A stretch of DNA of 53,802 bases from Desulfotomaculaceae bacterium (GTDB taxonomy: Bacteria > Bacillota > Desulfotomaculia > Desulfotomaculales > Pelotomaculaceae): positions 1-53,802 of the forward strand of contig JAQVXL010000006.1 of NCBI GenBank assembly GCA_028709235.1, given 5' to 3'. Shown here in pieces: positions 1-53,802 of this stretch. The stretch's first letter is position 1. Each line of letters begins with the position of its first letter. Position numbers and translations under genes: made by a program. The notes beneath the pieces are model-generated. The model was not told the origin of the DNA. It saw only the letters and a list, made by a program, of their open reading frames with translations, and did no database searches.

Positions 1-2
1 TC

Positions 3-95
3 TTAATGGAAGAAGGGGTTGATCCCAACATCCATCGAAAGCGCCTGCTGTCAAGTTGGGTTAAAGCTAATTCTCAGGGATTAAATACCAAATAA
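3..95 (+). CDS. 3' end of an unrecognised gene (partial)
   Basis: An open frame enters from the left edge and stops at TAA 93-95, giving about 30 residues that end in ..VKANSQGLNTK. It contains a basic stretch (IHRKRLLSSWVK). No family can be named from so short a tail. It runs in the same direction as the small gene that follows, so the two may share a transcript ending at the hairpin at 295-321. Confidence 0.4.
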   Translation, partial: LMEEGVDPNIHRKRLLSSWVKANSQGLNTK

Positions 96-122
96 GTAGT
101 ATTATTGGTTAATAGATCACGT

Positions 123-296
123 ATGAAGGGTACCTATATAGATTTAAAATCAGATCCCGCAGTAAAATTGAAGGAAGAAAAAGCAAGGTTTAAAGCGGAA
201 ACAATGGGTTTTATCGTCAAGGTTCTGATTATTTCTGGGGCGAGCGCATTCGTTTACGCCCTGATGAGGAATGACCGGGGAAAAAAAGACGGTTAA
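123..296 (+). CDS. small single-pass membrane protein, unknown function
   Basis: The ATG at 123 gives 57 residues: a charged N-terminal part rich in Lys and Glu (about residues 1-30), then one hydrophobic segment (GFIVKVLIISGASAFVYALM, about 29-48) and a short basic tail. A TTG at 105 is an alternative start; neither has a strong ribosome site. The stop runs straight into a strong hairpin terminator. I do not recognise the family. The layout suggests a membrane-anchored peptide with its N-terminus in the cytoplasm. Confidence 0.5.
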   Translation: MKGTYIDLKSDPAVKLKEEKARFKAETMGFIVKVLIISGASAFVYALMRNDRGKKDG

Positions 297-321
297 AAAA
301 CGGCACAGAGAGCCGTTTTTT
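295..321. terminator. bidirectional intrinsic terminator
   Basis: The arms AAAAAACGGC (295-304) and GCCGTTTTTT (312-321) pair perfectly around a 7-base loop. Because each arm carries an A or T run, the hairpin can end transcription from both sides: the plus-strand gene ending at 296 and the minus-strand dynamin operon whose last stop lies at 320-322. Confidence 0.85.
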
Positions 322-580
322 AATGTGCTGTATAGTATAGCAAGAGTGCCAGGAGGACGGCGCCGGAGGCCAGGGACAAGGCTAAAAACCGGGTCATCCG
401 GCAGAAGCTGTCCAGTTGAGAAAGTTCCTTCTCCAGCATGGCCAGCTTATGGTTAATTTGTTGAATTTCCTTGTTAACTATATCTACCCTGTCAGCGGAG
501 GGAGCTACCATTTTTCTGTGTATGGTCGATGCCAGCGACCTGACCAGTTCAGATTGCTCCGGAAGTTTTTCAGTTTTCAT
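320..580 (-). CDS. small C-tail-anchored coiled-coil protein
   Basis: An 86-residue protein, last gene of the dynamin-like operon. The middle (about 30-58) has a helical heptad-like pattern (IVNKEIQQINHKLAMLEKEL). It ends in a single transmembrane segment (about 65-83, ALSLASGAVLLALLLYY) with almost nothing behind it, which is a tail-anchor layout. Its start overlaps the end of the preceding gene by 11 bases, suggesting coupled translation. I recognise no named family. A membrane tether or partner for the upstream GTPase is inference from the operon only. Confidence 0.65.
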   Translation of the reverse strand: MKTEKLPEQSELVRSLASTIHRKMVAPSADRVDIVNKEIQQINHKLAMLEKELSQLDSFCRMTRFLALSLASGAVLLALLLYYTAH

Positions 581-869
581 CTTGATTCCCTCCGCCGGCC
601 TGATTGATAGCGTCCCTGATGGCGGTGAGTATAACCAGGGGTAATTTTTGCACCTCGCCTTCCAGCGTTTCCAGCCTTTCTAATATTTCTGCGATTCTTA
701 CCTGGTTTCCAGCCTCTAATTCTTCCAGGCGGGAGGCTATTTTAGCGTTTCCGTTCATGACAGGCTGTACCATTTTTGCTTTTAGTCCTAAAAGAATGTC
801 ACCAAGCATTTTTTGTATCAACTCGTCCCCGGTTTTTTCAACCACAACCCGTTCTATCTTGTGTTCCAT
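570..869 (-). CDS. small coiled-coil protein
   Basis: A soluble 99-residue protein, predicted to be almost wholly helical, with a likely coiled coil at about 45-80 (SRLEELEAGNQVRIAEILER and following). Cysteine and membrane segments are absent. It sits third in the minus-strand operon headed by the dynamin-like GTPase, 18 bases after the previous stop, with a good AGGAGG-type site before its ATG. The function is unknown. The operon position and helical character suggest a structural partner of the GTPase. Confidence 0.65.
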   Translation of the reverse strand: MEHKIERVVVEKTGDELIQKMLGDILLGLKAKMVQPVMNGNAKIASRLEELEAGNQVRIAEILERLETLEGEVQKLPLVILTAIRDAINQAGGGNQDEN

Positions 870-887
870 TTTACACCTCCTTTTTAG

Positions 888-1082
888 CTAAATTTTGTCA
901 ACAGCATTTTTGAACAGCGCCAGGAACCTGGTAGTTTCCTGCCGGCAATGTTCTTCCAGGATGCTCCGGGTGCTGTGCTCAAAATCATGCAGCAGGGTTT
1001 TATTAATTTCACCGCCTGTCCGAATGCTGACCTCGCGTATAATCCTCTTCAGCCGCTCGTCTAAATGTCTTGCGTTTTCCAT
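888..1082 (-). CDS. small helical protein overlapping the dynamin-like gene
   Basis: A 64-residue charged, apparently all-helical protein. Its ATG at 1082 lies inside the 3' end of the dynamin-like gene, in another frame (74-base overlap). GGGAGG stands about 9 bases before this ATG, which supports the start and suggests coupled translation. The C-terminus (ETTRFLALFKNAVDKI) looks amphipathic. No family is recognised. The neighbours on both sides read in the same direction, so it belongs to one operon of four. Confidence 0.6.
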   Translation of the reverse strand: MENARHLDERLKRIIREVSIRTGGEINKTLLHDFEHSTRSILEEHCRQETTRFLALFKNAVDKI

Positions 1083-3441
1083 TTATTACAAACCTCCCGG
1101 TATCATATATTATGTTTCGGACGTTTTTAATCTGGGATCTGTATTCCCTTAAGCTTTGCAGTGCAGCGCGCAGCATTATTTTCTCACCATGAGCCGGCTG
1201 ACCTGATCGGAGTGTACTGTTTATTTTTTGAGTAGCCGCGTCAAGAATGTAATATATGTCGTTTAACCTGTTCAGGTAAAAATTTCTGCCGCGATATTTC
1301 AGGACGACCTCTTCCAGGCTTTTCAAAAGACTGCTGATCCCGCTTTCACTGCCGGTGAGACCTTTTAAACCGGAGAACATGAATATTTTGGGTTTTGTTT
1401 CTCCCGCTGCATGGAAGGTTGATTTTTTCAGGAAGCTCATAACATAGTTGTAAACTATCTCTCGCTGGGGCAGGCTGAGGGTGTCGGCAAAGCTGATCAC
1501 ATAAAATATTTTTTCATTGTCTTTTAATAACTCTTTTTTTTCGACATGCTCCATATCCTTAAGCCAAAACAAGGAATCAAAATTGTCCCTTTCAATATCG
1601 CTTAAGATGTGTTTACCGTTCAGAAAAACCAGGCAGACGTCACTGTTTTTTATATTGAAAGATGTATTCTGGTGGTGATGCCTTTGGATCCAGTCCAGTC
1701 CGGGTGTATCGACTAACACCGCCAGTTCAAGAAACTCTGAGGGATGTTGGATTTCCACTTCTTTGACCTTAAGCGCACAGTCCGGCCCCATAGCATCCCA
1801 GAAGAGCTGAAGAGTTGCCGGTTCCGAGATGTCGAATTCCCTGGCGCCCGGGTCCTGGAATGTTACTCTTATTTTTTGCGGCGCCTGGCCGCCCTGTAAC
1901 GCTTTGACAGGTATACGCCTGTAGATGGACGGCTGAGCTGTACGGGTAGTCCTGGCGAAAGCGCCGGCAGCAAATAATTCCCTGGTTCTTTTGAGCAGTA
2001 AGGCCATTTCCCGAGGCTCAACGGTTTTAAAACTCCCGTCAATAAACGCTTCTAGAAGTGATATGCCCGATCCATCCACAGTTATCCATCTTTCCAGCGC
2101 CTCCAGCGCAGTCCGGTTCAAGACTGCTTTGTCTCCAACTTGTTCGTAGACCTGCACAGTTGTTTGCAGGGGTGTGTGAATTGTTGCTTTTTTGACGGTA
2201 CCATGCATAATTCTGGTAATCACGGATGTAGTTGGCCCGTCAGCGGCAGGAAGGATATCATCTTTTAACAGGGTGTTGATAAAAGTTGACTTGCCGGTTG
2301 AAAAGCCGCCAGCAACTGTCACTGTAAAGCGTTCAGATGCGATTAAGCCGGAGATCTGGGCAAGCCTCAGCCGGTCAATATATTCTTTAATCACAGGATC
2401 GTTTATAAGCTGCCTGGTTATGCCCAGAAGTGCTGTCCGGTTTTCTCTAATTGTTTGTGTGCGGGGGCGGTATGTCGTGCCGCCGGCTTTTTTTTCTGTT
2501 TCCATAAGGTTTGCTGAAAGGTTTACTGAGTTCATCGCCGCCAGCCTGTGATCCATTTCTTGAACAAAAGAGGGTGTTGTATGGATGAGCCGTCCAGCCT
2601 CCAGAATTGTCCGGATAGTTTGCTGTATACTCCAAAACTCGGCCAGGAAAAGCGCTTCATCTTTAATTGAGGCAACTTTTTTTAATTTGCGCGGAATACC
2701 GGCGTCAATTTTTCTTAGTTCCCCGGCAGCCTGACGGAAATTTTCCCGGGCTAATTGCATTTCCAGAAAAAGACGGAGTGTTTCAATGTTTTCCCGCACC
2801 AGAGTATTAATGGTGTAAATTCTTACCGGACTCATAAATATTTCCCTGAGCGCTGAACGCGAAGTTTCAAGTGAAGTGCCGTCGCTTATGCCCAGATTAC
2901 AGTTCAGCCAAAAAGAAATATCATTTAGGCTTTTTGTTTTCCAGAGTAAAGCAAGTTTATATAAAAAAAGCCGGCTGCTCTTATCAATGCCCCTTTGGTG
3001 GAAAAGGTAGATTATCTTATCGGCTTTTTTGGCGGCCAGTCCGGAGACATTTAATGATTCCCTGTCGGGAGAATCTATGCCGGGAGTGTCTAAAAGCCTG
3101 CACTTTTTTAAAATAGGCGTCGGGATCTCGATCTCAACCCGGCCGCCGGAAACGTTATCTTTAGCCAGAAAAGAGTACAGTTCTGCCGGCTGAAAAAATA
3201 CTTCTTTTCTGTGCCAGTTATATACTGATGCTCTGAAGGAACTGCCGTAGTCAAAATATATCAGGCGGGAAGTTGTGGGCAGGACTCCCACCGGGCTGAG
3301 TTGCAAACCAAGCAGGCTGTTTAAAAGAGTCGATTTGCCTGAGTTAAAGGGTCCCAGGACAGCCAGAAGAGGTTTATAAGTATGCCCCGTTAACTCTCTC
3401 AGGATCTCGGAACTGTTGATAAACTGAGATAAATCACGCAT
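1009..3441 (-). CDS. tandem dynamin-like GTPase
   Basis: A large GTPase of about 810 residues with two dynamin-type G domains in one chain. Counted from the ATG at 3441, the first P-loop is GPFNSGKST (30-38), with a switch TT near 55 and DTPGID at 118-123. The second P-loop is GGFSTGKST (378-386), followed by GPTTS and a DTPGLD further on. Two-domain bacterial dynamin-like proteins are known and remodel or tether membranes. I chose ATG 3441 because GGAGAG lies 7 bases before it; a TTG at 3465 would add eight residues. No obvious transmembrane segment is visible, but the last gene of the operon encodes a tail-anchored protein. Confidence 0.85.
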   Translation of the reverse strand: MRDLSQFINSSEILRELTGHTYKPLLAVLGPFNSGKSTLLNSLLGLQLSPVGVLPTTSRLIYFDYGSSFRASVYNWHRKEVFFQPAELYSFLAKDNVSGGRVEIEIPTPILKKCRLLDTPGIDSPDRESLNVSGLAAKKADKIIYLFHQRGIDKSSRLFLYKLALLWKTKSLNDISFWLNCNLGISDGTSLETSRSALREIFMSPVRIYTINTLVRENIETLRLFLEMQLARENFRQAAGELRKIDAGIPRKLKKVASIKDEALFLAEFWSIQQTIRTILEAGRLIHTTPSFVQEMDHRLAAMNSVNLSANLMETEKKAGGTTYRPRTQTIRENRTALLGITRQLINDPVIKEYIDRLRLAQISGLIASERFTVTVAGGFSTGKSTFINTLLKDDILPAADGPTTSVITRIMHGTVKKATIHTPLQTTVQVYEQVGDKAVLNRTALEALERWITVDGSGISLLEAFIDGSFKTVEPREMALLLKRTRELFAAGAFARTTRTAQPSIYRRIPVKALQGGQAPQKIRVTFQDPGAREFDISEPATLQLFWDAMGPDCALKVKEVEIQHPSEFLELAVLVDTPGLDWIQRHHHQNTSFNIKNSDVCLVFLNGKHILSDIERDNFDSLFWLKDMEHVEKKELLKDNEKIFYVISFADTLSLPQREIVYNYVMSFLKKSTFHAAGETKPKIFMFSGLKGLTGSESGISSLLKSLEEVVLKYRGRNFYLNRLNDIYYILDAATQKINSTLRSGQPAHGEKIMLRAALQSLREYRSQIKNVRNIIYDTGRFVINGKRKTFRRAAEEDYTRGQHSDRR

Positions 3442-3610
3442 ATGAGCACTCTCCGCCTGTGACAAATGTTTCTTACGATTCTATATATTAACGGGCATCT
3501 TCTTTTATGACTTGATATTATTCCGGGAGATTGGGTAGAATCGTTATAACGTTTGGCAAGTTATAAAAATAAATATGAAAATGTTGTTTTCGCTGTGGGG
3601 AGGATTACGC

Positions 3611-4456
3611 ATGGATTTGAGCGGAAAAAACATGTCGGCAGCCGAGGTAGGTGAAATCTTGGGGATAACTCCGTCCTCCGTCCGCAGGCTGGTCCGGGAA
3701 GGTGTCCTGGAGGTGAAGGAAACAAAGCGGTATAAAGCAGGGGAGGAATTATACTTTGACAGCAGCGCAGTGAAAGATCTTTTACCGAGAATGCCGGAAC
3801 TGCGGAGAAAATGGCATTCCGAGGAGAACAGGCGTCTTGGCGCAAGAAAGGCTGCGTTCAAAAGGGTGGATGATGCGGGAAAAGCATTGAGGCACACCGG
3901 TATAAAAAAGAAATTCCTTTTTTCTCTCGAGTTTTACCCGGAAAAAGCGGCTTTGCTATTGCGAGCGTCATTTTTTCTTTACCATCTGAACCATTATGCC
4001 AAGGGTGGGGAAGAATATCTATATGACTTAAAAGAAAAAGTTTTAAAAAAGTTCGTGAGTGATTTTTCAGCGGTGGAAGGTTTGGATATTGTCTTTATTG
4101 AAGGCGGGCAGAAGGTCCTGCTGTGCGCCGGGTGTCGGGTGAAAGCCCAAAGTATGGGCCTCAGCTATTTAAAATACAAAATTAATCATGGAGGCTGCCC
4201 GCAGTGCCGCAAGGAAGAGGACTACTACAGCCTGTTTGAATTCAGGGTGGTATACGGTGAGCACCGGTTTTGTTTTCACACACCCTATTATATAGCCAGA
4301 AAATGGTTTGAAAACATGGCTGAGCTGCCGAAAAAAGTTCGGGAAAAGGGGAAAGAGGAAGCCCTGCCCTTTGGCCGGCCAATTTCCGAGGGCGAGGCCA
4401 GGGCGGTCACCCTGGAAGAAGTTATCCGTGAATTAAAATCTTTTTTGGGAGATTAG
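3611..4456 (+). CDS. HTH and zinc-motif protein
   Basis: A protein of 281 residues. The N-terminus is a MerR/excisionase-like helix-turn-helix (about 8-60; AEVGEILGITPSSVRRLVRE). A basic linker and a helical middle follow, then a four-cysteine zinc-type site (C172, C175, C196, C199). ATG 3611 is preferred over one at 3575 because GGGGAGGA precedes it. The gene ends 4 bases before the SIR2-like gene, so the two should be co-transcribed. The same HTH type occurs twice in the helicase that faces them. DNA binding is likely; the target and role are unknown. Confidence 0.7.
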   Translation: MDLSGKNMSAAEVGEILGITPSSVRRLVREGVLEVKETKRYKAGEELYFDSSAVKDLLPRMPELRRKWHSEENRRLGARKAAFKRVDDAGKALRHTGIKKKFLFSLEFYPEKAALLLRASFFLYHLNHYAKGGEEYLYDLKEKVLKKFVSDFSAVEGLDIVFIEGGQKVLLCAGCRVKAQSMGLSYLKYKINHGGCPQCRKEEDYYSLFEFRVVYGEHRFCFHTPYYIARKWFENMAELPKKVREKGKEEALPFGRPISEGEARAVTLEEVIRELKSFLGD

Positions 4457-4460
4457 CGCA

Positions 4461-5432
4461 TTGAAAACTGTTTATATTTTTGGCGCGGGCGCGTCCGCAG
4501 CAGAAGGGGCGCCTGTTGTGCGCAACTTTCTGCGCGTGGCTTACCGCTATTTTAAGGAGGAGGACTATGACCCGGACCTGGAGATAGTATGGGAGTACCT
4601 GGAGCACTTTTACGGTTACAGCACCAAAATAAGTTCTGGTGAGGAGCTGGACAAGTACCCGGGCATTGATGAAATATTTAATATCGTGGACTGGTATTTG
4701 CTGCATAACCAGGCCTTCTCCAGGCGTTTTTCCGGGCCAAGGCTCCATAACTTGAAGACGGCTCTGGTAAAACTGATCAGCATGACCCTGGACAGGTCGC
4801 TACCGCCGCATCAGGGGATACACCATTCCTTTGTTTCTGGGGTGATAGAAAAAGAAGGTGAACTGCCGGTGTTTATCTCGATGAATTATGACATTGTCCT
4901 GGATAAAGCGATCCGGGCCGCAGGTTACGGCCTTGAATACGGTTTTTACGGTAAACACAGCGAGCATCTTGCATCGAGAGAAAAGATTCCCCTCTACAAG
5001 CTGCATGGCTCACTGAACTGGTCCTTATGCCCGCTCTGCGGTGAAATTTCGGAGCACGAGGAAAAAGTGGCCCACCTCCTGTTTCAAGAGAACAACGTCA
5101 TTCCCTGCTTAAACTGCCGGGGAGAGAAGTCTCAGGCCGTTATTATCGCGCCAACCCTGTATAAATCTTATGGCATAAGCAGGCTGCAGAATATTTGGGA
5201 CAGTGCGGGAGGGGCTATCAGCCACTCTGATCGCCTGGTGATTATAGGCTACTCGCTGGCTCTCGCCGATACTTCAATAATTGCTACAATAAAAAGGTCT
5301 TTAAACACGGCGGATAAGGACAGGAAGATCGTGGTAATTAATCCCAACAAGCGTGCCTGCGAACGTTACAGCCAGATTTTTGGCGAGAAATGCAGCATTA
5401 CACGCAGCGCTTTTACCGGGCAGGTGATCTAA
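4461..5432 (+). CDS. SIR2-like NAD-binding protein with zinc ribbon
   Basis: 323 residues from a TTG start. The features of a SIR2 fold are present: GAGAS near the N-terminus (8-12), NYD at 142-144 where classical sirtuins have NID, a candidate catalytic His in LHGSLNW (H182), two zinc pairs (C190/C193 and C216/C219), and GYS at 263-265. Family members remove acyl groups from proteins or, in several phage-defence systems, hydrolyse NAD. Which applies here cannot be told by eye; the zinc ribbon favours a deacylase-like core and the NYD motif resembles the NADase-type branch. It is co-directional with the HTH/zinc gene and convergent with the helicase. Confidence 0.75.
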   Translation: MKTVYIFGAGASAAEGAPVVRNFLRVAYRYFKEEDYDPDLEIVWEYLEHFYGYSTKISSGEELDKYPGIDEIFNIVDWYLLHNQAFSRRFSGPRLHNLKTALVKLISMTLDRSLPPHQGIHHSFVSGVIEKEGELPVFISMNYDIVLDKAIRAAGYGLEYGFYGKHSEHLASREKIPLYKLHGSLNWSLCPLCGEISEHEEKVAHLLFQENNVIPCLNCRGEKSQAVIIAPTLYKSYGISRLQNIWDSAGGAISHSDRLVIIGYSLALADTSIIATIKRSLNTADKDRKIVVINPNKRACERYSQIFGEKCSITRSAFTGQVI

Positions 5433-5439
5433 GCGGAAC

Positions 5440-5488
5440 GGAGACACACCTCTGTTTGGAGATTGGCTTTGTAGTCGAGGTATGTCCC
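5440..5488. repeat. dispersed palindromic repeat, copy A
   Basis: GGAGACACACCTCT at 5440-5453 pairs with GAGGTATGTCCC at 5477-5488 around a 23-base centre. The same arms and several centre positions occur in opposite orientation at 19215-19264. This copy fills the 62-base gap between the convergent SIR2-like and helicase genes, where it could fold in transcripts from both sides. It resembles small REP or MITE-type elements. Confidence 0.65.
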
Positions 5489-5494
5489 AGTTGT

Positions 5495-8400
5495 TTAGAA
5501 GCTCAGGGCCACCTCGTCGCGGTCCAGACGATTCCTTACAGCCTGCAGTCTTTCAACCAGGCCAGGGTTGCCCGCCGCCGCACGCTCTACCTGGCGGAGC
5601 AGGTCTATCTCCCTTCTGAAGAGCGAAAATATATCGCCCGGTTGCAGTGAAGACATTTCAAGAAGATCATTAAAGCTGGCTCCGTTATACCAGGCATGAG
5701 CCAGTGCGCCGGGCACGCCGGACCAGATGCAGAACCTCTCGGGCACGCCCATCTCAAGCAAGTTGCGCCTGATTAAAGATGTTTCATGTAGCGCGGGCAG
5801 GTCCAACCTGGCCACATGTATATTCTTACCCGGGATATATTCCACACCAGCCATGACAGCGGCAACTTCAGCTGGGTCGGCGTCTTCCAACAAGCCTGAA
5901 AAAGCCAGTTCAGTAACCAATATTTCCTGCACGTGCAGTTCCAGCGCAAATATGCCCCGCGGGTAAAATTCACGTTCTTTCATGTAACCAAGCTCTTCCA
6001 GAAGGTTGCGTACTTCTTTATACTCAGTAAAAATTGAGTTGGCGTTTTCTGAAACTACCTTGTATTCTTCCTTAAGGAGGCGTAAGAATTTCTGTGATTG
6101 TTTTAGTTTCTCAGTCGTGACGCGGCATTTTTCCGGATCACGGCATTTCTTTGGAGCAATTGAAGACAATTTTTTCTGAAGAAGTTCTTTTTCTTTGTTT
6201 CTGCCTTTCCAGCGGAACCGCTTCAACTTCCTGCGGGCTTTCACCCGCTCCAGAGGGCAGGCCAGGGTCTGGCTGTCCGGGCAGACTGACAGCTCTGAAA
6301 TTCTTTCCGATACTATTTTAATTTCCAGCTCGAGGCTGTCCTTTCTCTTTTTAAGCTGGTGTATTTTGAAATTTCCATTTAAAAAATGTTTTATTTCATC
6401 ATCAGTTTTATAATACAACAGGCTCAGTACAGTATTAGGAGAAATAGTCAGCCTGCCGGTTACCGGCTCTACTTCCTTTTCTTGGAAAAAACCTGTTTGT
6501 TCGGGAAAGCGACTGTCAATACGGACAAAAACATGACCGACCTGGTCAAACCCGCGCCGCCCGGCGCGACCGGCTATCTGAAAGAATTCTCTGTTCTGCA
6601 GGATACGGAAGTCGTGGCCGTCCCATTTTCTAGTGGAGTCGAAAACAGCGCTGGCAGCTGGAAAATTCACACCTGCGGCAAAAGTTTCCGTACAGAAAAC
6701 CACCCACAGCATCCGTTTAGAGTAGAGTTTCTCGACAAGGTATTTCACCGGGGGCAAAAGCCCGGCGTGGTGATAGCCGATGCCCTGGTATAGCAGCCGT
6801 CGCAGTTTCCGCCAGCCCGGGCCGCTGAAAGTGCCGGGGTGTTCAGCCTCAGCTTCTCTAATTTGTTTTTCAACCATTCGTTTTTCTTTGCTGTCAAGAA
6901 AATCCCAGTCATGTCCCAGTTCTTGCGCCAGGATTTCGGTTCGTCCCCGGCTGAAAACAAAAAAGAGGGCGGGAAGTTTATCCTGGATCAGCCCGGTTAT
7001 TTCACTGCAGGATAATTCCGGCAGTTCGGCTGTCTTATTTGTTTCATTCCAGTGCCTTCTGTTGCGTAAGGTCTTAGAATATTCGACCAGATCCCCGATC
7101 TCCCCACGGGCTTCCCTCTCCGAAACAATTCGTCCGCTGGGCAACAGCCAGCGAACCGCCAGTGGCACGGTCCTCCTTTTCTCTAGAATGACTACAACAT
7201 TTCCACCGCGGACGGAACTAATCCAGTCGGCCATTTCATCCACATTGGGTACTGTCGCAGAAAGCCCTAAAATTTTAACATGGGGAGGAGCGAATAATAT
7301 ACTCTCCTCCCAGGTAGTGCCGCGTTCCGCGTCGTCCAGGTAATGGATTTCATCAAATACCACGTAAGAGGTTTTTTCCAACTGCTCCGGTTCACTGAGG
7401 CACCAGTTCCTGAATATTTCCGTGGTCATAATCAGCATCGGCGCTCCCGGATTGATGCTGATGTCTCCAGTTACCAGACCTACTGAATCATCTCCGAACA
7501 GTTCCCTGAAATCCCTGTATTTTTGGTTTGAAAGGGCTTTTAAAGGTGACGTATAGATCATCCCCAGTCCCTGAGACATCACATCCTTCGCCAGCATCTC
7601 CGCCACCAGGGTTTTGCCGTTTCCGGTAGGGGCGGAGACAAGCACGGAGAGACCCTCACGCAGGGCTTCCGCCGCCTCGATTTGAAAATCGTCCAAGGTC
7701 AATATGTCAGCCGGCGGAGTTGCTGCTTCCTGTCTGCGCGGCGGTCTTTTCTTAGGCCGTACAACCAGGCCGTGGTCAGCTTTCGGGACTTGTCCCCTGC
7801 CGGCGCTCCATCCGGATATAATAACTGGAATTAAACCGCGCAGTTCTTCTAGATCACTGCGTTTTAACAAGCTCACTGGAGCACGGCTGTTGGTTTTCTC
7901 ATATAGGACTGGGATTAGCCTTCCTTCTTCAACCAGACGTTCGACCTGGCCGGGAGTTATACCCAGCAGGGCGGCAGCATCAGTCGTCTTTATATTTTCA
8001 TGCGTCATCGCGATATTGCGGAGTCTGTCCCTGTCTTTTTTTAAATCTTCAATGTCAGACCGCCAAAATCGTTTTCTTTCGTCAAGCAGAAAATACTTCA
8101 GTTCTCCGGACTTAACCAAATATGTCAGCGCGTCCAGGTCTAAACCAAGGGCGCTTGCCGCCTCATTTTCAACCAGAGAGTGTTCTTTAAGAAAGGCGGG
8201 AGCGCTGGCCGCATGCGGCGGGGCAAAGTAACGTCCGGATATATCACCGAGCTGTTCGACAAAGACCTCACCGGGAAACTCCCGGCGCAAGCAGTAATAC
8301 TTTTTCTCCTCGAACTTCACTTTAACCGCTATAATGTTTGCGATATAAGCAAATTCATCATTTTCTATGGCCAGCTTTGCGGGTATAAAAAAAGGTTGGG

Positions 8401-9148
8401 TCAGGGCATCCAGCGTATCCCGGATCGTCTTTAACCTCTCGCGCTTTGCTGAAACTTTCCTGCCTTCTTCTGAGTCCGGGGTGGTTATAAGCCCTCTGGG
8501 CAATCTAATAAAAGGTTCCCGGTCAATCCCGGCGGTAAGCCTCGCAGTTATTTCCCTGTGCCCGCTGAATAGTCGCAGCAAGTCTGCGTGGCGCCGGGGT
8601 CTCTCGCCGATGTATCGTAAAAGGCTTTCCCAGGCGCCTTTACTGTCAGGAACCGTATACCGCCCGTCCGGCAGCCGGCATAAGCTGCGCCAAACCGGAT
8701 GTTTGATATCTTCCAAACCGGTGGACGCGATAATCTCCTCACGGCTGCGTGGAATACCGTCATCCAGCAGTGTTGTAATGATTTTCTGCTGCTCGCCGAT
8801 ATATTTACTGCTGCAGAGATCTTGTGTCTGGCTGTATTTTTTTCTCAATACTTTAAGCACTTTGGGAAGATCGCGGCGCATTTCTCCCCGGTTGGTGTGC
8901 CAGGTAACCGTGCCGTTCGGCGTAATAACGGATTTTTCTCCAAGCATCCACCCGGCTCTGTTTTTCAGCCGTCCGATTAAAATTTCCTCTTTTTCAATAA
9001 GCGAAGAAAGGGCGCCTGCTATGGAATCATAATCGCAGTCACATTGGGAGTATACTACTTCCAGGGGAACGGGTCCGTGCCCGCTTAAAATAGATAAAAG
9101 ACGCTCTCTGGCCTGTTTTGTATTCGGGTTCGCCAAGATGACAGACAC
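5495..9148 (-). CDS. Ski2-like superfamily 2 helicase with N-terminal HTH modules
   Basis: 1217 residues. The helicase core is clear: Walker A APTGNGKT (506-513), DEIH (599-602), LSATVPN around 629-635, and a late QIAGRAGRRG motif VI, as in Ski2/Mtr4-type RNA helicases. The 490-residue N-terminal part is not standard for Ski2 and holds two HTH-like modules (around 325-370 and 385-438; AAALLGITPGQVERLVEEGR), like that of the facing HTH/zinc protein. After the core there are two cysteine pairs (Cx7C, then Cx5C) flanking a basic coil. The start may instead be TTG 9136, which has AGAGGTG at proper spacing. Substrate unknown. Confidence 0.85.
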   Translation of the reverse strand: MSVILANPNTKQARERLLSILSGHGPVPLEVVYSQCDCDYDSIAGALSSLIEKEEILIGRLKNRAGWMLGEKSVITPNGTVTWHTNRGEMRRDLPKVLKVLRKKYSQTQDLCSSKYIGEQQKIITTLLDDGIPRSREEIIASTGLEDIKHPVWRSLCRLPDGRYTVPDSKGAWESLLRYIGERPRRHADLLRLFSGHREITARLTAGIDREPFIRLPRGLITTPDSEEGRKVSAKRERLKTIRDTLDALTQPFFIPAKLAIENDEFAYIANIIAVKVKFEEKKYYCLRREFPGEVFVEQLGDISGRYFAPPHAASAPAFLKEHSLVENEAASALGLDLDALTYLVKSGELKYFLLDERKRFWRSDIEDLKKDRDRLRNIAMTHENIKTTDAAALLGITPGQVERLVEEGRLIPVLYEKTNSRAPVSLLKRSDLEELRGLIPVIISGWSAGRGQVPKADHGLVVRPKKRPPRRQEAATPPADILTLDDFQIEAAEALREGLSVLVSAPTGNGKTLVAEMLAKDVMSQGLGMIYTSPLKALSNQKYRDFRELFGDDSVGLVTGDISINPGAPMLIMTTEIFRNWCLSEPEQLEKTSYVVFDEIHYLDDAERGTTWEESILFAPPHVKILGLSATVPNVDEMADWISSVRGGNVVVILEKRRTVPLAVRWLLPSGRIVSEREARGEIGDLVEYSKTLRNRRHWNETNKTAELPELSCSEITGLIQDKLPALFFVFSRGRTEILAQELGHDWDFLDSKEKRMVEKQIREAEAEHPGTFSGPGWRKLRRLLYQGIGYHHAGLLPPVKYLVEKLYSKRMLWVVFCTETFAAGVNFPAASAVFDSTRKWDGHDFRILQNREFFQIAGRAGRRGFDQVGHVFVRIDSRFPEQTGFFQEKEVEPVTGRLTISPNTVLSLLYYKTDDEIKHFLNGNFKIHQLKKRKDSLELEIKIVSERISELSVCPDSQTLACPLERVKARRKLKRFRWKGRNKEKELLQKKLSSIAPKKCRDPEKCRVTTEKLKQSQKFLRLLKEEYKVVSENANSIFTEYKEVRNLLEELGYMKEREFYPRGIFALELHVQEILVTELAFSGLLEDADPAEVAAVMAGVEYIPGKNIHVARLDLPALHETSLIRRNLLEMGVPERFCIWSGVPGALAHAWYNGASFNDLLEMSSLQPGDIFSLFRREIDLLRQVERAAAGNPGLVERLQAVRNRLDRDEVALSF

Positions 9149-9202
9149 CTCTGGTCAAGATAAGTTATTAGTAGTCTAGCATATCCTGCCCAAAAATAAC
9201 AA

Positions 9203-9237
9203 TAAAAAACAGATGGCCAAATTGATGGCCATCTGTT
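9203..9237 (-). terminator. intrinsic terminator of the small YjcZ-like gene
   Basis: A perfect 12-bp stem, AACAGATGGCCA (9208-9219) with TGGCCATCTGTT (9226-9237). On the minus strand it is followed by TTTTTTATT. It lies just after the stop of the minus-strand small gene at 9270-9374. Confidence 0.85.
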
Positions 9238-9269
9238 CCTTAAGTATCTTTTCTGGATATACAAATTAA

Positions 9270-9374
9270 TTAAATGAAAAACAAGCCGAATCCGAAGACA
9301 AGCAGGATCAGGATCAAGAAGAGAATAAAAGCCCAGTTGCCGGTTGTTGTTACTCCTTCAGCCTTGGTATCCAT
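9270..9374 (-). CDS. YjcZ-like small membrane protein
   Basis: A 34-residue peptide: MDTKAEGVTTTGNW, then one hydrophobic helix of about 20 residues (AFILFLILILLVFGFGLFFI) to the C-terminus. GGGAGG stands 9 bases before its ATG and a strong terminator follows, so expression is well supported despite the size. The form, a short polar head and a C-terminal Ile/Leu/Phe/Gly helix, matches the YjcZ/Sss family of tiny proteins found in sporulating Firmicutes. The exact role is unknown. Confidence 0.7.
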   Translation of the reverse strand: MDTKAEGVTTTGNWAFILFLILILLVFGFGLFFI

Positions 9375-9537
9375 AATACAACCTCCCAATTATTATTTTT
9401 AGCAGTTTCGCATAACCGCTAAAGCTTAAAAGATTGCCTGGCATTAATTAACTGAGAAATTTTGCTGCATCTTTACCACATAATATGAGTTAACAAAAAA
9501 AATGGTTACTTAAAGCACTCGTAAATAAATTACAATA

Positions 9538-9572
9538 CAAAAAAGCCATGCCCTTTAACCAAAGACATGGCT
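9538..9572 (-). terminator. intrinsic terminator overlapping the SleB-like stop codon
   Basis: AGCCATG (9544-9550) pairs with CATGGCT (9566-9572). On the minus strand a T run follows. The last codons and stop of the SleB-like gene form the loop, so coding and termination signals overlap. Confidence 0.7.
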
Positions 9573-10043
9573 GCCGATTACAACAACTCCTGGTATCTTA
9601 TCAATCCAATCGCTTTCCACTTTGGCGGGGTTATAAAAAAACAGGCACCCGTTGGTCGGATCCAGGCCGTTGAAGGCCAGTTCCGCGGCTAAAAGAGATT
9701 CTTCATTAGGCTGGAGATCAATTGAGCCGTCCGTTACAGGGGAAAACTGGTCTTTATCATAAATTACTTTAGCTATTGTTTTAGGATAGCGGGGATCTTT
9801 AAGACGGTTGAAAACAACTGCTCCAACCGCTACCTGTCCTATTAGTGTTTCCCCCCTCGCTTCAGCGTTAATTAACTTTGCCAGCAACATGAATTCCTCT
9901 CTGGTGATGCTCAAGCCTCTGGCTGTAGAAATGTAATTTGTTTTAATATATGTTGACTCTGCCCCAAAAGAAGACGAAGGTGGCATTATCCCAATAACCG
10001 AAAGGCTTATAATAAACCCTGCAATTATTTTTTTTAATTTCAT
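9555..10043 (-). CDS. cell wall hydrolase, SleB/CwlJ type
   Basis: 162 residues with a signal peptide (basic KLKKI, then a hydrophobic stretch to about residue 28). The mature part is a Hydrolase_2 domain: LAKLINAEARGE with the family glutamate, QVAVGAVVFNRL, a DQFSPV-like segment, and the usual end IGSHVFG. SleB and CwlJ are lytic enzymes acting on muramic-delta-lactam in spore cortex during germination. The N-terminal peptidoglycan-binding domain of full SleB is absent, so this is the short catalytic-only form. It is a single gene with its own terminator. Confidence 0.85.
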   Translation of the reverse strand: MKLKKIIAGFIISLSVIGIMPPSSSFGAESTYIKTNYISTARGLSITREEFMLLAKLINAEARGETLIGQVAVGAVVFNRLKDPRYPKTIAKVIYDKDQFSPVTDGSIDLQPNEESLLAAELAFNGLDPTNGCLFFYNPAKVESDWIDKIPGVVVIGSHVFG

Positions 10044-10273
10044 AATGATATTTTTCTCTTAATTATTTTTTTTACTGCAAATAATAATTTCATAGTATCC
10101 TAAAAATTATTAAAATAACATTAGATCAACATTAACATCATTATTTCTATGGTATGTTAATTTAAGATTAATAACATAATTTTTAATAGCGGCTAAAGTC
10201 ATAGCCTCAATGTACATTGTATAAATGTTTGAAAAAAAAGATCAAAATATAATTCAAATGTTTAAGGAGTATT

Positions 10274-11530
10274 ATGATGCCGGGGAAATCTAAAGTCCGG
10301 GTTGCGGTTATCGGCGGCGGCGCCGCGGGCATTGTGGCGGCCATTGCCGCGTCATATAAAGGCGCGGATGTTACTATTCTGGAGAAAAACCCCAGGGTAG
10401 GAAAAAAAATACTTGCTACCGGTAACGGCAGGTGCAACCTGACCAATGTTAATCTGAGCATAGCCAACTACCATGGAAAAAATCCGGCGTTTGCCCGCGG
10501 CGCGCTGGCAGAATTTAATGTTGAAAAAACTATTGATTTTTTCGAGCGGCTCGGTGTGGCCCATAAGGTTGAAGAGGACGGGAAGGTTTTTCCCATTTCG
10601 AACCAGGCATCGAGCGTACTGGACGTTTTGAGATACGAGCTTGATCAGGTTGGAGTACAGGTTTTGTGCGAGGCCGCTGTCAATAATATTAGAATAAAAG
10701 ACCGCCGGTTTTTAATTAGTTTTCAGAACGGGGGAGGGTTTAAGGCTGACCGGGTTATATTGGCCACCGGGGGCAAAGCCGCACCTAACCTTGGATCGAA
10801 CGGGAGCGGTTATGCTCTTGCCAAAAGCCTTGGCCACAGTATTGTTGAACCCTTTCCAGCCCTGGTCCAGCTCAAGCTGGCGGCAGCATTTTTTAAGCAG
10901 ATCAAGGGAGTTAAGTTTGAAGGGGACGCTGAAATAATTGTAAATAACAAGAGCGTTGGAAAGGCCTCAGGGGAAATATTGTTTACTGAATACGGTGCGT
11001 CCGGGCCCCCGGTGCTGGCACTTAGCCGCAAAGCCGGAGAGTTCCTGCGAAAAGGTGAAACAGCCTGGCTGAAACTGGTGCTGATCAACACATGCGGTCG
11101 GGATGAGCTGGAGCGCTACCTGATAAAACGTTTCAGCGACAACCCTGAAAAAGAACTGGTGTTCAGTTTCGTAGGTTACATCAATAAAAAGCTTGTGCCT
11201 GTAATATTAAAGGAGGCCGGGATTGCAGACATCAAGAAGCCGGCCGGACAGGTCAGCCCCGGTGAGCGCGGAAAGATCTCGCGCTTGCTGCAGGACTGGC
11301 GCTTTCAAATCAAAGGGACCACCTCGTGGCCGGCAGCGCAGGTTACTGCGGGGGGAGTGGACGTGAGAGAGATTAATTGGAATACCATGGAGTCAAAAAT
11401 TGTGCCAGAATTGTATTTCGCCGGCGAGGTAATTGATATCGACGGTGACTGCGGGGGCTACAACCTCCAGTGGGCGTGGTCTTCCGGTTTTGTGGCTGGA
11501 GAAAGCGCGGCTGGAGTTGGGGGGACATAA
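10274..11530 (+). CDS. BaiN/HI0933-like flavoprotein (NAD(P)/FAD oxidoreductase)
   Basis: 418 residues. The N-terminus has an FAD dinucleotide-binding fold (VAVIGGGAAGIVAAI, then an acidic strand end ILEKN), followed by the family hallmark GKKILATGNGRCNLTN. A second glycine motif (VILATGGKAAPNLGSNGSGY) and the C-terminal GEVIDIDGDCGGYNLQWAWS are typical of the YhiN/HI0933 family. Its physiological substrate is not settled; BaiN members reduce bile acid intermediates. AAGGAG lies 7 bases before the start. It converges tail to tail with the phosphatase gene, stops 2 bases apart. Confidence 0.85.
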   Translation: MMPGKSKVRVAVIGGGAAGIVAAIAASYKGADVTILEKNPRVGKKILATGNGRCNLTNVNLSIANYHGKNPAFARGALAEFNVEKTIDFFERLGVAHKVEEDGKVFPISNQASSVLDVLRYELDQVGVQVLCEAAVNNIRIKDRRFLISFQNGGGFKADRVILATGGKAAPNLGSNGSGYALAKSLGHSIVEPFPALVQLKLAAAFFKQIKGVKFEGDAEIIVNNKSVGKASGEILFTEYGASGPPVLALSRKAGEFLRKGETAWLKLVLINTCGRDELERYLIKRFSDNPEKELVFSFVGYINKKLVPVILKEAGIADIKKPAGQVSPGERGKISRLLQDWRFQIKGTTSWPAAQVTAGGVDVREINWNTMESKIVPELYFAGEVIDIDGDCGGYNLQWAWSSGFVAGESAAGVGGT

Positions 11531-11531
11531 A

Positions 11532-12680
11532 CTAATAATATTTCACTGTTATTTTCTTGCCTAACCTTTCCAGGGTATCTGCTATATCTTTGACAGTCTG
11601 ATGCTTCAGGGCAAAGGGTACGGGGAAGTCCGGATCGTGTATCACCGGGTTAATGGCCAGGCCCACGATGAAATGGATTTTATCAGCCATCAACAGCGCC
11701 TTAGCTAAACGGCCTGAACCGTCTTTGATGTCCTCCAGTTTTTTATGATCCTCTTGAAGATGCTGCAGGGTGTGATAGAGCGTTATCGCCCCTTCGGTAA
11801 CAAGGTCAATCCCCAAAATCTGCCCCGTGGGAGGAACTTCATCAGATATCATATCCGCCAGGTTTACCAAGACCTCCTTTTTCAGTACGCGGCCTGCCAT
11901 CTGGCTGGTGGCGCCACCGCAGATAACCTTAACCCCTTCAGCGCCGGTTAAGCTTTTTACGGCTGCTACATCGTCATCAGGGTTCCGTGGTGGACCGATT
12001 AGAGCGGTAAGTTTTCTTAATTTTCTAAGCCTTACAACTATAACGCTGGCATCGTCACCCACTACGCCGCTGTAGAATTTATTACACATCCCGGTTACTT
12101 TTTCCGCCCATTCATTGGTGGTGTACCCGCCTCCGGCTAGAGTTCTTATATAATTGCCCACATGTTCTTCGCCCCAACCGAAATTCCAGTACCCGCCAAG
12201 ACCGGCATGCAGGACGCCGTCGCTTAATAGAACGAGCCAGTGGCCAACGCCTATTTCAAAATGAGATTCTTTAATTATTTTATCGCCGACCTGGCGCTCA
12301 ACTCTTTTCAGATGCAGCAGTGATTCGTCATACCCCCAGTAGGCGGAAGGGTTGTCAAACTCAACCAGATAGGCGTGGCCGTCGTCAAATATCTGCAGAA
12401 TTGAAAAAGTGCTGTAGGCGATATTCCTCAACCGGCAGACAGGCAGGGTTTCAATCATGGTTTCTATAACATCATCTATTTGCCCGCCCATTTTTAACAT
12501 TGTGGCGGCTGTTTTTGCGGTAATCCGAGACAGTATGTTGGCCTTCACGCCGCTGCCCAGCCCATCAGCCAATACAATAATGGAGGAGTCGGCGGCGCGG
12601 ACGATTTCAATAGTATCCCCGCACAGTTCTTCCCCTATTTTATTCAGCTGAGAGTATCCAACATCCAGTTGAAATAGCAT
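11532..12680 (-). CDS. SpoIIE-type PP2C phosphatase of the sensory hydrogenase operon
   Basis: 382 residues. The first 215 or so form a SpoIIE/PP2C domain: VLADGLGSGVKAN with the metal-binding aspartate, LLSDGVLHAG, and GDDASVIVVRL. The remaining 165 residues are a separate domain (CGGATSQMAGR, then a long helical part) often found on phosphatases next to HsfB hydrogenases. It follows the HsfB-like gene by 20 bases. The known pairing suggests that H2 or redox state sensed by the hydrogenase is passed to this serine phosphatase, which would act on an unknown protein. Confidence 0.85.
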   Translation of the reverse strand: MLFQLDVGYSQLNKIGEELCGDTIEIVRAADSSIIVLADGLGSGVKANILSRITAKTAATMLKMGGQIDDVIETMIETLPVCRLRNIAYSTFSILQIFDDGHAYLVEFDNPSAYWGYDESLLHLKRVERQVGDKIIKESHFEIGVGHWLVLLSDGVLHAGLGGYWNFGWGEEHVGNYIRTLAGGGYTTNEWAEKVTGMCNKFYSGVVGDDASVIVVRLRKLRKLTALIGPPRNPDDDVAAVKSLTGAEGVKVICGGATSQMAGRVLKKEVLVNLADMISDEVPPTGQILGIDLVTEGAITLYHTLQHLQEDHKKLEDIKDGSGRLAKALLMADKIHFIVGLAINPVIHDPDFPVPFALKHQTVKDIADTLERLGKKITVKYY

Positions 12681-12699
12681 TTACAAAAATGTCCTTTCG

Positions 12700-14424
12700 T
12701 TATTCCTGCATCAGTTTTATTAACTGGTTCAGAAGGATCTTGGTCTCCGCGGTGGTTTCCCCCAGCAAGCCCGCTATTTCCTGGGATACAGTCATTTGTT
12801 TTTTAATCACTTCCCGGGCCCGATCAATAGTCTGAGTTTTCACATGTAAAAGTTCTTCTTGCTGGTTCATTTCTTTGGTAATGTCGGCAAATATACCTGC
12901 TACCATATTTTCCAGCGGGAAAATAATCTGGCGGGTGATAGTCCTGTTTTTCAGGATGCAGAAATCAGTTACCACCGCTTTCTTTTCTTCTAAGACAAGC
13001 TGGAACTCTCTTGGATCAATTAACAGGTCAAGCCGTTGGCCGATTATCTGCCTGCTTTGGGGGTCAAACATTTTTAACGCTGCCGGATTGATCTCAGTTA
13101 CAACCAGGTTTTCATCAGCTATGATCACAGCGTTGGGCATCGCGTTGAGGACCTGGTTGGATATGGATTCAGCCCGTTTTCTCATGTAGGGAATGCACAT
13201 CTGCGGTTCAGCATGACCCCTGAAGACTGCTACGGCCTTTTCCCTGCAAGAGCCGAAACCACAAGCCCCGCAGTTTAGTTCGTCCTGCGGGCTATACTTG
13301 CCGCTCTGATTCAAGATGTTCTTTATTTGCTCTTCATTTGGAACTGGCAATTTAACTTCCCTGTTTTCAAAAGTGCGGACCAAATCCGTCGATGGCAGTG
13401 ACGGAGCTGGTCTGGTTTCAGGATATTTGTTCGTTTTTAATTGACTGTGGGAGTAAAAATAAAGTAATTTTTGCTTTTTAGAATAGATATCGTCACGGGT
13501 AACCCCTTGCGGGCCGCCCAGACACCCGCCGTCGCAGGCCAGCATCTCCATAAAATTTGGTATCTGGTTTTTATCCAGTTGACAGAAATTATTTAGCAGG
13601 TCCATACAATTCTGCAGCCCGGTTACTGTCTGCACCTCTTTGTCCATGATATCGGTGCTCAGGGATGTTGCCAGCAGTTGACCTCCTTCGGCAGGAAACA
13701 TGTTTGCTTTACCCGGTATATAGCCGTCAAATTCCGCGGATTCAAGGTTGTTTAAATCGGTGCCTTCCTCTTCAAACCAGTTCCATACTTCATTGAATCC
13801 CAGGGTATAGTCGACAGCGCCCTTTACCTTGTCAGAAACGATCTCGCCTTTCTTAGCGATGCAGGGTCCTATGAACACTACCACACAGCCGGGGTATTGC
13901 TTTTTCAAAAGCTTCCCGTGGGCGATCAGAGGCGAAACTAAAGGTGATAAATTCGGAATAAGGTGTGGGTAGTGCTGTTCAATGAGGTTGACTACTGCCG
14001 GGCAGGCGCTGGATATTACCGGTACCGGTATATTTAACCGGTGATGTTCATTTGCAATCAATTCCGCTCCAACCGCGGTCAGCCCCACGTGGGAGAAACC
14101 CATACCCTTCAGCAGACCAGGCAAGGCTAAAGGATTGGGCAGCGGTAGATGGACCGGGTAAGAGGGCGCAACACTGGCCACAACTGTAAGGGATTTATTT
14201 GACAGGAGGTCTTTTATCTCATCAAGATCGTTTTTAACTACCTTTGCCTTTTGCGGGCAGGTTATTGTACAATAGCCGCATTTCACGCAGATTTCTTCAA
14301 TGACTTTGGCGTGAGTCTGAATATTGCAGGGGCCGGAGTCGATACAAATTGCTTTAAGCGGGCATGAACGGACACACTTGTAACAGTCGCGGCATTTTGC
14401 GTCATTTGTTTTAATTAGAGGCAT
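12700..14424 (-). CDS. hsfB: sensory [FeFe] hydrogenase HsfB-type with PAS domain
   Basis: 574 residues. Two 4Fe-4S ferredoxin motifs come first (C11, C14, C17, C21 and C46, C49, C52, C56). Then come the H-cluster motifs SSACP (L1), GPCIAKKGE (L2) and EMLACDGGCLGG (L3). A CGACGFGSC four-cysteine domain, a PAS domain (about 425-530) and a C-terminal helix follow. In L1 the usual proton-transfer cysteine of TSCCP is alanine, a change reported in sensory group members, so slow catalysis and a regulatory job are expected. Its start overlaps the broken 2Fe-2S gene upstream, and a SpoIIE-type phosphatase follows. Confidence 0.9.
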   Translation of the reverse strand: MPLIKTNDAKCRDCYKCVRSCPLKAICIDSGPCNIQTHAKVIEEICVKCGYCTITCPQKAKVVKNDLDEIKDLLSNKSLTVVASVAPSYPVHLPLPNPLALPGLLKGMGFSHVGLTAVGAELIANEHHRLNIPVPVISSACPAVVNLIEQHYPHLIPNLSPLVSPLIAHGKLLKKQYPGCVVVFIGPCIAKKGEIVSDKVKGAVDYTLGFNEVWNWFEEEGTDLNNLESAEFDGYIPGKANMFPAEGGQLLATSLSTDIMDKEVQTVTGLQNCMDLLNNFCQLDKNQIPNFMEMLACDGGCLGGPQGVTRDDIYSKKQKLLYFYSHSQLKTNKYPETRPAPSLPSTDLVRTFENREVKLPVPNEEQIKNILNQSGKYSPQDELNCGACGFGSCREKAVAVFRGHAEPQMCIPYMRKRAESISNQVLNAMPNAVIIADENLVVTEINPAALKMFDPQSRQIIGQRLDLLIDPREFQLVLEEKKAVVTDFCILKNRTITRQIIFPLENMVAGIFADITKEMNQQEELLHVKTQTIDRAREVIKKQMTVSQEIAGLLGETTAETKILLNQLIKLMQE

Positions 14425-14679
14425 TCAGTATCCCCCTTTATAACCGGTAAGATTTCTTGTTCAAATAGTTCCTCAACGTTATTTGGGGCAATCCCTGTAA
14501 AGAGTTTTTCCCCGACCATGACAGTCACACCGCAGGTGCACTTACCGTGGCAAAAACAGCCTTTTAGTAGAACTTTATCATTCAGTTGGGACTCTGCTAT
14601 TAAATTTTCTATTTAAGCAATAGTTTTTTGAACCCCGTAAGAAACAGAAACTCCCAACGCAAGCCTGTATAGTAAGCAA
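14415..14679 (-). pseudogene. frameshifted 2Fe-2S thioredoxin-like (NuoE/HydC-type) subunit
   Basis: From a TTG at 14679 with GGAGGG upstream, one frame encodes CVGSFCFLRGSKNYCL. After one frame change near the T run at 14612-14614 (AAA on the coding strand), another frame gives IENLIAESQLNDKV, then GCFCHGKCTCGV, and runs to a TAA that overlaps the HsfB start. The four cysteines (Cx4C and Cx3C) match 2Fe-2S thioredoxin-like subunits. The span is 265 bases, one more than a whole number of codons; removing one A restores a complete protein of about 87 residues. It is either a real one-base disruption or a sequence error. Confidence 0.65.
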
Positions 14680-14869
14680 AAATAGCCCTCCTCAATAAAC
14701 CTTACTGCTAAGCTATTATAAAAACATGGCATTTGTGTTGTAGGGCAATGCTCTTTGTATTAATCCTGACACTACCTATTATAATTTATTATAAGTTTTA
14801 ATTTTTATAAAATAAGCAATTAATAGTTGGCTTTTTGTGTAAAGGCTGTCAATAATGTAACTAAACTCA

Positions 14870-14920
14870 TGAAAATAAAAAGATCTCCAGCTGCTGCAGG
14901 ATAAAAAGTTCAACTGGAGG
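14870..14920 (-). terminator. probable terminator of the WalJ-like gene
   Basis: CTCCAG (14885-14890) pairs with CTGGAG (14914-14919). On the minus strand a T-rich stretch follows. The stem is short and the loop long, so support is moderate. Between the broken 2Fe-2S gene (14679) and here the sequence is AT-rich and should hold the promoter of the minus-strand hydrogenase operon; I see no further gene. Confidence 0.4.
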
Positions 14921-14956
14921 TTTCAATATGTAAAGAGTAATTAATAAAATGAAAGC

Positions 14957-15733
14957 CTATATTTTCACAAGTTTATCTGACCATTGACCGGGAACACGCG
15001 GCGGTGCGCTGGTCAGAGTTATACCTGGCGCCAGGTGACGCCGGGCGTTTTGTCTAGCCCTGCCGGGCTCATTGTCGTCTTCGCTCAAGTGACCAAGAAC
15101 AACCAGCCTGCACCTGCTCAGATCCAGCGATTGAAGCACCTGCCCGCACTGCTCATTGGAAAGGTGGCCGGTACGGCCCAGGTTGCGCCTGATGACTGGC
15201 CATGGTTTGGCTGATGATTTATACATTTCTACGTCATGGTTCGATTCTATGTAGAGGTAATCAAGGCAACTAAACGCTTCCCGGCAACGGTCAGGAACAT
15301 AACCTGTATCAGTGATGAAACCCATCCGCTCACCGCCTGCGGAAATTGTAAAACCTACTGTTTCAACGTCGTGTGACAGTTTGAAAGGAGTTAAGGACAG
15401 GCTGCCGATTTTGCCTTCCACGTATGGTTCAAGCACCCGGAACCCGGGAGGTTTATAAAAAACGCAGTGCCCGTTCACCTGTTTTAAAACACCTGCGGTA
15501 GAGTATACGGGTATGTCTCTAAGATTGAGCAAATATTTAAGGCCGTATATATGGTCTGTGTGGCAGTGGGTCACCAATACCGCGTCGATATCACCCGAGG
15601 AAAGCCCGACTCTGTCCAGAAAAGGTTTGAGATCCCTTTTTCTAAGACCACAGTCTATCAGAATGCAGGTGTCACCGCCCTGTACAACCACGCTGTTGGC
15701 ATAACTGCAGGATGAGAGAGTGCAAAATTTCAA
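14957..15733 (-). CDS. walJ: YycJ/WalJ-like MBL-fold hydrolase
   Basis: 258 residues. The metallo-beta-lactamase signature THCHTDH is at about residues 56-62, with LIDCG before it, FITDTGY in the middle and VVLGHLSEDDN near the end, all as in YycJ/WalJ. WalJ proteins bind two metal ions, act on nucleic acids in vitro, and are linked to cell wall and DNA repair control by WalRK. The walRK genes are not in this window; an amidase gene is divergent 234 bases away. No signal peptide is visible, so it is cytoplasmic. Confidence 0.8.
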   Translation of the reverse strand: MKFCTLSSCSYANSVVVQGGDTCILIDCGLRKRDLKPFLDRVGLSSGDIDAVLVTHCHTDHIYGLKYLLNLRDIPVYSTAGVLKQVNGHCVFYKPPGFRVLEPYVEGKIGSLSLTPFKLSHDVETVGFTISAGGERMGFITDTGYVPDRCREAFSCLDYLYIESNHDVEMYKSSAKPWPVIRRNLGRTGHLSNEQCGQVLQSLDLSRCRLVVLGHLSEDDNEPGRARQNARRHLAPGITLTSAPPRVPGQWSDKLVKI

Positions 15734-15966
15734 GATGATTCCTCCCGTTAGACGTATATATTAACATTAGACGGAAGGCCCGGCTATTCCTTCCTCTGAA
15801 AATATCGGCGCCTACCTAAATGTCAAAAAACAGACATTTTTCCACGGGCTCTACTAAATTTTTCTCAAAATGAATTAAAAAGAAGGAAAACTGTCTAACT
15901 TAAAGAATTCTAGAAAGTTGATATAATAAAACGGTCCCATGTATTTTGTGCGGGGAGGGAGCCTTT

Positions 15967-16872
15967 TTGCTTTTGGGGAACAGACCCAGAATAACTAACC
16001 TGTGGTCGAAAGTTGTCGACGGGGAAAGCGGAGAATGGTTGTCCAGGATGGTTGTCGAGTCTACCAGACCCTATGAATACACGTTAAAAGAGGTTAGTGG
16101 CGGTGTTTTGCTGGAGTGCTCCGGCGCCGAGGTAAACATGCCCGAGGGAAAACTGGAGGTTAATGACGGCCTGCTGCGGGATATCAATGTAGAGCAGACG
16201 GGACATGACACGGTTAGGGTGCAGATGTCGCTGGAGCATCCTGCTGTATTTAATCATGCCGTTTATCAAGACTTTCCTGCCAAGCTGGTGGTGAGCCTGG
16301 ATCGTTCGTTTATAACCGGGTTGCTATCCGGTAAAAGGATTGTGGTTGACGCCGGCCATGGAGGCAAGGACTTTGGCGGCAGAGGGCCGGTAAGCCTCCT
16401 GGAAAAAAACGTGGTGATGCCGATTGCCAGTAATCTTGAAAAGATTTTAAAAAGAACAGGGGCAGAGGTTACATTAACCAGGAGCGACGACGTAGACATC
16501 TCGGGAGAAGAAAGGGCAGCCCTGGCGCTTAACGTAAATGCTGACGCATACATCAGCATCCACACAAACGCCAGCGCGGACAGCAGTGTTGAGGGAGCTG
16601 CCACTCTTTTCTCGCCACATGACAATAACAGCGAGAAACTTGCTCTGTACATTCAAGAAGAAATCATTAAGAAGTTGAAGGTCAGGGACAGGGGGACCGC
16701 GGCCCAGCCTGGCCTGGCCGGGATTGACAAAGGAATACTGGCTGTGGAAGTAGAGGTTGTTACGATCACGAATATCGTGGAGGAGGTATTCCTGCGCGGC
16801 CTGACGATTCAAGAAAGAGCTGCTGAGGGTATTGTGAACGGGTTGATTAAATACTTCGCTCTGACGGGCTGA
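15967..16872 (+). CDS. N-acetylmuramoyl-L-alanine amidase with AMIN-like domain
   Basis: About 301 residues. The first 115 look like an AMIN domain, and the rest is an Amidase_3 domain: VVDAGHGGKD with the first zinc histidine, a conserved glutamate in LLEKN, SIHTNAS with the second histidine, and VEVVTITN near the catalytic glutamate. The enzyme cuts the amide between muramic acid and the stem peptide. TTG 15967 is chosen because GGGAGGGA precedes it by 6 bases. No signal peptide precedes the AMIN domain, which is odd for a wall enzyme. It is followed 20 bases later by the CofE-like gene. Confidence 0.75.
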   Translation: MLLGNRPRITNLWSKVVDGESGEWLSRMVVESTRPYEYTLKEVSGGVLLECSGAEVNMPEGKLEVNDGLLRDINVEQTGHDTVRVQMSLEHPAVFNHAVYQDFPAKLVVSLDRSFITGLLSGKRIVVDAGHGGKDFGGRGPVSLLEKNVVMPIASNLEKILKRTGAEVTLTRSDDVDISGEERAALALNVNADAYISIHTNASADSSVEGAATLFSPHDNNSEKLALYIQEEIIKKLKVRDRGTAAQPGLAGIDKGILAVEVEVVTITNIVEEVFLRGLTIQERAAEGIVNGLIKYFALTG

Positions 16873-16892
16873 ATGCAAGAGGGGGATAAAAA

Positions 16893-17561
16893 GTGTTAGT
16901 TGGAAGGTTGCCGATCAGGACTCATATCATCACTGAAAAAGACGATATTGTCGATGTGGTGGAAAAGTATACCGGCAAGATAGCGTCGCCGGGCGATATT
17001 GTCGCCATCGCTGAAAGTGTTGTAGCCATCAGCCAGGGCAGGGCGATCCTGCCGGACACGGTTAAACCGGGTCTACTGGCCAAAATCCTGTGCCGCTTTC
17101 CCGGCAAGGAAGGCAGCCTCGCTGCACCCCCTTCTATGCAGGTGGCCATGGAGGAGGTCGGTACCGCTCGATTTCTGTTAGGGGTGGCGGCAGCCGGCCT
17201 GGGCCGGCTGATAGGCCGCAGGGGGGATTTCTATCGGGTTGCCGGCAGACATCTGGCTCTGATAGATGACTTTGCCGGTACAATGTGGCCTTTTGACCGG
17301 CATATTGTACTGGGCCCCAAAAACACGCAAAAAATTGTGGAGCGGATCAAGCAGGTCACCGGGGTCGACGCGGTTATCACAGATATTAATGACATTGGTA
17401 AAGTGGACATCCTGGCCGCGACTGACGGTGTTGACGCGGAAGAGCTGACCAGTTATCTGAAAGATAACCCGCATGGCAATGACGACCAGCAGACACCGAT
17501 CGTGGTGCTGGTAGCATCTGAAAATATGCGTAAAAAAAATGCTGCCGCGCAGCAAGATTAG
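16893..17561 (+). CDS. CofE-like protein (F420-0:gamma-glutamyl ligase fold)
   Basis: 222 residues from GTG 16893. The sequence matches the F420 ligase-type fold: an opening strand VGRLPIRTHIIT, GDIVAIAESVVAISQGR, a basic GRRGDFYRVAGR, and a C-terminal part with VDAVITDINDIGKVDIL and HGNDDQQTPIVVL. CofE adds glutamates to F420-0, but Clostridia with such stand-alone proteins usually lack other F420 genes, and none lie here. So the substrate is uncertain. It is tightly spaced with the amidase before it and the decarboxylase after it (17-base gap). Confidence 0.75.
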   Translation: MLVGRLPIRTHIITEKDDIVDVVEKYTGKIASPGDIVAIAESVVAISQGRAILPDTVKPGLLAKILCRFPGKEGSLAAPPSMQVAMEEVGTARFLLGVAAAGLGRLIGRRGDFYRVAGRHLALIDDFAGTMWPFDRHIVLGPKNTQKIVERIKQVTGVDAVITDINDIGKVDILAATDGVDAEELTSYLKDNPHGNDDQQTPIVVLVASENMRKKNAAAQQD

Positions 17562-17578
17562 GAGAATGATCTGAATAA

Positions 17579-19027
17579 ATGAATTTTGACCAGAACAGAA
17601 CGCCACTATTTGACGCTGTCAAATATCATGTCAAAAGAAACGCGATTCCACTGCAGATACCAGGCCACAAGCAGGGATACGGCTTAGCGGAATACAGGGA
17701 ATTTGTCGGGGAAAACGTCCTTAAAATGGATCTGAACGAGACCCGTGGCATCGATATGATCTGGGACCCGGTCTCAGTTATTGCAGAGGCGGAAAAACTG
17801 CTGGCAGAAGCATTAGGGGCCAACCATGCATATTTCTTGATTAACGGGACGACTTCCGGCGTGCAGGCCATGATTATGAGTTCCTGCACACCCGGTGATC
17901 AGATTATACTGCCCAGAAATGCCCATAAGTCAATTTTTAACGGGCTGATTCTGAGCGGGGCCAAGCCAGTTTATGTTCTGCCCAAAATTGACGACTACCT
18001 GGGTATTGTCACCGGCATCACGGCGGAAGGACTGCAGGGAGCCATAGAAAAGAGCCGGAACGCCAAGGCGGTTATGACCATAAACCCATCCTATTACGGT
18101 GTGGCCTCTGAACTGGAGAGAATTGTGGAAACAGCACACGACAGCTGTATCCCGGTGCTGGTGGACGAGGCGCACGGCACCCACATGTGCTTTCATCCGT
18201 ATTTCCCGATATCAGCCATGGCGGCCGGGGCTGATATGAGCGCAGCCAGCCTGCATAAAACCGGCGGTTCCATGACCCAGAGTTCCGCGCTCCTCGTCGG
18301 CAGCAGTAAAATTAATCCAAACTATATTAAACAGGTGCTTAACCTTACCTACACATCCAGCCCGTCATATATCCTGCTCTGTTCTCTGGACGTGGCTAGA
18401 AAGCAGCTGGCGATTAACGGCAGGCAGATGCTTGACCAGATTTTGGGGCTTGTACGCCGGACCAGGGCAGAAATCAATAAAATTGACGGTCTATTTGCCC
18501 CTGATAAGAGTTATTTTGAAAGGTCAGGTAAATTCAGCTTCGATGAAACAAAACTCCTGGTGAGTGTGCAAAAACTGGGCTTGACCGGGTACGAAGTGGA
18601 AGAAATACTGGCCAAAGATTACAACATATTGATCGAGCTGGCGGACATGTACAACATTCTGGCCGTGATCAGCCTGGGAGAGAAAGAAGAATTCCTGCAG
18701 TCTTTTGTGGCTGCCCTGCGGGACATCGCCACTCGCGCCAAAAAGAAAGAAGTAAAAAGAATAGAAACGGTCCAGTTCAGTCCGGAGGTAGTAATGCCGC
18801 CAAGAGACGCGTTCTTCAGTAAAAAAAGGTCCGTTCCGCTTGAACAATGCGCTGGAGAAATCGCCGGGGAAATGGTCATGGTGTATCCTCCTGGAATACC
18901 CCTGGTCAGCATGGGAGAGATCATTACCGCGGACATTATTGATTACGTAAAGATGCTCAAGGAAGAAAGATGTACAATTCAGGGTACCATTGACCCGATT
19001 GTGGACAATATCATGGTGTTGGACTAG
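17579..19027 (+). CDS. speA: PLP-dependent Orn/Lys/Arg decarboxylase (SpeA-like)
   Basis: 482 residues of the short Gram-positive class. The N-terminus holds IPGHKQG and LNETRGID, the PLP fold has DEAHGTH (196-202), and the Schiff-base lysine is K227 in ASLHKTGGS. The C-terminal domain ends with VYPPGIPLVSMGE. Members decarboxylate arginine, lysine or ornithine to begin polyamine synthesis; arginine is most common for this length, but specificity cannot be read here. It is last in a run of three co-directional genes. A stem-loop follows at 19056-19093. Confidence 0.85.
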   Translation: MNFDQNRTPLFDAVKYHVKRNAIPLQIPGHKQGYGLAEYREFVGENVLKMDLNETRGIDMIWDPVSVIAEAEKLLAEALGANHAYFLINGTTSGVQAMIMSSCTPGDQIILPRNAHKSIFNGLILSGAKPVYVLPKIDDYLGIVTGITAEGLQGAIEKSRNAKAVMTINPSYYGVASELERIVETAHDSCIPVLVDEAHGTHMCFHPYFPISAMAAGADMSAASLHKTGGSMTQSSALLVGSSKINPNYIKQVLNLTYTSSPSYILLCSLDVARKQLAINGRQMLDQILGLVRRTRAEINKIDGLFAPDKSYFERSGKFSFDETKLLVSVQKLGLTGYEVEEILAKDYNILIELADMYNILAVISLGEKEEFLQSFVAALRDIATRAKKKEVKRIETVQFSPEVVMPPRDAFFSKKRSVPLEQCAGEIAGEMVMVYPPGIPLVSMGEIITADIIDYVKMLKEERCTIQGTIDPIVDNIMVLD

Positions 19028-19055
19028 TAAAAATAAAACAAATAGAGCCCTTAAT

Positions 19056-19093
19056 TACACCCAAAGACCTGGCCGTCAAGGTTTCTGGGTGTA
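19056..19093. other. hairpin after the decarboxylase gene
   Basis: TACACCCA (19056-19063) pairs with TGGGTGTA (19086-19093), and inner bases GACCT and AGGTT extend it. No T run follows on the plus strand, so it may stabilise the 3' end or be a weak terminator. Confidence 0.4.
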
Positions 19094-19214
19094 TGAACAT
19101 TAGCGGCGGATGAGAATAATCATATTAGAAATCCATGCTGCTAACGCGGCGCCGGCAGAGGATGAAAAAATCAAGCGATGCAGGTTCGATTTCAATCGAA
19201 CAAGGCGCGTCATT

Positions 19215-19264
19215 GGGGACATACCTCGTCAACAAAGGAATACCCATAAAAGAGGTGTGTCCCC
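19215..19264. repeat. dispersed palindromic repeat, copy B
   Basis: GGGGACATACCTC and AGAGGTGTGTCCCC form the arms of a near-perfect palindrome. Read on the minus strand it aligns with copy A at 5440-5488: GACACACCTCT and GAGGTATGTCCC are identical in both, as are several centre bases (ATT.CTTTGT). This copy lies between the decarboxylase and xth genes. No other gene is seen in 19028-19303. Confidence 0.65.
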
Positions 19265-19303
19265 ATTCCTTTGTGCGCCTAACTGGAAGGTTGGTGTTAA
19301 ACC

Positions 19304-20080
19304 ATGTTTAAAGTTGCAAGCTTCAATACAAACTCAATCCGGGCCCGCCTGCCACTGGTGCTGGATTGGCTGGACAGGGAGAAAGTTGATGTGCTGTGCC
19401 TGCAGGAAACTAAGGTGGAGGATAAAGACTTCCCGCTCGCGGATTTTACAAAGAAGGGCTACAATGCTGTCTTTAACGGGCGAAAATCGTATAACGGCGT
19501 CGCTATTATCAGCCCGCACGTGCTGGAAAAAGTGCACACCGGAATTGGAGACTGGGCGGAGGCAGATGAGGCGCGCCTGATTGAGGCTACTGTGAAGGGA
19601 ATTCCCGTGGTGAATACATATGTGCCGCAGGGAAGTGATCCGAATAGCGACAAATTTGTCTATAAGCTCAAGTGGATCAGGTCTCTAAGAGAGTATTTTG
19701 ACAACCGCTTTAAACCGGATGACTGCCTGATCTGGATGGGCGATTTCAATGTAGCGCCGGAGCCGATAGATGTGCATAATCCTAAAAAACTTTACGGCCG
19801 TATAGGTTTTCATCCGGAAGAGCATAAAGCTCTTCAGTATGTAAAGGAATGGGGTTTTGTTGACGTGTTCCGCCTCCATGTAAAAGAAGGAGGCCATTAC
19901 ACCTTCTGGGACTACCGGAGGCCGAATCTTTTTGAACGAAATTTAGGCTGGCGGGTAGACCACATCTGGGCGACCGGGCCAATGGCCGCCAGGTCGCGCC
20001 GAGCCTGGATCGATACTAAACCGAGGGGAGAGATTAAACCTTCAGACCATACTTTTATCGGTGCTGAGTTTGCCTGGTGA
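19304..20080 (+). CDS. xth: exodeoxyribonuclease III
   Basis: 258 residues, the normal length of the family. The order of motifs is complete: ASFNTNSIRARL, LCLQETKVED with the metal-binding glutamate, SYNGVAIIS, the GDFNVAPEPIDVH loop, FVDVFRLH, and GWRVDHIWAT followed by PSDHTFI with the catalytic Asp-His pair. The enzyme cuts abasic sites and removes 3' blocking groups in base excision repair. Its last 26 bases overlap the end of the convergent histidine kinase gene. Confidence 0.92.
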   Translation: MFKVASFNTNSIRARLPLVLDWLDREKVDVLCLQETKVEDKDFPLADFTKKGYNAVFNGRKSYNGVAIISPHVLEKVHTGIGDWAEADEARLIEATVKGIPVVNTYVPQGSDPNSDKFVYKLKWIRSLREYFDNRFKPDDCLIWMGDFNVAPEPIDVHNPKKLYGRIGFHPEEHKALQYVKEWGFVDVFRLHVKEGGHYTFWDYRRPNLFERNLGWRVDHIWATGPMAARSRRAWIDTKPRGEIKPSDHTFIGAEFAW

Positions 20081-22145
20081 TTTGTTTACATAACAATTCT
20101 TCTATTTGCTTTACCTTGAACCTGACGTAGAAGGTTGTTCCACCCGTACTGGTTTCCACATTTATCGTGGCGTTGTGCCTGGAAGCAATGCTGTAGCATA
20201 CCGCCAGTCCCAGTCCGGTGCCGTTTTCTTTAGTGGTGCAGAACGGTGTGCCTATTTTCTCCAGCACAGTTGAGTCTATTCCCTTTCCGCAATCCTGTAT
20301 TGCTAAAATCACTTCGCCATTGTCAGCAGATGTTTTTATTGTCAAACGCCCGCCGGGGGGCATTGCCTCAAGCCCGTTGCGAACGAGGTTGAGGAGCAGC
20401 TGGCGGATCTCCTTTTCATCCAGGAACAGCTCGGGGATATCAGCCAGTTTTATTTCTATGTTTTTATCCGTAACCAGCGCGTCCGCTGTTATTAATGGCA
20501 AGATAACAGATATTATCCTGTTAAGACTTTGCATCTTTAATTCAACAGGCTTGTTTTTAGCCAGAGACAGGTACTCGGAGATGATGGAATTGGCTCTGTC
20601 CAGTTCCTCGATCATCAGGTTGAAATAGTCTTTGTACCTGGCGCAGTCATCCTTCTCCCTAAGCATTTGCAGGAAGCCGCGCACGGTAGTCATCGGGTTT
20701 CTGATCTCGTGGCCGATGCCGGCAGCCATTTCCCCCACCAGATTTAGCCGGTCCAGGCGGGCTATCTCCTTTCCCAAACGCTTTTGCTCGGTAATATCGA
20801 TTCCCAATCCCAATACCAGCAAAGAACCGTCGATATCATAGAAAGGGTAGTAATAGCTTTGGTAAATTTTATCCCCTAAAACAATACATTTTCGTCGCTT
20901 TGCGGTATTAGTTTTCATTACGATTTGAATGGGACAATCTGTACAGGGAACCTCCCGCTGGTTAAAAATTTTGTAACAGGATCTTCCCTTTATCTCACCG
21001 AAGTTTTCACGAATTCTTTTGTTGGCAAAGACCAGTGAATAATCGGGCGCAATCAGGCAGATAGTGGCAGGCATACTTTCAAGAAGCGAAAAGAGTCTGA
21101 GACGCTCGGCTTCAAGCGCTTCCTCAGCCCGCCGGCGATTAAGTATTTCTTTTTGCAGTCCCAGATTAGCCGTTTCAAGATCTTTGGTCCGTTCCTTGAC
21201 CAGTTCTTCAAGGTGATCGCGGTGTCTCCTTAACTCGTCCTCAAGCTTCTTACGTTCGGTAATATCGCGGGAGATGCCGGCCGTTCCAATGACCGACCAG
21301 TTTTCATCTAAAATTGGAACCTTAATAGTCTCAAGCAAGAATTGATACCCTCGCCGGTCTACCAGAAGTTCTTCAACCCGTTTCATCCGGCCTGAATCGA
21401 CCACCTGCCGGTCGTTGGCCATGTACCCTTCAGCCAGTTTTTTTGGCCAGATGTGCAGGTCTGTTTTGCCCACGAGGTTATCCGGCTCCACGCCGCAGGC
21501 CTGTCCGTAAGGTTGGTTGACGGCGATAAAGCGGCTTTCCCGGTCCTTGAGCCAGGCAATATCCGGAATGCTGTCCAGCAGGGCTTTTTGCTGCATAAAT
21601 AATTTTAAAGCCCGGTCCGCAGACTCCAGCTGGCCTTTCTTCTCCAACCCCAGCATAGCTAAGAATTGTGCCAGCTGAGAGAAAAAGATCATAATTGATT
21701 CGGCGCGCTCCTTAGGAATGATCGGGACCCGGCGGAGCGCTTCGATGTAGTCAGTTTCGCCAAATCCGTTCTCCCGCGCCTGCCGGCGAAAAAACTCCTC
21801 ATCTGGTGGCTCATGCAGGAACTGCCCTAAACACATAGTTGCCAGGTGCTGCCCTTCCACAATGATCGGAGTGCCATAATCCATAAGGCCGTTCAAACAT
21901 TTATACCCGATAAAAGGTCCTTCATGCAGGTGTTCAGATATGTAGCTGTCGCTGATCTTGCATTTGTATTCAATCTGTGGACACACGCGATGAAACTTGG
22001 TGCAGATATCCTGCCAGCCTGCCCCGCTCAGGATGTTGCCGTCGACATCATGAATGCCATGGGGTATTCCTGTTGCTTCATAAAATGAATTCAACAATTT
22101 CTGAAGGCGCTGAATATCTACGAGATCTGAGAACTTATATTGCAT
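20055..22145 (-). CDS. PocR-PAS-PAS sensor histidine kinase
   Basis: 696 residues with no membrane segment. A PocR ligand-binding domain comes first (about 1-160; several cysteines including C48, C55, C62, C83). Then PAS (about 188-297), a coiled coil (298-350), a second PAS with a CTDC pair (352-455), HisKA with H479 in GHEIRNP, and HATPase with LLNLVRNGLEAM, DCGKGID and GTGLGLAV. PocR domains bind small organic ligands, metals or similar cues; the substrate is unknown. No response regulator gene lies next to it, so it is an orphan kinase here. Confidence 0.88.
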   Translation of the reverse strand: MQYKFSDLVDIQRLQKLLNSFYEATGIPHGIHDVDGNILSGAGWQDICTKFHRVCPQIEYKCKISDSYISEHLHEGPFIGYKCLNGLMDYGTPIIVEGQHLATMCLGQFLHEPPDEEFFRRQARENGFGETDYIEALRRVPIIPKERAESIMIFFSQLAQFLAMLGLEKKGQLESADRALKLFMQQKALLDSIPDIAWLKDRESRFIAVNQPYGQACGVEPDNLVGKTDLHIWPKKLAEGYMANDRQVVDSGRMKRVEELLVDRRGYQFLLETIKVPILDENWSVIGTAGISRDITERKKLEDELRRHRDHLEELVKERTKDLETANLGLQKEILNRRRAEEALEAERLRLFSLLESMPATICLIAPDYSLVFANKRIRENFGEIKGRSCYKIFNQREVPCTDCPIQIVMKTNTAKRRKCIVLGDKIYQSYYYPFYDIDGSLLVLGLGIDITEQKRLGKEIARLDRLNLVGEMAAGIGHEIRNPMTTVRGFLQMLREKDDCARYKDYFNLMIEELDRANSIISEYLSLAKNKPVELKMQSLNRIISVILPLITADALVTDKNIEIKLADIPELFLDEKEIRQLLLNLVRNGLEAMPPGGRLTIKTSADNGEVILAIQDCGKGIDSTVLEKIGTPFCTTKENGTGLGLAVCYSIASRHNATINVETSTGGTTFYVRFKVKQIEELLCKQITRQTQHR

Positions 22146-22310
22146 TATTAATCATCCTTTAAGTCATAATTTATCTCTGTAGTGTTTAATAAGACATAGC
22201 AATTTCAGAACAATTTTAATGAATGGCATATATTAATAAGACTGTCCCCGACAGCCAACTAGTTAGTTCTCTAGGGTGAAGATAATAACAATATTTGATA
22301 TTAAATTAAG

Positions 22311-22331
22311 CTTTTCCTTCGGGAAAAATGT
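22311..22331. other. UUCG-tetraloop hairpin
   Basis: TTTTCC and GGAAAA pair around a TTCG tetraloop in the AT-rich stretch upstream of the kinase gene. No T run follows on the plus strand. The role is unknown; this is one of few ordered elements in 22146-22643, where no protein gene is visible. Confidence 0.35.
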
Positions 22332-22480
22332 CGAGATTAATCTAATATAAGTATAGCTAGCTTTTTATTAGAGAAAAACATGCGTTTTAATAATACTTTA
22401 ACATTTTAATAAGAATTTCGTAATACGCGGCAGATATAATAAACTGCAGTTGGGATAACCAACCCCCTACACCTTGTTTT

Positions 22481-22508
22481 CCCGCCTTTTAAGGCGGGAC
22501 TTTTATTT
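22481..22508 (+). terminator. intrinsic terminator, possible end of a short transcript
   Basis: CCCGCCTT and AAGGCGGG pair around a two-base loop (with neighbouring T/A pairs), followed by TTTTATTTTT. No plus-strand gene precedes it; a TATAAT-like box at about 22433 lies 50 bases upstream, so it may end a small RNA. Confidence 0.7.
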
Positions 22509-22643
22509 TTAATAAACATTTTTAATATAAACTTTATTTTAATAAACATGGAGGCCGGCCGCCAAATATGTTACTAGTATAAATGTCAGGGACAAACAGC
22601 AGCATTCCTGTCACGGCCGGCGCATTATGGAGTTTTGCTTATC

Positions 22644-22793
22644 CTAGATACCCAGTATGTCGTTTGTGTAGGCGCCATTATCATATAAATCCTTAGCAAA
22701 CTGAAGCTCTTCAAGCTCCTCTGTTCTTTTTCCTGTTCCATGGCCGCCGGCTACAGTACTCTGCACATGATCGGGATATTGATATTTTAGCAT
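22644..22793 (-). CDS. small hypothetical protein, 49 residues
   Basis: The ATG at 22793 has a strong AGGAGGTG site about 6 bases before it, which makes this short frame credible although a longer one without such a site extends upstream. The product is polar (MLKYQYPDHVQSTVAGG, then an acidic helix TEELEELQFAKDLYDNG) and ends AYTNDILGI. Membrane segments and cysteines are absent. No family is recognised. It is alone in its stretch, about 260 bases downstream of the acyl-CoA ligase on the same strand. Confidence 0.55.
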   Translation of the reverse strand: MLKYQYPDHVQSTVAGGHGTGKRTEELEELQFAKDLYDNGAYTNDILGI

Positions 22794-23053
22794 GTTAAAC
22801 ACCTCCTGGCAGTAGTCTGATGCAAACCAGCGTTTTTTATAACAGATTAATGGTATAAAAAGTAAATAAATGTTGTAACGGCCCGCGTGCAGCAAAACAT
22901 AAGAAATAAGCGCATTAGCCTTGCAGAAAAAAATGGCCTCTGCACGGGAAACAGAAGCACATCTCTTTTGCGGTATTTCTTCGCGCTGAGGAATGTCCAT
23001 GGAATGGCCTAGCGGAGGTGCGGATCCGACCGCACAAAAAATGTCTGAACTGA

Positions 23054-24517
23054 TTAGGATGCGATATTGCGGAGTTCTTTTTTTAATATCTTTCCAGTGG
23101 AGTTTTTCGGCAACGCTTCAATTTCAATTATCTCCCGGGGTATTTTAAACGGAGCCAGGTTTTTTTTAAGAAAAGCCATCAGGTCTTTCTTATCCAGTGT
23201 CATACCATCATGAAGCGCCACATAAGCGCGTATCGATTCCCCCCGGCTCTTATCAGGCACACCGATTGCCGCCGCCTCTCGTATAGCCGGATACTGGTAC
23301 AGAATTTCTTCAATTTCCCGCGGATAGACGTTAAGACCGCTGACTATGATCATATCCTTCTTGCGGTCAACGATGAAAATGTAGCCGTCCTCATCCTTAT
23401 AGGCCAAATCATCAGTGTGCAGCCAGCCGTCCCTGAGGGCTTCAGCGGTTTCCGACGGTAAATTATAATAACCAATCATCACGTTCGGTCCCTGCACCAA
23501 CAGTTCCCCAATTTCACCGCTGGCGCATTCCCTGCCGCTGCTATCCACGATTTTTACCTTAATGTCTTGCACTGGCACACCGATAGAACCTGGTTTTGTA
23601 AGGTTCAGCGGGTTGAAACACACGACCGGTGAGGCCTCGGAAAGGCCGTAGCCTTCTATAACATGTTTTTTGGTTTTTTCATGGAATTTTTCAAGGGTTT
23701 CCAGCGGCAAAGAGGCGCCGCCGCTGATAAAAAGGCGTACCCCGGCCAGGTCTTCAGGTTTGGCCAGAGAAGTATAAAAATTGAACATGGCCGGAACGCC
23801 TATCACAACGGTAATGCCCCGTTCGCGGATAGTAGCGATGACATCTTTGGGCGAAAAGGTATCAACTACGGTAACTGAGGCGCCGTTGTAAAGAGCGGTT
23901 CCGATACAGCAGGTCCAGCCTAAGCTGTGGAACATCGGGAGTACACTGAGAGTATTATCTTCAGGCCCGGTATCTGTTGCTACTGAGAAGGCCGCCGCAT
24001 TGCTGACCAGGTTGCTGTGGGAAAGCACCGCTCCTTTTGACTTTCCGGTAGTGCCGGAAGTATACAGGATTACACAGGGTTCGGAGTCTCTGACACTTAT
24101 CGCCGGCGGGTCAGGATAGTTGTTTGCGCTTATTTCTTTCTCAAGGTCAGTTATTAAAATCTGAACGGGCGGCGCGGTGTCTTTAAGCTGACTGGATAAA
24201 TCTAATTCTCTGTCTGCTATTATATGTTTGACTTGCGCATCTTTGAGCACAAAAGCAATTTCCCGAGGTGTGAGCATTGTGTTAAGGGGCACGACTACAC
24301 CTCCCAGGCCGGCAATAGCTATATAACTGAAGATAAATTCCGCTGAATTCTTAGCATTCAAAGCTACATTATCATGGGGCCGCACCCCTAAGGAATACAG
24401 ATAATTACGGTATTGACCGACCTTCTTTTGCATTTGGGCGTAACTGTACACTGCGTTTTTTTCATATATGGCGATTCTATCTCCGGCTCCCGTAAGGATT
24501 AATTCGTGTACTAACAT
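23054..24517 (-). CDS. long-chain acyl-CoA ligase (AMP-forming)
   Basis: About 487 residues of the ANL superfamily. The P-loop-like motif ILYTSGTTGKSKGA is present, as are YGLSEASPV, WLHTDDLAYKDEDGYI, the hinge VDRKKDMIIVSGLNVYPREIE (in parts), and the C-terminal lysine region NSTGKILKKEL. It activates a carboxylic acid with ATP to an acyl-adenylate and then the CoA thioester; chain length preference is not readable. ATG 24517 is chosen because TTGGAGGG lies just before it. It is divergent from the small gene at 24768, and single in its own unit. Confidence 0.85.
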   Translation of the reverse strand: MLVHELILTGAGDRIAIYEKNAVYSYAQMQKKVGQYRNYLYSLGVRPHDNVALNAKNSAEFIFSYIAIAGLGGVVVPLNTMLTPREIAFVLKDAQVKHIIADRELDLSSQLKDTAPPVQILITDLEKEISANNYPDPPAISVRDSEPCVILYTSGTTGKSKGAVLSHSNLVSNAAAFSVATDTGPEDNTLSVLPMFHSLGWTCCIGTALYNGASVTVVDTFSPKDVIATIRERGITVVIGVPAMFNFYTSLAKPEDLAGVRLFISGGASLPLETLEKFHEKTKKHVIEGYGLSEASPVVCFNPLNLTKPGSIGVPVQDIKVKIVDSSGRECASGEIGELLVQGPNVMIGYYNLPSETAEALRDGWLHTDDLAYKDEDGYIFIVDRKKDMIIVSGLNVYPREIEEILYQYPAIREAAAIGVPDKSRGESIRAYVALHDGMTLDKKDLMAFLKKNLAPFKIPREIIEIEALPKNSTGKILKKELRNIAS

Positions 24518-24767
24518 ATAATTTCCCTCCAATGTCAAAAGCTAAAAATCTCTTGCTACTTATTTGACATCCTTTGTTAAGATCCTTCATCCAATCTTGT
24601 ATAAATATACTAAAAGGCATAATTATTAATATTTGCCAGGTAATCCAGACCGCAGATTTATTGGCAAAAACAAACAGAAACTCAAAATTGGTATAAAATC
24701 CCACGATTGATACCATTAATGCAGGTAATTATAATGCTAAAGATTAAAAATACCAGGAGGTTAAGAA

Positions 24768-25025
24768 ATGGAACAACTGCCAAACATGCCGGAAACTCTC
24801 GCATCTTTTCGCTCAGATTTAAACAGGATCCAAACTGTGGCTGGGACTCTCGCCCAATTGGAAAGACAACATTACAATGACTTGACTAAATATGAAGACC
24901 AGAAGCTAGTAAGTATTGCTGTGGCTGAACAAAGCAGCGCCAGGCAGTTGGGTGAAATAAAACAGCTCTGCATCGCTATGGCGCAAAAAATTGAAGAAAT
25001 CCAACAAACGATGCCAGGAAAATAG
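24768..25025 (+). CDS. small helical protein preceding the glutamate-synthase-like gene
   Basis: 85 residues, predicted to be nearly all helical, with no cysteine cluster (one Cys) and no membrane segment. An AGGAGG site precedes the ATG, and the gene ends 12 bases before the next, so both form an operon. I recognise no family. Its tie to the FMN protein is by position only; it could be a small partner or regulator of that enzyme. Confidence 0.65.
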   Translation: MEQLPNMPETLASFRSDLNRIQTVAGTLAQLERQHYNDLTKYEDQKLVSIAVAEQSSARQLGEIKQLCIAMAQKIEEIQQTMPGK

Positions 25026-25037
25026 GAGGTCAAATAA

Positions 25038-26444
25038 TTGGGATTATTAGCCAGGCTTTTCAGGGGAGTCATTAATGAAGTTGCTGATGACGCCGTGCGT
25101 ACGATGTCCAGAGACCAGTATATTGAAAATATATACGAAATGGTTCCCACGCTGAAAAAAGTTAACCCCATAAATCTTGCCGAAATAGCTTTAAGAGCTG
25201 CAAAAGGGACTCCGGTTCCGCGCCCTCTGGGCAGCTATCTCCAATTTTCCCCGTGGGAAAAGCTTTTGTTTAGCCCCGTACACCTTTTTCGTTTTCCCAC
25301 ACCTGAGGACGTGGGCATAAATACATCTGTTAAAATAGGGAACAGGGCCAAAAAACCGCTTAACATTTCCATACCCGTGATGATAGCCGGCATGTCATTT
25401 GGCGGCGCTTTGAGCAAGAGCGCCAAGATTGCCCTGGCCAGGTCCGCGTCAATGGCCGGGACCGCTACCAATACCGGTGAGGCGGGTCTTATGGAGGAAG
25501 AGCGGCAAGAAGCACAGCTTTTAATCGGGCAGTACAACCGGGGCGGGTGGCTTAACAGCAGGGATAAATACATGAGACTGGACGCCATAGAGATCCAGCT
25601 GGGCCAGGGCGCCCAAGGTTCGACACCGCAGCGGACAGCCTTAAAAAATATAGGCGAAGAGTACAGGGAAGTCTATCAGCTGGAAGAGGGAAAGGATGCT
25701 TTAATACATTCCCGGCTCCCCGGGGTGAATACGAAAGATGATTTTATTAAACTGGTAAGAGAGCTCCGGGAAGAAACAGGGGTTCCAGTAGGTTTAAAGA
25801 TAGGGGCAACTCATCACCTGGAAAAAGAACTGCAGGTTGCCCTGGATGCGGAGTGTGATTTTATTACAGTCGACGGCGCCGAAGGAGGTACACACGGCGG
25901 GGCTCCCACCCTCGAGGATGACGTGGGTTTGCCCACAATCTTTGCGGTCAGCCGGGCAGCCCAGTTTCTGGCCCAAAAAGGAGCCATGCGGGATGTTAGC
26001 TTGATAGTGACAGGTGGCCTGGTCACTCCCGGACAAATGCTTAAAGCCATGGCCCTGGGGGCAGACGCGGTGTATATCGGTACTGCCGCCATCATGGCTA
26101 TGCTGGGAGACCAGATTACCAAGGCTACTCCTTTTGAGCCTCCTACAGCCCTGGTAGTTTATACCGGTAAAATGACCGATCGCCTCGACGTTGACAGGTC
26201 TGTCCAAAACCTGTTTAATTTTCTCAATGCCGCTGTGCGCGAAATGGAAATGGTGGCGATCACTCTGGGCAAGGTATCCCTGACAGATATAAGCAGTGAT
26301 GATCTTGTTGCCTTAGACCCATTCCTAGCTAGAGCCTTAAATATAGATCTCGGGTTCGTTTCACCGCAAAACCAGAGTGTTTTCTATAATAATTTTGAGG
26401 ATATTAACATGATAAGAACACAATCACAACATACCGCCCATTAA
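25038..26444 (+). CDS. FMN-binding glutamate-synthase-like protein, stand-alone GltB central domain
   Basis: 468 residues from TTG 25038 with AGGAGGT before it. It matches the FMN/2-oxoglutarate part of glutamate synthase: VMIAGMSFGGALSKSAKIAL, ATNTGEAG, IEIQLGQGAQGS, ITVDGAEGGTHGGAP, and VTGGLVTPGQMLKAMALGADAVYIG (in parts). It lacks the glutamine amidotransferase domain, and I find only one cysteine, so the 3Fe-4S cluster of true GltB is missing. It may therefore be an FMN oxidoreductase with another substrate. A strong terminator follows at 26472. Confidence 0.8.
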   Translation: MGLLARLFRGVINEVADDAVRTMSRDQYIENIYEMVPTLKKVNPINLAEIALRAAKGTPVPRPLGSYLQFSPWEKLLFSPVHLFRFPTPEDVGINTSVKIGNRAKKPLNISIPVMIAGMSFGGALSKSAKIALARSASMAGTATNTGEAGLMEEERQEAQLLIGQYNRGGWLNSRDKYMRLDAIEIQLGQGAQGSTPQRTALKNIGEEYREVYQLEEGKDALIHSRLPGVNTKDDFIKLVRELREETGVPVGLKIGATHHLEKELQVALDAECDFITVDGAEGGTHGGAPTLEDDVGLPTIFAVSRAAQFLAQKGAMRDVSLIVTGGLVTPGQMLKAMALGADAVYIGTAAIMAMLGDQITKATPFEPPTALVVYTGKMTDRLDVDRSVQNLFNFLNAAVREMEMVAITLGKVSLTDISSDDLVALDPFLARALNIDLGFVSPQNQSVFYNNFEDINMIRTQSQHTAH

Positions 26445-26471
26445 TGCGGTATGGAACTGGTGTTCTGGCAA

Positions 26472-26501
26472 CCGGACTAAACAGTCCGTGTTGTTTTTTT
26501 T
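26472..26501 (+). terminator. intrinsic terminator after the glutamate-synthase-like gene
   Basis: CGGACT and AGTCCG pair around AAAC, followed by TTGTTTTTTTTA. A second hairpin (ATACCGC at 26431 with GCGGTAT at 26446) overlaps the stop codon just upstream. Confidence 0.8.
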
Positions 26502-26613
26502 ATGTCTTTTTTGCAGGCTTAACAGGAAGATAGCCGCTATTTGTTGAAGTATAATAACAAATATTGTACGGAGGGAGGGTATATTTATACATTGAATCAG
26601 GGGGGATGTAGTT

Positions 26614-27360
26614 TTGTATATGGACATTCCTATAGAAAAAATCATTACCAGTGATAATGTCAGGCAGAGCTGTGATAAGGAAGCGATAAGAGGTTTGGCT
26701 CAGTCTATCAGCAATGTGGGTCTGCTGCAGCCTGTAATAGTTAGGGAAAACAGCGATGCGACATTTACGTTGCTGGTCGGGCACAGGCGTTTTGAGGCTG
26801 CCAGACTGGCCGAGGTAAAAGTGATTCGAGCCATTATTTTTGATGATAGCGAATCCAAGCTGATGCTGCAACTGATTGAAAACCTGCAGAGAGAAAATCT
26901 CAATCCCATAGAGGAAGCGCTGGCATACAAAAAGATTCTGGAAGAAGAGAGTCTTACTCAGGAAGAATTAGCTGCTAAGCTTGGCAAGCCCCAACCAAAT
27001 ATCGCCAATACCCTCAGATTGCTCAAGTTGCCGCCTGAAGTTCAGAAAATGTTAAGCAGCGGCGATATAAAACAGGGTCATGGGAAGGTGTTGCTGCAGA
27101 TAAAAGACCAGGAAAAACAGCGGCAGTGGGCTGAAAAAGCTTTTCAGGAACGCATGTCGGTTAACGCTCTGAGAGAAGCTGTGCTACAGGAAATAAGGAC
27201 GGATTTTAAGGACAGGCAAAGAGAATATGATCATCTGCTTAACAGCCTTAGGGAATTTCGTAAAAATACAGAGAGTAGCAAGCTGTTAATATATATATCA
27301 CCGGAAGAAAAGTTAAATATCAGAAATGAAGTTAAAGAATTTATCAGACTTTTAGATTAG
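26614..27360 (+). CDS. ParB/RepB/Spo0J-family nuclease-fold protein
   Basis: 248 residues. The ParB N-terminal domain is visible: DNVRQS, GLAQSISNVGLLQPVIV, and LLVGHRRFEAARLA in place of the usual GERRYRA box. A central HTH follows (LTQEELAAKLGKPQPNIANT), then the typical LRLLKLPPEVQKML and GHGKVLL. A helical C-terminus would dimerise. ParB proteins bind parS and hydrolyse CTP. No parA gene or parS-like site is near, so this is likely an accessory chromosomal or element-derived member. TTG 26614 or ATG 26620 is the start. Confidence 0.8.
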   Translation: MYMDIPIEKIITSDNVRQSCDKEAIRGLAQSISNVGLLQPVIVRENSDATFTLLVGHRRFEAARLAEVKVIRAIIFDDSESKLMLQLIENLQRENLNPIEEALAYKKILEEESLTQEELAAKLGKPQPNIANTLRLLKLPPEVQKMLSSGDIKQGHGKVLLQIKDQEKQRQWAEKAFQERMSVNALREAVLQEIRTDFKDRQREYDHLLNSLREFRKNTESSKLLIYISPEEKLNIRNEVKEFIRLLD

Positions 27361-27611
27361 CAGATGATATTGATATAGATATTCACACCTTGGCGTCGGT
27401 TACATATAATAAATTGTTTAAGATAATAATTGACGCAGAAAAATTAAAAGATACAATATTAGTAATAAAATAAAAAGCAGTGAAATACTAAAATATTTTT
27501 GCCCGCGGTTTTCATGTGTAATAAATGAGGATCGGGGCATTTCTGCTTTTACAGCAAATGATAATCATTCCTGACAAGAATTACTCTGAATGGCTTGAGG
27601 GGGGCCCTCTG

Positions 27612-28559
27612 TTGAATAACAAGGTTAAGGCAGCTGTCCTTTCAATCGGGTCAAATACGGTACTAACTTTTGGCAAGCTGGCCGTAGGCCTTTCTATCAA
27701 CTCGGTTAGCATTATCTCTGAAGCCTTTCACTCAGGTTTAGACCTGGCCGCGGCATTAATAGCTTTTGCCGCAGTGCGGAAATCTTCTAAACCAGCTGAT
27801 GAAAGGCATCAATTCGGCTATGGTAAGATTGAAAATTTATCCAGCATTATTGAAGCCCTCATGATCGTAGCCGCAGGTTTGATCATAATATTGAACGCGC
27901 TGCCCAGGTTAAAAGGCGGCGGTGAAATGCACAGCCCCGGCCTGGGCATGAGCGTAATGGCTGTTTCGGCAGCTGTAAATATCCTGGTTTCAAAGAGACT
28001 GTTGAAAGTGGCTAGGGAAACAGATTCACCCGCGCTGGCGGCTGACGGCTGGCACCTGCTCACCGATGTCTACACCTCGCTGGGGGTCTTTGTCGGCATG
28101 GGCGCTATTTATTTAACCGGGTATAAGATAATTGACCCCATTATTGCAATGCTGGTGGCCTTGCTGATATTTAAGGCTGCTTATGATCTGATTAGAGATT
28201 CAATGTTCAGTATACTGGATTTTGGTCTGCCCAAGGAAGAAGAATCTGTTATTCTCAGCGTGCTGAAGAAATACTCCGACGAATTTGTTGAGTTCCATAA
28301 TCTGCGTACCAGGAAGTCAGGCAGTGACCGTTATGTAGACCTGCACCTGGTGGTGCCGAAAGACAATAACATAGAAAAGGTACATGCCCTTTGTGACAGA
28401 ATAGAAGAAGATATGCGAGACTTGCTTGCGGGTTTACATGTGTTGATCCATATCGAACCGTGTGGGGGATTCTGCGAGGACTTGGAGGGCCAGGACGATC
28501 ATAATAACTTGAGACATTGTCCTGAGTGCGAAAGAATGGTGGATGCTAAGACTAAATAA
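27612..28559 (+). CDS. cation diffusion facilitator family transporter
   Basis: About 315 residues. The CDF signature is clear: SIISEAFHSGLDLAAALIAF with the His/Asp metal site, and later ADGWHLLTDVYTSLG for the second half of the site. About six membrane helices lie between residues 8 and 205, then a cytoplasmic metal-binding domain with HNLRTRKSG and DLHLVV. It ends in a cysteine-rich tail (CGGFC, CPEC). It should export Zn, Fe, Mn or similar ions in exchange for protons. TTG 27612 with GAGGGGGG upstream is preferred; the frame opens further up. Confidence 0.8.
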   Translation: MNNKVKAAVLSIGSNTVLTFGKLAVGLSINSVSIISEAFHSGLDLAAALIAFAAVRKSSKPADERHQFGYGKIENLSSIIEALMIVAAGLIIILNALPRLKGGGEMHSPGLGMSVMAVSAAVNILVSKRLLKVARETDSPALAADGWHLLTDVYTSLGVFVGMGAIYLTGYKIIDPIIAMLVALLIFKAAYDLIRDSMFSILDFGLPKEEESVILSVLKKYSDEFVEFHNLRTRKSGSDRYVDLHLVVPKDNNIEKVHALCDRIEEDMRDLLAGLHVLIHIEPCGGFCEDLEGQDDHNNLRHCPECERMVDAKTK

Positions 28560-28659
28560 CCGTCAGCGTCAATGGCTATAGTAATGCGAGACTGGAAAAA
28601 CTGATAAGTATATGTCGCTAATAGTTGTGGGGTAAATTGAACATAGCGGTACAAGGAGA

Positions 28660-28692
28660 TCCCTGACAGCTCAGTCCAGGGACTTTTTTTTA
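28660..28692 (+). terminator. intrinsic terminator before the catabolic island
   Basis: TCCCTG (28660-28665) pairs with CAGGGA (28677-28682), followed by CTTTTTTTTATT. It closes transcription from the CDF gene, just upstream of the first copy of the shared promoter element. Confidence 0.8.
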
Positions 28693-28708
28693 TTGATAAG
28701 CTGAGCTT

Positions 28709-28761
28709 ATTAGTGCAATCGCAAACAAGTATTTCACTTTGTTTTTTTCGGACTGTAAGAT
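28709..28761 (+). promoter_or_regulatory. shared regulon element, copy 1
   Basis: AAT at 28717, eleven bases CGCAAACAAGT, then ATT, running into TTTCAC (28732-28737) as a -35-like box; TAAGAT at 28756 with 18 bases between is the -10 candidate. The same pattern occurs at four other plus-strand sites. It lies about 80 bases before the MBL hydrolase gene. Confidence 0.7.
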
Positions 28762-28838
28762 AAAAATCAATACTAGCGATAGGATAATAGAAGAAACTAC
28801 TGCCTGAATTTTATAGCCCTAAAAGGGAGGACAATAAA

Positions 28839-29825
28839 GTGGTTCAAGAAATCCTGCCGGGAATTTACAGGATTAAAGTCCTTCTTCCCAGGAGCCCTCT
28901 CGAGGCTACAAACTCCTACCTGATTAAAAGCCGGGAACGAAACCTGCTGGTAGATACAGGGTGGAACCGGGAGGAAAGCAGGAAAGCGCTGTTTGACGGG
29001 CTTGCCGCGCTGGATGTGGTTTTAGAGGAAACGGATATCCTGCTTACCCACCTGCATGCGGACCACAGCGGCCTGACCGGGGCTGTGGCCACGGAAAAGT
29101 CAAAGATATACTGCAGCCGCATCGACTCTGAAATTGTCAACGCGATGGCCGGCGCTACCTACTGGCCGGACATCGGCGTAATGTTCGGCGCGCACGGTTT
29201 CCCGGCGGAAGACCTGGTCCAGGCCATGCGTTCCCACCCTGGCAGAAGGTACTGCACGCGCAAGCCACAGGTCTTCACCACTTTGAGCGAGGGCGACGTG
29301 GTCGAGGTTGGCGACTACCGTTTTACCTGCGTGGAAACGCCCGGTCACACGCCCGGGCAAGTGTGCCTTTACGAACCAAAACATAAAATTCTGTTTTCCG
29401 GCGACCATATCCTGGACGATATCACCCCCAACATCACCTTTGAAAAATATATAGAGGACCCCCTGGGGCATTATTTAAAGAGCCTAGATAAAATCGACCG
29501 TTTGGACATAAGCCTTGTCCTCACCGGTCATAAGCGCTTGATTGACGATATACACAAAAGGATCGGCGAGTTGAAGCAGCATCATCAAGACAGGCTCGGC
29601 GAGGTTTTAGGCATTTTAAGGAGCGGCCAAATGGACGCCTACCAGGTCGCCGGCCAGATGACCTGGGATATTGACGCAGAGTCCTGGGATTTGTTCCCCC
29701 TGGCCCAAAAAGTATTTGCCGTCGGGGAAGCAGCCACTCACCTGGAGCACTTACAGCACACCGGCAGAGTCAAGAGAATAGAAACAAATGGAAAAATGTT
29801 TTATGAGTTAACTAAGGCATTGTAA
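28839..29825 (+). CDS. MBL-fold hydrolase
   Basis: 328 residues from GTG 28839 with GGGAGG upstream. The metallo-beta-lactamase core is intact: LLVDTGWN, LLTHLHADHSG (HxHxDH), VETPGHTPGQVCLY, LFSGDHIL and LTGHKRLI. About 95 residues follow the core, with a winged-helix look (AYQVAGQMTWDI, then ATHLEHLQHTGRV), as in LACTB2-like and thioester-hydrolase-like members. The substrate is unknown; in this setting a CoA thioester or related ester is possible. It heads a unit preceded by a copy of the shared element, and the flavodoxin-like gene follows after 29 bases. Confidence 0.8.
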   Translation: MVQEILPGIYRIKVLLPRSPLEATNSYLIKSRERNLLVDTGWNREESRKALFDGLAALDVVLEETDILLTHLHADHSGLTGAVATEKSKIYCSRIDSEIVNAMAGATYWPDIGVMFGAHGFPAEDLVQAMRSHPGRRYCTRKPQVFTTLSEGDVVEVGDYRFTCVETPGHTPGQVCLYEPKHKILFSGDHILDDITPNITFEKYIEDPLGHYLKSLDKIDRLDISLVLTGHKRLIDDIHKRIGELKQHHQDRLGEVLGILRSGQMDAYQVAGQMTWDIDAESWDLFPLAQKVFAVGEAATHLEHLQHTGRVKRIETNGKMFYELTKAL

Positions 29826-29854
29826 TAACCATGTGAGAGTGTGGAGGTGACCGG

Positions 29855-30706
29855 TTGAAAAGAATTTTAGGGATAGTAGCCTCACCGAGAAAAGTAGGCA
29901 ACAGTGAAATATTAACCAAGGTGATCATGGAAGCGGCGGGTCCAGATAACGAGCTTGAAATGATCAGACTGACTGATTTGGATATAAAAGGGTGCCGGGC
30001 GTGCTATTCCTGCTTGCCTCAAGAAGCAACCTGTGTAATTGAGGACGACTTGGCTTTCCTGCTGGAAAAAGTGCGGAACGCCGATGCTGTGGTTATAGCC
30101 GCGCCGTGTTATATGTTAGGGCCCAACGGAAGTATCAAAAAGCTAAAGGACAGGTTTGTCTCCATAGGTAATAAGTTTGAACAGTTTGCCGGCAAACCAT
30201 GCGTTACGGTAACCACTTACGGCGCTCCCAACTGGGAAGGTTATACCGAGCAGGCGCTAAACCTTACCGCCAGATTTTTAAACTTAAAACTTATTGACAG
30301 CGCGGTCTTTTTCGGGGCGTCCCCTGCTGAAGTTATTGAGAAGCCCGCTGACTTGCAGAGAGCACAACGGCTGGGCAGGGCCCTGTTTGATCCAGATTAC
30401 AGGCGGACGTCTCAAGAAAATGAGTGTCCGGTATGCTGGAGCGATATTTTAAAGTATGACGGCACAAATGTCACATGCCCTTTTTGCGGCACCAGGGGTA
30501 AAATTAAAGCTGAGGTAGATAAGGTGAGGTTAATTTTTTACCCCAAAGACGATCACCGTTTTACTGATGAGGGCAGAAAGCGCCACTTTGAGGTCTACCT
30601 GAACAGTAAAAAACAGGAGTATATCAGTAAAAGAAAGTATTACCAAGAGTTGCAGGACCCGTATCGCCAAACCAGTTATTGGATTACACTGGATAAAAGG
30701 GAGTAG
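29855..30706 (+). CDS. flavodoxin-like FMN reductase with zinc ribbon
   Basis: 283 residues from TTG 29855 (GGAGGTGA upstream). The first 180 or so form a NADPH-dependent FMN reductase/flavodoxin fold: GIVASPRKVGNSE for the phosphate loop, CRACYSC with three cysteines as in iron-sulfur flavoproteins, and APCYMLGPNGSIKKLKDR. Then CPVC and CPFC give a zinc ribbon (about residues 190-215), followed by a charged C-terminus. It probably moves electrons via FMN to an unknown acceptor. It shares a unit with the MBL gene. Confidence 0.75.
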   Translation: MKRILGIVASPRKVGNSEILTKVIMEAAGPDNELEMIRLTDLDIKGCRACYSCLPQEATCVIEDDLAFLLEKVRNADAVVIAAPCYMLGPNGSIKKLKDRFVSIGNKFEQFAGKPCVTVTTYGAPNWEGYTEQALNLTARFLNLKLIDSAVFFGASPAEVIEKPADLQRAQRLGRALFDPDYRRTSQENECPVCWSDILKYDGTNVTCPFCGTRGKIKAEVDKVRLIFYPKDDHRFTDEGRKRHFEVYLNSKKQEYISKRKYYQELQDPYRQTSYWITLDKRE

Positions 30707-30723
30707 AATGTCGAGGTTGAAAA

Positions 30724-30918
30724 ATGGTGAATTCACTTAAATGCGAACAAATAACAAACAATGCAAAGGTTGTTTATGTTTACGATGAAAAATTTGGTGG
30801 TTGGATTAATGTAACAAAATTTTTAGAACACCTTAAACATACTATAAAAACAGTTGAGAACAAAAGCAGAGAAAGGAAAGACTTTAATTTAATCCGTCTT
30901 TATTATGCATCTTGTTAA
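30724..30918 (+). CDS. small hypothetical protein, 64 residues
   Basis: A polar, AT-rich frame starting 17 bases after the flavodoxin-like gene, with GAGGT before its ATG. The product has VYVYDEKFGGWINVTKFLEH and a basic C-terminal half ending LYYASC. No domain is recognised. Position in the operon supports it; the weak coding signal does not. Confidence 0.4.
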   Translation: MVNSLKCEQITNNAKVVYVYDEKFGGWINVTKFLEHLKHTIKTVENKSRERKDFNLIRLYYASC

Positions 30919-31140
30919 ATAAATCTAGTTGTGTGAAACTTTCTGTTTGTGGCGGAAAAAGTTGGAACTCTTCTGAGGTTTCAGCTTTTTTGTTATGACA
31001 TTTTGCTATGACATTAATTACTTGAGTTGCAACAATATTGCACATGATAACGGTCCACCATCCGTCACTAAAACTGTATTTTTATACAGAAACGTTGAAA
31101 TCTCAGACAAATTAATAATTGTATTTATTAGCTGAGGCTA

Positions 31141-31192
31141 TTAATCCAATCGTGAACGCATATTTCACTTTGTTAACATTGTGAATGATAAT
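31141..31192 (+). promoter_or_regulatory. shared regulon element, copy 2
   Basis: TTAATCC, then AAT-N11-ATT with centre CGTGAACGCAT, TTTCAC at 31163-31168, an 18-base spacer and GATAAT at 31187-31192. It precedes the PaaK-like gene by 230 bases. The remainder of 30919-31422 is AT-rich with no other gene seen, so the transcript would have a long leader. Confidence 0.75.
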
Positions 31193-31422
31193 AAATAAAA
31201 GGATAAGTTACGGATGATTATATCTGCTTTTCGTAGACAATTATGGTGGTGGTGGGTTAGGACAACAGGTGTATACAATTACATACTATCGTTAAAATGC
31301 TCTATTCTACTAACTAAGCAAGCCATGGGTAAATAAATAAGTTGTACAGAGTATAGTGCTGTAATAACACCATTTATGCCTGGTGTAACTCCTGGCAAAA
31401 TAGTCTGGTAAGAGAAAGAGAG

Positions 31423-32832
31423 ATGTTTATTGTTATGTATATGAACGGGATTCAGAAGATTACTGAAGTTGACTGTAAATATTGGTCATCGGCGGAGACC
31501 ATGCCGCATAGGGAAATGAAAAAACTTCAGTTAGCTAGATTGCGTGAGCAAGTAAACTACCTTTGGGAGAATAGTTCATTTTATCGCCAGAAATGGGAGC
31601 AAAGTGGTTTTTGTCCAGCTCTGTTAAGGACGCTTGATGATATAAGGCGTATACCCATTCTTCATAAAGAAGAAATAAGGTTAAGCCAGGAAAAAGAACC
31701 TCCCTATGGGATGATGAGTATTCCTGGCCGTGGGCCTTTCATCCGTATAGGCATGACTTCAGGAACCACCGGTGAACCTGTTATCATACCGTTTAACGAA
31801 GAAGATTATTTTGGAGTTTATTGCGCTGGCGCAGCCCGGGCTGTATGGGCGGCGGGCATAAGAAAGGAAGATGTTGTTCACGCTGCTTTTGGTTTTACGC
31901 CTTTTTTGGGGCTGGCCGCTGCTTACGACTGCTGCGAGCATTTAATCGGTTCCCTGGTGATCCCGGGCGGTATTTGGAACAGCGTGATGCGTCTGACAAT
32001 GATAAAAAGATTAGGTATAACGGTATTAATGGGTACACCAACATATCTTTTACACCTGGCCAAAGTTGCCGAAGAAAATGGCATTAATGCCCGGACCTTG
32101 GGAATAAAGACAATTTTAACCGCCGGCGAGCCTGGTAAAATGTCCATACCAAACACCGGTGTGCGTCTGGAGGAAGCGTGGGGCGCCAAAATATTTGATT
32201 ATTGCGGCACTCAGGAAACACACTATCTGGCCTGGTTGTGTGATGAAGGTGTAGGACATATGAACGAAGACCTTGCTTATTGCGAGGTGCTGAACCCCGA
32301 GACTGACGAGCCGGTTCCCCCGGGTGAATCTGGTAAACTGGTGGTTACAGATTTAGTAAGTAAAACTCATCCCTGTATCAGGTACGAAACCGGTGACCTG
32401 GTTAGAGGTATAGACGCGGGCACTACCTGCGCTTGTGGCAGGACCTTGAGTGTCATGAAAGGATTTATGGGACGGGTAGGAGATGTGATCAAGGTGCGCG
32501 GCGTGTGCGTATCCGTCGCAGGGATCGAGAATGTGATACGGGGAATATCGGAATGCTCCGATAGTTATGAGTATATAGCGTCGAAAAACGAAAGCGGGAT
32601 GGATCAGATAACAGTACGGGTAGAGCCGAAAAGAGATGTCGAACCCGGACTATGGGATGATATGCGTAAAAAGGTGGCTCAGAAATTGCAGCTGTCCTTT
32701 ATGATTAATATGGATGTGAAAATCTTGCCCCCTGGCACGCTGCCTGTATTTGAATTAAAGGCAAAGCGTTTCCGTGATACCAGGCCTAAGATAGAAGACA
32801 GCAGCGGCGCGCCTTGTGTGTCAGCCAAATAA
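31423..32832 (+). CDS. PaaK-like phenylacetate-CoA ligase family protein
   Basis: 469 residues. The ANL fold of the PaaK branch is shown by RIGMTSGTTGEPVIIPF (P-loop-like), the middle GTPTYLLHLAKVAEENG, a YCGTQETHY substrate-pocket motif, RYETGDLV, CACGRTL and the hinge GRVGDVIKVRGV. Relatives make CoA esters of phenylacetate, benzoate-type or other aromatic and heteroaromatic acids. Specificity is not readable. It stands alone between the shared element and a strong terminator, and likely activates the acid handled by this island. Confidence 0.8.
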   Translation: MFIVMYMNGIQKITEVDCKYWSSAETMPHREMKKLQLARLREQVNYLWENSSFYRQKWEQSGFCPALLRTLDDIRRIPILHKEEIRLSQEKEPPYGMMSIPGRGPFIRIGMTSGTTGEPVIIPFNEEDYFGVYCAGAARAVWAAGIRKEDVVHAAFGFTPFLGLAAAYDCCEHLIGSLVIPGGIWNSVMRLTMIKRLGITVLMGTPTYLLHLAKVAEENGINARTLGIKTILTAGEPGKMSIPNTGVRLEEAWGAKIFDYCGTQETHYLAWLCDEGVGHMNEDLAYCEVLNPETDEPVPPGESGKLVVTDLVSKTHPCIRYETGDLVRGIDAGTTCACGRTLSVMKGFMGRVGDVIKVRGVCVSVAGIENVIRGISECSDSYEYIASKNESGMDQITVRVEPKRDVEPGLWDDMRKKVAQKLQLSFMINMDVKILPPGTLPVFELKAKRFRDTRPKIEDSSGAPCVSAK

Positions 32833-32861
32833 AAGCTTAGTTAAGTGTAAGATATTAGAAT

Positions 32862-32899
32862 AAAAGGCCCTTATCCAATATTGGATAAAGGCCTTTTAT
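32862..32899 (+). terminator. intrinsic terminator of the PaaK-like gene
   Basis: AAAAGGCC and TTATCCA pair with TTGGATAA and AGGCCTTTT, with one extra base. The stem is about 15 bp with a T-rich tail, followed by ATT. Confidence 0.88.
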
Positions 32900-33156
32900 T
32901 AAACATGGAAAAATATAGACAAATATAAAAGGCCTGCAGGGAAATGGTATAGGCCAAAGAGCACAAGCGATAAATATAAGTTAAATATGAGTATAAATTG
33001 TAAAATGTGGTGTGTTAATAGCAATAATAAAACTATGAAAACAAAATAATTAGCGATAGACGTCTCATGTGTTAAATATGAAAACATCAACATATGAACG
33101 TAGATCATAATTGTTGTGGCCATAGGAAATAATAGTAATCCCAGTTTTTTATACAA
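32899..33156 (-). CDS. possible small hydrophobic membrane protein
   Basis: An open minus-strand frame of up to 85 residues in an AT-rich gap. The product would have three or four membrane helices (LGLLLFPMATTIMIYVHMLM; YFVFIVLLLLLTHHILQFIL). The TTG start and an internal ATG at 33123 both lack a clear ribosome site, and AT-rich DNA often yields hydrophobic frames by chance. I list it as possible only. Confidence 0.25.
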   Translation of the reverse strand: MYKKLGLLLFPMATTIMIYVHMLMFSYLTHETSIANYFVFIVLLLLLTHHILQFILIFNLYLSLVLFGLYHFPAGLLYLSIFFHV

Positions 33157-33181
33157 CCAAAATATTTATAGGCAAAACTAA

Positions 33182-33232
33182 TTAATGCAATCGTAAACGC
33201 ATATTTCTCTTTCTTCATTTGGGGATGATAAT
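33182..33232 (+). promoter_or_regulatory. shared regulon element, copy 3
   Basis: TTAATG, AAT-N11-ATT with centre CGTAAACGCAT, TTTCTC at 33204-33209, a 17-base spacer and GATAAT at 33227-33232. It stands 172 bases before the CoA transferase start. Confidence 0.75.
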
Positions 33233-33404
33233 ATAAAATCTGGATGAAGTATATGCAGTATTCTGCAATTAGCAGAAGTGGCTATATCATTTGGGCAATC
33301 GGAAGCGAGGTGAATTGTTCACAAAAAAAGGATAGCCTGGAGGCAGTTTTCAGGATTTTAGCAGGTAATTAAAAAGAAACCATAATTTGAAGGGAGAAGA
33401 GGTA

Positions 33405-34967
33405 ATGTCAAAAATTATTAGCCCGGAACAAGCGGCAGCGTTAGTTAAGGACGGCGCCCACGTATCATGGACAACAGCAGGTTTGTGCGGTTTTCCCGAA
33501 GAACTGGCCATAGCCCTTGAGAATCGTTTTATGGAAACCGGACATCCCAAAGATCTGTGGAACATGCACAGCTGCGGCTGCGGCGACTGGAAGACCAGAG
33601 GAATGGGCCACATCGGAAACGAAGGTATGTCCATAAGGCATACTGCCGCGCATATTGGCGAGGCCCCCAAGTTGGGCGCGCTGATTCTTGACAATAAAGT
33701 CGCGTGCCACCTGTTCCCGCAAGGCGCCATGGCCCACTTATTCCGGAATATGGCCGGTAGAAAAGGCGGCTTGCTGACGAAAGTTGGTCTGGGCACCTAT
33801 GCTGACCCCCGCCGGCAGGGCGGCAAAATTAATGATATCACCCCGGATGGAGTAGATCTGGTTACTTTACAAGGGGAAGAATATTTGTACTATCACCCTC
33901 TTACCATTGATGTAGCCATGATCCGCGGCACCACTTGCGACGAAGACGGAAATATGACCATGGACGAAGAGCCCTTGTTCCTGGAAGCGCTGCACCAGGC
34001 CATGGCGGCCAAAAACAACGGCGGTATTGTCATTGCTCAGGTTAAATACATTGCCAAAGCCAAAACACTTCCTGCCAAGAATGTAAAAGTACCGGGTGTT
34101 CTGGTGGACTACATCGTTATTGGCAAGCCGGAAAACCACCTGCAGACAAGAGTCACACTGAATGACCCCTCCATGGATGGACGCCTCAGAAAGCCATTGG
34201 CTGCTATTGAGCCCATGGCCCTTGACGAGCGCAAGGTTGTAGGCCGCAGGGCGGCTTTGGAACTGGAGAACGGCTCCTGTGTCAACATGGGCATTGGGAT
34301 GGCTGACGCAGTAGCAGCTGTGGCTGCAGAAGAAGGCGTAAGCGATGACCTGTTGATGACCATCGAGTTAGGCGCCTTTGGCGGCGTGCCGGCAAAAGGT
34401 ATGGACTTCCCGGCTGCCATCAATCCGGATTGTATTATTGACCACGTCAACATGTTCGACTTCTATGACGGAGGTGGCCTTGACGCATGTTTCCTGGGGA
34501 TGGCTCAGTGTGATGTCGAGGGCAACATTAACGTCAGTAAGTTCGGACCCAAGGTAGTTGGACCGGGCGGATTTGTCAATATTTCATCATTCTCCAAGAA
34601 GGCCGTTTTCTGCGGCACATTAACTGCTGGTGGGGCAGAATATGAGGTAGGCAACGGTACTATTAAAATTCTGAAAGAGGGCAGAGTTAAGAAGTTTGTT
34701 CAGGCCAATGAACACGTAACCTTCGCTGGCCAGTACGCTAAAGAAAGAGGACAAGAAGTAATCTATGTGACCGAGCGTGCCGTGTTTAAATTGATTGACG
34801 GCAAGGTAACCCTGATCGAAATCGCGCCGGGTATGGACGTGGAAAAAGATATTATAGCCCATATGGAATTCCGTCCGGAAATTTCCAAGGATTTAAAAGA
34901 GATGCCCAAAGAAATATTCTATGAAAAATGGGGCGGTCTCAAAGAAATCCTGGCTGCAAAAGGCTAA
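33405..34967 (+). CDS. family I acyl-CoA:carboxylate CoA transferase (Pct/YdiF type)
   Basis: About 520 residues, both halves fused in one chain as in propionate CoA-transferase. Signs are GLCGFPEELA and GTYADPRRQGGKIN in the first half, and in the second ENGSCVNMGIGMADAV and the catalytic glutamate E321 in IELGAFGGVPAKG, followed by FDFYDGGGLDACFLG and EGNINVSKFGP. It swaps CoA between an acyl donor and a carboxylate, saving ATP. ATG 33405 has GGGAGAAGAGG before it. The transporter gene follows, and copy 3 of the element precedes it. It probably activates the imported acid or recovers CoA. Confidence 0.88.
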   Translation: MSKIISPEQAAALVKDGAHVSWTTAGLCGFPEELAIALENRFMETGHPKDLWNMHSCGCGDWKTRGMGHIGNEGMSIRHTAAHIGEAPKLGALILDNKVACHLFPQGAMAHLFRNMAGRKGGLLTKVGLGTYADPRRQGGKINDITPDGVDLVTLQGEEYLYYHPLTIDVAMIRGTTCDEDGNMTMDEEPLFLEALHQAMAAKNNGGIVIAQVKYIAKAKTLPAKNVKVPGVLVDYIVIGKPENHLQTRVTLNDPSMDGRLRKPLAAIEPMALDERKVVGRRAALELENGSCVNMGIGMADAVAAVAAEEGVSDDLLMTIELGAFGGVPAKGMDFPAAINPDCIIDHVNMFDFYDGGGLDACFLGMAQCDVEGNINVSKFGPKVVGPGGFVNISSFSKKAVFCGTLTAGGAEYEVGNGTIKILKEGRVKKFVQANEHVTFAGQYAKERGQEVIYVTERAVFKLIDGKVTLIEIAPGMDVEKDIIAHMEFRPEISKDLKEMPKEIFYEKWGGLKEILAAKG

Positions 34968-35011
34968 GCACCAGATGTTTGCCGGTAGCGGTTTACCAAG
35001 CTGATGACGCA

Positions 35012-35053
35012 AGGCGTGATATATGGGGCGTGTTAACGCCCCATGATATGCGC
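35012..35053. other. intercistronic hairpin between CoA transferase and transporter
   Basis: ATGGGGCG (35023-35030) pairs with CGCCCCAT (35037-35044), with further partial pairing of GCGTGATAT and ATATGCGC outside. No T run follows. It may protect the upstream message or dampen read-through into the transporter gene. Confidence 0.5.
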
Positions 35054-35155
35054 CGGCGGTTGCGAGTCTAAGCTGGAGTAATTGTTGCCAGAAATCCAGA
35101 TACGAGATCTAATAAGTCAATAGTTTTCCAAAACCTGAGAGGAGGAAAATATATT

Positions 35156-36589
35156 ATGACAACAGCAACTGGGTCAAAATTTAAAGTCACTGATATGATA
35201 TTTTTATTGATGGTTGCTATCGCATTTTATGTCGCACTTGCTAAGCCCTGGATGCCGGAATTGACCGTACAGGGTCACATGGTTTTATTTGCACTGATAG
35301 TTACCATTGGGCTATGGATATTCCAGCCTTTGAATATGCCCAGATCAATTGCAGGTATGTTCTTTTTACTGTTCAGCCTATCATTAAAAATTCCGGCTTC
35401 TACCGTGTTTGCGGGATTCGTAAGCAATGCTCTGTGGACCTTGATCCCGGCGCTTTTCTTCGGATTTGTGTTGCTTAAAACCGGATTGGGGAAAAGGATT
35501 GGATTCCTGGTAATGAAGATGTTCAATCCGTCCTACCCCACGATTGTACTGGCGTTTGTTATTATCGGACTAGCTCTGTCGGCTCTTACACCTTCTATCA
35601 CAGTGCGCTGCGTTATCATTGTACCAATCGCAGTCAGCGTAATTGAAGCCTGTCAGTTGCAGCTAAAATCAAAGGGCAGCGCCCTGATTCTGTTAACAGC
35701 CTGGGTCATGGCGTTAGTGCCGGGTACAGGCTGGCTCACCGGTTCCCTGCACGGTCCGGTTCTGTTAGGTATGTATGATGCAATTCCAGAGCTGAAGGGA
35801 CTAATGAACTTTGGCTCTTATTTGGAAGTTATGCTTGTCCCTGCTTTGGTGTTGACTCTGCTCCTTATTGGCGGCGTGTTTATTGCCCTGAAGCCCGACC
35901 AGCCGATAACTTTGAAAAAAGAATATTTTCAAGAAGAGTACAAAAATTTGGGATCTTGGACCAGTGATCAAATTATCAGCGGGATAATCCTGACAGTATG
36001 TTTCTTGATGTTTTTTACCAAAACGTATCACGGTATTCCGGACGGTGCGACCGTGCTCGGCGGACTGTTCCTTCTGACGCTATTTGGTATCATTAAAGGA
36101 ACGGAAATCGGCTCCGGCATCAGCTGGGACCTGGTGCTCTTTATCGGCACGGCCATGAGCTTTGGCGCTGTTTTTGCCGCCAGTGGATTGTCGAAGTGGT
36201 TAGTAACTGTGTTAGTGCCGGTAATAGCGCCTCTTACAACAAGTCCCTGGATGTTCTGTTATTCAATATTAATACTATTCTTCATAATAAGGTTCTTTGA
36301 CGTTGCTGTGTTTGTTCCAACGTTTGCTATCTTTGTGCCGATTCTGCCCGAGCTAGCGGCAAACTTCGGCATCAACCCCCTGGTATGGCTCGGCCTCTTC
36401 ATCATGGCCGCAAACAGCTTCTTCCTGAGCTATACAAACATGTTTGCTTTGGTATCAGAGGCTCTGGCCAAGGAAAGATCCTGGACGTCAGGACAGATAA
36501 GCAAGTATGGTTTGGTATACGGCGTGGCTTGCTTAATCACATTAGCGGTCGCGATTCCCTACTGGATTTCAATTGGCATGTTCTCGTAA
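35156..36589 (+). CDS. SLC13/DASS-type anion transporter
   Basis: 477 residues with about 12 membrane helices through the chain. The DASS fold is suggested by two similar halves, with LTPSITVRCVIIVPIA in the first (a TPS/T motif like the SNT sites) and SYTNMFALVSEA late in the second, plus long hydrophobic runs. Members take up di- and tricarboxylates, sulfate or other organic anions with Na+ or by exchange. GAGGAGG precedes the ATG. It follows the CoA transferase and is closed by a strong terminator, so it should import the acid of this island. Confidence 0.82.
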   Translation: MTTATGSKFKVTDMIFLLMVAIAFYVALAKPWMPELTVQGHMVLFALIVTIGLWIFQPLNMPRSIAGMFFLLFSLSLKIPASTVFAGFVSNALWTLIPALFFGFVLLKTGLGKRIGFLVMKMFNPSYPTIVLAFVIIGLALSALTPSITVRCVIIVPIAVSVIEACQLQLKSKGSALILLTAWVMALVPGTGWLTGSLHGPVLLGMYDAIPELKGLMNFGSYLEVMLVPALVLTLLLIGGVFIALKPDQPITLKKEYFQEEYKNLGSWTSDQIISGIILTVCFLMFFTKTYHGIPDGATVLGGLFLLTLFGIIKGTEIGSGISWDLVLFIGTAMSFGAVFAASGLSKWLVTVLVPVIAPLTTSPWMFCYSILILFFIIRFFDVAVFVPTFAIFVPILPELAANFGINPLVWLGLFIMAANSFFLSYTNMFALVSEALAKERSWTSGQISKYGLVYGVACLITLAVAIPYWISIGMFS

Positions 36590-36626
36590 GCAAGCAGGGA
36601 AGATGTAAAAGTCCCGGACGAAGACA

Positions 36627-36672
36627 AAAGACCGCTTTTATGCCGCAGGGTATAAAAGCGGTCTTTCTTTTG
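36627..36672 (+). terminator. intrinsic terminator of the transporter gene
   Basis: AAGACCGCTTTTAT pairs with ATAAAAGCGGTCTT around a short loop, followed by TCTTTTG. It is one of the strongest hairpins of the window. Confidence 0.88.
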
Positions 36673-36803
36673 TAAGCGTCAAGTAAACCGTCACATAGAA
36701 TAGAAGGTTTAAAGATAGTACAATCACAATGAATAAAGTTGCAGTTCGTACTGACAATGGCGGGGATATTGGCTAAGAAACGCTTGTTATAGAAAGCGGC
36801 CAA

Positions 36804-37070
36804 CTAGTGGCTGAGGGTAGAAGTTGTTTTTTTAAAACTCTCCCACAGGCTCTTAAGAATGGTATTGCGGTTATGTTGAAAGTAAGGAAGGAGAAACCAG
36901 GGTAAAAGAGAGACTGTCTTTAGACAGGAAGGACACAGGTACCGGCAGATACTGATGCTGTAACACCGGTTGCCGGCCAGGGCGTTGCGTTCGTAAAAAC
37001 CGTGCCGCTTTAGTTTGACGGTGAGGGGCACTCGGTCAGCACGGGAAACACTACCGAATACCGGTCTTTT
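36804..37070 (-). pseudogene. remnant of a zinc-ribbon transposase-like protein
   Basis: A minus-strand frame encodes VKLKRHGFYERNALAG, then YSISICRYLCPSCLKTVSL and LPWFLLPYFQ. This resembles the N-terminal zinc-ribbon segment of DUF6431-type proteins linked to transposases, from memory of the family. A neighbouring frame just upstream reads FPVLTECPS, so the first cysteine pair is split from the rest by a frame change. No catalytic part remains. It is probably a decayed mobile-element fragment within 36690-37400, where no intact gene is visible. Confidence 0.45.
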
Positions 37071-37118
37071 GCATAGATTGATAGCTTAACAGGTAGATTC
37101 CAAGGAATTTGAAAAACA

Positions 37119-37169
37119 ATAACCTCCTCAATGAAACTGCAAATATTTTAGCAGATTGAGGAGGGTTAT
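37119..37169. repeat. long inverted repeat
   Basis: ATAACCTCCTCAAT (37119-37132) pairs with ATTGAGGAGGGTTAT (37155-37169), with one bulged G, and inside it CTGC pairs with GCAG. The stem is about 18 bp in total. No T run follows; it lies in the debris zone between transporter and LysR genes and may be the end of a lost element. Confidence 0.5.
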
Positions 37170-37171
37170 AG

Positions 37172-37360
37172 ATCATCTTTCGGGTCAATGAATTTGCTAG
37201 ATATTCCTACCAGACGGGAATGCTTTATGTGCAAAATTACAATCTACTTTCGGGAGTCGGCGTGGATGCGGGCGATGGACTTTCGGATACAGAGTTTAAA
37301 CAGCTGATCCGTAGACAGTATAACAAGGTAAAAAGTGTTGACGATGAAGGTTTCTGGTGA
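37172..37360 (+). pseudogene. orphan gene fragment
   Basis: A plus-strand frame of 62 codons after a stop, with protein-like content (RVNEFARYSYQTGMLYVQ; LSDTEFKQLIRRQYNKV) and a stop at 37358-37360. The only ordinary ATG lies well inside (about 37210) and has no ribosome site. It is likely the 3' end of a gene cut by rearrangement. I do not recognise the family. Confidence 0.35.
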
Positions 37361-37392
37361 GTTTAGGTACTGGGCCCTTTGACGCTTACGCA

Positions 37393-37429
37393 TAAAAAAA
37401 GCAAGTTGCATTAAAAATGCAACTTGCTT
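37393..37429 (-). terminator. intrinsic terminator of the LysR gene
   Basis: AAGCAAGTTGCATT pairs with AATGCAACTTGCTT around three bases. On the minus strand a T run (TTTTTTTATG) follows. It is 25 bases past the LysR stop. Confidence 0.88.
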
Positions 37430-37453
37430 GTCCTGCAAGGCAACTTATTTTTG

Positions 37454-38416
37454 CTATTTGCTGTATATGAGCCTGATGTCATGGGATGTGAAAGAAGAGT
37501 TTATCGCAGATTTCTTGGAACGATCTATTGCTCTTTGTTCCTCCAGCCACTGTGCAGCGAACTTTTTAAACACCTTAATTGTTGGAGGCATGTCATCAGT
37601 ATTTCGTGTAGCCAGGGAAATCGTTCTGTTTATAGTTGGTGTGAGTCCGATTACTCTTAGGTTAGCATCCTTTTCCGATAAAGCAACTTGGGAGGAAAGT
37701 ACAGTAATACCGATATCTTCGCGTACAAAACCCAGCATTGTTTTTGCAATAGCGCAACTTAAAACTATATTAGGTTCATAGCCGACTGCCCTGGATGCTT
37801 TTACAAAGTCCTTATAATTTCCGGATGTGGGTGGTGTCATAATAAATTTTTCATTTTTCAATTCTGTTACGTCCACCGAGACCCTGCTGGCCAGAGGATG
37901 GTTTTTACTTACCACAACTGTCATTCTGTCGTGTATTAGGGGGCAAAATTTAATATTTGGTACTGAATCTTTGATTTGTACAAAAGCAGCGTCAATCTTT
38001 GAGGTATGCAACATGGATAGAAGTTCTTCGCACTGTTCCTCTACAAGATTGACTCTAATACCGGGAAAGCTATCCTGAAAGGATTTTATCAGGTTTGGCA
38101 GTTTGTAATTTCCAATTACCGCGATAGTGCCAATTGTGATTTCGCCTTTTACCATGGACACGTATTCCTCGATACTACGACGCGCTTTTTCTACTTCTGA
38201 CATTATGCGCTGGGCATATACTATAAATTCTGCTCCCGCCGGTGTTAGTTGCACTGACCTGGTTGTGCGCACAAATAAGCTGGTTCCCAATTCGTTTTCC
38301 AGTTTGTTGATCTGCTGCGAAAGAGAAGACTGGGATATTTTAATCTCTTCAGCGGCACGTGTGAAATTATGGTATTTTGCTACAGCCAATACATATTCCA
38401 GCTGATGCAGTTCCAT
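37454..38416 (-). CDS. LysR-type transcriptional regulator
   Basis: 320 residues. The N-terminal winged HTH is typical (LEYVLAVAKYHNFTRAAEEI, then SQSSLSQQINKLENELGTSL, LFVRTTRSVQLTPAG). After a linker helix the effector domain follows (GEITIGTIAVIGNYKLPNLI to the end), able to bind a small ligand. It is the only regulator inside the catabolic island and reads against it. LysR proteins act as tetramers on T-N11-A sites; the five shared elements have exactly AAT-N11-ATT, so it is the best candidate for their regulator (inference). A different palindrome lies upstream of its own start. Confidence 0.88.
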   Translation of the reverse strand: MELHQLEYVLAVAKYHNFTRAAEEIKISQSSLSQQINKLENELGTSLFVRTTRSVQLTPAGAEFIVYAQRIMSEVEKARRSIEEYVSMVKGEITIGTIAVIGNYKLPNLIKSFQDSFPGIRVNLVEEQCEELLSMLHTSKIDAAFVQIKDSVPNIKFCPLIHDRMTVVVSKNHPLASRVSVDVTELKNEKFIMTPPTSGNYKDFVKASRAVGYEPNIVLSCAIAKTMLGFVREDIGITVLSSQVALSEKDANLRVIGLTPTINRTISLATRNTDDMPPTIKVFKKFAAQWLEEQRAIDRSKKSAINSSFTSHDIRLIYSK

Positions 38417-38485
38417 AATACCCCTCCTCTCTGATCTCTTCTTATATAACAGATAATTAGCTGTACAACTAATTATTAATAAATA

Positions 38486-38510
38486 TTTGGCATTTGAATA
38501 TTATGCCAAA
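38486..38510. promoter_or_regulatory. palindrome upstream of the LysR gene
   Basis: TTTGGCAT (38486-38493) and ATGCCAAA (38503-38510) are perfect inverted arms around nine bases. It lies 70 bases upstream of the LysR start and unlike the five shared elements. It may serve self-control or control by another protein. Confidence 0.4.
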
Positions 38511-38755
38511 ATATAAAATTCATTGGTAGATTACTAATAAGTCATAAAAGTTTATCTATATTATATATCCTGGATATTTTTTAGTAAATGGTTTTAAACA
38601 GTGTAATTAGCATAGTGTTCCTACCACCCTATAAAACCCGAAAGCTGGTAGTGTGCCTGTCCGGAAGTTGCCATATATAGAGAAAGGAAAGACACCCCTG
38701 CTCAAATGTGCAACTGCACCACACAGAAGCACCAACGGCGTCACCACTCAATGGT

Positions 38756-38926
38756 ATGGTCATTGTAACAGAATATGAGCTAATTGAAAACCTTGAAAAA
38801 GGTGTTTTCGAAAAGAGCGCGGAGCAGATTCCAGGCAGGAATATATATAAGTTAGCACTAGGATTAATAATAATTTTCTATAAAAATGAGGTAGTAACCA
38901 GGGGTCATGTGTCTGTTACAGTGTGA
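38756..38926 (+). CDS. doubtful small frame, 56 residues
   Basis: From the ATG at 38756 the product would be acidic at first (TEYELIENLEKGVFEKS) with one hydrophobic stretch (YKLALGLIIIFY). No ribosome site and no recognised family. It is the only frame of note in 38417-39386, which otherwise holds the LysR promoter and copy 4 of the shared element. I include it with low confidence. Confidence 0.2.
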   Translation: MVIVTEYELIENLEKGVFEKSAEQIPGRNIYKLALGLIIIFYKNEVVTRGHVSVTV

Positions 38927-39060
38927 AATAATTTTAAATTTATAAAAATTCAATAAACTTGTATTTGCGCCAAATTGCCATGTTCCTGAAAGCCTGCAAA
39001 AATTAAAAAACTTTTTATGAATAAAAAATTTATATTGGAAAATTAATAAGCAGAACCAAT

Positions 39061-39112
39061 TAATCCAATCGCAAACGGGTATTTCACTTTAATAGACTGA
39101 CAATGATAAAAT
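39061..39112 (+). promoter_or_regulatory. shared regulon element, copy 4
   Basis: TTAATCC, AAT-N11-ATT with centre CGCAAACGGGT, TTTCAC at 39083-39088, a 17-base spacer and GATAAA at 39106-39111. It lies 275 bases before the FAD subunit gene of the molybdenum hydroxylase, giving a long leader. Confidence 0.75.
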
Positions 39113-39386
39113 AGCATCGTATAATGACTGGCTCAGAATAATCAGTATTTATATTATTGAAATTTTCTTGCGATATTAACAATAATACATCTTAAATTTA
39201 ATCTTTGCGGAACCTCACATTGGATTAGTATGTTTTATTTAGAAAAATATTAGAGATTTGCAGCGCTTAAAAAATCAAGAAGTGGCTATTACTGCAAATT
39301 TTATGGGGAGGGTGATGCAAAAAATTAAGTGGCGAAACGAGAGTAGTCGGTTTCATGAGATTATTTAAAAAAGAGGAGGAGAAAAA

Positions 39387-40256
39387 GTGTATCTACCAGA
39401 TTTTGAGTATTATGCACCGGATAGCATCGCAGAGGCATGCCAGCTTTTGTCGCAGCTTGGAGAAAAAGCTAAGGTGCTTGCTGGCGGAACAGACCTGATG
39501 ATCAAGATGAAGAATGAAGTGCTGGCTCCGGAAGTGGTTGTTTCGGTTAAGAATCTGGATCAACTGAAAAAGATTGAGTATGTAGCAGGAAAAGGCGTTT
39601 CTGTGGGCGCATTGTGCACACACAACGATTTGGTTAAGTGTGATGTGTTAAAGGAAAAATATTCATCCGTATCAAATGCTGCCAGGCAAATGGCTAACAA
39701 CCAGGTGCGCAATAGAGGCACTATCGGCGGTAATATCAGCAATGCTGTACCATCCGCTGACCTGCCGCCAATTTTTATCGCCCTTAACGCAACTGTTAAG
39801 CTTGTTGGCACTAAAGGCGAACGTACCGTGGCTATGGAAGATCTGTTTACAGGACCCGGCAAGACTGTTCTGGCGCAAGACGAGCTTATTGCTGAAGTAA
39901 TCATTCCCGATCAGAAAATGACAGGAAGTAACTACATTAAATTCGGGCTGCGCAAGTCTGGAGCATTGGCTGTTGTCGGCGTAGCAGTTGCGGTACAGGT
40001 AGAAAACAATGTGATTAAGGACGCGCGCGTAGCTCTGGGCGCAGTTGCTGCCACACCTGTGCGAGCCAAGAAAGCCGAAGATTTCCTGAAAGGGAAAACT
40101 GTAAGTGATGAAGTATTGGCCGAAGCCGGTGTTATAGCATCAGGAGAATGTAAACCGATATCTGACATCAGGGCATCTGCTGAATACCGCACTGACCTGG
40201 TACGTATCTTCACAAAACGCGCACTGCGTAAAGCTATAGACGAGGGACATGTATAG
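39387..40256 (+). CDS. molybdenum hydroxylase FAD-binding subunit (XdhB/CoxM-like)
   Basis: 289 residues from GTG 39387 after GAGGAGGAG. The FAD_binding_5 fold shows KVLAGGTDLM (about 29-38) and RNRGTIGGNISNAVPSADLP (about 109-128), and the C-terminal CO_deh_flav_C domain follows. It passes electrons from the 2Fe-2S subunit to an acceptor. The extra 4Fe-4S loop of 4-hydroxybenzoyl-CoA reductase is not present: only two cysteines appear before the last part and the length is short, so that enzyme is unlikely. It is first of the three-gene hydroxylase operon. Confidence 0.9.
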   Translation: MYLPDFEYYAPDSIAEACQLLSQLGEKAKVLAGGTDLMIKMKNEVLAPEVVVSVKNLDQLKKIEYVAGKGVSVGALCTHNDLVKCDVLKEKYSSVSNAARQMANNQVRNRGTIGGNISNAVPSADLPPIFIALNATVKLVGTKGERTVAMEDLFTGPGKTVLAQDELIAEVIIPDQKMTGSNYIKFGLRKSGALAVVGVAVAVQVENNVIKDARVALGAVAATPVRAKKAEDFLKGKTVSDEVLAEAGVIASGECKPISDIRASAEYRTDLVRIFTKRALRKAIDEGHV

Positions 40257-40276
40257 AAAAGAAAGGAGATGTGAAA

Positions 40277-40774
40277 ATGTCGAGCTTCGTTGTCGATAAA
40301 GATGGAAATAAACGTTACGCGGTTACTGTAAATGTTAACGGTTCTGATTATACAAAGGTAGTTAAGGCCAACACGCTGTTGGTAAATTTCTTGCGCGAAG
40401 AACTTGACCTGATCGGCACTAAAAGGGGTTGCGAACTTGGTGACTGCGGTTGTTGCACCGTAATGCTGGACGGAAAGGCGGTCAATGCTTGCATAGTGCT
40501 GGCTCTTGACTGTGACGGACGGGAAGTCACAACCGTTGAGGGTATTCAGGACGGAGAAGATCTGGATATAGTACAGGAGAAATTCATTGAACACGCGGCA
40601 TTCCAATGTGGTTTCTGCACACCTGGCATGATTGTTTCTTCCAGGGCATTGCTTAATGAAAACACCAATCCGAGTGAATACGAGGTACGTGAAGCCATAG
40701 CCGGTAACCTGTGCCGCTGCACAGGTTATGTAAATATTGTTGCGGCCGTATTAGACGCGGCTGAAAATCTCTAA
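40277..40774 (+). CDS. molybdenum hydroxylase 2Fe-2S subunit
   Basis: About 165 residues. Both clusters of the xanthine dehydrogenase family are present: C52, C57, C60 and C72 (CELGDCGCC and NACIV) in the plant-type ferredoxin domain, and C111, C114, C146, C148 (QCGFC and LCRCTG) in the four-helix domain. It carries electrons from the molybdenum site to FAD. ATG 40277 is preferred, with AAAGGAG 10 bases before it, over GTG 40271. It lies 20 bases after the FAD subunit and 7 before the large subunit. Confidence 0.93.
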   Translation: MSSFVVDKDGNKRYAVTVNVNGSDYTKVVKANTLLVNFLREELDLIGTKRGCELGDCGCCTVMLDGKAVNACIVLALDCDGREVTTVEGIQDGEDLDIVQEKFIEHAAFQCGFCTPGMIVSSRALLNENTNPSEYEVREAIAGNLCRCTGYVNIVAAVLDAAENL

Positions 40775-40781
40775 AGAAAGG

Positions 40782-43142
40782 ATGAGGGTGAGCGTAGTGA
40801 AACAAGATTATTCATATGTAGGACATAGCGTTGACAGAAACGACTCATATACAAAGACAACCGGGCGCGCGCAATACACAGCAGACCTGAAATTCCCGGG
40901 CATGCTCTACGGAAAGCTGATCCGCAGCACAATAGCCCACGGTCGCATTAAAAGTATAGACACTTCTGAGGCGGAAAAACTAAACGGCGTAAAAGCTATT
41001 ATTACAGCCAAAGACGTACCTTCGATGAAATGGGGCCTCAGCCCTGCCCGTTTTGATGAGAACATTTTTTGTATTGAAAAAGTGCGGTACAATGGCGATA
41101 AGATCGGCGCAGTGTGCGCGGTTGACGAAGAAACTGTCTACAAGGCACTGAAATTGATCAAAGTGGAATATGAGGAACTGCCGGCTGTCTTAACCTGGCA
41201 GGATGCTGCCAAAGAGGGCGCACCGCAAATCTTTGAAGAGTATCCCGGCAACCTTAATACCGAGATCCACCACCATTTTGGCGACGTGGACGCGGCATTA
41301 AAAGATGCGTATTATGTGCGCACTGACAAATTCCAGGGTCAGCGCACCTATCATGCTTTTATCGAAAACCACTGCTCCACTGCATACTGGGATGGAGATA
41401 GAGCATTCCTTTACAGCTCCTGCCAGTCAGTGCACTATATACAATACCACCTGTGCCGCGTGCTGGGCATGAAGATGGGGAACCTGACCGTGCGGCAGAC
41501 CAATGTCGGCGCAGGTTTTGGCGGTAAACTTGACCCCAGCGGCCTGGACTTTGCCGCAGTTATCTTGTCCAAAATCACTGGACAACCAGTAAAAATGTTT
41601 TATGACCATGCAGAGACCTTCTTGAACGGCCGTGGACGCCACCCCATGACCATGGAGCTGACTACCGGTGTTGACAAGAACGGTAAGATTTTGGCTCACA
41701 AGTTCGACTGTGTCCTCGAGGGCGGCGCATACACCGGTCTCGGCATTGCCTCCTCCTACTATGCCGGCTCCCTGCTGGGCGTGCTGTATTTAATTGACAA
41801 CTACAAGTTCGACTGCCGCCGTTATGTAACGAACCTTCCTCCATGCGGCGCACAAAGGGGTCACGGACAGCCGCAGCCTCGTTTTGCTTTTGAACACCAC
41901 ATTGACCTGGTCGGCGAGGCAATAGGTGTTGATCCGATTGACATGCGTCTGATCAATGCCCGTAAAGGCAACAGCATCACCACAGCGGGCTATGAAGTTA
42001 AGTCCTACAACCTTTTAGGCGCTAACAAAATGGCCCGTGATGCTTCCGGTTGGAAAGAGAAGAGAGGCAAAATGGGTGTTGGTAGAGGCATCGGCGTAGG
42101 CAACGGCGGATTTGTTACAGGTGCTGGGTTCTGTCAGTACCGGACCGACTATCCGCACTCGGTTGGTATGGTGAAAGTATTTGACGATGGCACCAAGGCA
42201 TACGTATACTCGAACGCTGTTGACATCGGACAGGGCAGTGACACCGTGCTTATGCAGATGGCTGCTGAAGCAATGGGTTATCCCTATGAAAGATGTCAGA
42301 TGGTTACAGGAGACACCGACCTTTCCACTCTGGACTTTGGCGCATATGCCAGCAGACAGACTCTGATGGCCGGCTGGGCTGTTAAGAGAGCAGGCGCGGA
42401 AGTTAAGAAAAAAGTTCTGGCCAAGGCCTGTGAAATGCTGAAAGCCTCCGGCAGGATTAAGGAAGGATTTGGCTATCTAGATGGCCCGTTAACGCCTGAA
42501 GATCTGGATTGCGTAGAGGGCATCGTGTTTGTTAAGCAAGAACCAGCTGTAAAGTTAACGTTTGAAGAAGTCGCTCGTAAGTACTTCGTCGACCATGGCG
42601 TACTCTTAGGGCGCGGCTGGTACCACCCCGGCAAACTGGGCGGCAACCACAAAGGCGCAGCGGTGGGTACATCACCGGCATACAGCAGCGCAACCCAGGT
42701 TGCTGAAGTAAAAGTTGATATGGAAACCGGACAGATTGAATGTGTCGATACTTGGGACGTGCACGACAGCGGCACAATCATTAACCCGAAACTGTTCCAC
42801 GGTCAGGTGCACGGCGCCTTCTACATGGGTGTCGGCGAGACCATCTGGGAAGAAGTTTTATTCGACAAGAAAACAGGTAAACTGTTGAACGGGAACTTCG
42901 CTGAATATCGGCTGCCGACAGCTCTCGACATGCCGCCGGTAGAATCACTGACACTGGATGACAGCTACGAGCCCAACGGACCCTATGGCCTGAAGGAAGT
43001 TGGAGAAGGCGCTACCACCCCGACCATGGGTGCTGTGGCCAACGCCATTTATGACGCCATGGGAGTCAGCATGACAGATCTGCCGATTACCTATGAAAAG
43101 GTATGGCGGGCACTGAGAGATAAAAAGGCAAGCGGTAAATAA
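40782..43142 (+). CDS. molybdenum hydroxylase large subunit (XdhA/HcrA-like)
   Basis: 786 residues binding the molybdopterin cytosine dinucleotide cofactor. The a/b hammerhead domain is about 14-135; GAGFGGK is at 243-249; GQGSDTVL and KEVGEGATTP near the end carry cofactor contacts and the catalytic glutamate. It would hydroxylate (or reduce) a carbon of its substrate using water. The closest general type is xanthine, nicotinate or 4-hydroxybenzoyl-CoA enzymes; the exact substrate is not visible. A start at GTG 40797, with GAGGGTGA before it, is possible. A strong hairpin ends the operon. Confidence 0.9.
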   Translation: MRVSVVKQDYSYVGHSVDRNDSYTKTTGRAQYTADLKFPGMLYGKLIRSTIAHGRIKSIDTSEAEKLNGVKAIITAKDVPSMKWGLSPARFDENIFCIEKVRYNGDKIGAVCAVDEETVYKALKLIKVEYEELPAVLTWQDAAKEGAPQIFEEYPGNLNTEIHHHFGDVDAALKDAYYVRTDKFQGQRTYHAFIENHCSTAYWDGDRAFLYSSCQSVHYIQYHLCRVLGMKMGNLTVRQTNVGAGFGGKLDPSGLDFAAVILSKITGQPVKMFYDHAETFLNGRGRHPMTMELTTGVDKNGKILAHKFDCVLEGGAYTGLGIASSYYAGSLLGVLYLIDNYKFDCRRYVTNLPPCGAQRGHGQPQPRFAFEHHIDLVGEAIGVDPIDMRLINARKGNSITTAGYEVKSYNLLGANKMARDASGWKEKRGKMGVGRGIGVGNGGFVTGAGFCQYRTDYPHSVGMVKVFDDGTKAYVYSNAVDIGQGSDTVLMQMAAEAMGYPYERCQMVTGDTDLSTLDFGAYASRQTLMAGWAVKRAGAEVKKKVLAKACEMLKASGRIKEGFGYLDGPLTPEDLDCVEGIVFVKQEPAVKLTFEEVARKYFVDHGVLLGRGWYHPGKLGGNHKGAAVGTSPAYSSATQVAEVKVDMETGQIECVDTWDVHDSGTIINPKLFHGQVHGAFYMGVGETIWEEVLFDKKTGKLLNGNFAEYRLPTALDMPPVESLTLDDSYEPNGPYGLKEVGEGATTPTMGAVANAIYDAMGVSMTDLPITYEKVWRALRDKKASGK

Positions 43143-43180
43143 GCTAGGATTAATAAAATCCTGAAATTAGTCAAGATTAT

Positions 43181-43219
43181 AGATATGAGAGACGATAAAA
43201 TCGTCTCTCATATCTTAAT
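43181..43219 (+). terminator. terminator after the hydroxylase operon
   Basis: AGATATGAGAGACGAT and ATCGTCTCTCATATCT pair perfectly (16 bp) around AAA, followed by TAATCATC. The T run is short, so read-through into the accessory genes is possible. Confidence 0.7.
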
Positions 43220-43276
43220 CATCTGTTGGTTAATTTAAAAGCAATAAATATTAGAAAAATAAATGGAGGATTGTTT

Positions 43277-43561
43277 GTGGAAGTTAAGCATGATGTAGAA
43301 TATTACCAAAACATAATAAATGATTGGGGCTATTGTTACTGTCCTGATTGCAGGGAAATGAGATATAGCAGTGACTTGACAGCAACAGAGGAAGGTGTTC
43401 GCTGCACCAAATGCCAGGGTTATAATTTAGAAGCTCCCGGTTGGGTTAAGTGTCCTTACCATAAAGATTCTATTGTTAAATGTGCCAGATCGGGCAAGGG
43501 GATTACAAAGTTGCAATACGGATATGTATGTAATGATGATTGCGGTTTTAGGAAGATTTAA
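43277..43561 (+). CDS. small cysteine-rich metal-binding protein
   Basis: About 94 residues from GTG 43277 with GGAGGA 6 bases before it. Cysteines come in pairs: CYCPDC near residue 20, CTKC about 25 further on, CPYH and later CNDDC near the C-terminus, which suggests one or two zinc ribbons or a Fe-S site. I recognise no family. It sits between the hydroxylase and its cofactor genes, so it may serve maturation or electron transfer (inference). Confidence 0.6.
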   Translation: MEVKHDVEYYQNIINDWGYCYCPDCREMRYSSDLTATEEGVRCTKCQGYNLEAPGWVKCPYHKDSIVKCARSGKGITKLQYGYVCNDDCGFRKI

Positions 43562-43768
43562 GGCATAAAAAGGACTATTATGAATCATCGGGGTTATTTA
43601 ACGGGGTTATTTATTGGAAAGTTTCTTGCATTCTCAGCTTATGCGCAATACATGAAATAGAAATAAATATTGAATATTTACATTGTGGAAAATAATGATT
43701 AAAATAACAGTAATCAGCGAGCAAAAATCATAAATGAGAAAATAAGTTTCCCCGGGGGGGTATAAACA

Positions 43769-44803
43769 ATGAAATTACAAACAATCAGGGTAGAAGAAGC
43801 GGTTGGCAAAATACTCAGTCACGATATAACGAAAGTAGTTAAGGGTGAAACTAAGGGCGCGTCTTTTAAGAAAGGACACATTATTAAGATAGAAGACATT
43901 CCCGAGCTTTTGAAACTGGGCAAAGAAAATATATATATATTGGAACTGGAGCAAACGGACATACATGAGGATGTTGCCGGAACAAGACTGGGAACCGCAG
44001 TTTCGGGAGAAGGAACGACATGGAGCGGTCCTAAAGAAAGCCGTGTAAATATATATGCCCAATTTGATGGATTGCACAAAGTGAATATACCCGCCCTGGA
44101 GGAAATTAATGAATTGCCGGAAGTAATACTTTCCACCCTGCCAAACAACACGGTTGTAAAAAAAGGCGACCTGCTGGCCGGCACCAAGGTGATCCCTCTG
44201 GTAGTGCCGGAACAAACAGTCCTAGCGGCGGAAAACATCTGCCGGCAGGCGGGCTGGGTGGTAAAAGTACTTCCGTTTCTAAGTTGCAAAGTCGGTGTGG
44301 TCATAACAGGGAATGAGGTATACAAAAAACGTATCCGTGACGGTTTCGGACCAGTGATTACGGAAAAAGTTGAAGCATATGGTTCCAGCGTCATGAGAGT
44401 GGATTTTGTGCCTGATGATGTTAACGTTATTGCCGACAAGATAAAAAAAATGACTGAAGACGGAGCCGACATAGTAATTGTCACGGGTGGAATGTCAGTA
44501 GATCCAGATGATGTTACACCCAAAGCGATTCGGCGCACGGGGGCCAAGGTAGAAAAATACGGTGCTCCTGCATTGCCCGGCGCAATGTTTATGCTGGCAT
44601 ACCTGGGAGACATACCTGTCATGGGTGTACCAGCCTGCGGTATGTTTTTCAAAATAACTATTGTTGACCTGTTGTTGCCGCGTTTGCTGGCGGGAGAGCG
44701 GATCACCCGCAGGGATATTATTGCCCTGGCTAACGGCGGACTGTGCAAGGCTTGCCCAGAGTGCAGATATCCTAACTGTACTTTCGGTAAGGGATCAAGG
44801 TAA
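43769..44803 (+). CDS. MoeA-like molybdopterin-binding protein with cysteine tail
   Basis: 344 residues. A MoCF_biosynth domain (about 175-310) is marked by VGVVITGNEVY, then IVTGGMSVDPDDVTP and ALPGAMFMLAYLG, VMGVPACGMF. The first 165 residues do not match the full MoeA domains closely. The C-terminus ends in a cysteine cluster CKACPECRYPNCTFG, which canonical MoeA lacks. Such proteins accompany selenium-dependent molybdenum hydroxylases. It probably handles molybdopterin during cofactor assembly. It is followed 50 bases later by the XdhC-like gene. Confidence 0.8.
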   Translation: MKLQTIRVEEAVGKILSHDITKVVKGETKGASFKKGHIIKIEDIPELLKLGKENIYILELEQTDIHEDVAGTRLGTAVSGEGTTWSGPKESRVNIYAQFDGLHKVNIPALEEINELPEVILSTLPNNTVVKKGDLLAGTKVIPLVVPEQTVLAAENICRQAGWVVKVLPFLSCKVGVVITGNEVYKKRIRDGFGPVITEKVEAYGSSVMRVDFVPDDVNVIADKIKKMTEDGADIVIVTGGMSVDPDDVTPKAIRRTGAKVEKYGAPALPGAMFMLAYLGDIPVMGVPACGMFFKITIVDLLLPRLLAGERITRRDIIALANGGLCKACPECRYPNCTFGKGSR

Positions 44804-44853
44804 GTGAACAAGTTTAAAGAAGATGTATATGACGTTATCCAGGAGAGGGGGTA

Positions 44854-46005
44854 ATGAATGTGGAAATAAATTTGCAACAGGGAAAAACCATCATAACAGT
44901 AATAGAACAAGAGAACTTGGATAAAAAACTGCTAGGTGCAAAAATACTGCTGACCGACGATAGTACTGATATTAGAGGGAGTTTACAACTGCCCTGGTTG
45001 GAAGAACAAGCAGTGCGGTTAGTGCAGGAAAATCAGACCGGCGGTATGTTTATGGTCGCCAATATAATAAATCCAGATGCTCCGGAGCAAAAAGCGACCG
45101 TAATGATTGACCCTTACTTGGAAACGCCTGAGCTTACTATTTTTGGCGGAGGGCATATTGCCCAACCGCTGGCGAACATCGGACATCTCCTTGGCTATCG
45201 TGTTACAGTTGTTGATGACCGGCCTGATTTTACTTCTCCTGAGCGCTTTGAGGGGGTTTATAAAAGCATATGCTGTAGTTTTGATGAAATAGAAAATTAT
45301 CTTAAATTGGGACCGGCAAGCAGTGTTGTGATTGCCACCAGAGGTCATATCAACGACATGGATTGCTTGCGTAAAGTGATTAAGTATCCTGTAGCTTACC
45401 TGGGCATGATCGGAAGCAGGCGCAAGGTAAAAGCGATCAAGGAGCAGTTGCTGGAAGATGGTATTGAGATGAAAAAGATTGAAAAGGTGCACATGCCCAT
45501 AGGCCTTGATATTGGCGCACAGACACCAGCTGAAATCGCGGTGTGCATAGCTGCAGAAATGGTAAAGGAGCGTCGCGGCGGCAGCACTGCACCATTAGTA
45601 ACAGTAGAAGAATGCTGTGCCAATAAAGAAGATGTGAACAACTGCGAAATCCCGGTCGCTGCTGATAAAGATGCGCTGCAGGAGGCCATAAAGGCAGCTT
45701 TTGAAAACACCCCTGCTGCGCTGGCAACTATATTTAAAACAAAAGGCTCGACTCCGCGCAAAGCAGGCGCCAGGATGCTTGTATACAGGGACGGACGTAC
45801 TGTAGGAACAATTGGCGGCGGATGTTGCGGCGAATCTGAAGTGCGCGTACAGGCAATAAGTGTAATAGATGAGGAAATGCCGCGCATACACAGGATATCT
45901 ATGACAGCAGACGTGGCAGCAGCTGAAGGTATGTCCTGCGGGGGAACCCTGGAAGTATTCATTGAACCGGTTACCATGTTTGCAGAAGCTTTTAAAGGTG
46001 AATAA
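44854..46005 (+). CDS. XdhC/CoxI-family maturation factor with swapped domain order
   Basis: 383 residues. XdhC proteins bind the molybdenum cofactor and prepare it (sulfur or selenium insertion) for hydroxylases. Here a Rossmann domain comes first (LTIFGGGHIAQPLANIGHLL, VTVVDDRPDFTS, LGMIGSRRKV; about 90-245), and the XdhC_CoxI domain comes last (ATIFKTKGSTPRKAGARMLV, TIGGGCCGESEVR; about 285-383). The usual order is the reverse. GAGAGGGGG precedes the start. It belongs with the MoeA-like gene. Confidence 0.85.
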   Translation: MNVEINLQQGKTIITVIEQENLDKKLLGAKILLTDDSTDIRGSLQLPWLEEQAVRLVQENQTGGMFMVANIINPDAPEQKATVMIDPYLETPELTIFGGGHIAQPLANIGHLLGYRVTVVDDRPDFTSPERFEGVYKSICCSFDEIENYLKLGPASSVVIATRGHINDMDCLRKVIKYPVAYLGMIGSRRKVKAIKEQLLEDGIEMKKIEKVHMPIGLDIGAQTPAEIAVCIAAEMVKERRGGSTAPLVTVEECCANKEDVNNCEIPVAADKDALQEAIKAAFENTPAALATIFKTKGSTPRKAGARMLVYRDGRTVGTIGGGCCGESEVRVQAISVIDEEMPRIHRISMTADVAAAEGMSCGGTLEVFIEPVTMFAEAFKGE

Positions 46006-46255
46006 GTAAGATATTTTGACTGCTTTCAAATGGAACAACAGATATTTGCTGGTGTAGACAGCATTATTTGTAATAACAGAATTAACAATAAGAATACGCC
46101 AGTTTAGATAGAATAGATAAAATGCTTTATCGATGGTACGCATGTGGGTAAAAATGAGAAATAAATAACCCTTAAAGGTAGCTTGAAAATGCAGCTTGGA
46201 GAGCAATGCAATTAGCTAGCCTTGAGGTTAAGGTCTGGTGCACAGGCTATGGAAA

Positions 46256-46285
46256 GCCACCCGCTGAGCGCGGGTGGTCTTGGTT
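46256..46285 (+). terminator. hairpin terminator after the XdhC-like gene
   Basis: CCACCCGC (46257-46264) pairs with GCGGGTGG (46270-46277), followed by TCTTGGTTTATCT. The 390 bases from 46006 to 46393 hold no gene; this hairpin is their main feature, and the stretch just before it resembles the ends of IS200/IS605-type elements (weak). Confidence 0.55.
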
Positions 46286-46393
46286 TATCTAAGACGGCGT
46301 TGACTTTATTAAAGCGGCGTGCTAATATAATCTCCAATATATCCGACCGGATTACTGGGGATAAAATTATGCAGAAATTTAAGGAGGATTAGG

Positions 46394-47542
46394 ATGGACA
46401 AAATTTACTTTGATCACAGCGCCACAACGCCGGTTCGCCCGGAGGTTGCTGAAGAGATGGTGCGACATTTTACTGGCATATTTGGCAATCCTTCAAGCCT
46501 GCACTCCTTTGGCAGGGAGGCTAAAAAGGCTGTCGAAGAAGCCAGGGCGAAAGTTGCGGAAAATATTGGTGCAAAATATGAAGAAGTGATTTTTACAAGC
46601 GGCGGTACAGAGGCCGATCATCTGGCTATCAAAGGCGCGGTATATGCCAACAGAAAAAAAGGTAATCATATTATTACTTCCGCTGTAGAACACCATGCGG
46701 TGCTTGATACCTGTAAATCCCTCGAGAAAGAAGGTTTCGAGGTAACAGTTTTGCCTGTAGACGGTTACGGTATGGTCAACCCGCAAGAAGTAGCAAAGGC
46801 AATCAAAGATAACACGATATTTATTACAGTAATGCATGCCAACAACGAAGTTGGGACGATTCAGCCTATATCAGAAATAGGAAATATTACCAGTGAAAAA
46901 GGTATTCTTTTTCACACTGACGCAGTGCAGAGTATGGGAAAAATACCCGTTGACGTGAGCGACCTAAAGGTAGACCTGCTTTCTGTCTCTGGCCATAAGA
47001 TATACGCGCCGAAAGGGGTTGGCGCCCTTTATATTAGACAGGGTATCAATTGGCGTCCTTATAATTTTGGCGGCGGACAGGAACGTAAACACCGGCCTGG
47101 AACTGAAAATGTGCCGGGTATAGTGGCTATGGGCAAAGCGGTAGAACTTGCCGCGATTGAGATGGAGAAAGAAAACGCACGATTGACTATATTGCGGGAT
47201 AAGCTGATAAAAGGGATTAATGAAAGAATTGATCATGTTAGACTTGCCGGACACCCTACCAAACGTTTGCCCAACAACGCAAATTTTGTATTTGAGTTTA
47301 TAGATGGCGGAGCCATGCTCTTAAACCTTGATATGCATGGCGTGGCCGCGTCCAGTGGTTCGGCCTGTACATCTGGTACCGTGAGCGCGTCGCATGTTCT
47401 CCTGGCAATGGGTATTCCGCATCAGAGTGCGTATGGTTCGCTGCGTTTGACTTTAGGCAGAAGCAACACAGATAAAGATGTGGAAAAATTTCTAGAGCTG
47501 ATGCCTCAGATAATCGATCGCCTGAGGTCAAGGGTATCTTGA
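46394..47542 (+). CDS. NifS-like cysteine desulfurase
   Basis: 382 residues, PLP-dependent class V aminotransferase fold. YFDHSATTPVRPEV opens the protein, HTDAVQ and SGHKIYAPKG hold the PLP contacts with K202, and the active cysteine is C325 in SSGSACTSG, the typical NifS/IscS loop. It takes sulfur from cysteine (or selenium from selenocysteine) to a protein persulfide. No iscU or nifU gene lies here. In SDMH gene sets a NifS-like member supplies S or Se to the molybdenum cofactor, the likely role here. Confidence 0.88.
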   Translation: MDKIYFDHSATTPVRPEVAEEMVRHFTGIFGNPSSLHSFGREAKKAVEEARAKVAENIGAKYEEVIFTSGGTEADHLAIKGAVYANRKKGNHIITSAVEHHAVLDTCKSLEKEGFEVTVLPVDGYGMVNPQEVAKAIKDNTIFITVMHANNEVGTIQPISEIGNITSEKGILFHTDAVQSMGKIPVDVSDLKVDLLSVSGHKIYAPKGVGALYIRQGINWRPYNFGGGQERKHRPGTENVPGIVAMGKAVELAAIEMEKENARLTILRDKLIKGINERIDHVRLAGHPTKRLPNNANFVFEFIDGGAMLLNLDMHGVAASSGSACTSGTVSASHVLLAMGIPHQSAYGSLRLTLGRSNTDKDVEKFLELMPQIIDRLRSRVS

Positions 47543-47726
47543 TAATAAATGGTGCCATCAAGATATCTTGCTATAATTTAGCAATGATCTTGTAGTACAA
47601 GTACTAATTTATTATCTGATTAAAAACTAATGTTTACATTAAATTGAAGATTCTGGTCAATACTAGTATCATTCAGTTGATATGAACTAATTTTTACTAG
47701 ATTATTATATTAATAAGCGGTAATAA

Positions 47727-47778
47727 TTAATCCTATCGCAAACGAATATTTCACTTTATGGATTTGCTGATGTTAATA
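47727..47778 (+). promoter_or_regulatory. shared regulon element, copy 5
   Basis: TTAATCC, TAT-N11-ATT with centre CGCAAACGAAT, TTTCAC at 47749-47754, a 17-base spacer and GTTAAT at 47772-47777. One base of the first half-site differs. It lies about 130 bases before the EF2563-family gene; the rest of 47543-47906 is AT-rich with no gene seen. Confidence 0.7.
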
Positions 47779-47906
47779 TTAACCTAAGAAGAAATATATT
47801 TACCTGTTATTGCCTTGTTTGTTTTTAAGGTTAAGTTTGAATAGTTGAAAAGACATGATTCTATGAAGCAAATATGCTTGTATAATTCTATTATAGTGGT
47901 GAAAAA

Positions 47907-48713
47907 ATGGGTAAACTGGGAATGATAACACTTATAAAGGGAGCTGACGATCTGGCCACGGGAGTAGCTTACCGCCTGTACAAGTGCGGGCTGGATGTTA
48001 TTATGACTGAAACCGGCAACCCGCTGGTGGTTAGAAGAAAAGTAGCTTTTGCCGAAGCGGTGCAGGATGGCACAGTAACAGTTGAAGGAATTAAAGCGAG
48101 CCTGGCCAGTTCAATAGAAAATGCTCTAGCAATGTTTGACGAAGGGATCATACCTGTTCTGATAGACCCGGAAGCTAAAACTGTGGAAGAACTGTACCCG
48201 CAGATAGTAGTAGATGCCAGGATGGCGAAACGCAACTTGGGTACGACTATAGAGGATGCCGCCCTGGTGATCGGGTTGGGACCAGGCTTTGAGGCTGGTA
48301 TAGATGTACACGCGGTTATTGAAACCTGCAGGGGGCACCGTTTGGGACGTGTTATATACAGTGGCGGAGCGATTCCTAACACCGGTGTCCCTGGAGATAT
48401 AGGCGGCTACACTGTTGAAAGGATGATCAAAGCCCCGGTGGAAGGGATTGTGACGAATGTGCGGTCTATTGGGGAAGCCGTGAAAAAAGGAGATATAGTA
48501 GCTACCGTGGATAGCACACCGGTCCGGTCCAAGATAGCAGGAGTCGTAAGGGGAATGGTCAGAGAGGGCATTAGTGTGCCCAAAGGGGCGAGAATTGCAA
48601 ACATAGATCCACGAAAGGATATTGAATGCGATATCATATCTGATAGAGCACTGTCCATCGGTGGCGGTGTGCTAGAAGCTGTTTTCAGCTTCGTAGCAAA
48701 TTATGAACAGTGA
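47907..48713 (+). CDS. yqeB: EF2563/YqeB-family selenium-dependent molybdenum hydroxylase system protein
   Basis: 268 residues. The sequence opens with LIKGADDLATGVAYRLYKCG, typical of this family, then a Rossmann-like centre with VIGLGPGFEAGIDVHAVIET and a GGAIPNTGVPGDIGGYTVER block, and a small biotinyl-like C-terminal domain (APVEGIVTNVRSIGEAVKKG). The family marks genomes with SelD-dependent molybdenum hydroxylases, where it is thought to help put a selenium ligand on the cofactor. It has its own copy of the shared element and the MocA-like gene follows. Confidence 0.85.
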   Translation: MGKLGMITLIKGADDLATGVAYRLYKCGLDVIMTETGNPLVVRRKVAFAEAVQDGTVTVEGIKASLASSIENALAMFDEGIIPVLIDPEAKTVEELYPQIVVDARMAKRNLGTTIEDAALVIGLGPGFEAGIDVHAVIETCRGHRLGRVIYSGGAIPNTGVPGDIGGYTVERMIKAPVEGIVTNVRSIGEAVKKGDIVATVDSTPVRSKIAGVVRGMVREGISVPKGARIANIDPRKDIECDIISDRALSIGGGVLEAVFSFVANYEQ

Positions 48714-48859
48714 GCTAAATATATAATTACTCTCCGGGAAGAAAACAGTGCAGGTTGTGATGTGCTAAAAAAGCGCTACCGGACAAAAGTCCTTGTAGGA
48801 TTTAAAACAATAGAAAAGGATTTTTGTGCTGCAGCGAGCAGGGTGGTACTGGAAAAAAC

Positions 48860-49447
48860 ATGATCTCAGCAATCATTCTGGCCGCAGGAATGTCTAACAG
48901 AATGGGCAGGCCCAAACAACTACTCAAAGTGGGAAGCAGCACATTGATACAGATTATAACGGAAAATGTACTGCTGTCAAATGTTGATGAATTGCTGGTT
49001 GTGACAGGTCATCAACAAAAGAAAGTAAGTGCTGCGATAAAAGACTTGCCTGTTAGAATGGTTTTTAATCAACGGTATAAAGATGGCCAGGGCACATCAC
49101 TGGCCCTGGGGGTAAAATCGATTAGCGAAAGCGCAACTGCTTTTATGGTATTCATGGTGGATCAACCGATGATCTCCGCTTCATTGATTAACATGATCAT
49201 CGGTGAGTTTCAAAAAAGGGACTGTGCAGCTCTTCGGCCGGTCTATAATGGCCTCCCCGGACATCCCGTAATATTCAGCAGTTCTTTAAGAGAAGAGCTG
49301 ATAAATCTTAGTGGGGATGAGGGTGCCCGGCAGGTGTTAAAAAAGCTTGCTGACAGAGTAGAATATATTGAGGCGACGGATGAGGCAGTAATATTTGACA
49401 TTGATACCCCTAAAGATTTTACAGATTATGTAACCAAGCTGAACTAA
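48860..49447 (+). CDS. mocA: MocA-like molybdenum cofactor cytidylyltransferase
   Basis: About 195 residues, nucleotidyltransferase fold. IILAAGMSNRMGRPKQLL is the CTP-binding signature, MVDQPMI holds the metal-binding aspartate region, and GLPGHPVIFSSSL and FDIDTPKDF end the domain as in MocA. It joins CMP to molybdopterin, giving the MCD cofactor used by the large hydroxylase subunit. ATG 48860 is taken; an upstream TTG at 48824 is possible. It closes the catabolic island. Confidence 0.85.
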   Translation: MISAIILAAGMSNRMGRPKQLLKVGSSTLIQIITENVLLSNVDELLVVTGHQQKKVSAAIKDLPVRMVFNQRYKDGQGTSLALGVKSISESATAFMVFMVDQPMISASLINMIIGEFQKRDCAALRPVYNGLPGHPVIFSSSLREELINLSGDEGARQVLKKLADRVEYIEATDEAVIFDIDTPKDFTDYVTKLN

Positions 49448-49845
49448 AATTATAAACTAAATATTTAAATTAATATTATTATACCCCCAACTACATGTAC
49501 TCTCTCTCCAAAGCCTTTGACATGGATTTACCCTCCTATTAAGAACTATGTCGATTCCCGGCAAATGAGACTTTCATGTCAAGGCCTACTTTTTTAAATT
49601 AATGCAATAAGCATTTGTAATATAAGAGATCACGAGTTAATTTAATTTATAAAGTTTAGACAGTTAAATGCACTCTACCTCTCTACCCTTCGATATGAAT
49701 AACTTTGCTTTATAAACAGTTGCCATGCTTTAGGAGGCCTGGTTGCGATTAAGCAAATATTCCATGTCAAGGGATTTTTTTTTGACATATAACCAGGTAT
49801 TCTTGCGTAAGGAGCGCCTGGCCAAGTTGCTGTCAGACAAAGTGC

Positions 49846-50172
49846 TTAACAGATAAAATTATACAGAAGGGCCATGGTTACTATGCCTGTCAACAAACTG
49901 TAGAGAAGGCTTCTGGTCTTAACGGCGACCAGCAGGGTGGGTATGAAGGCCCAGATAAAACTGTTATTAATGCTGATGTCAATAAAGCCATCCGGCGCTA
50001 ATACACTCAAAGTTGTTAAACTGCTTAAAACAGCCGGTGCTACTAAGGATAACCACCTTTTTAGCGGCGCGGGAAATTCATAACGGGATAACAGCGCTAC
50101 CGGTAGTATGCGTGGTAAAATAGATACTATTGAAACGCCGATGATCATAATCCAAATACTGTTACTGTTCAT
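49846..50172 (-). CDS. azlD: AzlD-family branched-chain amino acid export subunit
   Basis: 108 residues with three or four membrane helices (WIMIIGVSIVSILPRILPVA; APAVLSSLTTLSVLA; IWAFIPTLLVAV; LLYSLLTGIVTMALLY), the size and pattern of AzlD. It overlaps the end of azlC by 11 bases, as is usual for this two-part exporter. AzlCD removes branched-chain amino acids or analogues from the cell. Confidence 0.85.
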   Translation of the reverse strand: MNSNSIWIMIIGVSIVSILPRILPVALLSRYEFPAPLKRWLSLVAPAVLSSLTTLSVLAPDGFIDISINNSFIWAFIPTLLVAVKTRSLLYSLLTGIVTMALLYNFIC

Positions 50173-50851
50173 TAATTAACATCCCCAAACTGGCTGCAAT
50201 AATTGTGGCAATAATGATATTAAACAAATTTCCCATGGTCGACGGCACAAGATAACCAATTAGCAAACATAGAAATGCTGAAGATAGGGCTACAAAAATG
50301 TCCGATTTGCTTCTCGTCATGAAGACCAACAAACAAATATACATAGCAGGCAAAGTAAAGCTCAGGCCCAGGCGGTCTGAATTAGTAATATAAGTTCCCA
50401 GTGCGGCTCCCAGCAGCGTGCTGATGATCCAGCCAATATGTGAGCTTAGATTAAGGCCGGCAATATAGGAGGGGGTGGGCGGATGACTTTGATAGCGATT
50501 CATCGCTACTGCATAGGTTTCATCGGTTAAGCCATAAGATAAAAGGCTACCTATGGCAATTGGCACATGCCCCTTGAGGTAGGGCACCAGTGATGTAGAA
50601 AATAATAAATACCTTAAATTAACTAAAGCATTGGCCAGGATTATGGTAAAAGCAGCGCCACCCGCTTGCATAATCCCAAGAGCTATATATTGTCCCGCTC
50701 CTGTAAAACACAGGAGCGACATCATCGTAGCCTGAATGATTGACATACCCGCCTCATTTGCCAGCACTCCGAAGGCAAATCCCAAAGGCAAATACCCCAA
50801 TACTATCGGTATTGAATCATTAATGCCTTGTCTTAATTCTTGCTTCTGCAT
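50162..50851 (-). CDS. azlC: AzlC-family permease
   Basis: 229 residues. The AzlC family signs are present: IVLGYLPLGFAFGVLANEAG, then SLLCFTGAGQYIALGIMQAG, NLRYLLFSTSL, and GLTDETYAVAM. About seven membrane helices. It is the large part of the branched-chain amino acid exporter with AzlD. CTGGAGA stands before the ATG. The leader upstream carries a minus-strand terminator at 50897-50931, so attenuation is possible. Confidence 0.88.
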   Translation of the reverse strand: MQKQELRQGINDSIPIVLGYLPLGFAFGVLANEAGMSIIQATMMSLLCFTGAGQYIALGIMQAGGAAFTIILANALVNLRYLLFSTSLVPYLKGHVPIAIGSLLSYGLTDETYAVAMNRYQSHPPTPSYIAGLNLSSHIGWIISTLLGAALGTYITNSDRLGLSFTLPAMYICLLVFMTRSKSDIFVALSSAFLCLLIGYLVPSTMGNLFNIIIATIIAASLGMLINEQ

Positions 50852-50896
50852 ATGTATCTCCAGCTTTGAAATGTTGTTGTTTTGTAGGAAAAATGA

Positions 50897-50931
50897 TAAA
50901 AAGAAAAAGAGGGTTATCTAAAAGATACCCC
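50897..50931 (-). terminator. terminator or attenuator upstream of azlC
   Basis: GGGTTATC (50911-50918) pairs with GATACCC (50924-50930). Read on the minus strand the hairpin is followed by TCTTTTTCTTTTT. It either ends the small gene at 51137 or attenuates azlCD. A second hairpin (AGGGC 50943-50947 with GCCCT 50958-50962) adjoins it. Confidence 0.55.
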
Positions 50932-51005
50932 CTATCCCAGGCAGGGCCCCGTTAGGAGCCCTATTTTTTCTCTCTGGCACGGCTATGTCCTCCAGATTTT
51001 TGCTT

Positions 51006-51589
51006 TAGGGACGTTTCTAGGTAATTTTGCCATACTATTGCTAAATTTTTGTTAAGGGAACACCCTCTTAGCAAACTAATTCTCTCGACCCTCTACTTTG
51101 GTTTCTTATCAAGGTGCGGGTCTGTCCCATAACTTTTTAATAATCGGTCCTGCCCTCGATGTCTTTCCTCAGTTTATCTCCTTCTACGCGAGCATTTTTG
51201 TATTCTTTTTTAGCACTGCCGGGCAGATCAAAGGGCTTGTATTTACCATTGTAATCCCTGTTGTCCGGATCTATCACTGAATCTGCAATGCCTCTTCTGG
51301 TACCTTCATCAAGACCTTTGGCCGCGATTTCTTTCTTCAGTTCGTCTCCTTCTGCGCGACCACTTTTGTATGAGTTTACCGCAAGATCATTATGGGGTAA
51401 ATCAAATGGTAAAAACGCCCCATCGTAATCCTTGCCAGGTTCATACAAAGAATCATAAACGCCTCTTTTATAGGATTTCGCATCTATTGCCATTATTAAA
51501 CCTCACCCTCCAAATTTAGTTTTTTACTTAAACGACATAACAGTGCCTAAGTATTATTTACTATAATTAAACATCGAGAAACGTCCCTA
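51006..51589. repeat. 13-bp inverted repeat flanking a small gene
   Basis: TAGGGACGTTTCT at 51006-51018 is an exact inverted match of AGAAACGTCCCTA at 51577-51589. The 584-base segment between and including them holds one gene (51137-51493). The layout recalls a small mobile cassette, but no transposase or target duplication was seen. Confidence 0.5.
51137..51493 (-). CDS. small protein of two tandem domains, unknown function
   Basis: 118 residues made of two similar halves. Each has R-G, then Y(D/N)G, then PFDLP, then K-x7-EGD-x-L(K/R)K(E/D)I: DYDGAFLPFDLP and AEGDELKKEI in the first, DYNGKYKPFDLP and VEGDKLRKDI in the second. Membrane segments and cysteines are absent. GAGGGTGAGG precedes the ATG. 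I recognise no family. It lies inside an exact 13-bp inverted repeat. Confidence 0.65.
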   Translation of the reverse strand: MAIDAKSYKRGVYDSLYEPGKDYDGAFLPFDLPHNDLAVNSYKSGRAEGDELKKEIAAKGLDEGTRRGIADSVIDPDNRDYNGKYKPFDLPGSAKKEYKNARVEGDKLRKDIEGRTDY

Positions 51590-51716
51590 CAATATGTTTA
51601 ATTTGTATGGCTTCACTTCCTTTTAGTTAATCTTAGCATTTACCAATGTTTATTGTAAAATATAATTATACGATTGGATTGATTGTTATTGCTTATTAAT
51701 ACATTTATATTTTAAG

Positions 51717-51854
51717 TTATCCAGACGCTTTAGGCCCTTCTGCAGCTTCACAGGCTCTGGCTCTTGCTGCCATCAGGAGCTTCAGCATCTTTACGGGTGC
51801 ATTTTGCAGTGTAGAAACATGATTATTATTTCCCTTTATATATGTTTTAATCAC
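51717..51854 (-). CDS. possible small protein, 45 residues
   Basis: From a GTG, the frame reads VIKTYIKGNNNHV, then an Ala/Arg/Lys-rich helix (KMLKLLMAARARACEAAEG). Its base composition is richer in GC than the AT-rich surroundings, which hints at coding, but there is no clear ribosome site. It may be a remnant. In 51590-52187 it and the frame at 51885 are the only candidates. Confidence 0.25.
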   Translation of the reverse strand: MIKTYIKGNNNHVSTLQNAPVKMLKLLMAARARACEAAEGPKASG

Positions 51855-51884
51855 GGTTGTATTTTACATATGCAATTCTAAGAT

Positions 51885-52013
51885 ATGAATCCGTTTGAAA
51901 TCATGGCGGGAAATCAAGCGGCCTTTTTGCTCAGACTAATTCCCAAGAAGGCGGGTTTAGCTAAGCTGCTTGATGTATTCAGGTTATCATGCTTTTCTTG
52001 CAAATTTCTGTAG
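51885..52013 (+). CDS. possible small protein, 42 residues
   Basis: An ATG-initiated frame: MNPFEIMAGNQAAFLLRL, then IPKKAGLAKLLDVFRLSC. It is amphipathic and basic with two cysteines near the end. No good ribosome site is visible. It is listed because its composition differs from the AT-rich flanks; it may be a leftover of a longer gene. Confidence 0.25.
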   Translation: MNPFEIMAGNQAAFLLRLIPKKAGLAKLLDVFRLSCFSCKFL

Positions 52014-52187
52014 TAAAATCAGACACGGAATTTGGCCATAGGATGTGTATAATTTAGCAGTTGTCAGAACCTTGGCAACTATCTTTGTTGCTAATATTTT
52101 TGCAAAAACTATTGCCTTTAAGACGTTTGTTTGCTAGGATTTTGATGTTTGCTTACCGCATCTAAGTTTAATGAAGGGGTGTTATAT

Positions 52188-52385
52188 TTGCAGGAATATA
52201 CGGTAATAGCGGCTATAACAGAATACCTGGATATAGTCAAATATACAGCAGGGGATAATTTATACGGCTTGTTGTTTGCTGCCGGTTCAGTCGGCACGGC
52301 GCAGGTTATGCAGTATGAAGCTAAGAACGATGCTGATGCGATATTTAAAGGCGCTATGATGGCCAAGGAAAAAGGTTTCTTTTAG
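52188..52385 (+). CDS. small hypothetical protein, 65 residues
   Basis: From TTG 52188 (GAAGGGGTG upstream): QEYTVIAAITEYLDIVKYTA, then a Gly/Ala-rich stretch LYGLLFAAGSVGTAQVMQYE and KEKGFF at the end. A longer frame from TTG 52149 exists. No family is recognised; the pattern suggests a soluble helical protein. Another open frame begins within its 3' end. Confidence 0.5.
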   Translation: MQEYTVIAAITEYLDIVKYTAGDNLYGLLFAAGSVGTAQVMQYEAKNDADAIFKGAMMAKEKGFF

Positions 52386-52564
52386 GCATTTTATTCTCTT
52401 TCCTGTTATTTGTCCCGCGGCCCATTATAATATGGCCAATATACTGGATAACTTTTCACCATGACGCTTTTGGGGGGATTTCTCTTTTATTTGTAGGATT
52501 ATCCATTGGCAGAACAAAACTGATTATTTTTGGGGGTATAAGACATAAAGAAGACAGAGGATAG
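52349..52564 (+). pseudogene. open frame without ordinary start, hydrophobic product
   Basis: After a TAA at 52346-52348 this frame stays open for 71 codons to TAG 52562. It encodes a convincing hydrophobic product (LLGILFSFLLFVPRPIIIWP; FGGISLLFVGLSIGRTKLII) but has no ATG, GTG or TTG. It overlaps the stop of the previous gene at GGTTTCTTTTAG. It may start at ATT or CTG, arise by frameshifting, or be decayed. Confidence 0.35.
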
Positions 52565-52677
52565 GAGTCCTGCTTGGCGCACTTCACCAGGTAGAATAGG
52601 CAGTTTGAAAAAAGGGATATGTTAACTTTTAACGAATAAAGAATATATATGTATGGGACTTGGAAGGAGTGTTTTTT

Positions 52678-52824
52678 ATGGACTGGCGTCTTGTGCTATC
52701 AATTATCGTGGTTATTGCATCAGTAGCCGGATTGTATTTTGCCGTGAAAAACAAAAAACCCAAAGCGGGATGGATTGTCACTCTTCTGGTTGGTATCTAC
52801 GGAGCTATAGTTTTCTCAATCTAA
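52678..52824 (+). CDS. small two-helix membrane protein, 48 residues
   Basis: The ATG at 52678 has GGAAGGAG about 8 bases before it. The product has two membrane helices (LVLSIIVVIASVAGLYFAV and WIVTLLVGIYGAIVFSI) joined by a basic loop KNKKPKAG, so a hairpin with the loop inside is likely. No family is recognised. Confidence 0.6.
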   Translation: MDWRLVLSIIVVIASVAGLYFAVKNKKPKAGWIVTLLVGIYGAIVFSI

Positions 52825-52838
52825 TAAAACGGACGTAA

Positions 52839-52946
52839 ATGATGGGCTTTTTATATGGTAAGACCGATAAATATAAGGCTGCCGATAAAATCGAGGTTGA
52901 CAGGTGGCGCCCGGATATGCTAATCTATATCACGTCAAGGTTTTAA
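52839..52946 (+). CDS. possible small protein, 35 residues
   Basis: A frame from ATG 52839, 14 bases after the two-helix gene: MMGFLYGKTDKYKAADK, then VDRWRPDMLIYITSRF. The ribosome site is weak (AACGGA). It may be translated together with the preceding gene. No family recognised. Confidence 0.25.
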   Translation: MMGFLYGKTDKYKAADKIEVDRWRPDMLIYITSRF

Positions 52947-52978
52947 GGAAGCGCTTCGATACTATTGTAGCACCGTTC

Positions 52979-53006
52979 TTGACAAAATAATATAATATAG
53001 TAAAAT
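52979..53006 (+). promoter_or_regulatory. tRNA promoter
   Basis: TTGACA (52979-52984) and TAAAAT (53001-53006) with a 16-base AT-rich spacer form a near-consensus housekeeping promoter, 8 bases before the first tRNA. Confidence 0.7.
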
Positions 53007-53014
53007 AACAGTAT

Positions 53015-53089
53015 GCGGAAGTGGCTCAGTGGTAGAGCATCGCCTTGCCAAGGCGAGGGTCGCGGGTTCGAATCCCGTCTTCCGCTCCA
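53015..53089 (+). tRNA. tRNA-Gly (anticodon GCC)
   Basis: GCGGAAG at the 5' end pairs with CTTCCGC at the 3' end; the D arm (GCTC..GAGC), the anticodon stem with GCC in the loop, and the T arm (GCGGGTTCGAATCCCGT) all fold. CCA is encoded. It shares the promoter with the tRNA that follows. Confidence 0.95.
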
Positions 53090-53096
53090 TTTGATC

Positions 53097-53171
53097 GGCG
53101 ACATAGCCAAGTGGTAAGGCAGAGGACTGCAAATCCTCCATTCCCCGGTTCAAATCCGGGTGTCGCCTCCA
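53097..53171 (+). tRNA. tRNA-Cys (anticodon GCA)
   Basis: GGCGACA pairs with TGTCGCC; the anticodon stem GAGGA/TCCTC encloses GCA, and the T arm CCCGGTTCAAATCCGGG is complete. CCA is encoded. It lies 7 bases after tRNA-Gly, so both come from one transcript. Confidence 0.95.
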
Positions 53172-53199
53172 AACGTCCGATAAACCCATACAAGGGTTT

Positions 53200-53232
53200 G
53201 AACCGTCTACTGTAAGAAGTAGGCGGTTTTTG
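53200..53232 (+). terminator. terminator of the tRNA pair
   Basis: ACCGTCTAC (53202-53210) pairs with GTAGGCGGT (one G-T pair) and TTTTTGTG follows. A small hairpin AAACCC/GGGTTT precedes it. From 53233 to 53500 no gene is certain; a minus-strand frame with basic, protein-like content (HNRLKLFRNKDKGFKYT) may be an old element remnant. Confidence 0.75.
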
Positions 53233-53504
53233 TGTTTGCTGGGCTTACGACGGGCAGGGGACTTGCGGCAAGAGGACTATTTGTCTGATAATAAATCCTC
53301 TGCTGTTTGGCGGTATCTGCTGTGTACTTGAATCCTTTGTCCTTGTTTCTAAACAGCTTCAATCTGTTATGCAGAGTAGTAACCACTCGCCCGAATCAAA
53401 TCCAACCTGCGCAACAGAAATAATGGGAAACGCGGTAAATTAGAACCACCCAAGCACAGTTTTAGAGTCACCTGGTGCGCAATGAGGGCGCCACCATCAT
53501 AAAA

Positions 53505-53554
53505 CCCCTGTAAGATGAAGTTACTGCCGCATAGCAGAATTCATCTTACAGGGG
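53505..53554. repeat. 15-bp inverted repeat before the istA remnant
   Basis: CCCCTGTAAGATGAA (53505-53519) and TTCATCTTACAGGGG (53540-53554) are exact inverted arms around 20 bases. The right arm covers the GGGGG ribosome site of the istA fragment, so folding would block its translation. Confidence 0.7.
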
Positions 53555-53562
53555 GAATGAAA

Positions 53563-53680
53563 GTGAGCGACTCCCTGGCCATTGTCCGTGCCGTTTACAG
53601 CGGCCTCAGCCAACGACAGGCAGCGATATGTCCAGAAACACTGTTTCCCTGTTCGTCCGGTATGCAAAGCCGAAGGTGTA
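53563..53680 (+). pseudogene. IS21-type transposase (IstA) N-terminal remnant
   Basis: From GTG 53563 the frame reads SDSLAIVRAVYSGLSQRQAA, the usual opening of an IstA helix-turn-helix. A frame change follows, and another frame gives SRNTVSLFVRYAKPKV before a TAA. So the HTH is split and the catalytic domain is missing. A stem-loop (CTATGAT with ATCATAG) and AGGAGGA stand at the right edge, ahead of a gene outside the window. Confidence 0.6.
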
Positions 53681-53802
53681 ACCGCTAAACTAAAATGGAC
53701 AGAAAACAACAAATAAGAATGAACAGTATTTACCACAATCCTCCAAAACCGCTATGATAGAGCTGGAAATAAAACAGCTTTCATCATAGCAGAGGAGGAA
53801 GA

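Follow-up and report, generated by a model that had tools for sequence, protein, structure and literature searches.

The window analysed here is a stretch of 53,802 nucleotides from a Desulfotomaculaceae bacterium (contig JAQVXL010000006.1 of assembly GCA_028709235.1, positions 1 to 53,802 of the forward strand). Its positions 3611-9148 are occupied by three genes: those for an HTH/zinc protein, which we term P1, for a SIR2-like protein and for a helicase. As a preliminary description of this DNA had it, the first two lie on the forward strand and the third converges on them from the reverse strand. The stop codon of P1 and the start of the SIR2-like gene are 4 nt apart and each gene is preceded by a ribosome-binding-type motif; from this tight spacing on one strand we infer that the two are co-transcribed. 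As the first start codon of several relatives of the helicase matches the TTG at 9136, which has GAGG upstream, the helicase is probably about 1213 residues long and starts at this TTG. The features of the region and of its immediate surroundings are:

320-580, reverse strand: c8, an 86-residue protein beside the dynamin-like gene, recognized by clustering
570-869, reverse strand: c4, a 99-residue protein beside the dynamin-like gene, recognized by clustering
1009-3465, reverse strand: tandem dynamin-like GTPase (two stretches of Pfam Dynamin_N), divergent from P1
3611-4456, forward strand: P1, 281 residues, ATG start with GGGGAGGA upstream; MerR-type HTH, helical middle and four-cysteine part
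4461-5432, forward strand: SIR2-like protein, 323 residues, TTG start with GGGAG upstream; Pfam SIR2_2, with NYD, KLHGS and two C-x2-C pairs
5495-9148, reverse strand: helicase, 1217 residues as counted from the GTG at 9148
7724-9148, reverse strand: N-terminal extension of the helicase (residues 1-475, from the alignment), found in only part of the order
7790-7996, reverse strand: MerR/excisionase-type HTH module of the helicase, common to P1 (profile comparison and HTH-model search)
7079-7699, reverse strand: RecA1 of the helicase (Walker A APTGNGKT, DEIH, SAT), a separate gene, HELn, in most relatives
7028-7042, reverse strand: fusion junction of the helicase, residues 703-707 (TNKTA), from the comparison with split relatives and the low pLDDT of the linker
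5498-7003, reverse strand: RecA2, winged helix/ratchet, four-cysteine stalk and DSHCT of the helicase (alignment, motifs V and VI), a separate gene, HELc, in most relatives

Elsewhere the window encodes a hydrogenase-like Fe-S protein (12700-14424), an Orn/Lys/Arg decarboxylase (17579-19027) and a PocR-PAS histidine kinase (20055-22145), an ordinary chromosomal context.

The helicase gives Pfam matches to DEAD (87.4 bits, above the cut-off), to the C-terminal DSHCT family (63.5 bits against a cut-off of 22.7) and to HTH_17 (32.1 bits against 27), and its motifs follow one another in the order Walker A (residue 506), DExH (599), SAT (630), TETFA.G.N (820) and QxxGRxGRRG (857). In a PDB sequence search the solved structures closest to it come from Ski2 and Mtr4 (E about 1e-82), and a model of residues 470-1217 (pLDDT 88.1) superposes on Mtr4 (2xgj_B) with a Z-score of 39.0 and an rmsd of 3.4 over 682 aligned residues. 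Judged by sequence and model, the protein is a bacterial Ski2/Mtr4-type DExH helicase, and most likely a chromosomal motor working on RNA, its presumed substrate. The ends and a three-residue loop aside, the model falls below a pLDDT of 50 only in the linker at residues 698-706, which is the place where the gene is cut in other species. No Pfam arch family (the stalk and KOW of the Mtr4 arch) is found in the helicase at E-values up to 1, and the corresponding region instead has a helical stalk with four cysteines between residues 956 and 1008 (about 6125-6283 of the window). These cysteines and the DExH motif are present in all 84 members of the order that were scored, fused genomes included; some outgroup lineages are devoid of the cysteines. 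They may bind zinc at the position that the arch occupies in Mtr4.

A search of the class covered 113 genomes, all of one order, which the named matches indicate to be Desulfotomaculales; 94 of them have a match to the helicase and many of these matches break at query residues about 690-712, that is between RecA1 and RecA2. Since listed open-frame lengths can cross stops, the gene states were taken by reading the DNA directly in 85 of the 94 genomes, nine (G002, G009, G011, G046, G049, G052, G073, G074 and G085) being left out for weaker matches or broken contigs. RecA1, sought on the strand of RecA2 over the 1.5 kb preceding it, was present in all 84 genomes checked. The census gives 76 genomes scored as split, eight as fused and one (G069) without RecA2 at a contig end; with a fragment (G090) set aside, 75 of the 83 assessable genomes of the order have the helicase split into two adjacent genes. 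The Walker A and SAT motifs are present in every one of the 76 split pairs, and motifs V and VI in all except that of G090. The C-terminal start of each pair was taken as the candidate with the best ribosome-binding-type motif: measured thus, the distance from the stop of HELn to the start of HELc has a median of 7 nt, with an overlap in 21 of 75 pairs and a spacing of 0-60 nt in 49. A motif of at least four bases precedes HELc in 50 of the 75, a figure for which the start was picked for the motif and which has no shuffled control. The long N-terminal part of the window helicase had been called unusual, and this is borne out by the split relatives: in 33 of 76 the N-part is shorter than 340 residues and has little beyond RecA1 (at least one, in G012, being cut by a contig end), and in 43 it has 400 residues or more, the N-terminal extension being present in those inspected.

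The same division is seen in named genomes. In a scan of these, from which the best 80 of 513 loci were taken, split helicases occur for example in Pelotomaculum terephthalicicum JT, Desulfofundulus australicus DSM 11792, Desulforamulus aeronauticus DSM 10349, Desulfotruncus arcticus DSM 17038 and Desulfoscipio geothermicus DSM 3669, and fused ones, within the order, in the closest relatives of the window, in P. propionicicum MGP and at locus L231. Among the same 80 loci, 25 of 27 from outside the order are single-chain, including five from Desulfosporosinus; in the two exceptions (L239 and L250) the break falls inside RecA1 or close to it and not at the linker. One locus without RecA1 at a contig end (L230) was given no state. 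Three loci (L200, L204 and L231) are labelled Actinobacteria, Armatimonadetes and Deltaproteobacteria, labels that clash with their placement in the tree, and are perhaps from mislabelled metagenome bins. Across the phylum, 121 of 398 genomes have a helicase match: the frames measure 517-579 residues in the ten further members of the order and mostly 700-900 residues in the strong matches from outside it, lengths that in both cases can cross stops. Plasmids were also considered as carriers of relatives of the whole helicase: 129 plasmid records match, none of them covering 80% of it.

The direction of change was approached with a tree of 40 rows (34 from the order, a part of the census, and six outgroup), built by a quick method from RecA1 plus RecA2C. 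The seven fused rows of the window's family, six from its genus and one from another, form one clade nested inside the split rows of the family, with SH-aLRT support of 89 for the fused clade, 93 with G109 added and 97 at the next fork; in a larger FastTree, made without L239 and L250, the fused clade is nested likewise. The tree needs four changes of gene state. It carries a long-branch warning, and an outgroup row (L232) falls among those of the order; parallel splits in place of re-fusion thus keep some probability. At the junction, HELn of a split relative ends in RNRKRWMEE before its stop and HELc begins, after its start, with ELPE, and the window reads RNRRHWNE-TNKTA-ELPE across the boundary. 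The window linker matches the C-terminal end of HELn plus the N-terminal end of HELc of its split relatives, and TNKTA lies between these former gene ends, as expected if two genes had been joined by a small change. From these comparisons we infer that the gene was split once, long ago, and later fused, and not that it was split many times in parallel. In the latter case the single chain would be ancestral in the family and would have been cut many times independently at the same linker, with no re-fusion: the outgroups and G072, a fused genome outside the window's family, are single-chain, and the linker is a permissive breaking place. Against this, by our reading of the tree about eight independent splits at one boundary would be required, and the window linker agrees with the ends of the split genes. 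Moreover, forcing the split family rows into one clade is 43 log units worse (AU p 0.00087) and forcing all split rows together gives an AU p of 2e-67, a test that is strict only for groups named before the trees, both of these having been named afterwards. We regard parallel splitting as unlikely. With an old split and a later fusion as the preferred reading, G072 may be a second fusion, or else a pointer to a second split.

The N-terminal extension of the helicase has a further connection, namely to P1. The HTH of P1 scores 24.3 bits with Pfam HTH_17, just under the cut-off of 27, and the pattern LGITP..V..LV.EG, noted earlier in both proteins, occurs in P1 and at residue 395 of the helicase. 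This resemblance goes beyond chance: a comparison of profiles of P1 and of the helicase N-terminal part (28 rows each) aligns 67 columns with a probability of 97.4 and an E-value of 1.2e-11, and continues beyond the HTH core through a tail whose end is a common tryptophan. An HTH model of 70 positions, built from nine rows drawn from both proteins, was searched in the 25 genomes of the window's family and matched 30 times in 23 of them, by coordinates always in P1 or the helicase; as the model was built from both, it is the absence of any third protein that is informative here. The HTH is found in both proteins in seven of the 25 genomes, in the helicase alone in 14, in P1 alone in two and in neither in two. 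The two with P1 alone, G103 (L097) and G105 (L098), have a helicase without the HTH stretch, and conversely G106 (L093) and G107 (L091) keep the helicase HTH, P1 being a remnant or not found. The two carriers of the module are hence not strictly coupled. Beyond its HTH, P1 has four cysteines (C172, C175, C196 and C199) that are invariant in all 28 aligned rows. Its model has a pLDDT of 88.4 and gave no Foldseek match at E-values up to 0.001.

The SIR2-like protein belongs to the Pfam SIR2_2 family (30.8 bits against a cut-off of 24.5) and falls under the cut-off of the canonical sirtuin family, SIR2 (PF02146; 19.5 bits against 24). The NYD motif to which the preliminary description had drawn attention is kept in all 16 aligned rows, as are GAGAS, KLHGS and the two C-x2-C pairs; N142, D144 and H182 are invariant among them. 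No second Pfam domain was found on the protein. Its sequence does not discriminate between a deacylase and an NADase.

The three genes differ in their distribution. P1 has matches in 39 of the 113 genomes, 31 of them over most of its length (59% in G104) and the others being remnants or matches to the helicase HTH alone. The SIR2-like protein has matches in 54, of which 20 reach at least 66% identity; these 20 are confined to the window's family and include a contig-end fragment in G090; one genome from outside the family (G055) has a match at 40%, and the remaining matches are remnants or distant paralogs. Of the 25 family genomes, all have the helicase, 20 the SIR2-like gene and nine P1 (one partial). 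All three genes are found in five genomes (G000, G086, G087, G089 and G096), each time in one neighbourhood. By adjacencies read by eye from the search coordinates, the 20 genomes with a close relative of the SIR2-like gene have it within 5 kb of the helicase gene in 11 cases, on another contig in eight (some of these contigs being short and not all cases resolved) and 37 kb away in G092; P1 is within 5 kb of the helicase gene in eight of nine, and about 50 kb off in G097. A layout that recurs in the family runs from c8 and c4 through the tandem dynamin-like gene, P1 and SIR2 and a gene of about 354 residues (c5) to the helicase gene, single genomes being without one or more of these. The window is without c5, and a sister genome (G104) has a c5 remnant between P1 and the helicase. 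No Pfam family is found in c5, nor in the relatives of c4 (L091:8640-8936) and c8 (L091:8929-9186); an identification of c5 as a DUF155/RMD1 protein was accordingly set aside.

At 17 loci outside the family (L132-L147 and L312), P1 is never with the helicase: it is with the dynamin-like gene and c5 at four (L136, L137, L140 and L312), with c5 at one (L138) and with neither at 12. Taken with the layouts in the family, this marks the trio as the meeting point of two neighbourhoods. The dynamin-like GTPase is the recurrent neighbour of both P1 and the SIR2-like gene, and in several families of the order there is a cluster of c5, P1 or another small gene, the tandem dynamin-like GTPase, a protein of 64-65 residues and c4, with varying members (window 1009-3465, L136, L137, L140 and L305-L314). 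In other families a short ORF separates the dynamin-like gene from c5; considered as a P1 remnant, it gave no convincing match to P1 at ten loci. A SIR2 remnant stands beside an intact P1 in G097 (L131), a P1 remnant beside SIR2 in G099 (L315) and G106 (L093), and remnants of both are seen in G098, which points to repeated decay of P1 or SIR2 across genomes.

The preliminary description had taken the three genes for a functional set, possibly in defence. In such an anti-phage or surveillance set, the helicase would sense, P1 would regulate and the SIR2-like protein would deplete NAD; we see a small chance of this. The SIR2-like protein does keep NYD and KLHGS and has Aga_SIR2 as its best PADLOC match, the HTH is common to P1 and the helicase, and the neighbourhood is kept in part of the family. 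At none of the 17 loci outside it, however, does P1 stand with the helicase, and genes that keep together within a single family need not for that reason work as a set. The search for co-occurrence tells against the set, largely in the way that the preliminary description had named as refuting: the helicase is widespread, mostly without the other two, and the close SIR2-like gene is away from the helicase in nine of 20 genomes. The SIR2-like protein is also without a second Pfam domain, and ten further proteins of the window are not defence-like, Pfam assigning them housekeeping-like families or none. Scans for a defence system at the locus with PADLOC (six proteins), PHROGs (four) and Pfam recovered none, the PADLOC matches to the helicase covering the generic motor, in stretches within residues 483-1045. 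What survives of the earlier proposal is thus a partly conserved neighbourhood and a specific common HTH, and not the functional set or the defence role.

The finding worth following is instead the split and re-fused Ski2-type helicase. We propose an explanation that, taken as a whole, we consider probable: a helicase split in the order, working as a heterodimer and re-fused in the window's clade. Most families of the order would carry it as a chromosomal motor, though not a universal one, 19 of the 113 genomes having no match to it, and in their common ancestor the gene would have been cut in the flexible linker between the RecA domains to give two adjacent genes: HELn, specifying RecA1 with or without the N-terminal HTH extension, and HELc, specifying RecA2, the winged helix, the ratchet, the four-cysteine stalk and DSHCT. 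In SF2 helicases the ATP site needs both the Walker A and B motifs of RecA1 and the motif VI arginines of RecA2, and two separate chains would therefore have to assemble; the adjacency of HELn and HELc, their common motifs and their fusion in relatives are in keeping with an obligate heterodimeric helicase. In the clade of the window a minor alteration where the stop of one gene meets the start of the other would have rejoined the two in frame, and would have added about five residues to a linker already flexible. The N-terminal HTH may be a targeting module, and, because P1 carries the same private module, P1 probably recognizes the same partner or site. P1 would further be tied by gene order to the dynamin-like GTPase, and the SIR2-like gene would be a family-level passenger beside the helicase and P1 genes. 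We give an even chance to the bolder proposal that most of the order runs a Ski2/Mtr4-type helicase as an obligate two-chain motor whose ATP site is formed only on assembly, that the separate chains permit partners to be exchanged or the N-terminal targeting part to be controlled, a part which is present in some families and absent in others, that one lineage has re-fused them, and that P1, with its same HTH, competes with or recruits the helicase.

There is a slight chance that programmed frameshifting or stop read-through makes a single chain from the two ORFs: in some species these share a frame and are separated by a stop, but TGA, TAA and TAG are all found as these stops, the frame relations vary, the distances between the N- and C-terminal genes span -86 to +172 nt, and HELc has a start codon before it, with the ribosome-binding-type motif already counted. 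That the splits are gene decay or sequencing errors can be dismissed as most improbable, for while draft and metagenome assemblies are numerous among the genomes, the split is also present in one-contig genomes (G022, G062 and G095) and in named isolates, and the motifs are intact in 75 of 76 pairs.

To our knowledge, models of helicases take the two RecA domains to be tethered within a single chain, and among the titles and abstract openings listed by one open-access library none reports a helicase whose RecA domains are naturally divided between two chains. A two-chain DExH motor over most of an order, together with a re-tethered lineage, would make the need for the tether directly testable. 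In these genomes each of the helicase genes, taken alone, shows half of the motor.

Several known systems can be set beside the components of this locus. The N-terminal HTH of P1 matches those of the MerR/BldC/excisionase type, such as BrlR (Z 7.7 over 62 residues) and BldC (Z 7.3 over 55 residues), but these matches leave its helical and four-cysteine parts uncovered. The SIR2-like protein has the SIR2_2 fold and the NYD and HG motifs in common with Aga_SIR2 (E 1.3e-12) and other defence SIR2-like proteins; in contrast to these it is stand-alone and keeps two C-x2-C pairs, and its neighbours are P1 and the helicase, Pfam and PADLOC finding no Argonaute of a SIR2-Argonaute (SPARSA) system among the proteins scanned. 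The helicase resembles HamB of Hachiman (best E 2e-24) and the PDC-M23B helicase (best E 1.7e-26) in the generic SF2 motor, the matched stretches being confined to the part of it given above, and no HamA is found by PADLOC among the six neighbouring window proteins (323-9148). The archaeal DNA helicases Hel308/Hjm have the same motor arrangement (Z about 24-26), and NCBIfam NF040935 matches the window helicase at an E-value of 8e-43; this likeness is however weaker than that to Mtr4 by both sequence and structure, and the 146 bits with NF040935 are far under its cut-off of 1200 bits. The closest parallel is with Mtr4 and Ski2, which have the DExH motor, winged helix, ratchet and DSHCT in common with the window helicase: it departs from them in the arch region, where Pfam finds no arch family and a short four-cysteine stalk stands, and in that its relatives in most of the order have the motor on two genes.
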